A stretch of DNA of 58,122 nt from a virus: positions 1-58,122 of IMG/VR virus record IMGVR_UViG_3300024057_000003; one strand, written 5' to 3'. Positions 1-58,122 of this stretch are shown here, in pieces. Position 1 is the first letter of the stretch. Each line of letters opens with the position of its first letter. The translations under genes were made by a program, and so were the position numbers. The notes below the pieces were generated by a model that made no database searches, was not told the origin of the DNA, and saw only the letters and a program-made list of their open reading frames with translations.

Positions 1-68
1 CCCTTCAGGATCCGGACCTTGTACTTCCCGACCGGGTTGAGTTCCTTGATCAGCGCTTCTTCGACCAT
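1..68 (-). CDS. N-terminal fragment of an unknown protein, cut by the window edge
   Basis: Only the first 22 codons are inside the window. Read leftward from the ATG whose complement is at 66-68, the frame stays open to base 1 and begins MVEEALIKELNPVGKYKV. A good ribosome binding site, GGGAGAAACTCG on the minus strand, sits directly upstream. It is the last visible gene of the leftward operon and starts 32 bases after the stop of the gene at 101-610. There is too little sequence to assign a function. Confidence 0.6.
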   Translation of the reverse strand, partial: MVEEALIKELNPVGKYKVRILK

Positions 69-100
69 CGAGTTTCTCCCAGATGTGGTTGATGAAAGGG

Positions 101-610
101 TTACGAGGACACGATCATGAGCATGCCGCTGTTCGACCAGCCCATCCCCAGATAGCGGTGGGCTCTGAGCTTGATGGAATCCTGGGCCTTCCTACAGTCC
201 CCGAGGATCAGGTAGGTTTCCGGGAACTTGGGCTTCGGGTCCCTCCGGCCCGTCACGTTCCGGAGGGTCACGGTGGCCCCTTTCAACGCGTGGTCATCGC
301 ATGCACGATGCAGGAAGCTTGAGGCCTTGTCCCAGTCGTCCTCGAAGTGCCGGTATAGGATGTTGTGAAGTCCGTCGCCATTGGGCGTCTTCACCGCGCC
401 ATTCTTGCCGTCCCACGATACCAGGGCCGTCCAGCATGACAGATCCATGACCTTGGTGTGGAGTTCCTCCGCCGCGGTGAGGTCCTCGCTCTTGTCGAGG
501 GTGAACTCGATTGATCCCGAGTCCACTCCCACTTTGGCCGTCTCCACGATGGGCTTCGGTACGGGTTCCTTCTTGGTTGCGGGCCTCTTTACGGCAGTCT
601 TCTTAACCAA
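101..610 (-). CDS. Hypothetical protein with basic N-terminus (169 aa)
   Basis: A 169-residue protein of unknown function. The first 20 or so residues are Lys/Pro-rich (MVKKTAVKRPATKKEPVPKP), probably a flexible tail, followed by a more globular region with several Trp and Cys residues. The start codon is TTG, supported by AGGAG about eight bases upstream on the minus strand and by the absence of a better start. It begins 10 bases after the stop of the methyltransferase gene, so the two are probably co-transcribed. No catalytic motif was recognised. Confidence 0.7.
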   Translation of the reverse strand: MVKKTAVKRPATKKEPVPKPIVETAKVGVDSGSIEFTLDKSEDLTAAEELHTKVMDLSCWTALVSWDGKNGAVKTPNGDGLHNILYRHFEDDWDKASSFLHRACDDHALKGATVTLRNVTGRRDPKPKFPETYLILGDCRKAQDSIKLRAHRYLGMGWSNSGMLMIVSS

Positions 611-620
611 GTGTCTTCTC

Positions 621-1460
621 CTAAATGAGGGCCAAAAGGGCTTCGTCCTTCTCGATGCACAGCGCGTTGCGGCCGGCGGCGAGCGCAGCCCTTCCTGTTG
701 ATAGAGATCCTGCGAAACAATCGAGGATCAACTCTCCCGGCATGGTGGCGAAGCGAATCAGCTTGTCGAGCAAGCCGATCGGCTTTTGCGTCGGATGGCG
801 CCGGCGGGAAGCGGGGATCAAGGGGCAGGACAGGACGTCGGTGACCGTGAGATCGCAGGGCTGGCGCTTCTCGCCCTTGGAGAGGAACAGGATCCCCTCG
901 TGGCGTGCGCGGCCGCTGTAGCCCATCCCCATGTGGACCTTGTCCCAGATCCACCGTTTGTTGAACACCAACCCGCATGATTGAAGGAGTTCAATCATCG
1001 CGTCGATGTGAGGCTTGGTCGTCGCCGTCTCGGCCGGGACGAAGATGAAGCAATGCGCGCCCTCCTTGAGCACGCGGTAGATCTCCATCCCCAGCTCCCG
1101 GTCGATGTCCTTGCGCTCGAAATCCCACTGCATCCGGGGCCGTGTGGTGCCGTGGCCGATGTGCCCGTCGATCCAAGGGTAGGGGGGATCTGTCACGATG
1201 GCATCCACCGAGCCGAACGGGATCTCCTTCAGAGCGTGCCACGCATCGTCGCATGCCACGACGCATGTCACGTCGCATGACGCGTTGTACGCCACGTAGA
1301 GCCCGCGACCGACGCGCTGGAACTCCTTGCCCAACCGCTCGTAGATCCGGGCGCGGATGCTGTGCTCGTGCTCGTCAGGGAGCGCGGCGTAGAGGTCTTG
1401 AACGTGGACGGGCTTCTCTCGCCCGCGAAAGAAAGTCCGGATCGCATCAATCAGAGTCAT
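621..1460 (-). CDS. DNA methyltransferase, beta class (N6-adenine or N4-cytosine), with N-terminal winged-helix-like domain
   Basis: Predicted S-adenosylmethionine-dependent DNA amino-methyltransferase of 279 aa. The catalytic motif TDPPYPW is at residues 90-96. The motif HPTQKPIGLLDKLI (about 222-235) and the cofactor-binding loop LDCFAGSLSTG (about 246-256) follow it. Catalytic motif before cofactor motif is the order of beta-class enzymes. Residues 1-58 look like a small winged-helix domain ending GRGLYVA, possibly for DNA contact. The in-frame ORF could start at 1520, but the ATG at 1460 is preferred because it overlaps the upstream gene by only 14 bases and has AGAGG upstream. The cofactor loop has SLST where many relatives have SGTT. 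No restriction endonuclease is adjacent, so self-protection or regulation is more likely than a restriction-modification pair. Confidence 0.9.
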   Translation of the reverse strand: MTLIDAIRTFFRGREKPVHVQDLYAALPDEHEHSIRARIYERLGKEFQRVGRGLYVAYNASCDVTCVVACDDAWHALKEIPFGSVDAIVTDPPYPWIDGHIGHGTTRPRMQWDFERKDIDRELGMEIYRVLKEGAHCFIFVPAETATTKPHIDAMIELLQSCGLVFNKRWIWDKVHMGMGYSGRARHEGILFLSKGEKRQPCDLTVTDVLSCPLIPASRRRHPTQKPIGLLDKLIRFATMPGELILDCFAGSLSTGRAALAAGRNALCIEKDEALLALI

Positions 1461-1839
1461 CGCCGGTAATCCTCTTCTCATCCTTGATCTCTTCTTCGTA
1501 GTGCATGTTGGCCCGGCCAAACACGTCGTCGATCCAGTCGAGACCCTCGAAATCCGCGAGGTGCATCATGTCGCACAGAAGGTCGGAGAGCTTCATCTCT
1601 ATGTCCTCGCGGCCCAGTCCCGTACGTTGGGCGAAGGTGTCGACGGCGACCTGCGCGAAGGCGGCGCGATCGCAGTTCATGATGTCCATCGGGATGCGGT
1701 CAGCGATGATCTTTTCGAGCCGTTCGTCGCCGTCGATCTGAACGTACTTTGTGCCGCCGCAGGGGCAGTTGAAGAAGCTCTCGACGCCGCTCCCCGATCT
1801 GGGATGCAACGCGTCTTCTTTCCAGCGATGTTCATGCAT
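1447..1839 (-). CDS. Hypothetical protein (130 aa)
   Basis: Unknown 130-residue protein. The N-terminus is rich in His and Cys (MHEHRWKEDALHPRSG, then FNCPCGGTKY), so a metal site is possible but incomplete as a finger. The rest is acidic and helical. The start at 1839 is chosen because it overlaps the stop of the preceding gene by only 8 bases; a longer in-frame start at 1869 lies inside that gene. It overlaps the methyltransferase start by 14 bases, which suggests translational coupling. No function can be assigned. Confidence 0.7.
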   Translation of the reverse strand: MHEHRWKEDALHPRSGSGVESFFNCPCGGTKYVQIDGDERLEKIIADRIPMDIMNCDRAAFAQVAVDTFAQRTGLGREDIEMKLSDLLCDMMHLADFEGLDWIDDVFGRANMHYEEEIKDEKRITGDDSD

Positions 1840-2254
1840 CGGTTGTCTCCTTCGCGTAGCCCTTGGCATCCTCCAAGAACTCGTTGATATCGCTGTCGTG
1901 CTCTTCGCCGAGATCAGCTTCCAAGACGTGCCCGAAGATCTCGGTAGCCCGGCCGAGCAACTCGGCGAGGTGCTCCTCCTTCATCGGCATCGTCCGGAGG
2001 ACGACCATCTGCGCGTCCTTCTCGCTGTCCCAGCCCACATGCTTGTTCATCTCCTCCGCGCGTTCTCGGGCCGTTTTCTCGTCGAGGCCGAAGAAGCCCT
2101 CGCCAGAAACGGGCGTATAGCCGCGCGTTCCCTCGTCGGCCCGGCCGATGATCCAGCCTCCTTGTGCAGCGACAGCCGTGAAAGCGAACCGCTGGCGCTG
2201 GGGCTGTTGCTTCCCGCAACCGCCTGACCTCTTCGTGCAGAAATAGGGCCTCAT
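1832..2254 (-). CDS. Hypothetical acidic protein (140 aa)
   Basis: Unknown 140-residue protein beginning MRPYFCTKRSGGCGKQ, a short Cys-containing start, followed by an acidic helical C-terminal half. The ORF can be extended to 2563, but the extension is only the shadow of the neighbouring gene. The ATG at 2254 overlaps the upstream TGA in an ATGA junction and is clearly the real start. It is part of the leftward operon. No known family was recognised. Confidence 0.75.
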   Translation of the reverse strand: MRPYFCTKRSGGCGKQQPQRQRFAFTAVAAQGGWIIGRADEGTRGYTPVSGEGFFGLDEKTARERAEEMNKHVGWDSEKDAQMVVLRTMPMKEEHLAELLGRATEIFGHVLEADLGEEHDSDINEFLEDAKGYAKETTDA

Positions 2255-2967
2255 GCAGCCTCCTTCATTTCGAGATACCTGTTGACCACGACGCCGTCCC
2301 GCGTCTCCTGGAACTCCCAGTTCTCCGTGTAGCCGAGGTACTCCTTGACGAACTCGATGGCGGGCTCCCACGCGGCGATCTCGGCATCGGAGCCGATCTT
2401 GAGGGCCTCGCCGAAGTGGTGCTTGAAGATGAGCAGGCAGGACATGACCGCCAGGTCGTAGCCGACGTTGTGGAACGTCTTGACGAAGTTCGTGATCGTC
2501 GTCGCGCCGGGCCGGATCCGGTGACGGAACTGGGGAGGGGTCATGCAGGCGAATACGAACCACTCCGCGTTGCCCAGCGTGAAGAAGATGCCGTGATCCG
2601 CGACGACAGGCCTTTTCACGCCTTCGATGCCGATGAGGTCAGGAACCCGCTTCCTCAGCTCGGGAAGGAGCTTCGCGAAGTCCTTCTTGGCCGTACGGAA
2701 CAATGCCTTGTCCATATCGACCGGCCGGTTCCAGCTGTGTGAACGCCCCATGATCATGTTCCTTTCCGGTAGTTGGATGAGAGTTCCGTTGTTGAACGGC
2801 GACACGACGGAGTCACCGACCTGATCGAAGTAGCTCGAATCGATTCCGAAGAGGCCGCCGCTCTCCGGATCCTTCCAGATCTCCACTTGGACATCACCGC
2901 CGGAATCGGGATCCCTCACGGTGACTTCCTCAATGTACTTGCCTGTCACCGTTCTCGTGGTGCTCAT
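2251..2967 (-). CDS. Hypothetical protein (238 aa)
   Basis: Unknown soluble protein of 238 aa starting MSTTRTVTGKYIEEV. It is mixed alpha/beta by eye, with no membrane segment and no recognised catalytic motif. The start at 2967 forms an ATGA overlap with the upstream gene, so it is preferred over the in-frame start at 3021. It is coupled at both ends by four-base overlaps, as expected for a translated operon member. Confidence 0.75.
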   Translation of the reverse strand: MSTTRTVTGKYIEEVTVRDPDSGGDVQVEIWKDPESGGLFGIDSSYFDQVGDSVVSPFNNGTLIQLPERNMIMGRSHSWNRPVDMDKALFRTAKKDFAKLLPELRKRVPDLIGIEGVKRPVVADHGIFFTLGNAEWFVFACMTPPQFRHRIRPGATTITNFVKTFHNVGYDLAVMSCLLIFKHHFGEALKIGSDAEIAAWEPAIEFVKEYLGYTENWEFQETRDGVVVNRYLEMKEAA

Positions 2968-3275
2968 CCTCGGCCCTCCTTGATGGCGTTCCGCGTCTCC
3001 TCCGTCGCGCCAGCCAAGCACGCGTCGTAGGCCTTCGAGTAGCTGGGCGCAATTGTCGACATCGGAGTCCCAGCCCCGGAGAGGTGCGCGATCTGCTCGG
3101 CGAAGAGGCGGCAGATCGGGTGTTTGTTCCTCCAGTCGGATCCGTGGCCCTCCTCACGGCCTTGGTCGCAGATCCGCTGCATGATCTCGGCGAAGCTGAA
3201 GACCACCCCGGACAGATTGCACGCGCTCTGGGCTTGCAGGGCTTTGTCGTAATCATCGGGCTTGATGTGACCCAT
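2964..3275 (-). CDS. Hypothetical protein (103 aa)
   Basis: Unknown 103-residue protein beginning MGHIKPDDYDKALQAQ. It has a strong ribosome binding site (TGGAGG, five bases before the ATG on the minus strand). It overlaps the next gene by ATGA. The 123 bases upstream (3276-3398) are non-coding and contain two hairpins, so transcription may be interrupted or modulated before this gene. No motif was recognised. Confidence 0.7.
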   Translation of the reverse strand: MGHIKPDDYDKALQAQSACNLSGVVFSFAEIMQRICDQGREEGHGSDWRNKHPICRLFAEQIAHLSGAGTPMSTIAPSYSKAYDACLAGATEETRNAIKEGRG

Positions 3276-3331
3276 CTTGACCTCCAGAAAAAGTAGCCTG
3301 TGGTGGTGGATGTGGTAGACTGATTGGTGCC

Positions 3332-3400
3332 GGCCAGAAGAAATACTGGCCCCAGAGAGAGGAGAGCCTGGAGCGTTCTCGTGGACCTCCAGGCTTCTTT
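3332..3400 (+). terminator. Pair of hairpins in the 3276-3398 gap; possible terminator or short structured RNA
   Basis: Two perfect stems lie in the only gap of the leftward operon: GGCCAG/CTGGCC (3332-3337 with 3346-3351) and GCCTGGAG/CTCCAGGC (3366-3373 with 3387-3394). On the plus strand the second stem is followed by TTCTTTATTT, like a weak intrinsic terminator. On the minus strand it is followed by a pyrimidine run without a U-tract. A plus-strand transcript would be antisense to nothing but this gap. The sequence TAGACT at 3316-3321 matches the -10 of the promoter at 4520, but no matching -35 was found. Function is uncertain. Confidence 0.35.
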
Positions 3401-3620
3401 ATTTCCTCGCCGGTTTGACTGTCCCGTCGATCACGTACTCGACCCTGATCTTCCTCATCGCCGGGTCGATCTTCTCGTCGAGGATCCGCTGGATCCGCCT
3501 TGCGCGGTCGGGGGTGCAGTAGCCGCCGTTCTGCTTCTCGATTAGGTCGACCATGATCTCCGTGAGTTCCTGCTCATTGAGCCGCAGCGTCGCCTTCGGC
3601 GGTTGCTTCTGACGTGCCAT
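3399..3620 (-). CDS. Small hypothetical basic protein (73 aa)
   Basis: Unknown 73-residue basic protein starting MARQKQPPKATLRLNEQEL. It is preceded by AGGAAGG six bases from the ATG, a strong ribosome binding site. It overlaps the 3' end of the upstream gene by 47 bases in a different frame, which is long but tolerable in such compact genomes. Its size and charge would fit a nucleic-acid-associated or regulatory protein, but no fold can be recognised. Confidence 0.6.
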   Translation of the reverse strand: MARQKQPPKATLRLNEQELTEIMVDLIEKQNGGYCTPDRARRIQRILDEKIDPAMRKIRVEYVIDGTVKPARK

Positions 3621-3891
3621 CGAGCGCCTTCCTTTCGCGCTTCGCCTTCCTGCGCTCCACCAGCCGCTTGTACCTTACCATGTTGTCCACGGCTCTGGAG
3701 GAGTTCCGGATCGCCCGCTTCTGGTTGGTCGTGACCGCCCGGTTGAGCTCCATCCAGGCGATCACGCCTTCGAGGGAATCCAGCCACTTCACGTTGAAGT
3801 CGAGGGCGTGATCATTCGCCTTCTTGACCGTGCGGCGGGCCAGGGACAGGTAGCGCTTGAACTGCTTATCCTTTACGGCGCCGCGCCGCAC
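3574..3891 (-). CDS. Small hypothetical basic helical protein (105 aa)
   Basis: Unknown, strongly basic, helix-rich protein of 105 aa (many Arg and Lys, few turns), ending in an acidic/Ala tail. It overlaps the previous gene's end by 26 bases and the next gene's start by 47 bases. The first ATG may not be the true start, and a shorter product beginning near residue 6 would reduce the overlap. Kept because the codon pattern resembles its neighbours and the operon would otherwise have a hole. Confidence 0.5.
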   Translation of the reverse strand: MRRGAVKDKQFKRYLSLARRTVKKANDHALDFNVKWLDSLEGVIAWMELNRAVTTNQKRAIRNSSRAVDNMVRYKRLVERRKAKRERKALDGTSEATAEGDAAAQ

Positions 3892-4141
3892 GTGCCGCTC
3901 CCTTCTTCAAGGCGATGTCGCGGGCGAGCTGGAGCCGGGCGGTGAGGACGCCGTCGAAGAGTTCGGTCAGCGCTGCTTCGTCGAGACGAATCTCAAGATG
4001 CGTGGTGTCGGTGATGAGGTTCAAAGCAACGCAACGCGGTTCCGCGTCGTCGTCTATTGCGATCATCACCGCGTCCCGGATCCTCTTCTGTCCTCGGAGA
4101 TCGACCGGGATGTACGCCTTTCCACGTGGTGGTTCTGCCAT
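3866..4141 (-). CDS. Hypothetical protein, first gene of the leftward operon (91 aa)
   Basis: Unknown 91-residue protein starting MAEPPRGKAYIPVDLRGQ. It has a very strong ribosome binding site, GGAGGAACG, immediately before the ATG. It is the first gene read leftward from the 4142-4554 intergenic region, so the operon promoter should lie between about 4150 and 4250 on the minus strand. A perfect TTGACA is present there (complement of 4206-4211), but its partner -10 at 17 bases is poor. Confidence 0.65.
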   Translation of the reverse strand: MAEPPRGKAYIPVDLRGQKRIRDAVMIAIDDDAEPRCVALNLITDTTHLEIRLDEAALTELFDGVLTARLQLARDIALKKGAARAARRRKG

Positions 4142-4194
4142 CGTTCCTCCGTATAAAAAGGGGGTTCTACCAACCTTGTACCATGAATCTAAGA

Positions 4195-4210
4195 TGACAA
4201 ATCTTTGTCA
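4195..4210. promoter_or_regulatory. 16-base perfect dyad, candidate operator between divergent units
   Basis: TGACAAATCTTTGTCA is symmetric except for the unpaired centre. It lies nine bases upstream of the -35 of the structured RNA promoter and overlaps a minus-strand TTGACA. Its position between the leftward operon and the rightward RNA fits a binding site for a dimeric regulator, but no such regulator is identified in the window. Confidence 0.5.
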
Positions 4211-4218
4211 AGATAGGC

Positions 4219-4247
4219 TTGACGGGGAGTGCCGGGGGATGTACTAT
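4219..4247 (+). promoter_or_regulatory. Near-consensus sigma70 promoter of the structured RNA
   Basis: TTGACG at 4219-4224, then exactly 17 bases, then TACTAT at 4242-4247. Transcription would begin near 4254. No coding region follows; the transcript would be the structured RNA ending at about 4468. The -35 is of the ordinary host type and unlike the TATACA-type elements in front of the structural genes, suggesting expression by host polymerase, probably early. Confidence 0.75.
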
Positions 4248-4253
4248 TCTGGT

Positions 4254-4468
4254 GACCAGGCTCTTTGGGAAACAGAACTACGCGCTCCTTGGCTGGCCGA
4301 TGCAATCGGCGCGGCACCGCAGCGTTTCTGCGGACTCCCGACCCCTTGCGCGCAAGGGACTCCGGGTGGCCAGCCATCGAACCTGAAATTCTGTTTCCCC
4401 CTCTCTCCAGGGCCAGGCCGCCTTTGAAGGTTAACCCCTCGAAGCGGTGGCCTGGCTCCTTTTATTTT
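4254..4468 (+). ncRNA. Structured non-coding RNA of about 215 nt, family not recognised
   Basis: The RNA is bounded by a sigma70 promoter and an intrinsic terminator. Perfect long-range pairings are visible: 4267-4277 (GGGAAACAGAA) with 4389-4399, and 4290-4298 (TGGCTGGCC) with 4368-4376. Inside the second helix lie three hairpins: 4298-4301/4305-4308, CCGCAG/CTGCGG (4317-4322/4328-4333) and CCCTTG/CAAGGG (4343-4348/4353-4358). This makes a four-way junction at the end of a long arm. The 5' end CCAGGC (4256-4261) can also pair with GCCTGG (4450-4455) in the terminator, which would close the molecule or compete with termination. It does not match tRNA, tmRNA, RNase P or 6S landmarks that I know. 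Overlapping short frames have no convincing coding character. Confidence 0.65.
4412..4468 (+). terminator. Intrinsic terminator of the structured RNA
   Basis: GCCAGGCC (4412-4419) pairs perfectly with GGCCTGGC (4449-4456) around a 29-base loop and is followed at once by TCCTTTTATTTT. The U-rich tail and perfect stem support termination; the long loop is unusual. Confidence 0.65.
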
Positions 4469-4519
4469 AAATCCACTTCGGCTTGCATCTGACCAGTCAC
4501 CTTTACCGCCGTCGGGGGC

Positions 4520-4548
4520 TATACAATTTGGACGACGTGGGGTAGACT
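4520..4548 (+). promoter_or_regulatory. Late-type promoter of the head operon (TATACA-N17-TAGACT)
   Basis: TATACA at 4520-4525, 17 bases, TAGACT at 4543-4548, six bases before the ATG of the 4555 gene. The flanking words GGGCTATAC and CGTGG are repeated in the promoter at 9082-9110 with the same spacing, which makes chance unlikely. With the start codon so close, the transcript would have almost no leader. Confidence 0.6.
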
Positions 4549-4554
4549 GGAATC

Positions 4555-5421
4555 ATGCCCAACATCGAGACTCAGGTTCAGGACTGGTCGACCGAGGCCG
4601 CGGACGCGTTCCTGAACCGGAAAGTCGCGCTGAACGCCTCGATCCAGAAGATCGCCTCCCGAGAAGGGCTCAATCGCGAGAAGGTCGCCCGCGTCGTCGA
4701 GGAGACGAACAAGGCCGTGTGGCTCAAGATGTTCGACAAGCAGGCCGACAAGTGCTTCACCTTCCCGGTCGCGGAGGTGGACAAGATCCTGTCCTCCGCG
4801 CCAGCCGAGCAGATCAAGGTCGCGATGGCGCGGATCCGCAGGCTGGCGCCGTCGACCGAGAAGACGGCGGCGGAGTTGATCCACGACCGCGCGATCAGGG
4901 GCTCTGGATTGCAGCGCGCACAACGGTTCTACGAGAACGCGATCCTGGCCTCCGAGGTCGTGCGGGAGAAGTCGGCCGTCGAGAGCAGGAAGCTCGTGGA
5001 AACCCAGGCGCACTTCTGCAAAGTCGCCCAGCAAATGGTCCTGGGAGAGGGGTATTCGTTCGGCGAGCTGTGTGAGGCCCTTGCCGCCTACCGGCCCGCC
5101 CACTGGAAGAAGGTCGCCGTGCTCATGAAAGTCGCGGCGACCCACATCGGCGTGAAGTTCAAGCTCCCCGAGGGGATGGAGAAGAAGGCCAACGGGATGG
5201 TCGACCCCGGGGAGCACGACATCGTGTCGCAGGTTTCCGCGTCAGGGATGCCCGTCGAGGTGATCAACGGCTCCCACAAGCTCGTGGTCGCTCTGGACAC
5301 GCTGATCGACCAGACGACGGAGGCCGACAAGGCCAACACGAACACCAAGGGCGCGGACGACACGGTGAAGTTCCTCCGCAGGGAGATCCGCAACTACATC
5401 TCCACGCACCGCGCAGTTTAG
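4555..5421 (+). CDS. Hypothetical head-region protein (288 aa)
   Basis: Unknown 288-residue, mostly helical, Ala/Lys/Glu-rich protein starting MPNIETQVQDWSTEAADAF. It contains repeated short motifs of the form K-[VTI]-A (QKIAS, EKVAR, EKTAA, KKVAV), a feature shared by many proteins of this block. It is the first gene after the promoter at 4520 and is followed 11 bases later by the next gene. Its place upstream of the protease and capsid genes suggests a head or packaging role, but no family was recognised. Confidence 0.75.
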   Translation: MPNIETQVQDWSTEAADAFLNRKVALNASIQKIASREGLNREKVARVVEETNKAVWLKMFDKQADKCFTFPVAEVDKILSSAPAEQIKVAMARIRRLAPSTEKTAAELIHDRAIRGSGLQRAQRFYENAILASEVVREKSAVESRKLVETQAHFCKVAQQMVLGEGYSFGELCEALAAYRPAHWKKVAVLMKVAATHIGVKFKLPEGMEKKANGMVDPGEHDIVSQVSASGMPVEVINGSHKLVVALDTLIDQTTEADKANTNTKGADDTVKFLRREIRNYISTHRAV

Positions 5422-5432
5422 AGGAGACGCTC

Positions 5433-6266
5433 GTGAAGACGCTTCTGGACGAACTGGCGGAACGCCGCGCCACCGCTCTGGTCGCCGCCAGCTTCCGTGA
5501 CGATCGCGTCGCCCGCGAGGATCTCGACAAGGTCGCCGCCGGCAAGGGCGGGAAGGCCGTCGGGCTGGTCTCACGGTTCAAGCGGCTGTTCCAGCCGTCG
5601 GCCGAGAAAGTGCTTGTCCAGGAATCGCGCGGCGCACGGGTGGCGGCCCTTGAGCAGCTCCTCGGGAAGGTTCCCCGGGGGCAATCCAAGATGAAGAAGT
5701 GGCTCAAGGGCGGCCCGCAGTACTCCCGTGTCCAAGAGCCCGAGGTTCGGCAACAGGTCGTGCAGACAGCCAAGGGCAGGCAACGAATCGTTCAGCTCCA
5801 AGGCAACAAGGTCCGGCACCTGAAGCGCGAGAACGAAGCGGTCAAGACGCTCAAGGACATCGCCGACATCGAGAAGTCGCTGATCGCCCCCGAAGGCGTC
5901 AGCAAGGTGAAGGCGGTGATGACGGGGGCCGGCGTCATCGGCATCGGCCTCGGGGCCAAGTCGCTCTACGATCAGCTGCTCCTCCGCAGGAATCTGGCCG
6001 CGATCGAGAAGGACCCGATGATCCCCGCTTCGTTGCGCCCGCGCGCCCGCGAGGTCTTCGGCGTCCTCAAGCGCTACGCGCCGTCCCTGGCCAAGGATCC
6101 AACGGTGTCGAGAGACTTCGCCCGGAACTTGGTGCGCCACGACGCGATCGACCACGCCACCGTCAAGGACCTGATCCACGCCGAGAAGGAAGTTCAGGAT
6201 AGCGTGAAGGGCAAGGCCCAGCTCATTACGCAGGGGACCTCCTTCGTCTCGGGAATGGGAGGGTAG
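5433..6266 (+). CDS. Hypothetical basic head-region protein (277 aa)
   Basis: Unknown 277-residue basic protein with GTG start, preceded by GAGGAGA. It has a Lys/Arg-rich first half, one hydrophobic stretch near residues 165-180 (VMTGAGVIGIGLGA) and helical segments at the end. It lies directly between the first head gene and the protease, with its stop touching the protease GTG start. It could be a scaffold, internal or head-vertex protein; the sequence does not decide. Confidence 0.75.
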   Translation: MKTLLDELAERRATALVAASFRDDRVAREDLDKVAAGKGGKAVGLVSRFKRLFQPSAEKVLVQESRGARVAALEQLLGKVPRGQSKMKKWLKGGPQYSRVQEPEVRQQVVQTAKGRQRIVQLQGNKVRHLKRENEAVKTLKDIADIEKSLIAPEGVSKVKAVMTGAGVIGIGLGAKSLYDQLLLRRNLAAIEKDPMIPASLRPRAREVFGVLKRYAPSLAKDPTVSRDFARNLVRHDAIDHATVKDLIHAEKEVQDSVKGKAQLITQGTSFVSGMGG

Positions 6267-9062
6267 GTGTACAAGCTCCTGCTCCCGCACGTCTTTCCGA
6301 ACGAACCGCCGATCAGGATCGTCAGGAGCGATTTCACCAAGCAGGCGTCCTTCTGCCCTCCGGAAGTCGCCTCCTTCTGCACGGACCTGAAGCCGGAGGA
6401 CGGGTTCACCTATCTCCATTTGAATGCCCTCGGATCTCAGGAGGTTTGGGGATCGAACGTCAACGGGGACGGATTCCCGGAGGAAGGCCTGCTTTTCAAG
6501 GGCGCGTCGCACGGCCTGAAGACCTTCGAGATGTTCGCCCACGTCTACCAGCACCACTGTTTCCCTGCGAGGACGACAGTCCTCATGGCAAATCGCGATC
6601 GGATCCCCATAGAGGACGTTCGGGAAGGTGACATGGTTATGACGCTCGAAGGGGCTCGCCCTGTGACCAAGACGATGCGTCAAGTATACGAGGGGTATGG
6701 TTCCAAGATCACTCTTCGTGGTGAGCAGGAAGATACGATAGCGACTGCCGAGCATCCGATCCTGACATATAAGAAAAATCAAGTTCACTGTGAACATGGA
6801 TATAGTCGCCAAACGCAGGGCACGCACGTCATTAACTGTCGGTCCATCCGGGAGCCGATTGGTCACCCATCCTGGATCCAAGCGTCTGAGCTGGAACCTG
6901 GAGATTACGTTGTTATCCCCCGGCCGAAACACGGGGACGAGCAGGTTGATCCATCCTTTGCAAAGCTCGTTGGGTGGGTCGCTTCAGATGGCTATCTTGG
7001 GAAAAAGGGGATCATTCAATTCTCGATTTCCGAGAAGAGCCGCGAGGACATAAGGTCCATAACATCGTGTCTCGAATCTCAGGGCGTTCGGGTTACTGTG
7101 ACGCCTATTCCAGACACCAAGATCGTAATGTTGAGTGCATGCTCACAATCACTACATGAGCGCCTGTCGCAATATGTGACTGGGGTGCTATCCCGGAAAA
7201 CGCTCACTTGCCGCGTTCTTGAGTGGGATAGACATTCGCTTTTAGATCTTCTCGGGGCTTATATCGATGGGGATGGCCATGTCGCGAGATCTGGTCGTAA
7301 TGCGGGGCAACTTAGAATTCGGTCCAGTTCTCATCAAATGAGGAATGCCCTTGCCGATGTTATCCGGGCGCTTGGCATCCCCGCCACCGTTAATGTTGAC
7401 TGCTCTCCGGGACCTATGAAATCGCCTACTAACGGGAAGACTTACTGGAGTAACGGAAGCGGGTGTGTTGCGGTTGTACCGAATCATACACGTTCTGTTG
7501 CAGTGAACAGCCGAAAGCTCGTCACCCGAAAGACCAAGGGGGCTGTCCGCTCATCTCTACTGCGCGACACATTCCTTGTCAAGGTTACAAATGTCGATCA
7601 AGTCTGGGTTAGCGAAGACGTCTTCAACTTGGAGGTTGACGGACCGCATCATTTTATTGCCAATGAGTTTGTCGCTCACAACTGCAACAAGGACCCGGCG
7701 AAGTCCATGGGGGCAGTGAAGATCGCCGCGTGGAATCCGAAGATGCACCGCGTGGAACTCATCGTGAAGGTGAGCAACAAGCGCGGGAGCGGGCTGATCG
7801 AGAAGGTCGCCTCGGGCGAATACCCGGAGTGGTCGATGGGGTGCAAGGTGCCGTACGACACCTGCTCGATCTGCAAGCACGCGGCGAAGAAGGTCTCGGA
7901 GTACTGCGACCACCTGAAGTATGCGATGAACAAGATCCTCGACGACGGTCGAAAGGTGTTCGCGATCAACGACAAGCCCAAGTTCTTCGACATCAGCGAG
8001 GTCGTGATCGGCGCGGACAAGGTGGCGAAGACGCTCCGAAAGGTCGCCAGCTCCAACCGGCCGTTCTCGTCGGCCGTGCTGGGCCTTCACTATTACGGAG
8101 AGGACGAGGGCCAGTACCCCAAAGTCCCCAAGGGGGTGCGCGAGAAGGTCGCCGCCCAGCCTGGAATGCCGAGTGAGCTGATCGCCGTCGGCGCCGAGAT
8201 CTACCGGAAGGAGCCGGAGCTTGCCCCGTCGGTGATCAAGAAGCTGGCGGCCCTTCCGCTCGCCGAGGCGCTTTCGACCCTGAGCTATACGGGCGTGGTC
8301 CTCCACCCCTCAGAGTTCCAGCGGCTCGCCCTCACCCAAGCGGGCCGGGAGAAGAAGGCTGAGAAGCTGGCGGCGCAGGGCATCGTCTTCCCGAGGATCA
8401 GTGAGGACGACGAAGCCTTGGTCGAGGTGCAGGACGATGGGATGATCCATCCCGACCACGTGTCGGAGCGCGCCTTCAAGATCGCCAGAGCCTACCTGCC
8501 GCACCGCTCGATTCTGGAGCCTTTCCTGGAGGAGCGGGTGGCGCGGCTCCCGAAGATGGCGAACCAGCCTCAGCCGCACAACATCACGTGGATCAAGACG
8601 GGGAGCGCAGGCCTCCTTGAGTTGCTCGGGACGCTCGGCCTGTCGTACTTCCTCTATCGTCGGGGATTCCCCCACGAGGCGAAGGCGTTCGAGTCCATCC
8701 TGGTGAAGAAGCCGTGGCTCGGCCCGATCCTTCTCGGCGGTGCGGCCGGGATGGTCGAACTGTCGAACGCCGCGTTCGGACCGTCGCCGCGTTCAGCCGC
8801 CCGGGAGAAGCTCCGCCAGGCGCACATGAAGGTCGGAGCGGCGTGGAAGACGATCGGCAGCGTGTTGGGGCCGGTCGGCCTGGCCTACCTCGCGGCGGCG
8901 AGCGCGGCGCGGAAGGAACTCACCGGCTACCCGCTGAGCGCGCCGGAGAGGGTGATCCGGCACTACCCCGGCCCCTTGGGGATCCTCGGGGTCTACGGGG
9001 TCCTGAAGGCTCGAAAGGCGTTGGCCGGGAAGGCCGCGCTGAAGGCTCTGGTGAAACGATGA
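6267..9062 (+). CDS. Putative prohead maturation protease, interrupted by an intein
   Basis: A precursor of 931 residues with a GTG start. Removing the intein (98-472) leaves 556 aa. The first extein part (GSNVNGDGF near 62-70, VYQHH ending at 97) continues after the intein with CNKDPAKSMGAV and, 50 residues on, EWSMGCKV. This HH...N-D-P...S-M-G pattern resembles the His/Ser layout of phage prohead serine proteases of the S78-like kind, with His96/97 and Ser523 (precursor numbering) as candidates. A Cys/His cluster (CSICKHAAKK, EYCDH) follows. The C-terminal 190 residues contain several hydrophobic segments, odd for a soluble protease. The gene lies four to six genes upstream of the capsid gene, as expected. 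The protease call rests on pattern and position only. Confidence 0.6.
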   Translation: MYKLLLPHVFPNEPPIRIVRSDFTKQASFCPPEVASFCTDLKPEDGFTYLHLNALGSQEVWGSNVNGDGFPEEGLLFKGASHGLKTFEMFAHVYQHHCFPARTTVLMANRDRIPIEDVREGDMVMTLEGARPVTKTMRQVYEGYGSKITLRGEQEDTIATAEHPILTYKKNQVHCEHGYSRQTQGTHVINCRSIREPIGHPSWIQASELEPGDYVVIPRPKHGDEQVDPSFAKLVGWVASDGYLGKKGIIQFSISEKSREDIRSITSCLESQGVRVTVTPIPDTKIVMLSACSQSLHERLSQYVTGVLSRKTLTCRVLEWDRHSLLDLLGAYIDGDGHVARSGRNAGQLRIRSSSHQMRNALADVIRALGIPATVNVDCSPGPMKSPTNGKTYWSNGSGCVAVVPNHTRSVAVNSRKLVTRKTKGAVRSSLLRDTFLVKVTNVDQVWVSEDVFNLEVDGPHHFIANEFVAHNCNKDPAKSMGAVKIAAWNPKMHRVELIVKVSNKRGSGLIEKVASGEYPEWSMGCKVPYDTCSICKHAAKKVSEYCDHLKYAMNKILDDGRKVFAINDKPKFFDISEVVIGADKVAKTLRKVASSNRPFSSAVLGLHYYGEDEGQYPKVPKGVREKVAAQPGMPSELIAVGAEIYRKEPELAPSVIKKLAALPLAEALSTLSYTGVVLHPSEFQRLALTQAGREKKAEKLAAQGIVFPRISEDDEALVEVQDDGMIHPDHVSERAFKIARAYLPHRSILEPFLEERVARLPKMANQPQPHNITWIKTGSAGLLELLGTLGLSYFLYRRGFPHEAKAFESILVKKPWLGPILLGGAAGMVELSNAAFGPSPRSAAREKLRQAHMKVGAAWKTIGSVLGPVGLAYLAAASAARKELTGYPLSAPERVIRHYPGPLGILGVYGVLKARKALAGKAALKALVKR
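6558..7682 (+). mobile_element. In-frame intein with LAGLIDADG homing endonuclease (375 aa)
   Basis: The intein begins with Cys98 (CFPARTTVLM), contains the TAEHPIL motif typical of splicing block B, and ends HHFIANEFVAHN before a Cys +1 extein residue, giving all standard splicing residues (C1, TxxH, HN, C+1). Two LAGLIDADG helices are visible, LVGWVASDGY (234-243, Asp241) and LLGAYIDGDG (328-337, Asp334 or Asp336), so the endonuclease looks intact. The DNA is visibly less GC-rich with freer codon use than the flanking extein, a sign of recent acquisition. Insertion is exactly after the His-His pair of the proposed protease active site, in line with the tendency of inteins to sit in conserved catalytic motifs. 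Confidence 0.92.
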
Positions 9063-9081
9063 TTATTTTTACGATCAGGGC

Positions 9082-9110
9082 TATACGATTTCCTGTTCGT
9101 GGATTAGGAT
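9082..9110 (+). promoter_or_regulatory. Late-type promoter (TATACG-N17-TAGGAT)
   Basis: TATACG at 9082-9087, 17 bases, TAGGAT at 9105-9110. It lies in the 104-base gap between the protease gene and the acidic protein gene at 9167. It shares the extended words GGGCTATAC and CGTGG with the promoter at 4520. It would drive the scaffold, decoration and capsid genes separately from the protease. Confidence 0.6.
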
Positions 9111-9166
9111 ACTGAGCGTGAACCGCAAGAACGGGGCAGGCGCGAGAGGCGCGTAAGGAGACAACG

Positions 9167-9880
9167 ATGCGCGTGAAGCTGAGCGAAATCATCGAAGGCC
9201 TCAACAAGGACGACGACTTCCGCAAGCTCGCCGAGGACGCGGGCGTCTCCCCGGCCGCGGTTGCGGGCGGCGGCGCCGGCGCGGGCGGCGGCAACACGAC
9301 GACCGAGACCCCGGACAGCGAGATGGTCGGGGACACGGTCGAGGACGAGAAGGAGAAGATCCAGACCAAGCTCATGGAGCTGGCTGGCCTCCAGTCGGAG
9401 TCGATCAGCGCCGCGAAGACCGAGGAAACGCTCAACACGGCCCAGAAGGCTCCGGCCGGTGAGGCCGCGCAGCCCGCGGGGACGGCGGTCAACCCCGGCG
9501 CGTCGGCCGAGGCCGACGAGGTCGCCGAGGTCGTCGCCAGCACGCTCGGCGGGATGAAGCCGGACCTGCGGAAGACCGCCAGCATCAAGATCGTCGAGAA
9601 GATCGCCCAGATGGGCGCCCTCGCGGTCGACGACCTCAAGGACGTCAAGGTCGCCAGCGCGCGCGCGGACGAGTACGACGCCGCTGGCCGCCTGATGGCC
9701 CGCGCGTACCACGACGAGCACCAGAAGATCGCCACGGGGATGGCCGCCAAGATGGCGGCCGACGACACCGCGGGCGAAGGGGCCGAAGAGGCCGGTGACG
9801 ACGCCGCCGACTCGGAGGCCGACAACGACACCGGGCTGACCTCCGACGAGCTGGAGTTCGTCGAGAGCCTGGAATCCTAG
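9167..9880 (+). CDS. Acidic scaffold-like protein (237 aa)
   Basis: A 237-residue, very acidic, Ala/Glu-rich protein with a Gly-rich linker near residues 30-45 and coiled-coil-like helices. Composition and position, upstream of the capsid gene and downstream of the protease, suit a scaffolding or core protein, but no family is recognised. It carries K-[TVI]-A motifs (EKIAQ, RKTAS, VKVAS, QKIAT). Its last 60 residues, with ARAYHDEHQKIA and a DELEFVESLES end, resemble the small protein at 19355-19585. Ribosome binding site AAGGAGA lies 7-8 bases from the ATG. Confidence 0.7.
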   Translation: MRVKLSEIIEGLNKDDDFRKLAEDAGVSPAAVAGGGAGAGGGNTTTETPDSEMVGDTVEDEKEKIQTKLMELAGLQSESISAAKTEETLNTAQKAPAGEAAQPAGTAVNPGASAEADEVAEVVASTLGGMKPDLRKTASIKIVEKIAQMGALAVDDLKDVKVASARADEYDAAGRLMARAYHDEHQKIATGMAAKMAADDTAGEGAEEAGDDAADSEADNDTGLTSDELEFVESLES

Positions 9881-9897
9881 CGAAGAAGGAGCTGCTC

Positions 9898-10623
9898 ATG
9901 TCCACGAGCCTGAGAAAGATCTTCGACGAGGCGTACGGCGGCACCGAGAAGACGGCCGAAGACATCTTCGACCAGATGCTCGGCAAGGAAGAGGACGCCG
10001 ATCGCACGACGAAGCTGGCGGCCGCGTACGACGAACTCGGGCGCGACATGGCCCGCGAGACCTTCGCGGCCGAGGTCCTCGGGGAGAACGGCGAAAAGAC
10101 CGCCGCCTCCAAGGTCCTCGACGAGATCCTGGAGAAGGATGCCGCCGCGTCCGACGAGGACGACGACGGCGAGAAGACCGCCTCCGCGTCGGATGACGAC
10201 GGCGACGAGGACGAGGACGGCACCGAGAAGGACGCCGCCGACGGCGTCCTGGCCGATCTCCTCGGTGTCGAGAAGGAAGCCGAGGCCGAGATCGAAGGGG
10301 CCGACGAGTTCGAGGAGAAGCTCGCCTCGATCGACAAGGAGGCGGCTGTCGCCTTCAAGCTCATCAAGGAGGCCGCCAAGGGCACGAAGGGCGCGAAGAC
10401 GCTCTGGAAGCGGATCGTCCAGCTCGCCCGCAAGGGCAAGAAGAAGGCGAAGCGGTTCGTCGGCAAGGGCTACGAGGCCATGAAGCACGCGCCGAAGGAG
10501 ACCAAGAAGGGCCTGCGGCGTGCGTACAGGGCGGTCAAGAAGCATCCGGGCGTGGCCAGCGGAAGCATGGCCGCGGGCCTGGCGGGCGGGTACGCCGCCG
10601 GAAGGAAGAGGAAGGCCGAGTAG
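9898..10623 (+). CDS. Acidic/basic two-part head protein, scaffold or internal protein candidate (241 aa)
   Basis: Unknown 241-residue protein with strongly split charge: residues 1-140 are rich in Asp/Glu (including a DDDGDEDEDG run), residues 150-241 in Lys/Arg, ending AGRKRKAE. The N-terminus MSTSLRKIFDEAYGGTEKTA resembles the short leaders of the small proteins at 13973-15760. The basic tail could bind DNA and the acidic part could act as scaffold. It follows the previous gene by 17 bases with a GAAGGAG ribosome binding site. Function is inferred only. Confidence 0.65.
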   Translation: MSTSLRKIFDEAYGGTEKTAEDIFDQMLGKEEDADRTTKLAAAYDELGRDMARETFAAEVLGENGEKTAASKVLDEILEKDAAASDEDDDGEKTASASDDDGDEDEDGTEKDAADGVLADLLGVEKEAEAEIEGADEFEEKLASIDKEAAVAFKLIKEAAKGTKGAKTLWKRIVQLARKGKKKAKRFVGKGYEAMKHAPKETKKGLRRAYRAVKKHPGVASGSMAAGLAGGYAAGRKRKAE

Positions 10624-10627
10624 TTTC

Positions 10628-10855
10628 ATGACGCTCCAGGACCAACTTGTCGCGAAGATCGCCGCGAAGCGGGCCATCCCGCCCGCCAACGACGGCGAGG
10701 GCAACGTCCTCGTCTTGGACGGCGAGGGTCTCGACAAGTTGGCCAACGCGCTGGAGACTCTGGCGGGATCGCCGGATGACCTCGACGCGGATACGGAGAC
10801 GGCCCTCCAGTCGATCGTGGACGGAGCCTCCAAGAGCAGGGAGAAAGCGGCGTGA
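10628..10855 (+). CDS. Small hypothetical protein (75 aa)
   Basis: Unknown 75-residue protein starting MTLQDQLVAKIAAKRAIPP. The in-frame ORF extends upstream to 10520, but that part is a shadow of the previous gene, and the ATG at 10628 follows its stop. It has an acidic central part. The stop overlaps the next start as GTGA. Confidence 0.65.
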   Translation: MTLQDQLVAKIAAKRAIPPANDGEGNVLVLDGEGLDKLANALETLAGSPDDLDADTETALQSIVDGASKSREKAA

Positions 10856-11217
10856 AGCAAGCACACAAGGAACTGCTGCTGAAGGTCGCCAGCGTGGTAC
10901 GCCAGCTCAAGCGCGAGCGGGATTTCCTCGTCGACGAGCTGGCGACCGCCATGCACAAGGAGAGTGCGTCGACCGTCGCGAAGGACCTCGTCCAGCGGGG
11001 GATCTACTCGCAGGAGGAGCTCGACAGCGCGGTCGAGAAGGTCTCGAAGGTCAAGCACCTGGGCGCTCTGAAGGAGGCCCTGGCGATCGTGCAGCCGAAG
11101 AAAGATCTTCCGATCGGAACGGTCGAGAAGACGGCGGAGGCGAACGGGGCCGTGTCCGACGCCGAGCGCAAGATGATGGAAGATCCGGCCATTCAACATC
11201 TACTCCAGTACGTGTAA
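10852..11217 (+). CDS. Small helical hypothetical protein (121 aa)
   Basis: Unknown 121-residue helical protein with a GTG start coupled to the previous stop (GTGA). It begins MKQAHKELLLKVASVVRQL. The motif VEKTAEANG near residue 92 matches the K-[TV]-A pattern repeated across this head region. It lies just before the decoration-like gene. No family was recognised. Confidence 0.7.
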   Translation: MKQAHKELLLKVASVVRQLKRERDFLVDELATAMHKESASTVAKDLVQRGIYSQEELDSAVEKVSKVKHLGALKEALAIVQPKKDLPIGTVEKTAEANGAVSDAERKMMEDPAIQHLLQYV

Positions 11218-11232
11218 GGAAGGGGACGCAAG

Positions 11233-11736
11233 ATGGGCAAAGTGCTTCCGGACACCTCGGTCGTGACGTTCTACCGGCGTTCGCTGACGCCGGCGGATGC
11301 GCTGATCTCGGACTCCGGCGAGAATTCCGATCCGGCGCTCGACACCAAGACGATCGACGTCGAGGCGGGCGAGTGGGTCACGCTGGACGGCTCCAAGAAA
11401 GCCGTGCGTCTCGGCGCGTCCCCCGGGGGAGCCGGACTCCTGGCGTTCCCGGTCTGGGTGTCGGATCGCCGCGACGCGGCCGCCGCGCTCCAGATCACGG
11501 TCATCCACGGCGTCCACCAGGGCCAGATCTCGCTCTTCGACACCGGCGTCGGCGCGTACTCGCCGGGCGACCGCCTCACGGCCAAGCTCGTGAGCGGAAA
11601 GAGCATCCTGACCAAGGCGGCCTCGGGCGACGCGGTCGTGGCGATCGCGGAAGGCCCGGCATCGGCGGCGACGGCGGAGTTCCCGTCGGGACTCCTGCCG
11701 TACACCACGATCAACGCGGGGCACATCGTCCCGTAA
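11233..11736 (+). CDS. Putative capsid decoration (head stabilising) protein (167 aa)
   Basis: A 167-residue, beta-rich, Ser/Gly/Ala-rich protein with no charged coiled coil, immediately upstream of the major capsid gene. The order decoration-then-capsid is common in tailed phages. The N-terminal TFYRRSLTPADALIS region and the rest look like a small beta-barrel protein. It has a strong ribosome binding site (GGAAGGGGA). The assignment rests on position and composition, not on a motif. Confidence 0.5.
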   Translation: MGKVLPDTSVVTFYRRSLTPADALISDSGENSDPALDTKTIDVEAGEWVTLDGSKKAVRLGASPGGAGLLAFPVWVSDRRDAAAALQITVIHGVHQGQISLFDTGVGAYSPGDRLTAKLVSGKSILTKAASGDAVVAIAEGPASAATAEFPSGLLPYTTINAGHIVP

Positions 11737-11787
11737 ACTGAGGGGCTGAACACGAACTGAAGCCTTCGTTGCAAGGGAGCTGAGAAC

Positions 11788-12747
11788 ATGGGCATGGAAA
11801 AAATCGGTCAGGCCACGGCGGATGCGCTCAACGCGGCCTTCAACCAGCAGATGGAGTCGCCCGAGGGGCGCAAGGAGCTGACGGACAAGACGCTCCTGTA
11901 CATCAAGCAGCTCCTCCGCGAGGAGAGCTTCGTCCGCAAGATCCTGCCGCCGGAGAGCGTCACGAAGTACGACCTCCAGCGGGACGTCAACTCGGACACG
12001 GTCGTCAAGATCGTGGACATCGAGCCGAACTCGCGGGCGGCGGCGCTCAACTTCCGCGGCGAGGCGAGCTCCGAGTTCGTCGAGGGGAAGCGCTTCGCGA
12101 TTCCGTTCTTCACCATCTCCTCGCAGATGTACGAGAAGACGGAGCAGGAGCTCTTCGCCTTCGAGATGCCGGTCATCAAGGTGATCGAGGAGAACTCGGT
12201 CAAGGACATCCAGGAGGTCGAGGACGTCACCTGGATCCGGTTCTCGCAGGCCGCGGCGACGAGCACGGGCAAGATCCTGACGGCCGCCGGCGACCCGAAC
12301 CTGACGACCGCGCTGATGCGCGACCTCTTCAAGCTGATCGACGGCGATCGGCTGATCACCACGACGCTCCTGATGAACTCCCAGACCTGGGACGACATCC
12401 TGACCTTCGGCCAGCCCGTCTTCGGCGACTCGATCGCCGGGAAGGTCATCATCGACGGGTACACGTATGATCAGATCCTCGGCAAGAAGCTGATCATCAC
12501 GACGAAGACGAAGACCCAGGACGACCGTCACCTGGTCCCCTTCGGGCAGGTCTGGTCCTACACCGACCCGCAGTACCTCGGCCGGTTCTACATCCTCAAC
12601 AGCACGAAGCTGTACATGGACAAGGTGGCCGAGGTGATCCGGTGGAAGGCCTGGGAGGTCATCGGCATCGGCGTCGGCAACACGAAGTCGATCGCCAAGC
12701 TGGAGTTCGGCACGGGCGTCGGCCTCGTTCCGGGCGACCCGGTCTAA
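11788..12747 (+). CDS. Major capsid protein, HK97-fold candidate (319 aa)
   Basis: A 319-residue protein with the general layout of HK97-fold capsid proteins: a short helical N-terminal arm (MGMEKIGQATADALNAAF), a spine helix region, a central alternating alpha/beta domain and a beta-rich C-terminus ending in a Gly/Val-rich strand. Position after scaffold and decoration genes, its own strong terminator just downstream, and GC-rich, strongly biased codons all fit the most abundant virion protein. The N-terminal MEKIG may be part of a removable segment. A second ATG two codons on (11794) is possible. Family assignment is by context and pattern. Confidence 0.75.
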   Translation: MGMEKIGQATADALNAAFNQQMESPEGRKELTDKTLLYIKQLLREESFVRKILPPESVTKYDLQRDVNSDTVVKIVDIEPNSRAAALNFRGEASSEFVEGKRFAIPFFTISSQMYEKTEQELFAFEMPVIKVIEENSVKDIQEVEDVTWIRFSQAAATSTGKILTAAGDPNLTTALMRDLFKLIDGDRLITTTLLMNSQTWDDILTFGQPVFGDSIAGKVIIDGYTYDQILGKKLIITTKTKTQDDRHLVPFGQVWSYTDPQYLGRFYILNSTKLYMDKVAEVIRWKAWEVIGIGVGNTKSIAKLEFGTGVGLVPGDPV

Positions 12748-12772
12748 ACCCGGGTTCACAACTGAAGCTTCC

Positions 12773-12808
12773 GAATGGGCGCGGGGTAACACCCGCGCCC
12801 ATTCTTTT
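12773..12808 (+). terminator. Strong intrinsic terminator after the capsid gene
   Basis: GAATGGGCGCGGG (12773-12785) pairs perfectly with CCCGCGCCCATTC (12792-12804) around a six-base loop and is followed by TTTT. The 13-bp GC-rich stem is the best terminator in the window and should limit read-through from the capsid gene into the neck genes. Confidence 0.85.
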
Positions 12809-12819
12809 AGGTGGCGAGT

Positions 12820-13038
12820 ATGGCGAAGGACATCGAAAACCTGACCGACCGCCACATCCGATGCGGAGGCTGGGTCTTCCTTCCGAAGAAGATTCAGCGT
12901 AACATCCCTGACGACAAGGTTCCCCCGGAGGCGTGGAGACAGGCGATGCAGCAGCCGTTCCCGACGCTCCGGATCACGGATTCGGATGAGGAGGTCATCC
13001 CCTTTGTGATTCCACTTCTGGACTCGGATGGGAGCTGA
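12820..13038 (+). CDS. Small hypothetical protein (72 aa)
   Basis: Unknown 72-residue protein starting MAKDIENLTDRHIRCGG. The ATG at 12820 is chosen over the upstream GTG at 12811 because AGGTGG is well spaced from it. The gene begins just after the capsid terminator and is followed two bases later by the next gene. It is possibly a small head-completion factor, by position only. Confidence 0.65.
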   Translation: MAKDIENLTDRHIRCGGWVFLPKKIQRNIPDDKVPPEAWRQAMQQPFPTLRITDSDEEVIPFVIPLLDSDGS

Positions 13039-13040
13039 CG

Positions 13041-13553
13041 GTGGCGATTGACAGGCTCACGTTCATCGAGCAGGTCCGCGACTACATGCGGGACTTCCCC
13101 GAGTTCAACGCCCTGACTCCGGGGGAGGAAACGAGCGACAGCCTGATCAACCTGTGCGCGGACCTCGCCGCCGACGACTTCTCGACCACGATGCCGCCGA
13201 TCGGCCAGTTCACGGTCGAGAGCCACCCGTCGCTTTACCTGCTCCTGTTGGGCACGGTCATCCAGATCCTCCGCTCCGCGGGGATCCTCCAGGCCCGCAA
13301 CAACCTCAACTACTCGGACGGCGGCCTGACGGTCGCGACGTCGGACAAGGCGCCGATCTATCAGGCCTACGCGAACTGGATCATCGGGGAGTACGAGCGC
13401 AAGAAGCGGACGCTGAAGATCTCGCTCAACGCCGGGACCGCGTACGGTGGCGTCCGAAGCGAGTACAGTTGGATCGGAGCGTACGGCCAGTACATCGGAC
13501 TTGCCAGCATCGACTCCTATACAGCGGTGCGCTTCGGGTCTATAATCTTCTGA
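13041..13553 (+). CDS. Putative head completion / head-tail connector protein (170 aa)
   Basis: A 170-residue protein with GTG start. It begins with helices (RLTFIEQVRDYMRDF), has a central hydrophobic helix (SLYLLLLGTVIQIL) and ends with a Tyr/Gly-rich region. The helix-rich start and location right after the capsid gene suit a head-tail connector or adaptor, but there is no diagnostic motif. The promoter for the next gene lies inside its last 36 bases. Confidence 0.5.
   Translation: MAIDRLTFIEQVRDYMRDFPEFNALTPGEETSDSLINLCADLAADDFSTTMPPIGQFTVESHPSLYLLLLGTVIQILRSAGILQARNNLNYSDGGLTVATSDKAPIYQAYANWIIGEYERKKRTLKISLNAGTAYGGVRSEYSWIGAYGQYIGLASIDSYTAVRFGSIIF
13518..13546 (+). promoter_or_regulatory. 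Late-type promoter (TATACA-N17-TATAAT)
   Basis: TATACA at 13518-13523, exactly 17 bases, TATAAT at 13541-13546. It is embedded in the 3' end of the preceding gene and faces the run of small leader-bearing proteins starting at 13567. This is the cleanest copy of the TATACA-type promoter in the window. Confidence 0.7.
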
Positions 13554-13566
13554 GAAGGGAGACCGC

Positions 13567-13971
13567 ATGGACAAGCAGGCCAAGGAGAACTGGGCGGTCG
13601 CCGGACTGATCGCTGGCGAAGCCTTCGCGGACGAGTTCAAGAAGATGGCGGGCGTGTTCCTTCTCGAACGCTACGTCGCCGACAACGGCTTCACGAAAGA
13701 CGCCGCGGGCCTGGCGCGCCGGGCGTTCAAGGCGGTGACCACCTCACCCGCCCTCCGGAGGATCGGCATCCCAGCCGCCGCGCTGGCCGCGGGCGGCGGG
13801 GCCGGCGCGATCGTCGGCATGAAGAAGGAGCGGCAGGAGGCGATGGAGGAGATCAACACCATCGCGCCAAAGATCTTCCGCCACGGCTTCGTCCAGGGGG
13901 CGCGGCAGGGATTCGCGCGCGGCGCGCGGGCTGGCTTCCTGCACGCCAGAGGGGAGCGTTCGACCGGATAG
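13567..13971 (+). CDS. Small basic Gly/Ala-rich protein, candidate internal protein (134 aa)
   Basis: Unknown 134-residue protein. The N-terminus has an AFADEFKKMAGVF element, followed by a hydrophobic Gly/Ala segment (IPAAALAAGGGAGAIVGM, about residues 74-91) and a basic C-terminus with Arg/Gly/Phe-rich repeats (GFVQGARQGFARGARAGF). It is the first gene after the promoter at 13518 and opens a series of six consecutive genes of similar style. No family was recognised; capsid-internal or membrane-active roles are both conceivable. Confidence 0.6.
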   Translation: MDKQAKENWAVAGLIAGEAFADEFKKMAGVFLLERYVADNGFTKDAAGLARRAFKAVTTSPALRRIGIPAAALAAGGGAGAIVGMKKERQEAMEEINTIAPKIFRHGFVQGARQGFARGARAGFLHARGERSTG

Positions 13972-13972
13972 G

Positions 13973-14374
13973 ATGAGCAGGGAAGGCGCATTCGTCCAGG
14001 GCTTCACCGAAGAGTGCGAGCGGATGGAGAAGCAGGGGATCCTGTTCCTCCCCGCTCTGGCCGCCGGTCTCCTTGTCGGAGGAGTCGGGGCGGCGGCCGG
14101 ACTGGCCGGAGCTGGAAAGCCGAAGGACATCGTGCAGAGGAAGTGGTATCGCGCCGGCGAGATCCCGAAGACGCTGGGGCTGACCACGGCCTTGGCGGGC
14201 GGAATGGCGCCGGGGGCGTCCGGCGCTCTGGGCCTCGGCCTGCGCGGCCTCGCCGGTTCCGAAGTGGCCAGTTCGGCCGCTGGATCGCGCGGCCCCGGAC
14301 TGGCGTGGAGGCCGAAGTCGATCGCGAGGACGCCATTGAATCGCCAGCCCAAGCAGATCGCGGGAGGCTTCTGA
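13973..14374 (+). CDS. Leader-bearing Gly-rich protein, candidate internal or membrane-active protein (133 aa)
   Basis: Unknown 133-residue protein starting MSREGAFVQGFTEECERMEK, an aromatic/acidic leader ending in MEKQG. It is followed at once by a hydrophobic Gly/Ala stretch (ILFLPALAAGLLVGGVGAAA) that could span a membrane, then a Gly-rich basic tail. The stop overlaps the next ATG as TGATG. Its architecture matches the neighbouring genes up to 15760. Confidence 0.6.
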   Translation: MSREGAFVQGFTEECERMEKQGILFLPALAAGLLVGGVGAAAGLAGAGKPKDIVQRKWYRAGEIPKTLGLTTALAGGMAPGASGALGLGLRGLAGSEVASSAAGSRGPGLAWRPKSIARTPLNRQPKQIAGGF

Positions 14375-14610
14375 TGGGAACGCTCGGGACCACCTACCGT
14401 CAGGCGTTTGAGAAGCAGGCCTTCATCGGAGGTCTCGCCAAGGGCGTGGGCAAGTTCATGGGCTCGATCCCGTTCTGGATCGCGGGCTCGCTTGCTGCGG
14501 AGAAGCTGATCGGCAAGAAGCCGAAGATCATGCGGCGATATGTCCCGCGCCGGCAGTACCAGGAACTCCTCCGCCAGCAACAGATGACGACCCAAGGGGG
14601 AGGATACTGA
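14374..14610 (+). CDS. Leader-bearing small protein with hydrophobic segment (78 aa)
   Basis: Unknown 78-residue protein: short leader MGTLGTTYRQAFEKQA, then a Gly-rich amphipathic or hydrophobic segment (GGLAKGVGKFMGSIPFWIAG) and a basic Gln/Arg-rich tail. The ATG at 14374 overlaps the upstream TGA, and the longer frame upstream is a shadow of the previous gene. The stop overlaps the next ATG in the same way. Size and pattern match the neighbouring leader proteins. Confidence 0.65.
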   Translation: MGTLGTTYRQAFEKQAFIGGLAKGVGKFMGSIPFWIAGSLAAEKLIGKKPKIMRRYVPRRQYQELLRQQQMTTQGGGY

Positions 14611-14942
14611 TGAGCCGCGATCGCATCTTCTTCGAGGCTTTCGAGACGGAGCTGGAGAAGGACGCCAAAGCCAAAGGGTTCTTGAACGTCATCAAGAACC
14701 TCTTCGGGCAGGGGAAGAAGGCGGTGACGCCCTGGCTCACCAAGGGCCGGCAGGCGGCGGCGAAGAGCGCGCCCGCGCTGTGGCTGGCCCGCCAGCCCAG
14801 ATGGGTCCAACGATTTGCGGGGTTCGGAGGGAAGACCATGGCTGCGGGCGCGGCGATGACGGCCGGAGAGCTTCCGTTCTCCCGCCGACGAAAGGTCGTG
14901 CAGATCCTTCCCCAAGACGAGATGATGGGAGGCTACCGATGA
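14610..14942 (+). CDS. Leader-bearing basic protein, candidate internal protein (110 aa)
   Basis: Unknown 110-residue basic protein. The leader MSRDRIFFEAFETELEKDA closely parallels those of the flanking genes, followed by a Lys/Trp-rich basic body and a Gly/Ala hydrophobic patch (TMAAGAAMTAGE). It overlaps the next gene by ATGA. Function is unknown; the leader similarity is the main clue. Confidence 0.6.
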   Translation: MSRDRIFFEAFETELEKDAKAKGFLNVIKNLFGQGKKAVTPWLTKGRQAAAKSAPALWLARQPRWVQRFAGFGGKTMAAGAAMTAGELPFSRRRKVVQILPQDEMMGGYR

Positions 14943-15760
14943 GCCACGCCAAGTTTGCAGCGGCTTTCTTCGAGGAATTCGACGCGCTGTGCGATCTCAT
15001 GGAGAAGGACGGCCAGGCGGATCCCGACTTCACCAGCGAGAAGCGCGCGGCGTTCGGGTTCATCATGGCGAACTTGGAGGACGACGACGACTACGCCTTC
15101 ATGGACAAGATGGCGTCCGACGCACTGACGCCGCTGGAGAAGATCGCGATCCGAGGAACTCTCGGACGGTGGATGATCGGCGCCGGGGCGAGGATGGCTG
15201 GCCGCGGCACGAAGATGGTCGCGAAGTCGATGAAGCCGTCGAAGTCGTTCGCCGCCCGGTTCACCCGAAAAGGATGGTCGCCCCAGCGGATCCAGTCCGT
15301 CTGGACCGGATACCAGAAGGCTGGCCCCAAGGGCTGGATGCGGATGCGGCGGGCCACCGCTCCGGCATTCGCGGGGCCGGCGGCCGCCGCCGCGTCGCGC
15401 GGTACGGCAGGACGGCATGCGATCCAGAAAGTCAGGGGGACCAGCCTGGACAAGATGATCGCGGGCACCGAGGGCGGGGGATCCCTCAAGTACATGGCGC
15501 AGCGGGAGAAGGCGACCCGCGCGGCGCGAGCGCGTGCCCGCCGGACGGCCGCCAAGCAGAAGCGTGTCGGGAAGACGACGCGCGACCGGGCCGCGGCCGG
15601 GGCGAAGAAGGGCAAGGGGGAAGGGAACGGGAAGGCAGACCGGAAGGCCGAAGGGCTGTGGCCGTCGGTCAAGAGCGGATTGCTCTGGGGCGGGGGCTTC
15701 GGCGCAGCGCAACGGGTCCTTGCGCCAGAAGAGGAGCCGGAGTACGTTCTGGGCAACTGA
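14939..15760 (+). CDS. Leader-bearing, highly basic protein, candidate DNA-associated internal protein (273 aa)
   Basis: Unknown 273-residue protein. The leader (MSHAKFAAAFFEEFDALCDL then MEKDG) resembles its neighbours. Residues 65-230 are very rich in Arg, Lys, Ala and Gly, including Arg-Ala repeats (ATRAARARARRTAAKQKR), a composition typical of DNA-condensing proteins. The ATG at 14939 overlaps the upstream TGA; longer frames upstream are shadows. Virion DNA binding is a plausible inference. Confidence 0.6.
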   Translation: MSHAKFAAAFFEEFDALCDLMEKDGQADPDFTSEKRAAFGFIMANLEDDDDYAFMDKMASDALTPLEKIAIRGTLGRWMIGAGARMAGRGTKMVAKSMKPSKSFAARFTRKGWSPQRIQSVWTGYQKAGPKGWMRMRRATAPAFAGPAAAAASRGTAGRHAIQKVRGTSLDKMIAGTEGGGSLKYMAQREKATRAARARARRTAAKQKRVGKTTRDRAAAGAKKGKGEGNGKADRKAEGLWPSVKSGLLWGGGFGAAQRVLAPEEEPEYVLGN

Positions 15761-16485
15761 TGAGAGAGCGCGTGTTCAAGGAGGCGATGGAAGCGAAGCT
15801 CGCTGAGGAGCTTCCAGGAGGCTTCCCTCTCAACCAGCCGTACACGATGCCCGCGCGCGTGAAGCGGACGACCGGCGCGCAGAGCACGGTGCCGGCGATG
15901 AAGTCGACCGGGACGGTCGGGAAGAAGTCAAAGGGGATGGGAACGGTGAAGACGAAGCTGGCGAAGCCGGACATCGCCAAGCCCGTTCCCCCGATGCGAC
16001 GTCTGCTGGCGGGTGGCCTCAACGTGAAGCCACGCATGCAGATCGCGAAACCACCGAAGGGAGGCATGGTGAGATACGGATCGTACCCGACGCCAGAGCA
16101 GGCCGAAGAGGCAATCTTCCCGGGTCGCTCGGTGACCCGACGGCTTCTGACCAAGGAGGGCCAGAAGCAGCGGCTCAGAGACACGATGAGCGCGCTCAAG
16201 GATCTCGAAGCGACGAGCGACGAGGGCGAGAAGGTCGCCGCGCTCATCCGCCTGGCCGGGCTTCGCAAGGAGGCGTTCCTCGGCGCCGCGCTCCGTGCGG
16301 GCGCGGGCGTCGCCGGAAGGCTGGCCAAGAGCAAGCTCCTCTGGGGCGGCGCGGGCCTGACCGGCGCAGGGATCGGGGTCCAGAAGCTCATCAGCGGGGC
16401 CAAGGGAGCCGTCCAGGGATCTCAGCAACGCCGGAAGAAGAAGTTGCCCACGGAATTGCAGGGTATCTATCAGGGCGTGAGGTGA
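15760..16485 (+). CDS. Basic Pro/Lys-rich protein with C-terminal Gly-rich hydrophobic segment (241 aa)
   Basis: Unknown 241-residue basic protein starting MRERVFKEAMEAKLAEELPG. The first 100 residues are Lys/Pro/Thr/Met-rich and probably disordered. Near residue 165 the motif LRKEAFLGAALRAGAGVAG occurs, similar in style to the leader-plus-glycine junctions of the preceding genes, followed by a second hydrophobic Gly-rich stretch (LLWGGAGLTGAGIGV). It is the last member of the leader-protein series. No family was recognised. Confidence 0.6.
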   Translation: MRERVFKEAMEAKLAEELPGGFPLNQPYTMPARVKRTTGAQSTVPAMKSTGTVGKKSKGMGTVKTKLAKPDIAKPVPPMRRLLAGGLNVKPRMQIAKPPKGGMVRYGSYPTPEQAEEAIFPGRSVTRRLLTKEGQKQRLRDTMSALKDLEATSDEGEKVAALIRLAGLRKEAFLGAALRAGAGVAGRLAKSKLLWGGAGLTGAGIGVQKLISGAKGAVQGSQQRRKKKLPTELQGIYQGVR

Positions 16486-17318
16486 TCGAATTTCGGTCTA
16501 CAAGCGCGGAGGTGATCCGGCTCAACCTGATCCTCGTGAGATGGACGATCAAGGATACGAACGAGGACATCGGGAACTTCCGCTTCACCGTTCGCAAGAG
16601 CTACTCCCCGGGCGGCCCGTTCGAGGCCATCACGGGGCCGCTCGTCAACACCTTCCAGTTCTTCGATCAAGCGTTGCAGATGAAGTCCAACTGGCGCAAG
16701 ATGTACTACAGGATCCTCGCCCAGGACGTGGTGAAGGGCGAGACGATCGAGAGTCCGGTCGCCGGGATCGAATCGGATCCAGACCTCTTCCTCCTGGAGC
16801 TTCGGCGTCGCCACGACCTCTATCTGAAGCGCTTCGTCGGGATCCCTGCATCCGTCCTCGTCGCGAAGACGTTCGGCCAGCGTTGCGTCACCTGCCACGA
16901 CCAGATCAAACAGCGAGTACGGAGTTCGGCATGCCTCCAGTGTTTCGGGATGGGATTCCACGGCGGCTACTTCAATCAGGTCGACACGTTCATCAATTTC
17001 AGCCCGAGTCCGGAGCTCGTGGCGCTTCTGGAGATTGGAGAGCGCCAACCAAACCAGACCAATCTGTGGACGATAAACTTCCCAGAGTTGTCTCCGCGTG
17101 ATATGATCGTGGAGTTCCCGCCCAGTGCGGAGCAGAGGAGATGGAGGGTTGTGACGGTGGGACGGACCGAGCGACTTCGAGCGACGAGCCGGCAGATCGC
17201 CCAGGTGACGGAGATCAACCGGAATGACGTCGAGTATCAGGTCCCGGTCGATAAGTTCCTGCCGCCGCGGGACACGTTCCTTGGATTCCGGCCGCCGAAT
17301 GGAAGCGCTCTCCTGTAA
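16482..17318 (+). CDS. Structural protein with N-terminal beta-sandwich-like region and zinc ribbon (278 aa)
   Basis: A 278-residue protein with GTG start (GTGA overlap). Residues 10-95 read like a fibronectin-type beta-sandwich. Residues 135-154 carry CVTCHDQ...ACLQC, two CxxC pairs 13 residues apart, a likely zinc ribbon. The C-terminal third is beta-rich. It lies between the leader-protein series and the tail genes, which suggests a neck or virion surface role. The zinc site is seen directly; the role is inference. Confidence 0.6.
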   Translation: MIEFRSTSAEVIRLNLILVRWTIKDTNEDIGNFRFTVRKSYSPGGPFEAITGPLVNTFQFFDQALQMKSNWRKMYYRILAQDVVKGETIESPVAGIESDPDLFLLELRRRHDLYLKRFVGIPASVLVAKTFGQRCVTCHDQIKQRVRSSACLQCFGMGFHGGYFNQVDTFINFSPSPELVALLEIGERQPNQTNLWTINFPELSPRDMIVEFPPSAEQRRWRVVTVGRTERLRATSRQIAQVTEINRNDVEYQVPVDKFLPPRDTFLGFRPPNGSALL

Positions 17319-17327
17319 GGTGATGAA

Positions 17328-17975
17328 ATGACAGACTGGGGAGGCCTTAGCACCAAGGAAGTCAGCGCCGACCTCAAGGGCGGAATCATCGACACTTCGG
17401 CGCTGCGCGTGGCCCCCGCAACGCCCGCCAATCCCTTGGCCACGTTTGCGGACGTGCTCGCGGCCATCGGCGGAGTTCCGATATTCACCAAGAAAGCAAC
17501 CCTGACCAAGGCGGATGGAAGTTTCACCCTTGGGGACACGGCTGGAGCGTACGTGGATTTCCCAGGAGTGAAGGATCTGGCATTGACCGTGACCGTGCCA
17601 GGCGCAGACGCCTTGGTTTTGATCAGCGGGAACGGAGGCCACGCAACCTCGAATCCGGCGGCGATGGGCGTAAGTGTTGCCCATCAGATCGGAGCCGGGG
17701 CTTTCGTTGATGTGATAACCGGAACCGAGGGAGATGGATTGGGAGCATTCGGCTTGGCTCTTTCCGGCCTTGCAATGCAGTTTCATCAGGGGGGTGGGAT
17801 AAACGCGGGTGGCGGTACTCTTACTGCCATGGTTGTCATCCCGGCGCTCGTCGTAGGGTCGCACACGTTCAGGCTCAGAGCTTCTGTCGATGACGGAGGA
17901 TTCCCAGTTGGCCAAGTAGGAAGGTTTTACGCTTCTGTGCCAAATCCATTCCGTATGATTGTGCTTCACAAGTGA
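17328..17975 (+). CDS. Beta-rich virion surface protein candidate (215 aa)
   Basis: Unknown 215-residue protein rich in Gly, Ala, Val and Thr, with almost no Lys/Glu coiled coil, as in phage fibre or decoration proteins. It starts MTDWGGLSTKEVSADLKGG. Base composition and codon use are freer than in the flanking genes, suggesting recent acquisition together with the next gene. The stop overlaps the next start. Confidence 0.6.
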   Translation: MTDWGGLSTKEVSADLKGGIIDTSALRVAPATPANPLATFADVLAAIGGVPIFTKKATLTKADGSFTLGDTAGAYVDFPGVKDLALTVTVPGADALVLISGNGGHATSNPAAMGVSVAHQIGAGAFVDVITGTEGDGLGAFGLALSGLAMQFHQGGGINAGGGTLTAMVVIPALVVGSHTFRLRASVDDGGFPVGQVGRFYASVPNPFRMIVLHK

Positions 17976-18469
17976 TGACGATTACGACATTTGACAAGGT
18001 GGTGGAGAACGTCTCCCATCTCCAATCCCATCTCCGCGCGAACGGGATTCCCTCCGCTGTTGTAGTGGTGCAATCTGGAGCGACACCGAATCTGTACGTC
18101 CACCATAACGTGGCGGAAAATCCGACGGCGCTGGTCAACGCCTACGTGAACCCCGATTACCTTGTCGCCGTCAGCAACAAGACGATCGTGAATGGCGCGC
18201 CGGAAGCAAGCGCAGACGGAGTGGACGTCCACTCGGTCACGATCACGAAGTACGATGGCACGACCAAAACCCCAAAGGGGACGGGAACGGAAACGATCAA
18301 GATCATGTCCAACAATCCGATCACGAGTTCTCCGCCTACTGTCGTGCTCGCCAACGGGGCCGCAGTGGTCAACCTGGGGCCTGTGTCGATGATCGGAGAA
18401 TGGAATCTCATTATCGCGGATCAGGCAGGGGCTCTTGTACAGACGACAATCCGGTTGAGATTCGTTTAG
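17975..18469 (+). CDS. Small beta-sandwich-like protein, virion surface candidate (164 aa)
   Basis: Unknown 164-residue protein. The C-terminal half has alternating hydrophobic/Thr strands (STITSSPP, GEWNLIIADQAG) typical of an Ig-like sandwich. Start: either GTG at 17972 or ATG at 17975; the ATG is preferred because it makes a TGATG junction with the upstream stop. Composition resembles the preceding gene rather than the tail genes. Confidence 0.55.
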   Translation: MTITTFDKVVENVSHLQSHLRANGIPSAVVVVQSGATPNLYVHHNVAENPTALVNAYVNPDYLVAVSNKTIVNGAPEASADGVDVHSVTITKYDGTTKTPKGTGTETIKIMSNNPITSSPPTVVLANGAAVVNLGPVSMIGEWNLIIADQAGALVQTTIRLRFV

Positions 18470-18476
18470 GGCGCCC

Positions 18477-18505
18477 TATAAATATCGGAGTGACGGGAGT
18501 ATAAT
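18477..18505 (+). promoter_or_regulatory. Late-type promoter (TATAAA-N17-TATAAT)
   Basis: TATAAA at 18477-18482, 17 bases, TATAAT at 18500-18505, 11 bases upstream of the ATG at 18516. It occupies the 46-base gap after the beta-rich gene pair and would start the tail operon. Confidence 0.65.
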
Positions 18506-18515
18506 AGGCGACGAC

Positions 18516-19001
18516 ATGGCCTTCCACCTCGTTCCGGCGGATTTCGCGTGGCTCTCGGATGTCAGCCTGCGCGAGGTCCTCATGAGCAACATCAAGGGCA
18601 GGATCGAGGAGGCCGTCCGTACCGTCTCCAAGGAGAGGGTATTCCAGCGGACGAAGGAGAAGGCTCGGGTCATCGATGTCGGGAACGCGTTGATCATCGA
18701 GATCAAGGCGGGCAAGGACACCGCCGAAGAGAAGGGCGTGCCAGCCCACCAGATGACGCAACTCGAAGGCGAGACCATCCCGATCCGGCAGGCGGCCGGC
18801 GGGATCACCTTCCGGAAGGCTTCCCGTCTCTCGATGATGCTCGGGAAATTCCGGCATCCCGGGACCCAGAAGCGGGAGACGGTGAAGCGGGCGGTGGACG
18901 ACGCGATGGCGAAGTCTGCCGAGGCAGTGATTGAGGCAAAGGACAAGGTCGAGGAGATGAACCCGTCTCCCCGACTCAAGGACGTGATCGGTTTGCGTTG
19001 A
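18516..19001 (+). CDS. Putative tail completion protein, HK97 gp10-like pattern (161 aa)
   Basis: A 161-residue protein with an N-terminal helix, central strands (RVIDVGNALIIEIKAG) and a conserved-looking KFRHPGTQKRETVKRAVDDA near residues 113-131. A HPG motif followed by a helix is typical of HK97 gp10-like head-tail joining or tail completion proteins. Position between capsid and tail-terminator genes agrees. No ribosome binding site is obvious between the promoter and the ATG. Confidence 0.5.
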   Translation: MAFHLVPADFAWLSDVSLREVLMSNIKGRIEEAVRTVSKERVFQRTKEKARVIDVGNALIIEIKAGKDTAEEKGVPAHQMTQLEGETIPIRQAAGGITFRKASRLSMMLGKFRHPGTQKRETVKRAVDDAMAKSAEAVIEAKDKVEEMNPSPRLKDVIGLR

Positions 19002-19011
19002 GGAGGAAGCC

Positions 19012-19344
19012 ATGAGCCTACGCGACATCCTGATTCAGCGGTACGGCAACGGCTTGGTGAAGGAGGCGAAGCCGGACTTCGCCCCCGGCGTCAAGGAGAA
19101 GGGCATCGCCGCCCTCTCGAAGAAGGACCCGGCCCTCGCCAGCGCCGCCGCGGCGACCGGCAGCAAGGGCACCAAGAAGGCGAGCGTGAGTGCGGGCTCC
19201 ATCTTCGACTTCAAGATGGGCAAGGTCGCCAGCGCGGGTTTCATGGACGAGCTCCGGAAGCTCAACGAGGCCACCGCGAAGCTCCTGAACAAGGAGGCGG
19301 TGGAGGAGAGCCCGCTGCACAAGGCGATCCGGGCCTGCTCGTAG
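19012..19344 (+). CDS. Small leader-bearing hypothetical protein (110 aa)
   Basis: Unknown 110-residue protein starting MSLRDILIQRYGNGLVKEAK, a leader similar in layout to those of 13973-14939. The middle is Lys/Ala-rich and contains GKVASAG, another K-[VT]-A motif. It has a GAGGAGGAAG ribosome binding site. It lies in the tail operon before the tail terminator candidate. Confidence 0.65.
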   Translation: MSLRDILIQRYGNGLVKEAKPDFAPGVKEKGIAALSKKDPALASAAAATGSKGTKKASVSAGSIFDFKMGKVASAGFMDELRKLNEATAKLLNKEAVEESPLHKAIRACS

Positions 19345-19354
19345 GAGGGATTCG

Positions 19355-19585
19355 ATGATCGATCCGAAGTTGCTTCTCTCGGATGAGGTTCTGACCTCCG
19401 ACGACGAAGCCAAGGCCGCCGGCCAGATCGCGGCCAGGGCGTTCGCCGACGAGCGCGAGAAGCTCTGTCAGGCCTTCGGCATCAAGACCGCCGCCGATGC
19501 GGGGGATGACGACGCAGAGGATGGAGGGGAGAGCTTCACCGAGAACGAGAGGCGCTTCCTCGAAGAATTGGGGAGCGACGAATGA
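19355..19585 (+). CDS. Small acidic protein related to the C-terminus of the 9167 protein (76 aa)
   Basis: Unknown 76-residue acidic protein. Its AARAFADEREKL...IKTAADAGDDDAED and terminal FTENERRFLEELGSDE align by eye with the last 60 residues of the scaffold-like protein at 9167-9880 (ARAYHDEHQKIA, acidic run, DELEFVESLES). It may be a stand-alone copy of that module. It overlaps the next gene by ATGA. Confidence 0.6.
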   Translation: MIDPKLLLSDEVLTSDDEAKAAGQIAARAFADEREKLCQAFGIKTAADAGDDDAEDGGESFTENERRFLEELGSDE

Positions 19586-19935
19586 CGACGACGCTGAGCG
19601 AGAAGGCTGGCCAGATCTCCAGCGACCTCGTTGGAGATCCCCAGTTGCTTTCCAAGGTCCTCGACGGCCTGATCGAGAAGACCTCGCAGAGCAAGCTCCC
19701 GGAGCAGGTCGTGAAGATCGCCGCCGAGATCCAGAAGGACACGGGGGTCAACGAGGAGGCGGCGCTCAAGATGGCGTGGGATGCCTACGCCAAGTTCATC
19801 AACCCCGGGGCCGCCGAAGCCGCCGGGGTCAAGACGGCCGAGCCGAAGGCGGCCAAGCCGGGAGCGATGAAGACGGCGGCCGCGCGGGACCTGGCGGAGG
19901 GCCTGGCGGGCGTCTTCGGAAAGGGAAACGAGTAG
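19582..19935 (+). CDS. Small helical hypothetical protein (117 aa)
   Basis: Unknown 117-residue helical, Ala/Lys/Glu-rich protein with K-[IVT]-A motifs (VKIAAE, VKTAEP, MKTAAA). It is translationally coupled to the preceding gene and is followed four bases later by the tail terminator candidate. No motif allows a functional call. Confidence 0.65.
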   Translation: MTTTLSEKAGQISSDLVGDPQLLSKVLDGLIEKTSQSKLPEQVVKIAAEIQKDTGVNEEAALKMAWDAYAKFINPGAAEAAGVKTAEPKAAKPGAMKTAAARDLAEGLAGVFGKGNE

Positions 19936-19939
19936 GTCG

Positions 19940-20581
19940 ATGGCCAAGCCGATTCGTGGGATCACGGACTTCGCGAAGGACACGATTCTGGCGCTCCTTC
20001 AGGAGTTCTTCTCGAACGAGGAGAACGTGCCCTCCGAGTTCCTCTTCAACCGCGACCTCTCTCAGTCGAAGATCCTGATCGCCGACAAGTACACCTACAA
20101 CTTGGAGGACGTCGAGAAGAGGCCGGCGATCGTCGTCATCCGTGGCGCCCAGAGCTGGGCACGGCGCGGGAACGATCAGTTCTTGGGGTGGAAGGGGAAC
20201 GCGCAGGCCGAGCAGTTCACCGACCTGATCAACGGGAGTTTCAGTTGCACGTGCATGGATCGCGAGGGACTGGTGGCCGAGCAGATCGGGCACGTGTGCT
20301 TCGCCTTCTTCCAGTTCTTCCGGAGGATGCTCCGGGATCGCCGGAAGGGGATTCACGACGTAACGAGCGTGGTGCTCGGAGAGGAACTGGCGGCGCAGAC
20401 GGATTCGCGCATTGACGTCGCCGTCGTTCCGGTTCAGATCGGTCTCATGTTCCAGTGGAAGTGGGAGCTGAGGCAGAATGCCCCCGTGTTCAGGGAGTTG
20501 GACATTCGGACGCGCCAGAGGAACGGGGAGATCCTGACCCAGTTCCTCAAGAAGGCGCACCCGATGGTGGCGACGTCATAG
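19940..20581 (+). CDS. Putative tail terminator / tail completion protein (213 aa)
   Basis: A 213-residue mixed alpha/beta protein immediately upstream of the sheath gene, the usual place of the tail terminator in contractile phages. A hallmark-like stretch is EKRPAIVVIRGAQSW (about 55-69), followed by NGSFSCTCMDREGLVAEQIG and a helical FFQFFRRMLRDRR. These resemble the strand-helix pattern of tail terminator proteins of the gp15 type. The call is supported by order more than by sequence. Confidence 0.5.
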   Translation: MAKPIRGITDFAKDTILALLQEFFSNEENVPSEFLFNRDLSQSKILIADKYTYNLEDVEKRPAIVVIRGAQSWARRGNDQFLGWKGNAQAEQFTDLINGSFSCTCMDREGLVAEQIGHVCFAFFQFFRRMLRDRRKGIHDVTSVVLGEELAAQTDSRIDVAVVPVQIGLMFQWKWELRQNAPVFRELDIRTRQRNGEILTQFLKKAHPMVATS

Positions 20582-20591
20582 GAGAACGGCC

Positions 20592-22469
20592 ATGGCAATC
20601 GAAACGCTTGAGCGCCCCGACGTACGCGTCTTCCAGGAGTTCGGACCGGAAGCGCCGTCGCTCATCAGGCCGCTTCTCGAAGCCGCAATCGTCGGCCAGG
20701 CATTCCAGGTGGTCACGAAGGCGGCGGCCGGGGAGTACTTCGGCGGGACCGAGACGTTCGCGTACCCCGGGAAGATCCTCGGCGCGGTCATCCAGACCGC
20801 CGAGGTCGAGGTCTTCCTCCAGCAGGGGACCGATGAGTTCGACATCACGACCGCTGCGGGCGTGGTGATCGACGCGACCGACGTCGACCTGCCAGCATCC
20901 CTCATCCCGGTCAAGGACATCGTGGCCCAGAAGCAGGTGGCTTCGACGGTCGCGGGGACGATCCTCACGGATCTCGAAGCCGACTTCGTCACCGCCGGCG
21001 TGAAGCCGGGGGACATCCTCAACTTCATCCTGCTCGCGCCGTCCCTGATCGAGCCGGATTCGGTGATCTCGACCCAGAGCGGGGACTTCACCGTCCTCAA
21101 CGTCAACAGCGCCACGGAGCTGGAGATCACCCCGGTCCTGATCGCCGAGACCAAGGTCGAGTACGTGATCGTCCGCAAGGGGACGTCCTCGGGCGACGTG
21201 AAGATCACCTACCGCGCGCTCCGGAAGGACCTCGTCGGGCAACTGATCGAGGTGCAGGACCAGAACGACCGCGAGACCCAGCTCGGCCCCGCGGATCCGC
21301 TGAAGAACCCCCTGTCGTTCGGCGTCTTCATGGCACTCCTCCACACCGAGGCCGTCGTGGCGGCGACCGCGGTGGAGAGCGACGCCCTGACCGACTGGAC
21401 GAAGGCCGCGGAGTTCCTGGAGTCCAAGGAGATCTACGCGATCGCTCCGCTCACGCACCGGCCCGACGTGCATCAGATGTTCCAGCAACACGTCGACCAG
21501 ATGTCTGAGCCGTCGAACAAGAAGGAACGGATCGTCCTGGTCAACCCGGAGATCCTCGACAAGGTCATCTACCAAGCGCTGTTGGCCACCGGGTCGGTGA
21601 CGATCTCGTCCGACACCTTCACGGACACGGGCGCTGCGTTCCAGACCAACGGCGTGCCCATCGGCGCGCGGCTGAAGTTCCCGACGCCCGTGTCGATCGG
21701 CGGCGGCCCCGTCTCGGAGGTTGCGATCGCGGCCGTCCTGTCGGAGACGACGGTCAAGATGATCGCGACGGCCGACGCCACGGTGGGCTCGATCAGCTAC
21801 ACCGTCGAGAGCCCGGACTTCACGCTCCTCCAGAAGGCCCTGAACATCAAGGGCATCGGCGAGAGCTTCAAGGATCGCCGTGTCACGATGATCGTCCCGG
21901 ACATCGCGGTCGTCGCCGACAACGGCTCGGAAGTGGACGTCCCGGGGTACTTCCTCGGCGCGGCCGAGGCGGGCCTGATCTCCGGGTCCAGCCCGTCGCA
22001 GGGCTTCACGAACTTCCCGTTCGCGGGGGTCCTGGCGCTCAAGAACTCGAACTTCACGTTCAACGAGCTTCAGCTCGGCGTGATGGCGGCCGGCGGCGGC
22101 CACATCTTCCTCCAGGAGACGCTGGGCGGGGCGGTCACCGTCCGGCACCAGCTCACGACGGACGTGTCGTCCGTCCAGCGCCGCGAGCAGTCGATCGTCA
22201 GGACGATCGATTTCATGGCCAAGTTCCTGCGGAACCGGATCCGCCGGCTGATCGGGATCAACAACATCACGGACACGTTCCTGAACAACGTGCTCCGGCC
22301 GCAGACCAACGGGATCATCGAGGACCTCGTCGAGGACAGGATCATCGGCAGGAACACGAAGATCACCCGACTCGTGCAGGATCCGGTCCAGAAGGACCGG
22401 GTGGTCATCGACATCACGGTGGAAGTCCTGTTCCCGGCCAACTTCATCGACTACACTCTGATCATCTAG
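20592..22469 (+). CDS. Contractile tail sheath protein (625 aa)
   Basis: Tail sheath subunit, which polymerises around the tube and contracts on infection. The 625-residue protein starts MAIETLERPDVRVFQEFG, a typical sheath N-terminus. The conserved C-terminal domain is clear: a VTVRHQLTTD element, QSIVRTIDFMAKFLRNRI, and a final beta-strand exchange region (VVIDITVEVLFPANFI). Two extra beta-domains appear inserted, at about residues 115-200 and 325-405, each with a DLEADFVTAGVKPGD or DTFTDTGAAFQTNGV pattern. It is followed 13 bases later by the tube gene. AGGAG precedes the ATG. Confidence 0.93.
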   Translation: MAIETLERPDVRVFQEFGPEAPSLIRPLLEAAIVGQAFQVVTKAAAGEYFGGTETFAYPGKILGAVIQTAEVEVFLQQGTDEFDITTAAGVVIDATDVDLPASLIPVKDIVAQKQVASTVAGTILTDLEADFVTAGVKPGDILNFILLAPSLIEPDSVISTQSGDFTVLNVNSATELEITPVLIAETKVEYVIVRKGTSSGDVKITYRALRKDLVGQLIEVQDQNDRETQLGPADPLKNPLSFGVFMALLHTEAVVAATAVESDALTDWTKAAEFLESKEIYAIAPLTHRPDVHQMFQQHVDQMSEPSNKKERIVLVNPEILDKVIYQALLATGSVTISSDTFTDTGAAFQTNGVPIGARLKFPTPVSIGGGPVSEVAIAAVLSETTVKMIATADATVGSISYTVESPDFTLLQKALNIKGIGESFKDRRVTMIVPDIAVVADNGSEVDVPGYFLGAAEAGLISGSSPSQGFTNFPFAGVLALKNSNFTFNELQLGVMAAGGGHIFLQETLGGAVTVRHQLTTDVSSVQRREQSIVRTIDFMAKFLRNRIRRLIGINNITDTFLNNVLRPQTNGIIEDLVEDRIIGRNTKITRLVQDPVQKDRVVIDITVEVLFPANFIDYTLII

Positions 22470-22482
22470 GAAGGAGTCACCT

Positions 22483-23205
22483 ATGGCGGGCGGAGTGCTC
22501 CAGGAATTCCTGGGCGGCGAAAACCAAGCTCCCGTCGCGCACCTTCGCGACTGGGAGTTCCGCGAGTTCCACGTCCAAGAAGACGTCGGAGCGAGCGAGT
22601 TCATCAACGCGGCGTCGACGCTGATCGCCGCCGGCCCCCCGCGGTTCAAGGACACCGTGGGCGGCGGGCAGGTATCGACCGGAGGCGGCCGGGACACGCG
22701 GAAGACCTTCGTTTTCCCGATCGGGATCATCGAGGCCGTCAGCATCTCCCAGGCCCGCCAGCTCCAGCGGCTCTTCGAGATCGGCTCGAAGCGGTCGTAC
22801 TTCATCCCCGGTCGCACGGTCGGCCAGGTGTCGATCACGCGGACGCTGTTCGACGGCCCCAGCCTGCTCCGGGTTCTCATGGCCTACTTCCCCGAGACGC
22901 TCCTGGCGCGATTCGACGCGCCCCAGCTTCTCGAATCGAGGGAAGGGATCGTCACCTGCCCGGACATCCGCAACGCCCCGGGCTATGACGACTGGTTCAT
23001 CAACCTCGATTCCGAGGTCTTCGACCACCCGATGGGTCTGTTCATCGCGCACAAGGACTCCTGCGGGGAGAACTTCGGTGCTGTCTATCTGGAGAACGCC
23101 TTCATCAACAGCCACCAGATGTCGATCTCGGCGACGTCGACGCTGATCGCCGAAGGCGTGACCATCCAGTACGACAAGGTCGTTCCGGTGAGGGTCCGCT
23201 TCTAG
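22483..23205 (+). CDS. Tail tube protein (240 aa)
   Basis: Putative tail tube subunit: 240 residues, located directly between sheath and tail-assembly chaperone, as in nearly all contractile phages. The protein is beta-rich with few charged helices and ends in a strand (SISATSTLIAEGVTIQYDKV), consistent with the tube beta-barrel. It has an AAGGAG ribosome binding site. The identification rests on order, size and beta content. Confidence 0.75.
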   Translation: MAGGVLQEFLGGENQAPVAHLRDWEFREFHVQEDVGASEFINAASTLIAAGPPRFKDTVGGGQVSTGGGRDTRKTFVFPIGIIEAVSISQARQLQRLFEIGSKRSYFIPGRTVGQVSITRTLFDGPSLLRVLMAYFPETLLARFDAPQLLESREGIVTCPDIRNAPGYDDWFINLDSEVFDHPMGLFIAHKDSCGENFGAVYLENAFINSHQMSISATSTLIAEGVTIQYDKVVPVRVRF

Positions 23206-23217
23206 GAGGCTTGATTC

Positions 23218-23754
23218 ATGAACCCGCAGACCCCTTCAGCACCGGCACCCCCCCTCAAGGCCGCTGCGCCTGCCCCCTCCGTTGCGCCTCCCCAGAAGGA
23301 CAAGGCCGCGGAGAAGGAGAGCGATTGGAAGTACGCGCTGAAGGACGGGGCGAAGTTCTCGATCGACCACCTGCTCGTTCAGGGATCGCTCGAAGCCACC
23401 CTCCAGCTTCAGGAACGGATGACCGCCACGTACAGGACGCTGTCGGTCGAAGAGATCCAGAAGGTGGAATCCGTCCTGCCCCTGGGGGAAATGCGCGACA
23501 AGTCGATGCAGTTCCTCACGAACGAGATGACGATCACGCAACTCTACTTCTCGCTCATCGCGATGAACGGAAAGGCTCTCCCCGCCGTCCCGTCTCCGGA
23601 GGAGCTGGAGAAGATGCCGGGGAAGAAGGATCCGCGCCGCGAGATCCTGAGAAACATGCCGGGCGTGATGTTCGACATCCTGACCGCGGGCTTCAACGAG
23701 TTCGACCAGCGCGCGAAGGCGCTCGTCAAGGGCGACGCAGTAGCAAATTTTTAA
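23218..23754 (+). CDS. Tail assembly chaperone, short form (gpG-like, 178 aa)
   Basis: Short product of the tail assembly chaperone pair that acts on the tape measure protein during tail assembly. The 178-residue protein begins with a Pro/Ala-rich tail (residues 1-25) followed by helical segments. It ends at TAA directly after the slippery sequence A AAT TTT (23745-23751). A fraction of ribosomes should shift to -1 and make the long form described separately. It lies between the tube and tape measure genes, the conserved site of such pairs. Confidence 0.8.
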   Translation: MNPQTPSAPAPPLKAAAPAPSVAPPQKDKAAEKESDWKYALKDGAKFSIDHLLVQGSLEATLQLQERMTATYRTLSVEEIQKVESVLPLGEMRDKSMQFLTNEMTITQLYFSLIAMNGKALPAVPSPEELEKMPGKKDPRREILRNMPGVMFDILTAGFNEFDQRAKALVKGDAVANF

Positions 23755-24185
23755 AAACCCCGCTCGCCCTGTTCCGTGGGTATCAGCTCGCGAGCGGGGT
23801 GAAACTGGGGCTTCCTCCGCTGCAAGAAGCGGTACTCCAAGGCTACTTCCAGTCCCGGCGGAAGACGGAACTCCTCTCGCTCAAGGCCCTGATGGCCAGC
23901 GCGATCCCCACTCCGGAGGCGGGGAAGATGGCCGACCAGTTCCTCCGGGATGTTCAGCACACGCTCTTCCCCGAGATCGCGCCAGCCACCGCGGAGTTCG
24001 GGGAGGACGCGAAGGAGAAGATGGAAGCGTTGCGGAGCAAAGTCATTCAGATCAGTGGTAATACCGCTACAATAGAGGACACGGAAAAGATCGGCGTGAC
24101 AGAGCTCATGAAGACCGTCGAAGAAACGAGGCAGGCAGGAATGACCCGACGGAATCGCCGCCGACCGATGGAGCAGAGGCAGTAG
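23218..24185 (+). CDS. Tail assembly chaperone, frameshifted long form (gpGT-like, 322 aa)
   Basis: Long product formed by a -1 shift at 23751: residues 1-178 from the zero frame, then 144 residues from the frame ending at 24185. The C-terminal extension (LKTPLALFRGYQLASGVK...) is helical, contains a TEKIGVTELMKTVEETRQ segment and ends in an Arg-rich tail (MTRRNRRRPMEQRQ). It has no good start of its own: the in-frame ORF begins upstream at 23211 within the gpG frame. This is the classical architecture seen in lambda gpG/gpGT and T-like chaperones of many tailed phages. Confidence 0.85.
23745..23799 (+). promoter_or_regulatory. Programmed -1 ribosomal frameshift signal
   Basis: The slippery heptamer A AAT TTT is in the correct phase (23745-23751), a six-base spacer follows, then CCCCGCTCGC (23758-23767) pairs perfectly with GCGAGCGGGG (23790-23799). 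The zero-frame stop TAA follows the heptamer at once. After a -1 slip, reading continues as L-K-T-P-L-A-L-F-R-G into a 144-codon open frame, exactly the frame that is coding downstream. Confidence 0.9.
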
Positions 24186-24194
24186 AGGCGACCA

Positions 24195-26930
24195 ATGCCA
24201 GAGGAAGTCCTTCGCTACCGCGTAGAGATCGACGAGGCGTCACTCCAGTCGGAGTTGGCGCGCGCGCGCGGCGCGATCACCAATGTCCTTCAGACCGCGA
24301 TCACCACCGGCCAGTACGCGGTCAACCAGCTGAGCGCCGACGTCGCCCTGACGCGACAGACCTTTGGGATCCCCGAGCCCGTGGCCGCAAGCCCCTCGCA
24401 GGACCTCGGCTTCTTCGGGGCATCTCTCGGCGTGGCGGGGATCCGCACGCCTCCGAACATGCTCACCTCGGACTTCCGGGCGGCCGCGCAACAGGAGCTT
24501 CAGTCCAGGATCAGCCAGGGCACGTTCGCGATCGCGCGGGAGGCCATCCCCGTGGCCGCCGGACTCGGGGCCGTGGGGCTCGGCATGGCGGGCCGGGCGC
24601 GGCCGCTGACGACCCTCGCCGCCGGCGCCGCGACGTTCATGGGGGCGCGGGGGGCCACCGGGCTGGGGCTGGGGACGATGGAGGCCCGCCAGTCGGCTGA
24701 GGAGATCCTGTCGCTCACCGGAGCCCCCCACCCCATGCTTCAGTTCAGCCGTGAGGACAGGGAGGGATTGGCCCGAGGACTGGTCCAGGACGTCGCTCAG
24801 GACGTCCGTTTCGGGGTGGAGGAGGTTGGGGGCCTTCTGGCCATGGGATCGGCCTCAGACGCCTTCACAGGCGTCCGGTCGGTCGAGGAGTTCCGGACCC
24901 GGTTTCGGGCGATGCTCGATCAGGTCAGGACGATCACCCGCGTCTTCCAGCAGACCACCCAGGAGGCGATGCAGACCCTCGGGGAGTTCAATCGCCTTGG
25001 GGTCGCGAGCCCGGAGGTGATGACCGGACGCTTGGCCGACGTGCGATCGCTGACGCAGGCTACGGGTATGGCTCCGGGGCAGATCCTTCAAACGGGCATG
25101 GCCGGGGCGCAGATGGCTGAGGGGATGGGTGCCGCTCCAGGAGCAGGGTTCGACGTCATGATGCGGAACATGCTCCGCGCGCAGACCGCAGGCGCGACGA
25201 TGGCGATCGACCCGAACGTGATGCAGAGGCTCGGCGGCTTCCAAGGGGTGGCCGCCGAAATGACCCAGTTCGGCTTCCAAGCCGCGCAGGCCCCCGCGAT
25301 GAGATCGCTGATCGCTGGCCTGTCGAACGACACGATGACCGGCCTCGATCAGGCGAGGCTCCGGCAGTTCGTTCAGGGTCAGGTGTCCTTCGAGGACATC
25401 CAGCAACAGGCGCTCAACAGGATGTCGGATCCCGCGATGCAGACGCGCTTCGCCGCGAATTCGGACATCCTTCAGCAACAGCTCGCGGCATCGGGCCTGG
25501 CCGGGCCGGCACTCTTCCGGATGGCTGAAGTCCGGGGGGAGTTCATGGGCGTGCCCGGTGCGGACGTGTTCGGCGTGATGATGCGCCAGATGGGCTTGGA
25601 CCCCGCTCAGCGTCAGGCGATTGGCCCGATGGTGTCCGGCGCCGCGCAATTCGATTTCGTCGCGGCGCGCCGGCGGGAGCTGGCTGAGCTGGAAATCCAG
25701 ATGGAGCGGCAGAGGGAGGAGTCGAGGTTCACCTCCCGAGTCGGGGCCTCCTTCGAGCAGTTCCAGGTGGGGGTGGGGAATTTCGTCGGGGATCCGATTC
25801 GCGCCGCCGGCCGCGCTGCGGGCGGGTTCTTCCAGAACGTGGTCGCCCTCCCCTCCCGGGCGGCGGAGTGGCTCGACATCAGCTTGGGCAAGGCGGTCTT
25901 CGGTGCGCCGGGGATGTCCGAGGGCCTGACCCAGCGGCAGATGTCGGCGTCCCAGATGAAGGCCGCGACGGACGCCCTTCAGACCTCCGTCCGCGCGGTC
26001 ACCAATCGCGTGAATTTCGGAACGCTCAAGATGTGGGACCGACTCTCCTTCGATGAATTCACCCAGTTCGAGGAGGTGGCGGTCGCCGAGTTCGGCGGAG
26101 AAATCTCCGATCTGATTGCCGAGTCGGACGGGGCCAAGCGCGGGGAGATGCGCGAGAAGCTCAAGGAAAAGATGAGCGGCTGGTTCCACACCAATTTCGG
26201 ACACCTGAGCGAAGGCGACGCCGCCGAAGCCAAGGCCTTCACCGACAAGATGCTGCAAATAGAGACCGTGGCGGGACGGAACAGTGCGGTCCTTCACGGG
26301 ATCGAGAGCGTCAAGAAGAACGCCTCCGCGCTTCAGATGAGGATCTTCGTGGGCGATGAAATCCCATCCATCCTGGCCGCTTCGGTCGCCAAGCCGAGCG
26401 ACGTGGAGCGGGTGACCGGAATTGGCACCCAGATGGCTGCGGCATTTCAGGGGGGTGGAGAGAAGGCAAGCCTACAGGCACTCCGGACCTTGGGGGAGAA
26501 GGCCATTCCGCTTCTGTCCCGGGGCGCCCCGATCCGGGAGCGCTTGGAGATCACAGACCTCGCCTTCAGGCGCGGGTTCCTGACTCCAGGGGACATGCAG
26601 TTGTCGACGAAGGAACTCGGCGCGATCGCGGATCAGAACTTGACGGCTGAGCAGGCAAGGTTCGTGGGCGCACTACGGAGGCAGGCCGACGAGGCCGAAG
26701 GCAAGGAGATCTCGGCCGAGAAGGTCTTCAAGACCGTGGGCCAAGGCTTGGGCGGCCAGTTCCCGTCCAGAACGCCAGGGCCGGGGACCAACGTCAGCCC
26801 CTATGCGTGGGACCAGACCACGCAAGTCCTTGACCGGCTCAATGGATCTGTTCAAAATCTCAATGCGGCGTCCAGGGAACTTCTGAAGAGCATCACGGAT
26901 CAGAACAAGAAGACAGCAGGGAAGTCATAA
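24195..26930 (+). CDS. Tape measure protein (911 aa)
   Basis: Tape measure protein that sets tail length and is ejected with DNA. The 911-residue protein is mostly helical and Ala/Gln/Met-rich, with long Gln-rich repeats (FQGVAAEMTQFGFQAAQ), a Gly/Ala hydrophobic region at about 110-160 (AAGLGAVGLGMAGRARPL) and a less regular C-terminus. It follows the frameshifted chaperone, its usual partner. At 911 aa it predicts a tail of only moderate length (about 0.15 nm per residue, roughly 135 nm) for a large phage. The stop overlaps the next ATG (TAATG). Confidence 0.85.
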   Translation: MPEEVLRYRVEIDEASLQSELARARGAITNVLQTAITTGQYAVNQLSADVALTRQTFGIPEPVAASPSQDLGFFGASLGVAGIRTPPNMLTSDFRAAAQQELQSRISQGTFAIAREAIPVAAGLGAVGLGMAGRARPLTTLAAGAATFMGARGATGLGLGTMEARQSAEEILSLTGAPHPMLQFSREDREGLARGLVQDVAQDVRFGVEEVGGLLAMGSASDAFTGVRSVEEFRTRFRAMLDQVRTITRVFQQTTQEAMQTLGEFNRLGVASPEVMTGRLADVRSLTQATGMAPGQILQTGMAGAQMAEGMGAAPGAGFDVMMRNMLRAQTAGATMAIDPNVMQRLGGFQGVAAEMTQFGFQAAQAPAMRSLIAGLSNDTMTGLDQARLRQFVQGQVSFEDIQQQALNRMSDPAMQTRFAANSDILQQQLAASGLAGPALFRMAEVRGEFMGVPGADVFGVMMRQMGLDPAQRQAIGPMVSGAAQFDFVAARRRELAELEIQMERQREESRFTSRVGASFEQFQVGVGNFVGDPIRAAGRAAGGFFQNVVALPSRAAEWLDISLGKAVFGAPGMSEGLTQRQMSASQMKAATDALQTSVRAVTNRVNFGTLKMWDRLSFDEFTQFEEVAVAEFGGEISDLIAESDGAKRGEMREKLKEKMSGWFHTNFGHLSEGDAAEAKAFTDKMLQIETVAGRNSAVLHGIESVKKNASALQMRIFVGDEIPSILAASVAKPSDVERVTGIGTQMAAAFQGGGEKASLQALRTLGEKAIPLLSRGAPIRERLEITDLAFRRGFLTPGDMQLSTKELGAIADQNLTAEQARFVGALRRQADEAEGKEISAEKVFKTVGQGLGGQFPSRTPGPGTNVSPYAWDQTTQVLDRLNGSVQNLNAASRELLKSITDQNKKTAGKS

Positions 26931-29128
26931 TGACGATACTTCTTCATCGAATCACCGTCGACGTGAAGCGGGGATTTGAGCAGACGGATCCGCGTTGGGC
27001 GTTCGCCAACGAGATTTACAAGAACGACACCAACATCTTCGCCTTCTGGGACGCCAAGACTTCCACCCAACCATCGCGGAGCGACATCAGGCCGCTGGCC
27101 AAGCGAAAGCGCCAGGTCGTTCTGGACGGGGAGCGCCCCGGCTTCAACGTGACCGATGAACTTACCAAGTCCTTCACGGACGAGCAGCGTCGAGCCTGTC
27201 GGTACGTTTCCCCCGAGGAGGAGAAGGTCGCGGTCCTCAAGCTCGTCCGCACGAAGAACCGTCTTGTCGAAGCGGAAGTGTCCAAGCTGGAAGTGATCGG
27301 AGAGCGCAGGGAGAAGTCCACGGGGAAATCGGCGATCATCCAGAAGGACGTTCTGGATCAGGGCGTCGAAGTCATGATGGAAACGAACGCCTTCATGCTT
27401 CAGGGCGTCAACGAATCCTTCCAGGAGAAGTTTCAGATCAGCGAGACGTTCGGGGAGCCCGTCTTCTTCGCCTTTGGAGAGCGCCAGAGGATCTTCCAGT
27501 TCGACGGCCTCCTCTTCGATACCGACAGTTGGGCGTGGAAGGAGCGGTTCATCTCGGAATACAATGAGTTCCTTCGGGGTACGAAGGCCATTGAGAACGG
27601 TGCCTTCGTCACGCTCATCACGAACACCGCCGTTATCCAGGGCTATCTCCTGTCCTGCTCGATCGGGCAGAGCACGAACACGCACGGGTACGTGGCCTTG
27701 AGCTTCGCCATGTTCATCCAAGACCGCTTCCCGGTGAGCGAAGTCGAGCGGTCTCCGCAGGATCAGCGGGAGGCTGAGAAGGAAGATCCGAGGGTCGTGC
27801 TCTTCGAGATCAACAATCTGGTCAACAAGCCCAACGAGATCATCAAGGAGATCGAGCGCGTTCCGCCAAGCGTCGTCAAGGTAGAGTTGCCCAGCGGTTT
27901 CCAGCCAGCTGATTTCTTGCAGACAAACCCTGTGGAATTCCGGCCAACGCACTTCAAGCCGTCATCTCCAGTGGATGGAGAAAGAAAGGAGGTCCAGTTC
28001 ATAGTGACGCCTCCTGGACAGCCGTCCTATTCTCCGCCGGATCTCCTGTTTGCCGATCCGGGCAATCGTCCGAATCAGTACACGAATCAGATGATGATCG
28101 GGAACATTGGCGTAGTGGGGGAATTCCAGCGGAAGGATTTGCAGGCCCCGCCTGGGACGACGACGCCAGCGGGATTCAGCATGCACTCCGTCGGTGCTTT
28201 CCAGTCACCGACCAACACGGTCGAATCGGAGAGCCTGTTTGCTCAAGCGGGAGGTAGCGCGCAAAGGCATCAGGAGTTGCCGATCAGAAGGCTCAAGGAC
28301 ATTGCCAAGGCCGGCAATCTAATCGCCGGGGTCATCCATGTTCAGTCCAACACAATTTTTACGCGCAAAGTAAGCGAGCTAAGGATTGGGTCCGACCCGG
28401 GATTCCTTGCCACGGGAGGAGTGTCGGGACAAAAATTCAACAGTGGAATCTCAAACCCAGGGTTGAATTTCGAGATCCAGTTGGATAGGCCCATCAAAGC
28501 GCAGGGCGTGGGCGCAGGCGATGTTTTCACAAAGAACGTCGACCAGTTTCGTATCCGGTGGTTCGAGGACAACACGTTCCTGATTCAGAAGGCAGAGGAG
28601 GTGTACCACAGCATCGATGGCGGATTGAGTTTAAGGAGAGTGGCCGACGGAACAGGCGCGAGCAAGGCCGTAAACGCAACCGAGCGGTACGTGCTGACCG
28701 ATCCCGGTGCAACATTCCTCGTGGATCTCCAGACGCACATTGACGCGGGGGACAAGATCAGCGTGGTTCTCCCCTATGCGGTCATTGATCTTGATTCGAC
28801 AACGAAGGCTGATTCGGAAGTGCCAGTCACAAAGGTATTGTCTGATACGCAACTTCAGCTTGGCCTGCTTCAGCTCGACCTTGCCAACAAGAATCTCTCC
28901 GGAAATCAACTGGAACAGCAACGCGTCGGCGAGGTCGAGATGCAGCAATACAAGGTATTGGTTCGTCGCGCATCCAGCATCGCTCTCATCGAAGAGGCGA
29001 TCCGGAAGCGGGTCAAGAATCCGCCCGACGGGGCCTTCAGCAGCGAGAACCTCAATGCGGATGACCAGCAACTCCGGCAGGAGAAGGGCGTCTTCGAGAT
29101 GAAGAAGGGAGTCCATTTCTCGGAATGA
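26930..29128 (+). CDS. Baseplate or tail structural protein (732 aa)
   Basis: A 732-residue protein immediately after the tape measure gene, where baseplate hub-proximal proteins are usually found. The N-terminal 280 residues are ordered (IFQFDGLLFDTDSWAWKE, then GYVALSFAMFIQDRFPV), the middle is Pro/Ser-rich and low in complexity, and the C-terminus has a strand-rich TDPGATFLVDLQTHIDAGD element like the domains inserted in the sheath. The stretch 27900-28900 has weaker codon bias than the rest. No enzymatic motif is seen; a peptidoglycan-binding role cannot be confirmed. Confidence 0.6.
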   Translation: MTILLHRITVDVKRGFEQTDPRWAFANEIYKNDTNIFAFWDAKTSTQPSRSDIRPLAKRKRQVVLDGERPGFNVTDELTKSFTDEQRRACRYVSPEEEKVAVLKLVRTKNRLVEAEVSKLEVIGERREKSTGKSAIIQKDVLDQGVEVMMETNAFMLQGVNESFQEKFQISETFGEPVFFAFGERQRIFQFDGLLFDTDSWAWKERFISEYNEFLRGTKAIENGAFVTLITNTAVIQGYLLSCSIGQSTNTHGYVALSFAMFIQDRFPVSEVERSPQDQREAEKEDPRVVLFEINNLVNKPNEIIKEIERVPPSVVKVELPSGFQPADFLQTNPVEFRPTHFKPSSPVDGERKEVQFIVTPPGQPSYSPPDLLFADPGNRPNQYTNQMMIGNIGVVGEFQRKDLQAPPGTTTPAGFSMHSVGAFQSPTNTVESESLFAQAGGSAQRHQELPIRRLKDIAKAGNLIAGVIHVQSNTIFTRKVSELRIGSDPGFLATGGVSGQKFNSGISNPGLNFEIQLDRPIKAQGVGAGDVFTKNVDQFRIRWFEDNTFLIQKAEEVYHSIDGGLSLRRVADGTGASKAVNATERYVLTDPGATFLVDLQTHIDAGDKISVVLPYAVIDLDSTTKADSEVPVTKVLSDTQLQLGLLQLDLANKNLSGNQLEQQRVGEVEMQQYKVLVRRASSIALIEEAIRKRVKNPPDGAFSSENLNADDQQLRQEKGVFEMKKGVHFSE

Positions 29129-31017
29129 TCTCGAAACGCGTAGACGTCAAGGTCTATCTGGAAGGGATCAAGATCCCGTTCAACAGGGTGATCCTTTCGA
29201 TGGCACCCAACCGCATGAACATCCTGACCCTCGAAATCCCGCCGGCGAGGGAGTTGTTCGACATCCTTCCGCGCACCTACGTCCAGGTCTTCTTCAATCT
29301 TGGAGATGGATTCAAGACCTTCTTCGAGGGCGAGGTCATCTCCCACGGCTTCACGAAAGACGCGCAGTCAGGACGCCAGATGCTCCTCCGCTGCGCCGAC
29401 ATGTCCAACTACTGGCACTACTCCTTCGGCTCCTACCTGGCGAGGACAAGCGTCGAGCAGTACGCGATCCTTGACGAGATCCGGATGTTTACGGGAGTGT
29501 CTCCGATCGAAGCGGGCGACAAGAAGCAAGAAGAGCGGATCTTCATCCTCCGGGGCATCGGCCACGAAGTCTTCCAGAAGCTCCGCAAGCAGGACCCGGT
29601 TACTGGGGTCAAGGAGTCCTTGGAGCTGGTGAAGAACGTCAACGATTTCTTTGGCGATCGCTTCAGCAGGTTCAAGATCAACGAGCGATTCAAGGTTCTT
29701 CCGGACGGCCAGATCAAGTTCTTCAGCGCGCTCAACAGCCAGGACATCCTCAACTTCACGTTCGGCAATGCCCAGACCTACCGAAACCTCTTGGACATCT
29801 TCTCCAATGTCCTCCAGCAGATCTGGCAGAACTTCTGGTCCCTCTCTCTGCCTGGCGTGATCGACTCTCCAGCCCCGGTCAACTTCGTCATTCTGCCGCC
29901 CACCTTTGTAACCGCTCCTCCGCGGTGCAATGTCATCTTCCCCGACACGCACGACGGCTTCTCCTACATCCGTCCATTCTTGGATGAGCCCACGCGGTTC
30001 AAGATCTTCACCGGGGGGTCCTCCAGCGATTTCATCAAGACCCAGTTCGTCTATTCGCCTGCCGACTTCAGGGAGCGAGTGATCCCCGCGCTTCGGGTGG
30101 CGCAGGGAAAGAATCAGGACATCCGGGACGAGAACATCTTGATCGAGAGCGACGATCCCGAGCAGGATGAGCGACTCCGCGGCATCCTTCCCGACGCGGT
30201 GTCCATTCAGCAGGATACCTACTTCACCGTCCGGCGGGCCGTCTTGGCCCAGGCGAAGACCAAGGAGCAGGGAGCGGACGAAGCTGAAAAGAACATCAAG
30301 AAAACCCTCGCGCAGATCGCTGACTTCCTCTTCATCCTGCGCCGATTCCGGCAACGTACGCTACCGATTCAGATGCCCTTCAATCCGAACATCAACCCCG
30401 CCTTCCCGATCCTTCTCCTGGACAAGGAGGCGACGCTCTTCGGCAGTCCGGTGGAACTGGTCCACAACCTCGACGCAAACGGAAATGCGACGACATCGGT
30501 CACCTGCGAGTACGCACGAAATAAGGATGTAGGGACTGATGTGATCGAGAAGTCGCTCCCCTGGTTCAACCGCTCGTACGATCCCAAGGGAATCGGCGAG
30601 ACTACGTTCACGTTCACGGACGTCGATGGCAAGGAGCGCACGGTTGAAGGGGCCTATCCGGCCGTCGTGGATGGGAACATGGGAAGCATTCTGAGCCAGT
30701 CCCTCCCGATCTTCGAGAATGGGAAACAGGTTGGCGAGAAGGTTCCGGAATCCGAGGAGGAGGCCGCTAACCTGATCTTTGGCCTCTGGCTCAACGTGGG
30801 AGACAGGGGCGAGTTCATCGAAGGATTCACCGAGCGACGGATCCAGACGTTCGAGGAGCATCTTGAGTTCTTGGGCCTGACCGAAGTGAATGACGACATC
30901 CTCGACGGGCCTGTGTATGATGGCGCGAAACGCGCGGTCATCGAACTGGCCAAGGGCAAGCTGATCGAAGCGAGCCAAGCGTTCGCCGAAACGGTTGCCA
31001 CCGAAAGGCAAGGCTGA
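29125..31017 (+). CDS. Baseplate hub protein, gpD/gp27-like (630 aa)
   Basis: Putative baseplate hub subunit. The N-terminus (VDVKVYLEGIKIPFNRVILS, then NILTLEIPPARELFDILPRTYVQVFF) has the beta-strand pattern of the tube-like domain of gp27/gpD-type hub proteins. A large beta-rich central region follows. Order (tape measure, baseplate protein, hub, then wedge proteins) supports the call. The ATG overlaps the previous stop as ATGA and the stop overlaps the sigma gene start as TGATG. Confidence 0.65.
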   Translation: MISKRVDVKVYLEGIKIPFNRVILSMAPNRMNILTLEIPPARELFDILPRTYVQVFFNLGDGFKTFFEGEVISHGFTKDAQSGRQMLLRCADMSNYWHYSFGSYLARTSVEQYAILDEIRMFTGVSPIEAGDKKQEERIFILRGIGHEVFQKLRKQDPVTGVKESLELVKNVNDFFGDRFSRFKINERFKVLPDGQIKFFSALNSQDILNFTFGNAQTYRNLLDIFSNVLQQIWQNFWSLSLPGVIDSPAPVNFVILPPTFVTAPPRCNVIFPDTHDGFSYIRPFLDEPTRFKIFTGGSSSDFIKTQFVYSPADFRERVIPALRVAQGKNQDIRDENILIESDDPEQDERLRGILPDAVSIQQDTYFTVRRAVLAQAKTKEQGADEAEKNIKKTLAQIADFLFILRRFRQRTLPIQMPFNPNINPAFPILLLDKEATLFGSPVELVHNLDANGNATTSVTCEYARNKDVGTDVIEKSLPWFNRSYDPKGIGETTFTFTDVDGKERTVEGAYPAVVDGNMGSILSQSLPIFENGKQVGEKVPESEEEAANLIFGLWLNVGDRGEFIEGFTERRIQTFEEHLEFLGLTEVNDDILDGPVYDGAKRAVIELAKGKLIEASQAFAETVATERQG

Positions 31018-31730
31018 TGCCAGCACTCAAGCAACGTCAGCAGGAAGAGATGAAGCTCTGGCGCCGCTGGCAGAGCGGCGACGGCGACGCTCTTGGTCCG
31101 CTGATGAAGTCCTACGATCCCGTGGTCCACACGTGGGTCAACAAGCTCCGGACCAGCCCGCTTCCGGAGATCTTCATCCAGACGGAGGTGAAGAAGCAGG
31201 TCCTCGACGCCTTCCAGACCTTCGATCCCAAGCGAGGCGTCCAGCTGAACACGTACGTCAACAGCCGCCTGCCCAAGGTCCTGCGGAATACGGTCTACAC
31301 CTACGGCAATCTGGGCCGGATCCCCGAGGAGCGTCAGCGGAAGATCTGGACGTTCCACACCGCCAAAGACCGCCTGGGCGAGCAGCTCGGCCGGGCACCG
31401 ACGGCGATGGAAGTCGCGGCCGACCTTTCGTGGAACCTCCGGGAAGTCGAGCGGATGGAACAGGAATTGCGGCCCTCCCGCCTCATGACCGAGGAGACGG
31501 AGTTCTCGTTCCTCTCGGACGACGGCGATCAGAAGACCCTCCAGTTCGTCTACATGACCCTGCCGCCCCAGCAGCAGGTCCTCTTCGAGCACCATTTCGG
31601 CTGGGCGGGGAAGCCCAAGCTCAAGGACTCGGATCTCGCCAAACGCATGAAGCTCGACGTCCCCTCCCTGCGAAAGGAGAAGAAGAAGCTCGCGTCGACT
31701 TTGGAAACGGCATTCGAGCTGAAGAGATAG
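31017..31730 (+). CDS. Sigma-70-like RNA polymerase sigma factor (237 aa)
   Basis: A 237-residue sigma-like protein, without region 1. Residues 14-90 fit region 2, including AFQTFDPKRGVQLNTYVNSRL, the FDP.RG...TY signature. Residues 98-153 fit region 3 (GRIPEERQRKIW and LGRAPTAMEVAADLSW). Residues 170-237 fit region 4 (LPPQQQVLFEHHFG and a helix-turn-helix DSDLAKRMKLDVPSLRKEKK). Role: directing RNA polymerase, host or phage, to particular promoters; the TATACA-type sites are candidates. Placement inside the baseplate operon means it is made late, an unusual position that could also mean virion packaging. Confidence 0.85.
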   Translation: MPALKQRQQEEMKLWRRWQSGDGDALGPLMKSYDPVVHTWVNKLRTSPLPEIFIQTEVKKQVLDAFQTFDPKRGVQLNTYVNSRLPKVLRNTVYTYGNLGRIPEERQRKIWTFHTAKDRLGEQLGRAPTAMEVAADLSWNLREVERMEQELRPSRLMTEETEFSFLSDDGDQKTLQFVYMTLPPQQQVLFEHHFGWAGKPKLKDSDLAKRMKLDVPSLRKEKKKLASTLETAFELKR

Positions 31731-33320
31731 ATGGCCTGCGAAGACGAAGCACGGAAGGCGCTGGACGATTTCGTCGCAGGGTTCCTGCTCGAAAGCCAGG
31801 CGGCCCAGACGTTCTTGGGCTCGTCGTCGTCGTCCTCGGGAGTCGACAAGGCTTCCGGGCAGGTCGGGGAAAATGTCGGCGAGAACGTGATCTCCATCCA
31901 CCCCATATTCTCCACGATCACCGATCCCACTCAGAAAGCCTTGCTGGAAGACCGCTTGGTCACGAGCGCAACCGGGGCCGCACGGAGGATTGCCTTCGAG
32001 AACACGGGCAACAAGATCACCCGCATCTTCGAGGAGAGTCGGTCGGCCGCGCTCAACCTCTTCAGCGTGGGATCCGACTTCTTCTATGACGTCCTGTCCA
32101 AGAACGCCAAGCGGCTCCGGCGCGCGATCGCCGCCGCCGCCACGGCCGGCGCGGAACTCCAAGCTCTCGCGGTGTCGTACAACGCCTTCCATCAGACAGC
32201 CGACCGCTCGGATCTCGACAACCTCGACCCCAACGTGGTCGCCGACGTGAGGGCAGACGCGATCGCCGCCCTGACAAACGTAGATCTGGCGATCAAGGAG
32301 GGGGAATCGGCGAACGCCATCAGGGGGAGCACGATCGAGCAGGTGGCGGCTGCGGTGGATGCGGTCTGCGGAATCTTCACGAACCCCACGGGGATCGTTG
32401 GGATCCTGATGATGGAGAAGATCCTCGCCCTCATCAGCAACTTCGACCGGGCGGTGAACACGGTCATCAGCCAGAAGTTCCTGTTCGAGGAAGGCTTCAA
32501 CAACACGCTGAACGCCAACTTCATCAACCCCATCACCCGTACGCTCAATACGGTCGACACGGAGATGAACGACATCATCGAGAAGACAACGGGATTGCTC
32601 GGGGCACCCACCTTCGACAAGTTCACCTCCCTCAATATCTTGCACGATCTGTGCATGAGGATGTCGGTCCTGACAGATCTCATCCGCCGCAACCCGGATC
32701 AGGCCAAGGTGGAGATCAGCGCGGACGTCAACTTCTCCACCTTCGAGCCAGCGACGGTGGCGATCGCCGCCGAAACCAATGGGCTGGCCACCGACTACCT
32801 CCTGTTTTCACCGACCTACCGCAAGGTGGTCCAGAGCGTCATGATCCAAGACGTCCGTCCCGCGCTCGCGGTGAGGACGACGGAGGTGGTCACCAAGATC
32901 GCCGCCGTCCAGGCATGGCTCACCGCGCAAGGGGCGATCTTGGTGGCCCTCCCGGTCGTCCAGAGCGCGCTCACGACGGCACTGACGAGCTTGGTCGGCG
33001 TAGACGCCCTGAACAAGACGGATCAGTTCCTCCGGGGGAATGACTTCAAGAGCCTCGCCAAGCAGAAGGCCAACAGCTCCAGCAAGGCTGGTGATGCCGC
33101 CGAGAAGATCAAGGAATGCCTGACCGATCTGCCCCCCTCAGAGGCAGACAAATTCGGCGCCCTTTCTGAGGTGCGGAACGCTTTGGTTGGAATTGAACAG
33201 ACGCAAGCCATCGCCGCAGAAGCTATAATCACAGAGACCCCGGGGGCGATCGGTGAGGTGGACAGCCTCACGAAGGTCGTCCAGTCGGTGAAGGAGAAGG
33301 GCGAAGCGTTGCTGACATGA
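31731..33320 (+). CDS. Helical baseplate-region protein (529 aa)
   Basis: Unknown 529-residue, almost entirely helical protein with Ala/Val-rich heptad-like segments and a Ser run near residue 33. The ATG directly follows the sigma gene stop. The stop overlaps the gp25-like gene by ATGA. The location suggests a baseplate or tail-tip role, but nothing in the sequence names it. An internal TATAAT at 33225 has no -35 partner. Confidence 0.6.
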   Translation: MACEDEARKALDDFVAGFLLESQAAQTFLGSSSSSSGVDKASGQVGENVGENVISIHPIFSTITDPTQKALLEDRLVTSATGAARRIAFENTGNKITRIFEESRSAALNLFSVGSDFFYDVLSKNAKRLRRAIAAAATAGAELQALAVSYNAFHQTADRSDLDNLDPNVVADVRADAIAALTNVDLAIKEGESANAIRGSTIEQVAAAVDAVCGIFTNPTGIVGILMMEKILALISNFDRAVNTVISQKFLFEEGFNNTLNANFINPITRTLNTVDTEMNDIIEKTTGLLGAPTFDKFTSLNILHDLCMRMSVLTDLIRRNPDQAKVEISADVNFSTFEPATVAIAAETNGLATDYLLFSPTYRKVVQSVMIQDVRPALAVRTTEVVTKIAAVQAWLTAQGAILVALPVVQSALTTALTSLVGVDALNKTDQFLRGNDFKSLAKQKANSSSKAGDAAEKIKECLTDLPPSEADKFGALSEVRNALVGIEQTQAIAAEAIITETPGAIGEVDSLTKVVQSVKEKGEALLT

Positions 33321-33802
33321 CGAAGGACCTCTCGATCACCCAGCTCCAGCGGGTTGCCCCGATCGTACGGGACGGCTCGCTTCGGCAGGATCGTTTTATC
33401 GTCCTGCGCCAGATGGGGCAATCCCCGAAGGCCGTCACGGGGGTCCACAAGCTGGCCCAGTTTGTGACGAAGTTGCTCCTCACCACCCAAGGGTCGGACA
33501 GCTTCGATCCGAACTATGGATCGAGCCTTCTTTTCCAACTGAGAACTCCGAAGGGCCTGACCGAGCTGGCCGACATTCAATCCAACATCAACATCCACAT
33601 CAGAGACGTGAAACGCCAGATCATCCGGAGTCAGGTGAATTCAAGGCTTCCATCCGACGAGCGGTTGAGGGATCTTCGGATCCAGAGGTTCCTCTTCAAC
33701 GAGAGCTCACTCAAGATGGAGATCGATCTGGCCCTCGTCTCAGAAGCCGGCACTTCCCGCGTCCTCAACCTCAGTGATCTCGTCGTCGGGGAGAACGAGT
33801 AA
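33317..33802 (+). CDS. Baseplate wedge protein, gp25-like (161 aa)
   Basis: Putative gp25/IraD-like baseplate wedge subunit. The 161-residue protein shows the family pattern: a helix followed by KLLLTTQGSDSFDPNYGSSL, in which the end of the helix, the loop and the NYG match the LLLTP.GE...P.YG signature of these proteins, then helices and strands to the end. Such proteins interact with the sheath initiator and wedge. It overlaps the next gene by one base (TAATG). Confidence 0.75.
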   Translation: MTKDLSITQLQRVAPIVRDGSLRQDRFIVLRQMGQSPKAVTGVHKLAQFVTKLLLTTQGSDSFDPNYGSSLLFQLRTPKGLTELADIQSNINIHIRDVKRQIIRSQVNSRLPSDERLRDLRIQRFLFNESSLKMEIDLALVSEAGTSRVLNLSDLVVGENE

Positions 33803-35364
33803 TGGCTGACAACACAGGAATCTTTCAGTTCCAGAACGCAAAGGAATACGCGAAAGCGAAGATCGCCGAGGTCGATTCCCAGATCGACACGCGCGACAAC
33901 ACGGGCATCGGCGACCTCCTGATCAAGCCGGTCGAAGCCTTCCTCCAGCCCATCTTCGAGGAGGTGAAGCGGATCTCCGAAAACCAGTCGCTTATCGGTG
34001 GCGAAGCGCTGACGGAGACGGACGTCGACGCCCTGATCGCCAACCTCTTCCTCACCCGCCTCCAAGGGGCGAAGGCGCGCGGCACGGTCCGCGTCTTCTT
34101 CTCCGAGGCCGTGGCGGTTACGATTCCGGAGGCATCGGAATTCGTGGATGCCGTCGGCACGAGATTCTTCTCCCTGTCCGAGGTGACGATCACCGCCAAT
34201 CAGATGAGCCTGAACCGGGAGGGAGACTTCTTCTTCGTGGAAACGCTGGTCGAGGCAGAGGAGGTTGGAGAGGCCGGGAACGTCGCGCAGGAGGGCATCG
34301 TTGACTTCGTGAGCGGCCCGAGCAACGTCCTCAAGGTCGACAACCCCGACGATTTTACGGGCGGCACCCCCCGGGAAACGAACACCTCTCTCATCGACCG
34401 GGCGAAGGAGGCGATCACCGTCCGGGACCTTGTGTCCAAGCCGGCGATCAAGACGGTCCTCCGGGACCAAGAGGACTTCGCCTTTATCAAGGACATCCGG
34501 GTCATCGGCTTCGAGGATCCGGAGATGGAGCGGGACTTCCTGGTCGGCGACAACATGCAACTCGGGCTCCTTCCGCCCGTGGACGTGATCGGATCCACGA
34601 CCGGAATCCACATCGGAGGGAAGGTCGACATCTACATCCGCACGGTCGGGATCACGACGGAGACGGTCCTGATCGAGGACCTCAAGGCCACCGTCTTCCT
34701 GCGGCCGAAGGACAAGTTCGATCCCACGGTAGATCCCCCGACCGTCATGTTCGTCCCGCTCACAAAGCGGCCGATCATCGAGATCGTTGCCCTTCAGGAA
34801 GTGGACGCGATCACCGGGGATCCGATTGGATCTCCGCTCGTCGAGGGCTTGGATTTCGACGTGGTGGTTGACAACTTCACGCTCCGGTTCTCGGTCCGCG
34901 ATCGCTTGAAGCTGATCATCCACAACGGCCTGCTCATCGGCGGCAACCTCCAGATGACCTATACCCATTCCAATGACATCGTGCTGGTCCAGAGCTTCGT
35001 GAGCGACGAGGACAAGCAACGGGTGGTGACCGCCGATCTCTTGGTCAAATTCAGCCAGCCTGCCTTCGTGGACTTCACGGTGAGCTTCACGCTCGACGCG
35101 ACCTCGGAGGAGACGGCCGCCACGATCGAGACGAAGATCAACAACTTCATCAACAACCTCGAAGTGGGGGCGCGGCTGGAGGCGTCCGACATCGTGGACC
35201 TGATCTACGACAACGGAGGGACGTTCGTTCAGCTCCCGTTCACGATGACGGTCACGGTCCTGAACGACGATGGCACGAAGTCGGTGCAGACGAGCGAAAA
35301 CACCATTACGATCCCGACGACAGCAGGGTATCTGGCCCGGAATATCACGGTAGTTGAGGTCTAA
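33802..35364 (+). CDS. Baseplate J-like wedge protein (gp6/gp47-like, 520 aa)
   Basis: Putative baseplate wedge subunit of the J/gp47 family. The 520-residue protein has the family start (DNTGIGDLLIKPVEAFL), helical segments with the ETDVDALIANLF element, then AVTIPEASEFVDAVGTRFF, a common J-like beta-domain feature. It contains TGGTPRETNTSLIDRAKEAI near residue 190, matching the G.D.E.ne.yR.R motif region of the family. Order after gp25 is canonical. Confidence 0.8.
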   Translation: MADNTGIFQFQNAKEYAKAKIAEVDSQIDTRDNTGIGDLLIKPVEAFLQPIFEEVKRISENQSLIGGEALTETDVDALIANLFLTRLQGAKARGTVRVFFSEAVAVTIPEASEFVDAVGTRFFSLSEVTITANQMSLNREGDFFFVETLVEAEEVGEAGNVAQEGIVDFVSGPSNVLKVDNPDDFTGGTPRETNTSLIDRAKEAITVRDLVSKPAIKTVLRDQEDFAFIKDIRVIGFEDPEMERDFLVGDNMQLGLLPPVDVIGSTTGIHIGGKVDIYIRTVGITTETVLIEDLKATVFLRPKDKFDPTVDPPTVMFVPLTKRPIIEIVALQEVDAITGDPIGSPLVEGLDFDVVVDNFTLRFSVRDRLKLIIHNGLLIGGNLQMTYTHSNDIVLVQSFVSDEDKQRVVTADLLVKFSQPAFVDFTVSFTLDATSEETAATIETKINNFINNLEVGARLEASDIVDLIYDNGGTFVQLPFTMTVTVLNDDGTKSVQTSENTITIPTTAGYLARNITVVEV

Positions 35365-35366
35365 CG

Positions 35367-36809
35367 ATGGCGTTCCAGTCGGAATTCTTCTCCCAGCAAC
35401 TCGGGGACTACTGGCGTCGATTCAAGGAGATCGACGTCCTGAAGGCTTACTGGGATTCGATCATCGATCTCACCTCGAACCTCGGACTCGCCGCCGATCA
35501 GGTGAACAAGCAGAAGGGGTTGTTCACCGTTCCGGTCCGTCATCGCTCAAGCCCAGTCCTTTTCGTCTTCGACAGCAAGACGGCGGTGGGCACCGTCCCG
35601 GCCGGGTTCACCAGCTCGTTCTCGATCGGCAAGCAGATCGTGTCCATCCCACTCCTGACATCCATCTCGGATGGAACCGGGACGAAGTTCTTCGAGGGCC
35701 TGAGCTACGAGATCACCTCCCCCGGGGTGATCTCCTTCCGGTCAGTGCCCGTCCGGCTCATGTTCGCCGGAGACGTGTTCTCCAACCGCGAGTCGATCTT
35801 CAGGAACTTCGGGTTCCCGATCGATTTCAAGCAAGCCAACAGCGATGCCTACCTCCGCAGGACGCAGGCCCTCTGGTATGCCCTCTGGAACGGCGCCGCG
35901 GTCGAGAACATTCGGATCGGGATGCAGGCCCTCTTCGGCCTGCCGATCGCTCAAAGGGGCAGGGTGCTGTCGGTCGTCACCAACTTGGACGGGACCACGA
36001 GCATTCAGATCAACGGAGAGACCTTTGTCCTTCCGGATTACCTTGCCCCCGTGGTCTTCCCGGGTCAGGAGATCACGAACTTCACCCGGCTCTCGGACGG
36101 GGTGGAGGTCTGGGACCACATCAACAACCCCGACATCTTCGATCTCGTCGACATCCCGCCTCCCAAGAGGTTCTTCACCTTCATCAAGCAGGTCCTCGCC
36201 GACGTGATCATCGCCGACGAGCTGGCGACCGGAGAGATCTTCGACACCAGCCTGATCTTCAATTTCATCGACCGGATCCGGCCGGCGTACACGAACTGCA
36301 TCCTCGCGATCCTTCTCAGGCTGAAGGACTCCTTCCAGCTCTTCGTGGATTCGACCGACATCCAGGAGAAGCTCTGCCTGACGAAGACGGTCGGGATCAA
36401 TTACATGAACTACCTGATCGTCCCGGAATTCGCGGTCGTCAACTCCATCCCCGGGGCGACCCTCCAGGATCAGGTGGATGCGATCAAGGACGACATCGAA
36501 TTCGCCCTTGACGAAGAGGTGATTGCCTTCTCGGAAATCCTCAAGATTTTCGACACGGTGGACATGGTTTTGACGGCCACCGTCGGAAACGGCCCTATTG
36601 TGTCCGCAAGCCCCGCTGAGGGGCATAATCCAGTCAACCATTTCTCCCTCGGAAGTTCTTTTGAAACCCTTAACGGAACGACCTTGAACGACTATAATGA
36701 CCACCTGGCAGACTTCCCGGCCTTCGATCTGGATTTGGAGACGATTGGGTTCAAGGACCGGCTGGAAGTGAAAGACTTTACCACGAGCACAGTACTCGCG
36801 AGCGTGTAG
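35367..36809 (+). CDS. Baseplate wedge or tail protein (480 aa)
   Basis: A 480-residue protein after the J-like gene, in the position of tail protein I or another wedge subunit. The N-terminal 60 residues are helical with Trp/Tyr/Phe; a strand-rich central domain and a helical C-terminal part follow, and the last 100 residues have weaker codon bias. No conserved motif names it. It is followed nine bases later by the first fibre-like gene. Confidence 0.55.
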   Translation: MAFQSEFFSQQLGDYWRRFKEIDVLKAYWDSIIDLTSNLGLAADQVNKQKGLFTVPVRHRSSPVLFVFDSKTAVGTVPAGFTSSFSIGKQIVSIPLLTSISDGTGTKFFEGLSYEITSPGVISFRSVPVRLMFAGDVFSNRESIFRNFGFPIDFKQANSDAYLRRTQALWYALWNGAAVENIRIGMQALFGLPIAQRGRVLSVVTNLDGTTSIQINGETFVLPDYLAPVVFPGQEITNFTRLSDGVEVWDHINNPDIFDLVDIPPPKRFFTFIKQVLADVIIADELATGEIFDTSLIFNFIDRIRPAYTNCILAILLRLKDSFQLFVDSTDIQEKLCLTKTVGINYMNYLIVPEFAVVNSIPGATLQDQVDAIKDDIEFALDEEVIAFSEILKIFDTVDMVLTATVGNGPIVSASPAEGHNPVNHFSLGSSFETLNGTTLNDYNDHLADFPAFDLDLETIGFKDRLEVKDFTTSTVLASV

Positions 36810-36818
36810 GAGAACTGG

Positions 36819-38270
36819 ATGGCTCAGGTTCCGACGTCCGAGATCGAGAAGATCACCGAGTTCAAGGCGGCCTACACCTCCAAGACCTTCAACAAGAAGA
36901 ACTTCGCCTTCTACCGGATCGACGGGGTTCTGGAGGGGATGGACGTCTCGGAGGCCAATCCCACCCAGCTTCGGATCACGGCCGGCGCCTTCATCCAGCG
37001 GGGGATCGTCATCGAGCTTCTGACCGACTTCCTCGTGGATCAGCCAGGCTTCGGCTTCCCCTGGACGATCTACGCCGACACGGGGGACGAGGCGTCCTCG
37101 ACCCCCACCTTCATCGCCGTCGCCCCCTCCGGGTCCGAGCCGACCGGAGTGGTCATCTTGGGCACGACCGAGGACGGGGACACGTTCGTCCTCCCGAAGA
37201 AGATCTCGATCAAGGAGATCTGCAACACGATCCAGGACCTCGAAAACACCCAGCGGGTGAGGCGCAACTTCCTCTGCAACGCGGGGTTCGAGCTGATCAA
37301 CCCCTTCAAGGGCTTGAGCTTCGTCTTCCCCGGCCCGGTGATGGACTGCTGGGAGGCCGACAATCTGACCGACAAGGCCTCGGGCTCCGTGCTCGCGGTG
37401 ACGACCGACCCTCTTCAGACCCTTCGGGGAGGCGCTGCCATCCTCCTGGAATCGGAGAAGTACCTTGATCCGGGAGGCCTTCAGCCCGACCTGACCAGCC
37501 TGCCGGCGCGGGTCCGCTCGAACGCCCGGATCTACCAGTCGGTCGAGGGGTATCAGGACCTCGTCGGGGAGCCGCTCACCTTCGCGTGCTCGCTCCGTCT
37601 GCCGCCGGGCCACGCCGCCCAGTTGCATGACCTGGAGATCTCGATCTACGGGTCCGCGATCGGCACGCCCGGCTTCTCAGACACGCCTGTCGACAAGTTC
37701 AGCTTCGTCATCCCGGCCGCGACCCTGTCGCAGAACTACCAGAGGTTCTTCGTCCAGGGAACGATCGTGAACCTGAATGCCGGAGTCGTGACCGTGCCGC
37801 TTCCGGCCTTGCCGGGGATCACTGCCCGGGTCGCCTTCATCAACAGCGAACCCGACACGTTCCCGGTGGGAGAGATCGACAAGGTGTTGATCGACGACTG
37901 CGTGCTCTATCAGGGTGCGATCGACAACCCGTCGTTCTTCCCCATCCCCGCGGCCGTCGACTGGCTCCGTGCCGAGTCCACGTTCGAGGCGCAGAACTTC
38001 GAGAAGGCCGAGTTGGGGATGTCGACGGACCTCGACTACCTGTTGGCCGGCAAGGTGCCGTTCTCCAGCAAGAAGCGGGGGATCCCCACGGTGAGCACGG
38101 ACGGCTTGGTCGTCAACGAGGACGGGTCGGCCTTTGCGACCAACAGCTCGGGCTCATACACTCCGGGCTTCATGGCCACCGGCAGGAACGAGTACCGTGG
38201 GCGGGTGGCAAAGCTGATCGCGGGCTTCCGTCCGGCACGCGTGGAAACCGTTGTGAGGGCGCAGAACTGA
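36819..38270 (+). CDS. Tail fibre/adhesin protein with carbohydrate-binding-like domain (483 aa)
   Basis: A 483-residue putative tail fibre component. Residues 1-120 look like a baseplate-attachment region. At about residues 150-185 the stretch NAGFELINPFKGLSFVFPGP resembles the NxGFE...G...W start of carbohydrate-binding-like jelly rolls found in phage fibres, followed by a beta-sandwich (to about 370). The C-terminal 110 residues end in a short Arg-rich tail. Receptor binding is a reasonable inference, not proven. Confidence 0.55.
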   Translation: MAQVPTSEIEKITEFKAAYTSKTFNKKNFAFYRIDGVLEGMDVSEANPTQLRITAGAFIQRGIVIELLTDFLVDQPGFGFPWTIYADTGDEASSTPTFIAVAPSGSEPTGVVILGTTEDGDTFVLPKKISIKEICNTIQDLENTQRVRRNFLCNAGFELINPFKGLSFVFPGPVMDCWEADNLTDKASGSVLAVTTDPLQTLRGGAAILLESEKYLDPGGLQPDLTSLPARVRSNARIYQSVEGYQDLVGEPLTFACSLRLPPGHAAQLHDLEISIYGSAIGTPGFSDTPVDKFSFVIPAATLSQNYQRFFVQGTIVNLNAGVVTVPLPALPGITARVAFINSEPDTFPVGEIDKVLIDDCVLYQGAIDNPSFFPIPAAVDWLRAESTFEAQNFEKAELGMSTDLDYLLAGKVPFSSKKRGIPTVSTDGLVVNEDGSAFATNSSGSYTPGFMATGRNEYRGRVAKLIAGFRPARVETVVRAQN

Positions 38271-39313
38271 TGCCACACGTACTGGTGGAGATCGACGGCG
38301 GCGGAGATCTCAAGCTGGCTTCGGAGATCAACGGCGCGATCATCACCGTCACGCCAGGGACCATCCCGTTCATCCACGAGCGCGAGGTGGAATTCGCCGT
38401 CTCCGCCGGCGGCGCGGCGGGGTCGAGCGTCGACATAGACATCACGGATCCATCAGCCCCCTCTTTCGTGGTCGGCGAGTTCGTTCAGATCAAAGAGGGG
38501 GCGCTCGAAGACTTCACGTCCATAGAGGTGATCGCGCCGGTCGGCGGCGGATCCAAGCTGACCCTCAAGACCCTGGCCAACACCTACACGACGGCCGCCA
38601 AGGTCTACAAGCTCAAGGTCTTCTTCGACCGGCTCCTGATCATCGACCCCACGCCGGGAGCGACGGAGGTCACGACGCTGTCGCTCTACGGAAGCCTGCG
38701 GGACCAGATGGCCTTCCGGGCCTCTTGGAACGCGATGACCCAGGACGAATTCGACTTCATGGTCGCAACAGGGTTTGGAGAGACTCTGGATCCGGGGACT
38801 CGGGCGGAGCAGATCAATCAGCTCGTCTGCGAGAAGCTGATGGTATCGCAAGTCCACGATCTCTACTGTGAAGAGATCGGGCTCAAGGGTCCCGGGTTTT
38901 TCACGCCGGACATCAATTTGGAAGATGGAGGTCCCTTCGTGAGTCATAGCTGCGCGACTTTTGAGGACCAGTTCGAGGACTTCAGCGGGACGGCGACATT
39001 CGACGAGTACATCTTCGAGATCCCGTTCGACACGTTCCTCACACGGGCGTCCATCTTCACGAACGTCTCGTCGGCCCTCGACGGCTACGTGACGATCACG
39101 AAGAACGACGTGACGCCGATCGTCGCCGCCGGGCCAGCGCCCCCGAACCGGAACCTGCCCGCGGTGACGGGACAGCTCAAGGGACTCGATTTGGCGAACG
39201 TGCCTGTGGTGAAGGGTGACAAGATCACGGTCCGGCTGAATCTGGTCAGCGCGAACGTGATTCAGCGGGCGAAGGTCGTCCTCGCCCACGCGCCGAGGCT
39301 CAAGAACCTGTAA
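38270..39313 (+). CDS. Fibre/adhesin protein with repeated beta module (347 aa)
   Basis: A 347-residue beta-rich protein. The last 115 residues (FEDQFEDFSGTATFDEYIFE ... LDLANVPVVKGDKITV ... RAKVVLAHAP) form a module that recurs as the whole of the next protein (39323) and, in weaker form, in the C-terminal half of the 40335 protein. It begins with a short beta-domain rather than a leader. The ATG overlaps the previous stop (TGATG). Likely a virion surface component. Confidence 0.55.
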   Translation: MPHVLVEIDGGGDLKLASEINGAIITVTPGTIPFIHEREVEFAVSAGGAAGSSVDIDITDPSAPSFVVGEFVQIKEGALEDFTSIEVIAPVGGGSKLTLKTLANTYTTAAKVYKLKVFFDRLLIIDPTPGATEVTTLSLYGSLRDQMAFRASWNAMTQDEFDFMVATGFGETLDPGTRAEQINQLVCEKLMVSQVHDLYCEEIGLKGPGFFTPDINLEDGGPFVSHSCATFEDQFEDFSGTATFDEYIFEIPFDTFLTRASIFTNVSSALDGYVTITKNDVTPIVAAGPAPPNRNLPAVTGQLKGLDLANVPVVKGDKITVRLNLVSANVIQRAKVVLAHAPRLKNL

Positions 39314-39322
39314 GGGACAGAA

Positions 39323-39754
39323 ATGCCGCACGGACCTTATGGCCAGGGGTCGTTCGAGGACCAGTTCGAGGAGTTCACTGGTCAGAACACGGTCGTCACG
39401 TACAGCTTCGAGGTGCCCTTCGACCTCGTTCTGGTGCGGGCTTCCGTGGGCACGAAGTCTGAGACGTCGGCTCTGGACGACGCCTACATCGCCGTCTCGA
39501 AGAACATCACGACCGACATCGTGCCGGCCGGGCCGTCGGGCAACCGGACGCTCCCGGTCAAGACGAACTTCCTCAAGGGCGTGGACCTCGCCAACATCAA
39601 CTGCAAGAAGGGCGACAAGATCACCGTGTGCCTCTTCGTCGAGGCACTCAACACCGTGAAGCGAGCCAAGGTAGTCCTGGCTTACTGTTGTCTCCTGCAA
39701 AGGCTTGGATTACCGCCCGATTACGGGTATGGTTATGCTGGTCCGCATCCTTAA
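39323..39754 (+). CDS. Stand-alone copy of the fibre beta module (143 aa)
   Basis: A 143-residue protein consisting mainly of the module seen at the end of the preceding protein: FEDQFEEFTGQ, FEVPFDLVLVRAS, GVDLANINCKKGDKITV, KRAKVVLAYCC. The similarity with the upstream C-terminus suggests tandem duplication. Short Cys-rich and Tyr/Gly-rich tail. A structural or receptor-contact role is inferred from its neighbours. Confidence 0.55.
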   Translation: MPHGPYGQGSFEDQFEEFTGQNTVVTYSFEVPFDLVLVRASVGTKSETSALDDAYIAVSKNITTDIVPAGPSGNRTLPVKTNFLKGVDLANINCKKGDKITVCLFVEALNTVKRAKVVLAYCCLLQRLGLPPDYGYGYAGPHP

Positions 39755-39766
39755 CTCTGAAGGAGA

Positions 39767-40294
39767 ATGCTGATGGGTGGCACGGTCTACGTGGTTGCGA
39801 ATGGTCGGACGATCCGTCTGAACGACGCTCGGGTCTTCAATCCCGGCTCGAAGTTCACGGTGCATCCGGAGGGCGAGTTCCCGGGCCTTCCCGGAGTGAG
39901 GGACGTGAGAATGGGGGGCGACATCCAGGACCTCATCGAGCGGAAGTTCATCGTGACCGAGACCGAGCTGGTCAACGGGGCGAAGACCAGGAACAAGGAG
40001 CAACTGCAAAGGCAGGCGAAGGACGCGAGGGCGAAGGCCAACGCCGCGATCGCCGAAGCCGACGCGAAGGAGAAGGCGGCCGCCGACGCAGAAGGCGCCG
40101 CTGCCCCACCACCGCCCGCGCCGGCCCCGCAGACCAAGCCTCCGGCCAAGCCTCCGACCGAGACCAAGACCTCCACCCCAAAGGGAGGCAAGAAAGACAA
40201 GCCCGCGGCCGAGAAGCCGCCGGCGGAAGGCGGCGCGGACCCCTCTTTCGAGGAGACGCCGAGCGAAGTCGCTCCGGCAGGAGGGTCGAAGTAA
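39767..40294 (+). CDS. Protein with GRTIRL head domain and Pro/Lys/Ala-rich tail (175 aa)
   Basis: A 175-residue protein. Residues 1-65 (ANGRTIRLNDARVFNPGSKFTV ... VRDVRMGGDIQDLIERKFI) form a small domain also present at the start of the 40335 protein. Residues 80-175 are Ala/Lys/Pro-rich and likely disordered, similar to spacer or linker tails. It has an AAGGAG ribosome binding site. Possibly a linker or attachment protein of the fibre complex. Confidence 0.5.
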   Translation: MLMGGTVYVVANGRTIRLNDARVFNPGSKFTVHPEGEFPGLPGVRDVRMGGDIQDLIERKFIVTETELVNGAKTRNKEQLQRQAKDARAKANAAIAEADAKEKAAADAEGAAAPPPPAPAPQTKPPAKPPTETKTSTPKGGKKDKPAAEKPPAEGGADPSFEETPSEVAPAGGSK

Positions 40295-40334
40295 CGTCCC
40301 TGTTTGATTTTCAAGGCTTTACGAGGAGGAAACC

Positions 40335-41063
40335 ATGGCAGGCGTAGTGGCAACAGTCGCAGCGGGACGCACGGTTCGTCTGACGGACGGCCGCACGTTC
40401 GCCCCCACGAAGACCTTCACGGTCTACTCCGGCGCGGAGCTCCCGGTTCCTCCGGGCGCGTCCGACGTCGAGATGAGCCAGGAGATCACGGATCTCAAGA
40501 CGGCCGGGTACATCACGAGTGCCGCGTTGCCGGTGCAGATCCCGGGCGCCGCCGCGTCCTCGCTGGACAAGGATCCGTACCTCCAGGAGGTCCGGAGCCG
40601 CCAGGATCTCAACGTGATCGCCCTCGGATGCTACACGGTCGGCGGCCACAGGGAACCAGCGCAGGGCGCTTCGGTCACCGTCAAGATGTGCTTCGAGATC
40701 CCGTTCGACGGGTTCCTCGTCCGGTACGCTGCGTGCGCGCAGACCGTGACGGGTGCGCCGGTCATGGCGCTGGAGCATGCCGGAGGCGCGGTCGCCCCGG
40801 CGAGCGCTCCGTTCGTCTCCTCTGGCGTGCCGGTCGGTGTCGACCTCACGGTGCCGAAGCCCGTGGTCAAGGGCGACAAGATCGAATTCCTCCTGACCAC
40901 CGCGGTCGCCGAGGATCTGGTCGATGTCGGCGTGGTGGCCTCCCTGCTCTGCAAGCAGGTGCTTCACCAGACGGTGCCGGCCGATGCGGTCGTCGCGCTG
41001 GACACGGAAGCCAGCGGCGGGCCGGTGGTCCGAGGAGCGAAAACCTTCAACCCGATCCCGTAA
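40335..41063 (+). CDS. Mosaic fibre protein combining two neighbouring modules (242 aa)
   Basis: A 242-residue protein. Residues 1-60 match the small head domain of the 39767 protein (AAGRTVRLTDGRTFAPTKTFTV ... SDVEMSQEITDLKTAGYI). Residues 95-235 match the beta module of the 38270 and 39323 proteins (CFEIPFDGFLVRY, VVKGDKIEFLL). It looks like a fusion of its two upstream neighbours. It is preceded by AGGAGG, a strong ribosome binding site. Confidence 0.55.
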   Translation: MAGVVATVAAGRTVRLTDGRTFAPTKTFTVYSGAELPVPPGASDVEMSQEITDLKTAGYITSAALPVQIPGAAASSLDKDPYLQEVRSRQDLNVIALGCYTVGGHREPAQGASVTVKMCFEIPFDGFLVRYAACAQTVTGAPVMALEHAGGAVAPASAPFVSSGVPVGVDLTVPKPVVKGDKIEFLLTTAVAEDLVDVGVVASLLCKQVLHQTVPADAVVALDTEASGGPVVRGAKTFNPIP

Positions 41064-41075
41064 TCGGAGTAGACG

Positions 41076-41684
41076 ATGCCGAAGGGGACGGTCACCGAGC
41101 ACAAGGACGGTACGGTCAAACTTACCGTGCCGTTCGACGTGGCGATCACGAACTACAGGTTCTTCTCGTCCGAGGACGGGGCGGGACCTGCGGAGCGTAT
41201 GGTGTTGCGAAAGACGGTCGCCAACCCGGGGGAATCCCCCCCGGGTTTGGCGTCCTTCACGCTCACCGACGGCGACCTTGGAATCCGTCCTGATCGTGGA
41301 TCTCACATCAGGATCGGCACGGACACTGGCGGGGTCTTTTCATCGAAGTTCGCGGAACCGCTGACGTTCATCGCGGAAGCCGACAACGGCAAGACGATCC
41401 GGGCAGAGACCGCCGCGGCCAACATGGACGGGACGGTGGGCAAGGGTCTCTTCGACTTCCAGCAACGTGAGCGGACGAAGATCCTTCGCGCCACCGGAAA
41501 GTTCAGCGTGGCCTCCGACTACACTCTCACGATCAAGGACGCGGCGGGGAAGGTGTCGAACATCTCCTCCGGAACCGCCGCACTGGGGTTCTCTGTTCCC
41601 GAGTTCTTCCTTGAACCAGGGGAGAAGCTGGAGTTGGTGACCGTCACCGCCGGGACTCATGAGGCAGAGGTCACACGGGAATGA
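41076..41684 (+). CDS. Beta-rich structural protein, fibre region (202 aa)
   Basis: Unknown 202-residue protein of mainly beta strands with Gly/Thr/Val-rich composition, such as KLTVPFDVAITNYRFFSS near the start and EFFLEPGEKLELVTVTAG at the end. It lies in the fibre cluster and overlaps the next gene by ATGA. Likely a virion surface component. Confidence 0.5.
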   Translation: MPKGTVTEHKDGTVKLTVPFDVAITNYRFFSSEDGAGPAERMVLRKTVANPGESPPGLASFTLTDGDLGIRPDRGSHIRIGTDTGGVFSSKFAEPLTFIAEADNGKTIRAETAAANMDGTVGKGLFDFQQRERTKILRATGKFSVASDYTLTIKDAAGKVSNISSGTAALGFSVPEFFLEPGEKLELVTVTAGTHEAEVTRE

Positions 41685-42226
41685 ACCAGCTTCGCGACCA
41701 ACTCGGCGGCATGAAGGGCTATCTGGCGATCTACGATCTCATCGCCGGAGGTGGCGATCGAGACAAGCTGAGCTATCCGCACTGCAAGCCCATCAAGGGC
41801 AAGCTGCTTCACGGCGACCCGAACATCATCACCACGCTCGGCCGGGAGCGGGTGGCCGAACTGGTCACCGGCCTGTCCACCGACTTCGTCGACCAGCTCG
41901 CGATCGGCGACGGCGGGGCGCCGCAGAGCGACCTCCTGATCCCGATCGTGCCGGTGCTGTCGAACACGGCCCTGGCGCATGAACTGAAGCGCACGACGAT
42001 CGTGAACGCGGCCGTCGTCGGGCAGACGCTCACGTTCACCGCGACCTTCCTTACGGCGAGCCTGAGTCCAATCGACTTCATCGACAGCAACAACAAAGTG
42101 ATCAACGAGGCGGGGTTGTTCTGCAAGGACAACGTCCTCTTCGCAAGAAAGACCTTCCCATCGATCCCGTTCGCGCCAGCTGACCGGATCGGGGTCATCG
42201 CGGAGTGGTCCCTTGAGGTTCTGTAA
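41681..42226 (+). CDS. Fibre-region protein with shared C-terminal module (181 aa)
   Basis: A 181-residue protein. Its last 45 residues (NEAGLFCKDNVLFARKTFPS ... RIGVIAEWSLEVL) parallel the C-terminus of the 42227 protein (REVGLFATDGVLFMRRTLYR ... LEATFTFGVSV) and also resemble tail-collar-like proteins, in which an EVGLF...G.LFA signature is common. The stop at 42224-42226 directly abuts the next ATG. Confidence 0.55.
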   Translation: MNQLRDQLGGMKGYLAIYDLIAGGGDRDKLSYPHCKPIKGKLLHGDPNIITTLGRERVAELVTGLSTDFVDQLAIGDGGAPQSDLLIPIVPVLSNTALAHELKRTTIVNAAVVGQTLTFTATFLTASLSPIDFIDSNNKVINEAGLFCKDNVLFARKTFPSIPFAPADRIGVIAEWSLEVL

Positions 42227-43621
42227 ATGGGGATCCGTGTCGTTGGACCTGCGGAAACACTCACGACGATTGCCGCGGCGCTCGCCGAGGTAGCCGCCCT
42301 CACCCAGCCCCTCACCGAATTCCAGCAGATCGAGGTCAAGGAGGGGATCGCGCTCGCCGACGTCACGATCCCCTCCGGGATCATCCCCACGCTCGCGAAC
42401 CCGCTCCATCTCATCAACCACGAGCTGGACCGGCCTGTGGTCGACGATGTGACGATCGACAAGCCGCACCTCAAGTTCACCGGCTTCGAGATCAAGGGTG
42501 AGACGGCTGGGGGCGAAGACGGCCAGCTATTCAGCGAGAACCTTTGCCGGGGCAAGGTGGAGTTCATCGGAGACGGGTCGACTCCCTGGGCACTCAAGAT
42601 CTACAACAACGCGATCTTCGCGAAGGGCAAGGACGGCCTTTTGATCAAGGACATCCCCGGGGCCGTCCGGGCGATGTTCAACACCGTCCTCGGGCGCTCA
42701 GCCACGTCCGTAACGGCCTACGGCCTGAACATCGAGAACTCGGACGTGGAGGCGAGGTTCAACATCCTCGCCGCAATCGGGACGCCCTTCGCCAAGGCCA
42801 TCCGGATCAAGAACACGGCCAGCTCGTTCCTGACGATCGAGCGGAACATGTACGGGCTCTTCGAGTCGGCCACGCTCGGGACTTTCGAGGACGGGACGGG
42901 CGTGACGGAAGCGACCACCTTCACGGGGTGGCAGGCGGCCAGCGGAGAGGACACGACCTCAATCTTCCAGGACCCTGAGTTCAAGTGCCTCAACGAGGAC
43001 TTCGGGATCGATCTGGACGTCTCGAACACGTCGCCAGCGATCGCTCAGGGCGAATACGACCCGGACATCCAGATCGACATCGACAAGACTCGCCGGCCCA
43101 CGCTCCTCGGCGGCCCCAACCAGTCCACGACGCTGGGGGCCTACGAGGAGGCTCAGATCATCACGCTGAACGGGATCACGAGAGTTCTGGAGCTGATCGG
43201 CGGGCTCAGCTCGGACGCGATCACCAAGGTCGGCGTGGGAGAGATCGGGACGATCTCGGCCATCGAGTATCTCCGCCCCGAGACTCCGAAGCAGGACGAG
43301 ATCGATCTCCGCTCCAAGATCTTCACCCGAGACATCGCCGAACTGTCGGTGGACGGGGTCATCGCCAAGTTCAAGTGCATCCTCGGGCCATCGCCTGACA
43401 TGACGGAGGCGCTTCTGGACGCGCGGATCAACGAGATGCGGGAGGTCGGCCTCTTCGCCACCGATGGCGTGCTCTTCATGCGCCGGACGCTCTACAGGCT
43501 CCCATTCGATCCCCTGTCGGTCCTGGAGGCGACGTTCACCTTCGGGGTCTCCGTCGGGCCGTGCGAGGAGATCGAGGCCGTGGTCGGACCGGAGCTCACC
43601 GTGACGGCGGAGGTGGTGTAG
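42227..43621 (+). CDS. Right-handed beta-helix protein, tailspike-like (464 aa)
   Basis: A 464-residue protein. Residues 60-310 look like a right-handed parallel beta-helix: short repeated coils with Asn/Gly turns (LKIYNNAIFAKGKDGLLIKD, LNIENSDVEARFNILAAIG) and an end element resembling polysaccharide-binding helix proteins (DIDKTRRPTLLGGPN ... TLGAYEEA). The C-terminal 130 residues are the module shared with the 41681 protein. Such helices occur in polysaccharide depolymerase tailspikes, but no catalytic residues can be fixed by eye. Confidence 0.55.
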   Translation: MGIRVVGPAETLTTIAAALAEVAALTQPLTEFQQIEVKEGIALADVTIPSGIIPTLANPLHLINHELDRPVVDDVTIDKPHLKFTGFEIKGETAGGEDGQLFSENLCRGKVEFIGDGSTPWALKIYNNAIFAKGKDGLLIKDIPGAVRAMFNTVLGRSATSVTAYGLNIENSDVEARFNILAAIGTPFAKAIRIKNTASSFLTIERNMYGLFESATLGTFEDGTGVTEATTFTGWQAASGEDTTSIFQDPEFKCLNEDFGIDLDVSNTSPAIAQGEYDPDIQIDIDKTRRPTLLGGPNQSTTLGAYEEAQIITLNGITRVLELIGGLSSDAITKVGVGEIGTISAIEYLRPETPKQDEIDLRSKIFTRDIAELSVDGVIAKFKCILGPSPDMTEALLDARINEMREVGLFATDGVLFMRRTLYRLPFDPLSVLEATFTFGVSVGPCEEIEAVVGPELTVTAEVV

Positions 43622-43622
43622 G

Positions 43623-43964
43623 ATGGCCAACCTCGGCACGTTCAAGGAATCGACCGACAGCGCGCTCATCCGGGTCAAGGGGAGCATCCAGCTCGCGCCA
43701 GCCACGGTGGCCGTTCAGGTGCGCTTCGACGGGGGCGAGACGGTGGACCTTCCGTTGGTCGCCGATGCCGACACCGACGGGATCCCGACCAACGAGTTCA
43801 AGAACGACCCGCCGCTCGCCTTGGCCGGTCACAATCCAGGATTCGCAACGGTGAAGACGTCGGCGAAGGACACGCTGGACAGGCTTGGGCAGAGGATCGA
43901 CACGATCAAGATCACTTCGGAGTACGGACGAAACTACGGGCGCGATTACGGGAACGGAATGTAG
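43623..43964 (+). CDS. Small fibre-region protein (113 aa)
   Basis: Unknown 113-residue protein: a small beta domain (ATVAVQVRFDGGETVDLPLV) followed by a helical/charged tail ending in Tyr/Gly/Asn-rich residues (YGRNYGRDYGNGM). It starts one base after the preceding stop region and is followed directly by the next fibre gene. Likely a fibre or connector component. Confidence 0.5.
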   Translation: MANLGTFKESTDSALIRVKGSIQLAPATVAVQVRFDGGETVDLPLVADADTDGIPTNEFKNDPPLALAGHNPGFATVKTSAKDTLDRLGQRIDTIKITSEYGRNYGRDYGNGM

Positions 43965-45278
43965 ATGCCTGACACACCGACCGCTGGACACGGATTGGCG
44001 CGTCCCCTCGATGGGGAGAATCCGGGCGCCGCCGTACTGAATTCCAACTGGGACAAGATCGATGTTCTCCTGGTCGGGAAGGGGATCACCTTTCCATCTT
44101 CGTATCCCGTAGGCGGCCTGTTCCTCCGCGAGGATCAGAGCAAGCTCTACCAGAACACAGGCACGCTCGGCACGCCTGCCTGGACCGTCCGGCTTTCCGA
44201 TGCGGCCGCCGGCCCCCCGGCCGCTCACGGCCCATCGCATGAGGACGGCGGAACGGACGAGTTCAACGTGGACGGGCTTGCTGGAACGCTCGCCCAGGCT
44301 CAGATCCCGGCGGCACACGCGCATGATCCAGCGGAAATCTCACCCCAAGGGCACACCTCTGGTCTCGACGCGGATGCGGTGGATGGGATTGAGGGCGCAG
44401 AGTTAATCCAGAGGGATGGGTCTGTACCCTTCACCGAAAACCAGTCGATGGGCGGCAAGAGGCTCACCGACCTTCCAGCGTCCGTTGACCCGAACGATGC
44501 GGTCCGGAAGGCTGAACTCAGCTTGTCGAATCCTCCAGTCGGGCATTCGTTCCACGGACGCCTGTCATTCGTTTCCACGACGTTCCTCACGGTGGGGACG
44601 GCTGGCAAGAAATCCGGGTTCCGTGACAGCACGGATTCGCAGGACATCGAATTCACCGGGACGCTGTCGATCGACGCCACGACAGTCGGCGCCGGCGGCC
44701 TCGACGCGGGAGCGCTCGCGCCGAGCCTTCATTACGCGGTCTTCGTGATAGCGGATTCCAACGGGGTGAACCCGGTCAAGGCCCTGATGTCCACGTCATT
44801 CGCAAGTCCGACTCTTCCGACGGGATACGACAGGTTCAGGCGCGTGGGCGTGGCGCGGACGAACGCAGGATCCGCCCTTCTGAAGTTCCAGCAGAGCGGG
44901 AATGGGAACGATCGGACCTACCAGTACATCGAAGCGCAGTCAGTGATTCAGGTGGTTGCCGGTGCCGGGGCCACGTCCTGGACGGGGCTTCCGCTCTCCA
45001 GCCTGATTCCATCGACGTCTCAAATGGCCATGCTGGCCGTGACCCTCGCCGCCAAGGCTGCGGGGACAAGGTCGATTCGGTTCCGTCCGACGGGAACCAC
45101 CGTGGCCGAGATCGATTCGCCTTGGGATCTTCAGACTCCGCGCGCGGGCGCCGACAGCGACCACCAGTTCCCTCCGTTCCTGATGCCGACCGATCCTTCT
45201 CAGAGCGTCGACTATGCTCAGGACGTTGCAGACGCAAGCGGTGATGTTTACGTTGTAGGATTTGTGGACGAGATATAA
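43965..45278 (+). CDS. Tail fibre protein (437 aa)
   Basis: A 437-residue fibre protein. The N-terminus (GLARPLDGENPGAAVLNSNWDKID) is a common fibre start. Then come AHGPSHEDGGTDEFNVDGLA and DGSVPFTENQSMGGKRLTDL followed by DPNDAVRKAEL, both characteristic phrases of tailed-phage fibres. The C-terminal 230 residues are beta-rich. It probably forms trimers and contributes to receptor binding. The stop overlaps the next start (TAATG). Confidence 0.75.
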   Translation: MPDTPTAGHGLARPLDGENPGAAVLNSNWDKIDVLLVGKGITFPSSYPVGGLFLREDQSKLYQNTGTLGTPAWTVRLSDAAAGPPAAHGPSHEDGGTDEFNVDGLAGTLAQAQIPAAHAHDPAEISPQGHTSGLDADAVDGIEGAELIQRDGSVPFTENQSMGGKRLTDLPASVDPNDAVRKAELSLSNPPVGHSFHGRLSFVSTTFLTVGTAGKKSGFRDSTDSQDIEFTGTLSIDATTVGAGGLDAGALAPSLHYAVFVIADSNGVNPVKALMSTSFASPTLPTGYDRFRRVGVARTNAGSALLKFQQSGNGNDRTYQYIEAQSVIQVVAGAGATSWTGLPLSSLIPSTSQMAMLAVTLAAKAAGTRSIRFRPTGTTVAEIDSPWDLQTPRAGADSDHQFPPFLMPTDPSQSVDYAQDVADASGDVYVVGFVDEI

Positions 45279-45742
45279 TGCCAAATGGATGGACGGACAC
45301 CGCTACGGGAAAACTCAAGCGTTGGGGTTTTTGCGACATGGCCCAAGAGGGCAACCCCAGCAGCGAGACGTACCGGCGAGATGTCCCTGAAGGCGCGTCA
45401 ATCTGCGGAAAGCAGAAGCACTATCACGTTTCCCAGGGGGCTGACGGAGCACCGTGGGCAGTTCACACCGATGGCGGAAGCGGTTCCTTTGGCGATGAGA
45501 ATATCCACTTCATCGCCCGGAAGGGGAAGCGCAAGACCAAGGAGCAGTGGTTCAGCGGCAAGAACCAAGACGGGACGTTCGCTGGCTTGGTGCGGGAGAT
45601 CATCTACACCCACACCAGGAGAAGGCTCGTCTCGGAAGAGCACCGCGTCTACTACGACAACGGCGTGCTGGCGATCGCGGTGAGGTACGATTACTTCAAG
45701 CAGGGCAGGAACATCGTAATTGAGAAGGTCGTGTTGCTATGA
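45278..45742 (+). CDS. Fibre-associated hypothetical protein (154 aa)
   Basis: Unknown 154-residue protein, rich in Tyr, Gly, Lys and Arg, without coiled coil. It begins MPNGWTDTATGKLKRWGF and contains HYHVSQGADGAPWAVHTDGG. The TATAAT sequence overlapping its start has no convincing -35 and may be only the TAATG junction. Located between fibre genes; possibly a fibre tip or chaperone. Confidence 0.5.
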   Translation: MPNGWTDTATGKLKRWGFCDMAQEGNPSSETYRRDVPEGASICGKQKHYHVSQGADGAPWAVHTDGGSGSFGDENIHFIARKGKRKTKEQWFSGKNQDGTFAGLVREIIYTHTRRRLVSEEHRVYYDNGVLAIAVRYDYFKQGRNIVIEKVVLL

Positions 45743-46485
45743 GAGAAACTGGTATTCCTGAGTCTGGATCCGTATCCCTTGACTTCGCCCGCGCAACGGC
45801 AGGCAAGTCACGGCTGGATGGCTTCAAGTTCCAGGACATCCCTGTCGGGAAGCGAGGGACACTCGACATCGTAGTTCCGCTCAAGACAGGCTGGGATCTT
45901 CTGGCAGGGTTTTCCTACGACCAGAACGCAAGTCCAGATGACCAGTTCTGGGTTGAGGTCAATCCGAACTTCGATGTCAATGGTCTCTTCACGTCCAAAG
46001 GCGCACCTGGAATCGGCCTCGTGGGAGCGACCGCTGCGGAAGGGTCGACGACGATCAAGTTGTCCACCGGAACCGGGGTCTTGATGCGGGACAACAGGCT
46101 TCTCGATGAAGGCTATTGGGTGCGGTTCAAGGCCGCGCCGGCCGACGTCGATGCGGCCGCCTATGAAGGCGAACTCTACGAGATCGCCGACTTCGATGCG
46201 GAGGCCGACACGATCACGCTGGTCGATCCCCTTCGCTCCGGAGGCTCTCTCGCACTCAACGACAAGGTCTACATCACGCGCCGAAGCGCCAAAGGTGCCT
46301 ACGTGTTCCCCGGCCAGGTCATGGTGGTCGGAGAGTACGCACCGGGGTCGGCCAACGTGCCTCAGAAAGTCAAGATCCGGATGATCTACAAGAACTCGGG
46401 AAGCGCGGCGATCGCGCCCCGATTCAACGTCGCCTACATGCGGGGCCGCGTAATCAATGGGGGAGAGGAGATAGAGCCGCAGTAG
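45739..46485 (+). CDS. Beta-rich fibre-region protein (248 aa)
   Basis: Unknown 248-residue protein of mainly beta strands. A central segment (TTIKLSTGTGVLMRDNRLLD ... YEIADFDAEADTITLVDPL) looks like an Ig-like or fibre beta module similar to those in the sheath and the 26930 protein. The ATG overlaps the preceding stop (ATGA). It probably belongs to the fibre or baseplate periphery. Confidence 0.5.
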   Translation: MRETGIPESGSVSLDFARATAGKSRLDGFKFQDIPVGKRGTLDIVVPLKTGWDLLAGFSYDQNASPDDQFWVEVNPNFDVNGLFTSKGAPGIGLVGATAAEGSTTIKLSTGTGVLMRDNRLLDEGYWVRFKAAPADVDAAAYEGELYEIADFDAEADTITLVDPLRSGGSLALNDKVYITRRSAKGAYVFPGQVMVVGEYAPGSANVPQKVKIRMIYKNSGSAAIAPRFNVAYMRGRVINGGEEIEPQ

Positions 46486-46540
46486 CGAGAGGACTGGAAC
46501 CGGAAGCATAATTGGCTACAATGAGCACGGGTAAATCCTG

Positions 46541-46993
46541 ATGGGATACGTCTTCGACGATGTGAGCGGCAGGATCGCGTCGATCTTCCTTCAGACGACG
46601 CCGACGCCTCCGTCCGGATTCACGTTCACCACCGACGCGATCGCGAACGAGGACATCATCGACTCTAAGCGCGACATCGGCGGCGGGGTGATAAAGAAAA
46701 GGGACGGCCTCAAGCTCGTCGGCCTCAAAGCCGTTCCGGCCACCGGCGTCGGCCCGATCGCGGTCCAGAAGTTCGACGGGACCACGCTCTTCGATCTCAC
46801 GGGGGCCGGAGACAACGATCCGATCTGCTTCGCGATCGACAACAAGGACGCCTTCCTGGAGACGAAGGAGAGCGACCTCGTCAACGGCGCGGACTCCGTG
46901 CGGGTGGCGGCGCCGGCCCTTCCGGGATCCACGCGATTCCTTGTCTTCTCCGAAGGACTTCAACTTCTTGACGACGAGGTCTTGTTCACATAA
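46541..46993 (+). CDS. Hypothetical fibre-region protein (150 aa)
   Basis: Unknown 150-residue beta-rich protein starting MGYVFDDVSGRIASIFLQ. The 55-base gap upstream contains TACAAT (46516 region) without a good -35. The stop overlaps the next gene's start by one base (TAATG). Confidence 0.5.
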   Translation: MGYVFDDVSGRIASIFLQTTPTPPSGFTFTTDAIANEDIIDSKRDIGGGVIKKRDGLKLVGLKAVPATGVGPIAVQKFDGTTLFDLTGAGDNDPICFAIDNKDAFLETKESDLVNGADSVRVAAPALPGSTRFLVFSEGLQLLDDEVLFT

Positions 46994-49071
46994 TGGCTTT
47001 CAACAGAAATCGCCTCTACGTCCCCACGCGAAAGGACCGCATCGTGCGGTTCGATCTCGCGAGCCCAGCGGTCCCGGTAGCGTTGGCCGATCTGGTTTTG
47101 GGTCTGGGCGTAGAGGTCGGGAGCCTTGCGCTCCTTTCAAACGGAGATATCGTTCTCGGCGACGTGAAAGCGGGACGGCTTGTCCGGATAGATCCCACCG
47201 GCACCGTGGCGTGGAACATCGACGCCCGGGATTCCACCGAGGTCATCCGACAGGTCCACGTCGACAAGGGCGACAACGTCTGGGTCGGCTTCGACGGAGG
47301 CTTGGTGGCCAAGTTCACGGGGGCCACCGGAGCTCTCCTGACCCGTGTGGCCGACACACAGAACTCGGTCCTCCAGTCGTCCGACGAGACGTTCGTCCTG
47401 ACGTACGACGACACCGTCGGCCGGGTCGTTCTGATCGACATCGGTAGTGCCACGATCTTCAAGGACTTCAGGATCGACACCGATCTGAGCAGCGACCACA
47501 CCCCCGTCCCGGTCAAGCAGATCGGGATGCGGGCGAGCAAGTTCTTCATCCCGGTGAAGAAGGTCTCGACCCAGAAGTACGAGATCATGGAGATTTCGAC
47601 GGACACGCTCCTTCAGATGCTCCCCCTGTCCTGGCCGAAGCCGATCACCGGGACGTTGATCGACGCCAGCGGGATCATCTTCGCGATGGACGAGTTCTCC
47701 ACCGTCTTCAAGTTCCTCTCCAACAGCTCGCTCTTCGCGATCTACAACCTCCAGGCTCAGGGCCGCTTGGACGCGATGGCGATCGAGGATTCCGCCGCCA
47801 TCCTGTACGTGACGAGTGACGACCTCCTCGGCGAGGGCAGGGTCCACGCTCTCGACCCCGCGACCGGGGTGGCGACCTTCAACGCCTACACGCCCGCTGG
47901 TGAGCATGACGGCGGGGATCTGACCGGCTACCAGCGGGCGATCATCATTGCCGAGCCCGACGTTCCTCTGACGCCGCCCGTGGTGTCGGCGCCGAGCATC
48001 ACCGGCTTCGACATCCCCAGCCAGGCGTTGACGCGGATCACCGGCCTGCCAGGAGCCGTCTCGGGGGCGGTCACCGTGACCTCGACCTTGGGCACCGTGC
48101 CGGTCGAAGCCGACGGATCGTTCCATCTGAGCGGCGCGGCGATCGGGCCGGGGCCGCACACGATCACCTTCACCGGGCCGGGTGGGGCGACGCCGCTGAT
48201 CGTGACCGTCGTGGCCTTCACCCCCAGCGCGACAGGCGGGGGGTTCCAGGGCACGAAGTTCGGGACGGACGGCGGCTTCATCAAGCTCTTCCTGACCGCG
48301 GCCGGCGCGCCCCTGACCACGGGGACGCACCACATCCGGATCAAGGAGAACAACTCGGGCTTCTACTGGAACGGGGCGACCTTGGTCGCGTCGGACGGCC
48401 TGTTCATCACCCTGGCCCACGACGAGAAGGGGATCTGGATCCACAACTTCACGCTCGGCGCGGGATTGCCGCCGGGGGACTACACGATCTTCTTCGAGGA
48501 AGGCACGCTCTTCCTCAACGACGAGGCCCTGATCACCACCGAAAAGCAGGAGATCGCCGAGACCCTCTCGGAGGTAAAAAAATTGTCGGCTCCCGCCGCG
48601 CCGTTCCTGGAGCCGGCGAACCTGCTCACGGACCCCAAGACGATCGGCGGCTTCCTGTTCCACAACCTGGCGCGGATCCAGTTCCACCTCAACGCCCTGA
48701 GCTTCAAGGCCCAGCTCCTCTTCCCGAAGATCATCGAAGGCGTGGCCGCCCTCATCTCCCGGACGTTCATCAAGAAGGGGGACACCCCGCTGATCGAGTT
48801 CTCCCTTCTGGATGCCGCCACCGGGGAACCGAAGGATCTGACGGGCCACACCGTGAAGTTCCGCGCGCGGACGCAGGTCGGCGGCCTGCTCATCTTCGGT
48901 CGGACGCTCGAACTGATCGACGCGCCGAACGGGAAGGCCAGCGTGCGCCTCGACCCGGCAGACACGGACACGGCCGGCGCGTTTGTCGCGGAAGTCGAAA
49001 CCGTTGCGCCCGATGCCGTGACGCTGTCGACCGAGACCTTCAGCTTCACGATCACTCCCGACCTCACCTGA
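46993..49071 (+). CDS. Large fibre/adhesin with propeller-like repeats and Ig-like domains (692 aa)
   Basis: A 692-residue multidomain protein. Residues 1-310 contain repeated beta-blade-like units (RIVRFDLASPAVPVALAD, GRLVRIDPTGTVAWNIDA, GRVHALDPATGVATFNAY), suggesting a beta-propeller. Residues 330-410 look like an Ig-like domain (ITGLPGAVSGAVTVTSTLG). The C-terminal 105 residues (PLIEFSLLDAATGEPKDLTG ... SVRLDPADTDTAGAFVAEVE) match the Ig-like domain of BppU-type receptor-binding proteins. Last gene of the fibre cluster; probably involved in host contact. A 12-base palindrome overlaps its stop. Confidence 0.65.
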   Translation: MAFNRNRLYVPTRKDRIVRFDLASPAVPVALADLVLGLGVEVGSLALLSNGDIVLGDVKAGRLVRIDPTGTVAWNIDARDSTEVIRQVHVDKGDNVWVGFDGGLVAKFTGATGALLTRVADTQNSVLQSSDETFVLTYDDTVGRVVLIDIGSATIFKDFRIDTDLSSDHTPVPVKQIGMRASKFFIPVKKVSTQKYEIMEISTDTLLQMLPLSWPKPITGTLIDASGIIFAMDEFSTVFKFLSNSSLFAIYNLQAQGRLDAMAIEDSAAILYVTSDDLLGEGRVHALDPATGVATFNAYTPAGEHDGGDLTGYQRAIIIAEPDVPLTPPVVSAPSITGFDIPSQALTRITGLPGAVSGAVTVTSTLGTVPVEADGSFHLSGAAIGPGPHTITFTGPGGATPLIVTVVAFTPSATGGGFQGTKFGTDGGFIKLFLTAAGAPLTTGTHHIRIKENNSGFYWNGATLVASDGLFITLAHDEKGIWIHNFTLGAGLPPGDYTIFFEEGTLFLNDEALITTEKQEIAETLSEVKKLSAPAAPFLEPANLLTDPKTIGGFLFHNLARIQFHLNALSFKAQLLFPKIIEGVAALISRTFIKKGDTPLIEFSLLDAATGEPKDLTGHTVKFRARTQVGGLLIFGRTLELIDAPNGKASVRLDPADTDTAGAFVAEVETVAPDAVTLSTETFSFTITPDLT

Positions 49072-49138
49072 TCAGGTACTTCTGAATTCTCTATTCTCTG
49101 GCTCAATGCTCTTTCTCTCCAAGGCCTAGCGCCTGCGG

Positions 49139-49498
49139 TTAGAGCCGATCCTCCGACTCTTCTTCCTGAAAATCGTATCCGCCACCATCCCCCACGGGAC
49201 TGTCGTCAGAATCCCAATCAGCACGTTGACGGTTACGAGAAAAACTGTGCGTCCTCGGCTTCTCGCCATTCATCCCTCCGTTCCGAAGAACCTTGACAAT
49301 CTTCATCATGAAGTCCTCCCCGAACGAGGAGAACTTGTCCTCTGCCTTGGAAAAGAAGTACCCCGCCGTTGCTCCTGCGAGGAACGCCCCAAGGTTGAAG
49401 ATCATCACCCAGGCCTTCTTCGGCTTTCGGGATTCGACCGCACGGTCTTTCTTGCGCGAGGTCTTGCCCTGTACTGCTGTTCTGCTACTCAGTGTCAT
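49139..49498 (-). CDS. Small membrane protein on the minus strand (119 aa)
   Basis: A 119-residue protein starting MTLSSRTAVQGKTSRKKDRA, a basic N-terminus followed by one likely membrane span at about residues 34-50 (VMIFNLGAFLAGATAGYFF) and an acidic, Asp/Glu/Gly-rich C-terminus. The start at 49498 is chosen from the ORF that extends upstream as a shadow of the next gene. It faces away from the fibre cluster. A role in lysis or membrane attachment is possible but unsupported. Confidence 0.55.
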   Translation of the reverse strand: MTLSSRTAVQGKTSRKKDRAVESRKPKKAWVMIFNLGAFLAGATAGYFFSKAEDKFSSFGEDFMMKIVKVLRNGGMNGEKPRTHSFSRNRQRADWDSDDSPVGDGGGYDFQEEESEDRL

Positions 49499-49519
49499 CA
49501 CCCCTTTACAAATACGAGT

Positions 49520-49555
49520 CCATAAAGAAAGAGCCGGGGAGGACCACCCTCCCCG
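49520..49555 (-). terminator. Terminator of the 49573-49809 gene (minus strand)
   Basis: On the minus strand CGGGGAGG/CCTCCCCG (complement of 49548-49555 with 49535-49542) forms a perfect stem with a five-base loop and is followed by GCTCTTTCTTTAT. It lies in the 74-base gap between the two minus-strand genes. Confidence 0.6.
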
Positions 49556-49572
49556 ACTCCAAGCGGTGCTTG

Positions 49573-49809
49573 CTAGGGCGTGGACGTCGCCGCAGCGGCC
49601 GCGGCGGTCGCAGGCCGCCTGCGCCTGGGCGCCGGCGCGGGCGCGGGCTTGCTCGCGGGCTTCTTGCTGGCAGGCTTCTTGCCGGCGGGCTTCTTCTTCC
49701 GGCGGGGCTTGGGCTCGTCCTCCCCGCAGAAGTAGTAGAGCCCGGCCGCCACGAGCCCTGCCACCGCAGCCCCGGCACCTCCGACCAACCACCAGGTTTT
49801 CTGATCCAT
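49573..49809 (-). CDS. Single-span membrane protein with Lys/Ala/Pro-rich tail (78 aa)
   Basis: A 78-residue protein. Start at 49809 (MDQKTWWLVGG) after GGAGG; the longer ORF upstream is not supported. A membrane span at residues 6-24 (WWLVGGAGAAVAGLVAAGLYYF) is followed by a tail of KKPAGKK/PASKK repeats and PAPAPAP, ending in Ala and Thr. The tail resembles histone H1-like C-termini or DNA-binding tails. It may anchor DNA or a nucleoid-like structure to the membrane; no function is proven. Confidence 0.6.
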   Translation of the reverse strand: MDQKTWWLVGGAGAAVAGLVAAGLYYFCGEDEPKPRRKKKPAGKKPASKKPASKPAPAPAPRRRRPATAAAAAATSTP

Positions 49810-49878
49810 TGGACACCTCCAAAAAGGGAAAGAGATATCTCCACCTACAGGTCTTATACCGGAATTTCTGCGGTCAAC

Positions 49879-49908
49879 TATCAACAGGGGGGGGCTTTGT
49901 GATAGGAT
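49879..49908 (+). promoter_or_regulatory. Late-type promoter candidate (TATCAA-N18-TAGGAT)
   Basis: TATCAA at 49879-49884, 18 bases, TAGGAT at 49903-49908, about 30 bases before the ATG at 49938. It resembles the TATACA-type promoters in the other blocks but has one more spacer base and a weaker -35. It is the only candidate promoter for the 49938-58122 block. Confidence 0.5.
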
Positions 49909-49937
49909 GTGGAGGATCGTTTTCCGGAGGGAGAATC

Positions 49938-51005
49938 ATGCTCAAGCCCGGACACGTACTCGACATCTACGATGATGCTCAAGGGCAGCACCTCGCAGAC
50001 GGCACGCTCTTGAAGAAGTATGGCGAGCTGAGGGTCGATACCCCCGCCGAGCTGGCCAAGCTCCCTGACACCGAATTCGCGCTCGTCGTCTTCTCCAAGA
50101 CGGGCGAGAAGCATCGGAAGTTCCCGTTCCACCATCCCGAGGCGCTGGCCATGTCCCTCCACTACTTCGAGAAGGTGGCGGGGGATCTGCATCCCAAGGC
50201 CAGGACGATCGCGGCTTCCCGGCTCCATTCCGCCCACCTGCGGTTCGGCGCGGAGCCGACGGAGGAGATCAGCAAGCTCGCCAGCGCCGACGTCGTCGGG
50301 CCGTACTTCAACGTGGCCGAGGATCGGGAGGACAACCGTGTGTTCCTGCGGCCGGACGATCTGGCCGCTGCGGCGGAGCCCACCAAGTACGCGGTCAAGC
50401 GCGTCAGCGTGGATGGCTCGATCCTGGAAGCCTTCCCGATCACCGATGCCGTCCAGACTCAGGCGTCGGTGGTCGAGTTCAAGAAGGTTGCGTACGAGCT
50501 TCCAGCCCACGACCGCTACGGGACGGCGCTCACGTTGCAAGCCAGCCTCCGGCAGTTCGGCGTGCCGAAGGATGACGGGCTGGCCAAGCTCGCCTCGTTC
50601 GATCCGAACCCCGCCTTCGAGGCGCACGTGGCCGCCCGGATGGAAGCCTTGACCGATGATGGGGAGAAGAAGGTCCTGTCCGACCTCGTCAAGCTCGCCG
50701 AGAAACTGCCTGCCCCTCACATGGCGCGGGCGCTGGAGGACTTCGACCGCAAGACCGGCCTCCACCACTACTGGGATCAGCGGATCCGCAATCCGTGGGA
50801 CTCCTGCTACCAGCAGAAGACGGCGGGGATCAAGCAGGACGACAAGACGATCACGAAGGAGGCTCTCGTTTCCCTGATCGACTCGGGGAAGCTCAAGGGC
50901 ATCTTCAAAGAGTCCACCCTCAAGGATTTTCGCAAGGCTCCGGTGGAAGTATTCCAGAGCCTTCCGACGCCGACGAAGAACACCATCGCGGGCATGATTG
51001 CCTGA
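49938..51005 (+). CDS. Hypothetical Lys/Ala-rich protein, head-block style (355 aa)
   Basis: Unknown 355-residue helical protein starting MLKPGHVLDIYDDAQGQHLA. It contains repeated K-[VL]-A motifs (EKVAG, SKLAS, KKVAY, AKLAS), like the head genes at 4555-12747. It has GGAGGGAG upstream. The in-frame ORF begins much earlier, but its first part is the shadow of the minus-strand genes. It precedes the phosphoesterase gene, and a common role with it cannot be judged. Confidence 0.7.
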   Translation: MLKPGHVLDIYDDAQGQHLADGTLLKKYGELRVDTPAELAKLPDTEFALVVFSKTGEKHRKFPFHHPEALAMSLHYFEKVAGDLHPKARTIAASRLHSAHLRFGAEPTEEISKLASADVVGPYFNVAEDREDNRVFLRPDDLAAAAEPTKYAVKRVSVDGSILEAFPITDAVQTQASVVEFKKVAYELPAHDRYGTALTLQASLRQFGVPKDDGLAKLASFDPNPAFEAHVAARMEALTDDGEKKVLSDLVKLAEKLPAPHMARALEDFDRKTGLHHYWDQRIRNPWDSCYQQKTAGIKQDDKTITKEALVSLIDSGKLKGIFKESTLKDFRKAPVEVFQSLPTPTKNTIAGMIA

Positions 51006-51017
51006 TCGGGGAGGGCC

Positions 51018-51581
51018 ATGCCGAAGGACCTCTTCGCGCCCGGAATCTACGACCCCAAGCGCTCCGAGGTTATCCCGACCGTCACGAAGCCGGAGCGTTG
51101 GAAGAGCGTGATCCATCAGCACAAGGCGTTCAAGGCAGGGCCTCACTTCGATCTCCGGCTCTTGGAGCCCGGGACCGACAATCTGCATAGCTGGGCGCTC
51201 AGGAAGCTCCCAAAGCCAGGCGAGAAGGCGCTGGCCGTTCTCCAGCCCACCCACAGCGCGGACTACATCGGGTTCAAGGGCGTGATCCCCAAGGGCTATG
51301 GTGCCGGGTCGGTGGGGATCCACTCGAAGAAAAGCGTCAAGGTCATCAAGGCCGAGCCGGGGAAGATCAGCTTCGAGCGGGGGAAGGAACTCTTCACGCT
51401 CGTCAAGACCAAGCCGAAGGGGAAGCGGGACAAGGACTGGTTGCTGATCAACAGGACCAAGCAGGCTTCGGCCGGCGGCGGCGGTGGCATTGGATCGAGC
51501 GGAGGAATCGTCGCTCTGCTCTTCACGAATCTCCTGCGTGGGACGAAGCTCTCGAAGATCGTGAAAGGAAAGAAGGGCTGA
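51018..51581 (+). CDS. LigD-type 3'-phosphoesterase domain protein (187 aa)
   Basis: A stand-alone homologue of the 3'-phosphoesterase domain of bacterial DNA ligase D, which trims 3'-phosphate and ribonucleotide ends in non-homologous end joining. The first part has RWKSVIHQHKAFKAGPHFDL with His33, His35, His43, Asp45 and Arg47, matching the HxxxxxHYDFRLE family core. HSWALRK follows (57-63). HSADYIGFKGVIPKGYGAG (79-97) carries the conserved His and the GVIPKG motif. WLLINR at 141-146 closes the domain. A Gly-rich C-terminal tail is added. The enzyme could repair phage DNA ends, or be packaged and act early. Confidence 0.85.
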   Translation: MPKDLFAPGIYDPKRSEVIPTVTKPERWKSVIHQHKAFKAGPHFDLRLLEPGTDNLHSWALRKLPKPGEKALAVLQPTHSADYIGFKGVIPKGYGAGSVGIHSKKSVKVIKAEPGKISFERGKELFTLVKTKPKGKRDKDWLLINRTKQASAGGGGGIGSSGGIVALLFTNLLRGTKLSKIVKGKKG

Positions 51582-52495
51582 TGGCTGGTCAGGTCGAAGA
51601 CTTCGATCCCTCAACGGAATTCGACTTCCTGAAGAAGTCAGTGGCACTCCCCAAGTCGGGTGCTTCGGAATTCAAGTCCGAAGGCGTCCAAGCCGTCAAT
51701 CTCCAGGAGGAGCTGACCAAGGAGGCGCAGGGTCCCGGTGCCGCTCCTCTTCGTGACTTGGACGATGCCGACAGCGATCTGCCGCCTGCCGACCTCCCGA
51801 TTGCGGCGCCGGCCGCGAAGGCCGCGCCCGTTGCTGTGGTCAAGGCGAAGCCTCCCGAACGCGCCAAGGAATCCTCCTTCTTCTCCACCTCGCGTTCGAC
51901 ACCGATTGAGCTGGACCGCACGCTGATCGACAAGTACGGCGTGGAGTGGCTCGACTGGGAGCCGGAGACGATCACGCAGTCGATCCGGCAGGACTGGAAC
52001 ACCCAGATCAGCCGGATCAACATGGACAAGATCATGGCCTCGAAGCTCCTCCACGTCTCCGACGAGTTCTGGAGACACTGGGAGGTATTCCAGAAGGTTG
52101 TCCTGTCCTTCAACAACATCACCCCGCTTTTCGATCGCGTCCAGGAGGTGACGGTCGCTCAGATCGTACACGCCCTCAACCAAGTGGGGGAGATCCGCAA
52201 AGAGGAGTTCCAGGACGAGGTCCTCTACTACATCGCCACTATGGCCAAAGAGGAAGGGTTCATCTGGTTGCCCTCCCCATTGGAGCCAGCCCAGAAGCAC
52301 CTCGACGAACTCAATCCTCCCGAGGCGGCCACGCTCAAGGCCGAGATCCGGGAGCGGTGGGAATCCTTGGACGGCGGCGATCTACGCAAGATGGAGTTTC
52401 AGGAGGACCTCTACGGCGTTCATCTCGCCAAGCTGGCCTCCATCGACCTCTACCTCGACGGAATGTCCGCGCCGGAGAACGAGGAGGATGTTTGA
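51581..52495 (+). CDS. Hypothetical protein with Ala/Pro-rich linker (304 aa)
   Basis: Unknown 304-residue protein. The N-terminal 110 residues are low-complexity Ala/Pro/Asp/Lys-rich, including a PAAKAAPVAVVKAKPPERAK linker. Residues 110-304 are helical with several Trp and Phe residues (WLDWEPETITQSIRQDW) and an acidic end. It overlaps both neighbours (TGATG at start, TTTGATGA at end). Possibly a head or packaging protein given the adjacent portal; function unknown. Confidence 0.65.
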   Translation: MAGQVEDFDPSTEFDFLKKSVALPKSGASEFKSEGVQAVNLQEELTKEAQGPGAAPLRDLDDADSDLPPADLPIAAPAAKAAPVAVVKAKPPERAKESSFFSTSRSTPIELDRTLIDKYGVEWLDWEPETITQSIRQDWNTQISRINMDKIMASKLLHVSDEFWRHWEVFQKVVLSFNNITPLFDRVQEVTVAQIVHALNQVGEIRKEEFQDEVLYYIATMAKEEGFIWLPSPLEPAQKHLDELNPPEAATLKAEIRERWESLDGGDLRKMEFQEDLYGVHLAKLASIDLYLDGMSAPENEEDV

Positions 52496-53334
52496 TGAAT
52501 CCTCTCCTGGCTTCGTTCGTTGACGAAGCCTGCAAGCCCATGCCCGCTGAGGCGATCTTCAAGGAGGCGGTTCGCAAGGAACTGCGTGCTCTTCGGAAGC
52601 TCAAGGGCGTGTGGAAGAAGATCCCTCCTGCCGGGAAGGCGGGCGTCGGTGCGGCGGCTGGAGGTCTGGGGTACATGGGGGCCACTGGCCGTCTCCAAGA
52701 GCACTTCTTCGGGAAGATGACCGAGGGCGTCGAACTCGCCACGGCCGACGAGCCGATTCCGATCGCGAAGGACAGCCGTGGCACCGAGATCCTCAAGTGG
52801 ATCAAGAGGTTCAAGAAGGACCACCCCGAAGTGAAGGACGTGCCCGTCTACGTCTCCGGCCGCGTGGAAACGAGCCAGTACATCACCGATGCCGCGTTCA
52901 AGCTCCCGGGCAGCGCGGAAGGGCTGAAGGAGGAGTACAAGATCACCAAGCCGGGGATCTACCTCCGTGAGATGTCCGCGCCGATCGCGCTTCACGAGCT
53001 GGGCCACGTCGCGCTGGACAGGAAGGTCCCGGGGATCTCGCTCCTCACCCACGGTGCATCGCTCGCGGCCCTCCCCCTCCTGGCCAGCGTCATCTTCCGC
53101 AAGCCCGTCAAGAAGGCGGGGTTCATCGAGCGATTTGCCCCCGCAATCTCGGCGGCGCTACAGCTACCTCTTCTTGCCGAAGAGGCGGGAGCAAGTATAA
53201 TTGCTGAGAAGACGCTTCGTGAGCGGGGGGAGACGGGGAAGAAACGTCTTCTCCCGGCCTGGCTTACTTACGCGGTCGCCGCCGGAACGCTTCCGACAGC
53301 GACAGCCGCAGCCACGTTCTTGAAGAGGCTCTGA
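52495..53334 (+). CDS. Membrane protein with HELGH zinc-metallopeptidase motif (279 aa)
   Basis: A 279-residue protein. The motif IALHELGHVALD (164-175), with HELGH at 167-171, is the HExxH zinc-binding signature of metallopeptidases. Glu229/Glu230 (LAEEAGAS) are candidates for a third ligand like those of M48-type enzymes. The surrounding C-terminal half is hydrophobic (LLTHGASLAALPLLASVIF, LLPAWLTYAVAAGTLPTATA), suggesting several membrane-associated helices. The N-terminal 30 residues (IFKEAVRKELRALRKLKG) are basic and leader-like. Placed directly before the portal gene; substrate unknown. Confidence 0.65.
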   Translation: MNPLLASFVDEACKPMPAEAIFKEAVRKELRALRKLKGVWKKIPPAGKAGVGAAAGGLGYMGATGRLQEHFFGKMTEGVELATADEPIPIAKDSRGTEILKWIKRFKKDHPEVKDVPVYVSGRVETSQYITDAAFKLPGSAEGLKEEYKITKPGIYLREMSAPIALHELGHVALDRKVPGISLLTHGASLAALPLLASVIFRKPVKKAGFIERFAPAISAALQLPLLAEEAGASIIAEKTLRERGETGKKRLLPAWLTYAVAAGTLPTATAAATFLKRL

Positions 53335-53335
53335 T

Positions 53336-55312
53336 ATGCCGGTAAGTGGAGTCCCTGGAGACACGTCATTCGGCGGTGGAAGCCGGGCAACAGGGCGCGC
53401 GCAGTTCTACCCATCGCCCTTCTTCGACATCGCTGGCACCTATTTCCCCGAGACCCCGAAGGCGCTCTTCCGGTTCTGCCGGTACTACTACTACACGATC
53501 GGGATCATCGGGGCCGCGGTCGACGTCCACGCCGCCTACCCGGTGACTGGACTGGCGATCGACAGCGACGACGAGGATCTGAGCAAGAAGTGGGACCAGA
53601 TCCTCAACAAGCGCTTCAAGATCACGGCCTTCCTCGTCGAGGCGGGCAAGGACTACGTCACGTACGGCAACTGCTTCATCTCGATCTACATCCCCCAGAA
53701 GCGGTATCTCGTCTGCCCGAACTGCAAGACGAATCATCCGATCGACACGGTCTCCTATGAGTTCAAGGCGTTCCGCTTCCAAGGGGCGTGCAAGAAGTGT
53801 GGCAATCACGTCCGTTACGAAGTGAAGGACGAGCCGACGAAGGACATCAATCAGGTGAACCTCGTCCGGTGGTCGCCCGAGAACATCGACATCGAGTACA
53901 ACCCGATCACAGGCGAGCACCGCTACAAGTATGCGATCCCGAACGAGATCAAGAGGTTGGTCACCTTGGGCCGGCGGCACATCATCGAGACGATGCCGGT
54001 TTCTTTCTTGGAAGCGATCCGGGACAACCTCAACGTCGAGTTCAACCCCAAGAACCTGTTCCACCTGAAGCGCCCCTCTCTGGCCGAGAAGAACATGGGC
54101 TGGGGCGAACCAGCGATGATCCGGAACCTCAAGGATCTCTACTACCTCCAGATCCTCAAGAAGGCGCGCGAGCAGGTCGCCCATCAGCACATCGTTCCGC
54201 TCTGGGTGATCTTCCCCCAGCCGCACGGGGAGTTGAATCCCTACGAGCATCTCAACCTCGCGGAGTGGCGCGGCCGGATGGAGAATGAACTCAAGCAGTG
54301 GCGGCAAGATCCAAACTACATCCCGATCATGCCGATGCCCGTGGGATTCCAGTTCATCGGAGGCTCGTTCAAAAATCTGGACACGACCCCGGAGACGCAG
54401 AACCTCCTCCTGAACATCCTCGCCGGGATGAACATGCCGCAGGAGTTCGTGTACGGCGGCCTCCAGTACTCGGGGACCAGCTTCTCGATCCGGATGCTGT
54501 CGAACCTCTTCAGCACGTATCGCGGCCAGTTGAGCGAGTTCCTCAACGGCTTCTTCATCCCGCGGCTCTCCGAGGTCTTCTCGATCGAGCCTGTGCAGAC
54601 GCACTTCACCGATCTCAAGCTCGCAGACGACGTGCAGAAGAAGCAGGTCCTCCTCGCCCTCAATCAGCAGAACAAGCTCTCGACCGGAACCCTGCTGTCG
54701 GAGATGGATCTCGACGCCAGCATGGAGATGAAGAAGATCAAGGACGAGCTGGAGGAGCAGGGCGAGATCCTGGGCAAGCAGATGGTCACCCAGGAGAAGG
54801 CGAAGGCCGAGGCGTTGCTCGCCAACATCCGGGGCCAGATCAAGGCGAGGCTCATGGAGCAGCCGATCGCCCAGGAAGTGGCCGACGAACTCAACACCAA
54901 GGTCATCCTCGACAACCCCGACCGGCCGTTCAAGATCAACCATCAGCTCTGGCAGCACATCTTCCAAGGTGGCGGGGAGGGCGCGTCCTCCGATGGCGGG
55001 CAACCCTTCTTCCAGCTCTCCCCCGCAGACATCCCGGCGACGGTGAAGTCGCTGGCGAAGTCCATCCAGGGCAACAACGAGAAGCGCAGGAAGGAAATCC
55101 TTTCGGAACTTCAGGCCTCGATGCCGATCATGCACGACCTCGTCTCGAATGAGTTGGCCGCGCAACCCGGACAGGGCGGGAATGGGTCGTCGAACAAGGA
55201 AGTCCTGCCGCGCCCGCGCGGAGCAAATACAGCGACGAGCACCAAGGGAACGACGGCCGACATGCGCCCGCTCCCGCCCAAGAACCCGCCCCGCAGGAAA
55301 GGTAGCAATTAA
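53336..55312 (+). CDS. Portal protein with internal zinc ribbon (658 aa)
   Basis: Portal-like protein of 658 aa. The start (RFCRYYYYTIGIIGAAVDV, about 46-64) and the central stretches GEPAMIRNLKDLYYLQIL and EFVYGGLQYSGTSFSIRMLS (wing/clip-like region near 375-395) resemble phage portal proteins, which form the head-vertex dodecamer for DNA passage. Residues 127-155 carry two CxxC pairs (CPNCKTNH, ACKKCGNH), a zinc ribbon uncommon for portals. A long helical C-terminal part and a basic Pro/Arg-rich tail follow. Portal separated from the capsid genes by about 40 kb is unusual. No ribosome binding site is obvious; translation may be coupled to the upstream gene. Confidence 0.65.
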   Translation: MPVSGVPGDTSFGGGSRATGRAQFYPSPFFDIAGTYFPETPKALFRFCRYYYYTIGIIGAAVDVHAAYPVTGLAIDSDDEDLSKKWDQILNKRFKITAFLVEAGKDYVTYGNCFISIYIPQKRYLVCPNCKTNHPIDTVSYEFKAFRFQGACKKCGNHVRYEVKDEPTKDINQVNLVRWSPENIDIEYNPITGEHRYKYAIPNEIKRLVTLGRRHIIETMPVSFLEAIRDNLNVEFNPKNLFHLKRPSLAEKNMGWGEPAMIRNLKDLYYLQILKKAREQVAHQHIVPLWVIFPQPHGELNPYEHLNLAEWRGRMENELKQWRQDPNYIPIMPMPVGFQFIGGSFKNLDTTPETQNLLLNILAGMNMPQEFVYGGLQYSGTSFSIRMLSNLFSTYRGQLSEFLNGFFIPRLSEVFSIEPVQTHFTDLKLADDVQKKQVLLALNQQNKLSTGTLLSEMDLDASMEMKKIKDELEEQGEILGKQMVTQEKAKAEALLANIRGQIKARLMEQPIAQEVADELNTKVILDNPDRPFKINHQLWQHIFQGGGEGASSDGGQPFFQLSPADIPATVKSLAKSIQGNNEKRRKEILSELQASMPIMHDLVSNELAAQPGQGGNGSSNKEVLPRPRGANTATSTKGTTADMRPLPPKNPPRRKGSN

Positions 55313-55321
55313 CCAGGACCG

Positions 55322-58122
55322 ATGGCCGACCTCTTCGACACCGACGAGCAGTTTGAGAACATCAAGGGGAGTCTGTCCAGAGCGGTCAAGCAGGCCCTCG
55401 CCGTCGAGGGAAAGAAGCATCGCCTGGTCGTCCGCAAGGTCGAGGTGAAGGACACGCTCGACGCCAGCGACATCAAGAGCCAGCTCGACGCGAAGATGAA
55501 CCAGAAGACGTGGGGTGTGCCGCTCCATGCGGATCTGGAACTTCAGGACGTGGCGACCGGAGATACGGTCGATCGCCAGCGGGTCAAGCTCCTGGACATC
55601 CCCAAGCTCACGCCGCGGTATAGCTTCATCGTCAACGGCTCGGAGTTCCAGATCTCCAACCAGCTCCGCCTCAAGCCCGGCGCCTACATCCGCAAGCGCA
55701 GGACCGGAGAGACCGAAGCGTTCGTCAATCTGGAGCGCGGCCGCAACTTCAGGATCGAGCTCCGGCCCAAGAGGGGGCAGGTGATGGCCGAGATCGGTTC
55801 GGCCAACGTGAACGTCTACAGCCTGTTCCACATCCTCGGCCTCAAGGACAAGGAGATCCAGGACACGCTGGGCACGGATCTCCACTCCTCGATCGTCACG
55901 CCGAACGTGGATGTGGACATCCTAAAACTCAACAACTCCCTGTTCCGCGACAAGGAGACGAACGTCGAGAAGGCCCTCGGCAACCTGCGAGCCTACTTCA
56001 AGGAGACGAAGATCAGCCCGGAGACGACGGAGGCGACGCTGGGCCGGAGCTTCACGAGCGTCAATGGAGACATGCTCCTGCGGACTGTGAAGAAGCTCGT
56101 CGCGGTCAACCGAGGAGAAGCCGAACCGGACAACCGCGACGAGGTCCGCTACAAGAAGCTGTTCACCCCCGACGACCTCTTGGAGCAACGCATCTCGAAG
56201 AACGTGCGGCTCATCCAGTCCAGGATCCGCCAGAGGCTCGATTCAGCGACCGAGGTCCGCGATGCCGTTCATCCACCCCAGATCTCGAAGCTTGTCTACG
56301 CCGGCCGTGGCGAGAACGCCGAAGGCAGTTTCTACAACTCCAGCTCGCTGTCGACTAGCCCCGATCAGACCAACCCTGTGGACTTCCTGTCCGGGTTCAC
56401 GAAGGTCACGTACCTCGGCGAGGGCGGGATCCTGGACCGCCACGCGATTACCCTTCCCAGCAGGAACATCAACCCCACCCAGATCGGATTCCTCGATCCC
56501 GTCCATACCCCTGAGAACGCGGATATCGGCGTGGTCAACCACCTTCCGCTCGGGGTCGTCAAGCGGAAGGGGGAGATGAAGACGCGGGTCCAGGACCGCC
56601 AGGGCAAGATGACGCATCTCAGTTCACACGATGCCTTTGGCCAGACGATCGCGTTGCCGGGGGAGATTGACGACAAATGGAAGTCGCTGAAGGCTGAGCG
56701 CGTCACGGCCTACCGCGCCGGCAAGGTCGTTCAGGTGGACCCGAGCGAGGTGACTCATCGGTTCACTGACCCCGCTGACCTTTTCGGGGTGAGCACGAAC
56801 CTCATCCCCTTCATGTCCGCAAACTCCGGTGCCCGCGCAATGATGGGCGCCAAGATGCTTCCCCAAGCCCTTCCGCTTGTGGAGCGTGAGGCTCCTCTGG
56901 TCCAAGCGCGGCTTCGAGGTGATGTCAGCGCGGACCAAGCCGTCGGCTCGGAGTTCTCCCTCCATAGCCCCGTCTCCGGCAAGGTCGTCTCGGCTGAGGA
57001 CGGCGTCTTGAAGATCGAGGATTCTGAGGGGGACGTCCACGACATCCAGTACTACGAGAACTTCCCCCTCAACGGGGACGTGGGGATCACGTCAGAAATC
57101 CTTGTCGCCGCGGGAGACAAGGTGAAGAAGGGCCAGTTGGTCGCCGACACGAACTTCACGCGGGACGGATCGCTGGCCCTCGGCAAGAATCTGAGGGTGG
57201 CATATCTGCCCTACAAAGGTTTAACTTTCGAGGACGGGATCGCGATCAGCGAAACGGCCTCGCGTAAGATGACCTCAGAGCACCTTCACCGCCGCGAGTC
57301 ACCGCGGATCCGCTCGGGGGGCGTGGGGACGATCTACGACCGGAAGAAGTTCAGCGCCTACTACCCCACGGTGTTCGACCGCGAGCAGCTTGAGAAGCTG
57401 GACGATCAGGGCGTCATTCAGGTAGGCCAGACCGTTCGGCCGGGAGATCCGATCATCGCCTACATGCAGGAGAAGCAGATCACCCCCGAGGACGTGGCGA
57501 TGGGCAAGCTGAGGAAGTCCCTCGTCAAGCCGTACAAGAACCGCTCGGTCACTTGGGATCTCGACGACGAAGGCGAGGTGGTCAGGATCTCCAAGACCTC
57601 TGAAGGTCCGATCGTCTGGGTCAAGACGAAGGAGCCGATCCGGATCGGCGACAAGCTCGCCGGCCGTCATGGGAACAAGGGCGTGGTCACCGCGATCGTG
57701 CCGGATCGGGAGATGCCGAAGACCCAAGACGGAGAGCCTGTCGAGATCATCATGGACCCCCACGGGATCCCGTCTCGAATCAACGTAGGCCAGGTCTTCG
57801 AGACCGTGGCCGGGAAGCTCGCGAAGAAATCCAAGCGGCCGTACTTGGTGGACAACTTCACGGACAGATCCTACATTGACGACCTGACGGCCGAGATCAA
57901 GCGGGCGAAGATCACGGACACGGAGACGTTGGTCGACCCAACAACGGAGGAGACGCTGGGTGACGGGCTCGTGGGATACCAGCACATCATGAAACTCCGT
58001 CACCCAGTCCGCACCAAGTTCGCCGGTCGCGGAACGGACAAGTACACGATGGACAACCGTCCGGCCAAGGGCGGGGAAGGATCGGCCCAGAGCCTCGATC
58101 CGCTCAAGATGTTCTCGATGCT
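55322..58122 (+). CDS. rpoB: DNA-directed RNA polymerase beta subunit (RpoB), 3' end outside the window
   Basis: The beta subunit of multi-subunit RNA polymerase; the frame is open to the window edge (933 codons seen). Landmarks in order: a fork-loop/rifampicin region at 335-370 (SSSLSTSPDQTNPVDFL ... TYLGEGGI), HTPENADIGVVNHL after it, GLTFEDGIAISE (633-644, Glu637-Asp638), GDKLAGRHGNKGVV (776-789 with Lys778 and Lys786 equal to the catalytic-site lysines), DPHGIPSRINVGQ (812-824), and KGGEGSAQSLDPLKMFSML at the edge, near the end of beta. The protein is compact: the rifampicin region starts at about 335 instead of about 510 in E. coli, so N-terminal insertions are missing. It is a single uninterrupted gene, unlike the split subunits of phiKZ-like phages. 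Confidence 0.93.
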   Translation, partial: MADLFDTDEQFENIKGSLSRAVKQALAVEGKKHRLVVRKVEVKDTLDASDIKSQLDAKMNQKTWGVPLHADLELQDVATGDTVDRQRVKLLDIPKLTPRYSFIVNGSEFQISNQLRLKPGAYIRKRRTGETEAFVNLERGRNFRIELRPKRGQVMAEIGSANVNVYSLFHILGLKDKEIQDTLGTDLHSSIVTPNVDVDILKLNNSLFRDKETNVEKALGNLRAYFKETKISPETTEATLGRSFTSVNGDMLLRTVKKLVAVNRGEAEPDNRDEVRYKKLFTPDDLLEQRISKNVRLIQSRIRQRLDSATEVRDAVHPPQISKLVYAGRGENAEGSFYNSSSLSTSPDQTNPVDFLSGFTKVTYLGEGGILDRHAITLPSRNINPTQIGFLDPVHTPENADIGVVNHLPLGVVKRKGEMKTRVQDRQGKMTHLSSHDAFGQTIALPGEIDDKWKSLKAERVTAYRAGKVVQVDPSEVTHRFTDPADLFGVSTNLIPFMSANSGARAMMGAKMLPQALPLVEREAPLVQARLRGDVSADQAVGSEFSLHSPVSGKVVSAEDGVLKIEDSEGDVHDIQYYENFPLNGDVGITSEILVAAGDKVKKGQLVADTNFTRDGSLALGKNLRVAYLPYKGLTFEDGIAISETASRKMTSEHLHRRESPRIRSGGVGTIYDRKKFSAYYPTVFDREQLEKLDDQGVIQVGQTVRPGDPIIAYMQEKQITPEDVAMGKLRKSLVKPYKNRSVTWDLDDEGEVVRISKTSEGPIVWVKTKEPIRIGDKLAGRHGNKGVVTAIVPDREMPKTQDGEPVEIIMDPHGIPSRINVGQVFETVAGKLAKKSKRPYLVDNFTDRSYIDDLTAEIKRAKITDTETLVDPTTEETLGDGLVGYQHIMKLRHPVRTKFAGRGTDKYTMDNRPAKGGEGSAQSLDPLKMFSM

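Follow-up and report, generated by a model that had tools for sequence, protein, structure and literature searches.

The small RNAs PreS, OOP and 6S of phage lambda have promoters and terminators of their own. The last of these is the terminated product of the lambda pR'-tR' unit, a transcript of about 200 nt situated directly upstream of the late genes. Bacterial 6S RNA is closed by a stem much longer than the 11 bp of the RNA described here, and the large ornate RNAs GOLLD and ROOL are much larger molecules than the latter. GOLLD and ROOL are structured, non-coding and often found in phage or prophage DNA (PMC12286853). More generally, phage small RNAs are a known, sparsely characterised kind (PMC12197685; phiKZ ncRNAs in PMC8545117), and the phage-encoded intergenic ones include lambda PreS, OOP and 6S as well as the phiKZ ncRNAs found by Grad-seq (PMC12197685, PMC8545117).

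The RNA predicted here resembles the lambda and phiKZ small RNAs in being a short intergenic phage RNA, and the lambda cases also in the possession of its own promoter and terminator. However, it exceeds OOP (77 nt) and PreS (about 88 nt) in both size and branching, and no sequence relative of it was found. With the lambda late leader it would share a terminated transcript of about 200 nt directly before late genes, whereas the late gene concerned here is preceded, beyond the terminator, by a separate promoter motif of a different type. Likeness to bacterial 6S RNA (RF00013 and relatives) lies in a long hairpin, a large symmetric interior loop and a similar size, but the 6S covariance models did not match, 11 bp stand below the loop and the top is branched. 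GOLLD and ROOL are likewise structured non-coding RNAs of phage DNA; unlike them, the present RNA is without an Rfam match.

The window, i.e. the whole stretch of DNA that was analysed, is a linear virus record of 58,122 bases from IMG/VR (IMGVR_UViG_3300024057_000003), a fragment of 58 kb. Its genes for the tail sheath and baseplate, the protease and the capsid assign the phage to a myovirus lineage. Among named phages, it is related to Salmonella phage Arash and to Vibrio phages D69, D148 and D181, with a capsid protein identity of about 30%, and identity of this protein to IMG/VR relatives reached up to 52%. Gene calling delimited a leftward operon at 101-4141 (-), a gap of 413 nt and a rightward head and tail (virion) operon starting at 4555 (+). 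Coding signal was absent from the gap, overlapping ORFs having a mean log-odds of about -0.28 per codon versus +0.1 to +0.5 for the neighbouring genes. Three of these ORFs, at 3915-4427 (+), 4189-4377 (-) and 4265-4492 (+), were rejected as coding on account of anti-coding codon usage, in agreement with a preliminary description which had noted about 215 nt devoid of a gene. Within 250 nt of this noncoding gap, a promoter, an inverted repeat and a terminator were found in the same orientation (Table 1). A palindrome lies between the divergent transcription units, just upstream of the promoter, and overlaps a leftward TTGACA; it is possibly an operator.

Table 1. Sequence features of the gap between the divergent operons and of the RNA predicted within it
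Feature	Positions	Strand	Remarks
Palindrome GACAAA-TC-TTTGTC (GACAAATCTTTGTC)	4196-4209		Perfect inverted repeat, one exact copy in window
Host (sigma70-type) promoter-like element TTGACG-N17-TACTAT	4219-4247	+	9/12 consensus bases, spacer 17; predicted start ~4254
Predicted structured non-coding RNA, ~215 nt	4254-4468	+	Fold z -3.85; without coding signal
RNA core	4267-4399	+	P1, P2, P4 and P5, by pair probabilities
P1	4267-4277/4389-4399	+	11 bp, pair probability ~0.85-1.0
P2	4290-4298/4368-4376	+	9 bp, pair probability ~0.85-1.0
P4	4317-4322/4328-4333	+	Firm hairpin above P2
P5	4337-4340/4363-4366 plus 4343-4348/4353-4358	+	Firm hairpin above P2
CU-rich linker CCUCUCUCCA	4400-4409	+	Unpaired probability ~0.4-1.0; candidate base-pairing seed
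Intrinsic terminator (long GC hairpin followed by CCTTTTATTTT)	4410-4468	+	Strongest terminator in window
Putative late promoter TATACA-N17-TAGACT	4520-4548	+	Between RNA terminator and gene 4555

The promoter-like element reported in the preliminary description was found at its place, and for the pattern TTGACR-16..18-TANNNT it was the sole site on both strands of the 58 kb, with 0.25 expected. Its qualification as optimal or perfect was nevertheless overstated, since sites matching 9 of 12 consensus bases are not rare in the window (11 found versus about 6.9 expected). At the opposite end of the unit, the GC stem and U-run described earlier were recovered as a hairpin followed by the expected tract, of top strength for the window and with a folding energy of -32.6 kcal/mol.

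Comparison of fold z-scores gave -3.1 for the core alone and -4.3 for the terminator part, next to the value for the entire RNA. Both long helices of the preliminary description (P1 and P2) were predicted with high pair probabilities, and the interior loop that separates them is symmetric, of about 12x12 nt, with few weak pairs. They belong to a nested inverted repeat (4267-4298/4368-4399) in which 25 of 32 positions are paired, a figure equalled in none of 500 dinucleotide shuffles of the gap, so that the complementarity is far beyond chance. A perfect stem as long as the longest one, 11 bp, was reached in 2 of 500 dinucleotide shuffles, and a P1 of at least 9 bp combined with a P2 of at least 8 bp in the same arrangement occurred about twice per 1.16 Mb of shuffled DNA. 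A four-way junction with three inner hairpins had also been proposed. Two of these hairpins, P4 and P5, are firm, but the third (4301-4303/4309-4311) was predicted with a probability of 0.3-0.44 only and is in competition with the terminal part of P2, which makes a three-way junction of P2, P4 and P5 the safe reading. Folding of the minus strand is as good or better (z of -4.89 versus -3.85), so that the orientation of the RNA is given solely by the polarity of promoter and terminator.

No match for the RNA was obtained with Rfam 15 (4227 models) at the gathering threshold, and two weak chance matches only appeared at E<=10, the best sub-threshold one being Scr3202 (RF02833, E 5.2), which spans the terminator part. 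ARAGORN detected 0 tRNA or tmRNA genes in the window. The dissimilarity to tRNA, tmRNA and 6S noted beforehand was thus upheld. Distant blastn of the RNA yielded no match in phages and two chance-level pieces of 29-41 nt in plasmids. Scans of IMG/VR with an 18-mer, with two loop patterns of 16 nt and with a pattern for the P1 helix revealed no relative of the RNA, matches to the loop and P1-helix patterns being checked with a covariance model of the core. Run over 24 whole related records, the window and the locus stretches, this model found no homologue. Searches for homologues of the RNA with nhmmer and blastn were negative, and no homologue was reached by way of the neighbouring proteins on its flanks; the check suggested in the preliminary description, homologues in related phages, gave none among these 24 records. 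An architecture scan of the relatives produced one chance-level match besides the window, and a capsid protein search of GTDB genomes one remote capsid relative, on a 5-kb contig. In seven related loci the counterpart of gene 4555 has a divergent start preceded by a short gap without the RNA, and in a relative of 61 kb it lies inside a rightward gene run with no gap before it. By these comparisons the RNA looks lineage-specific at this locus, but its absence from the relatives is tentative, as their contigs are mostly fragments.

The motif TATA[AC][AG]-N17-TANNNT occurs at four sites in the window (4520-4548, 9082-9110, 13518-13546 and 18477-18505). All four are on the + strand, with a spacer of exactly 17, 0-50 nt before a gene, and 0 were found in 40 shuffles, a figure that flatters the motif because it was derived by eye from the same intergenic sequences and counted afterwards, which deprives the count of independence as a test. 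Probably this is the class of promoter that the phage uses late: TATAMR-17-TANNNT stands before virion genes, among them gene 4555 just after the terminator, where the site at 4520-4548 would give a putative leaderless mRNA starting at ATG 4555. Owing to this separate motif between the terminator and gene 4555, the RNA appears to form a unit of its own under a promoter of host type, and an independent early trans-acting RNA is favoured over a late-operon leader.

The reading that suits the locus best, with partial support from the sequence, is a discrete unit of transcription for a structured, non-coding RNA that resembles no Rfam family. It would represent an orphan RNA gene of this phage, credible though not proven. 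Support comes from its noncoding nature, its non-random fold, a promoter and terminator in register and the separate late-promoter motif downstream; as for phage small RNA genes, the sequence signals of a promoter and an intrinsic terminator of its own were found in intergenic noncoding DNA. We lean slightly towards an independent phage non-coding RNA gene, read by the host RNA polymerase into a transcript of about 215 nt with its own terminator, and likely trans-acting and early. Host polymerase would transcribe it from a promoter type differing from the phage late promoters, and transcription would end at the strong terminator of the unit. With its closing helix of 11 bp, its branched core and the hairpin of its terminator the RNA would be stable, and it would most likely act in trans early in infection, its unpaired segments (the interior loop and the CU-rich linker) possibly contacting mRNA starts or a protein partner. 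Transcription, early timing, action in trans and the target are what we infer from these signals.

The linker paired slightly better at translation starts (-8.45) than inside genes (-7.05), a weak excess that CU composition alone could explain, and a search for mRNA targets of the RNA yielded no significant one. Pairing of the linker with plus-strand RNA 3325-3374 (-37 kcal/mol) is weak as well, because 1% of random windows match or beat this value. A second plus-strand hairpin and terminator-like unit is located at 3325-3403 (+), within the leftward operon, and consists of GGCCAG..CTGGCC followed by AGCCTGGAG..CTCCAGGCT-TCTTTATTT.

The succession of a promoter, about 215 nt, a terminator and, 86 nt further on, the opening gene of a long virion operon in the same direction would also suit a head-operon leader like lambda pR'-tR', with a terminator between promoter and late operon as in lambda, at which the transcript would stop unless an antitermination factor permitted read-through into gene 4555. 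This is quite improbable in our view. The separate late-promoter motif argues, short of proof, against it, no antiterminator gene was recognised beside the RNA and the seven related loci with a divergent start lack the RNA. Pairing of the RNA 5' end with the terminator, which had been claimed earlier, was no better than chance (energy of -13.8 versus -11.9 +/- 2.7 for shuffled sequences, p ~0.29), and the terminator arms paired with RNA upstream of them, as an alternative to the hairpin, no more strongly than shuffled sequences did (p 0.98 and 0.54). An attenuator or riboswitch with competing stems, attractive by eye, was rejected for this same reason, its antiterminator pairing not exceeding shuffles.

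Another possible explanation is that the RNA itself is functionless and the unit a by-product or an insulator, in which a strong terminator and a stabilising stem would shield the divergent operons from each other. The location between these operons, the strength of the terminator and the lack of a conserved relative of the RNA across the 24 records are consistent with it, but a 25/32 inverted repeat and a branched core are unneeded for termination and far beyond chance, and we give this explanation little credence. The symmetric arms and the better z-score of the minus strand could instead reflect an inverted repeat acting at the DNA level, either a small mobile-element remnant or a protein-binding palindrome, for which promoter and terminator would be coincidental. 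Their being in register speaks against such a coincidence, as do the lack of a second copy in the window or the relatives and of an evident target-site duplication in the flanks, which renders this origin distinctly unlikely. On similar grounds, a miniature inverted-repeat element was discarded: the inverted repeat is present, but further copies and a target-site duplication were not found.

By extension, the independent RNA gene could stand for a novel class among structured phage RNAs, expressed early through the host polymerase and dedicated to a role such as host takeover or deciding when late transcription sets in, but this is rather doubtful; the phage concerned has, besides, a gene for a bacterial-type RNA polymerase beta subunit of its own. 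If transcribed, the locus would yield a structured orphan RNA in a little-studied lineage of large phages, one that encodes a multisubunit-type RNA polymerase. Such RNAs can report on host takeover; the claim made for the locus is a modest one.

The beta-subunit gene (55322-58122, +) is open at its right end and its product matched Pfam Rpb2_6 (E 7.6e-54). Against solved structures, the match to bacterial beta (E 1e-75) was far stronger than that to the 665-aa chain 7s00_C (E 4e-15), which we take to be a phage polymerase chain. The beta-subunit gene is adjoined by a portal-like gene (53336-55312, +), distant from the protease and capsid genes. An intein bearing a LAGLIDADG homing endonuclease domain interrupts the head maturation protease (6267-9062, +), whose extein parts match Arash and Vibrio phage proteins. 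In Arash, a single run comprises polymerase beta, helicase and the head genes as far as the protease, and the head-gene order of the window phage is possibly rearranged relative to it.
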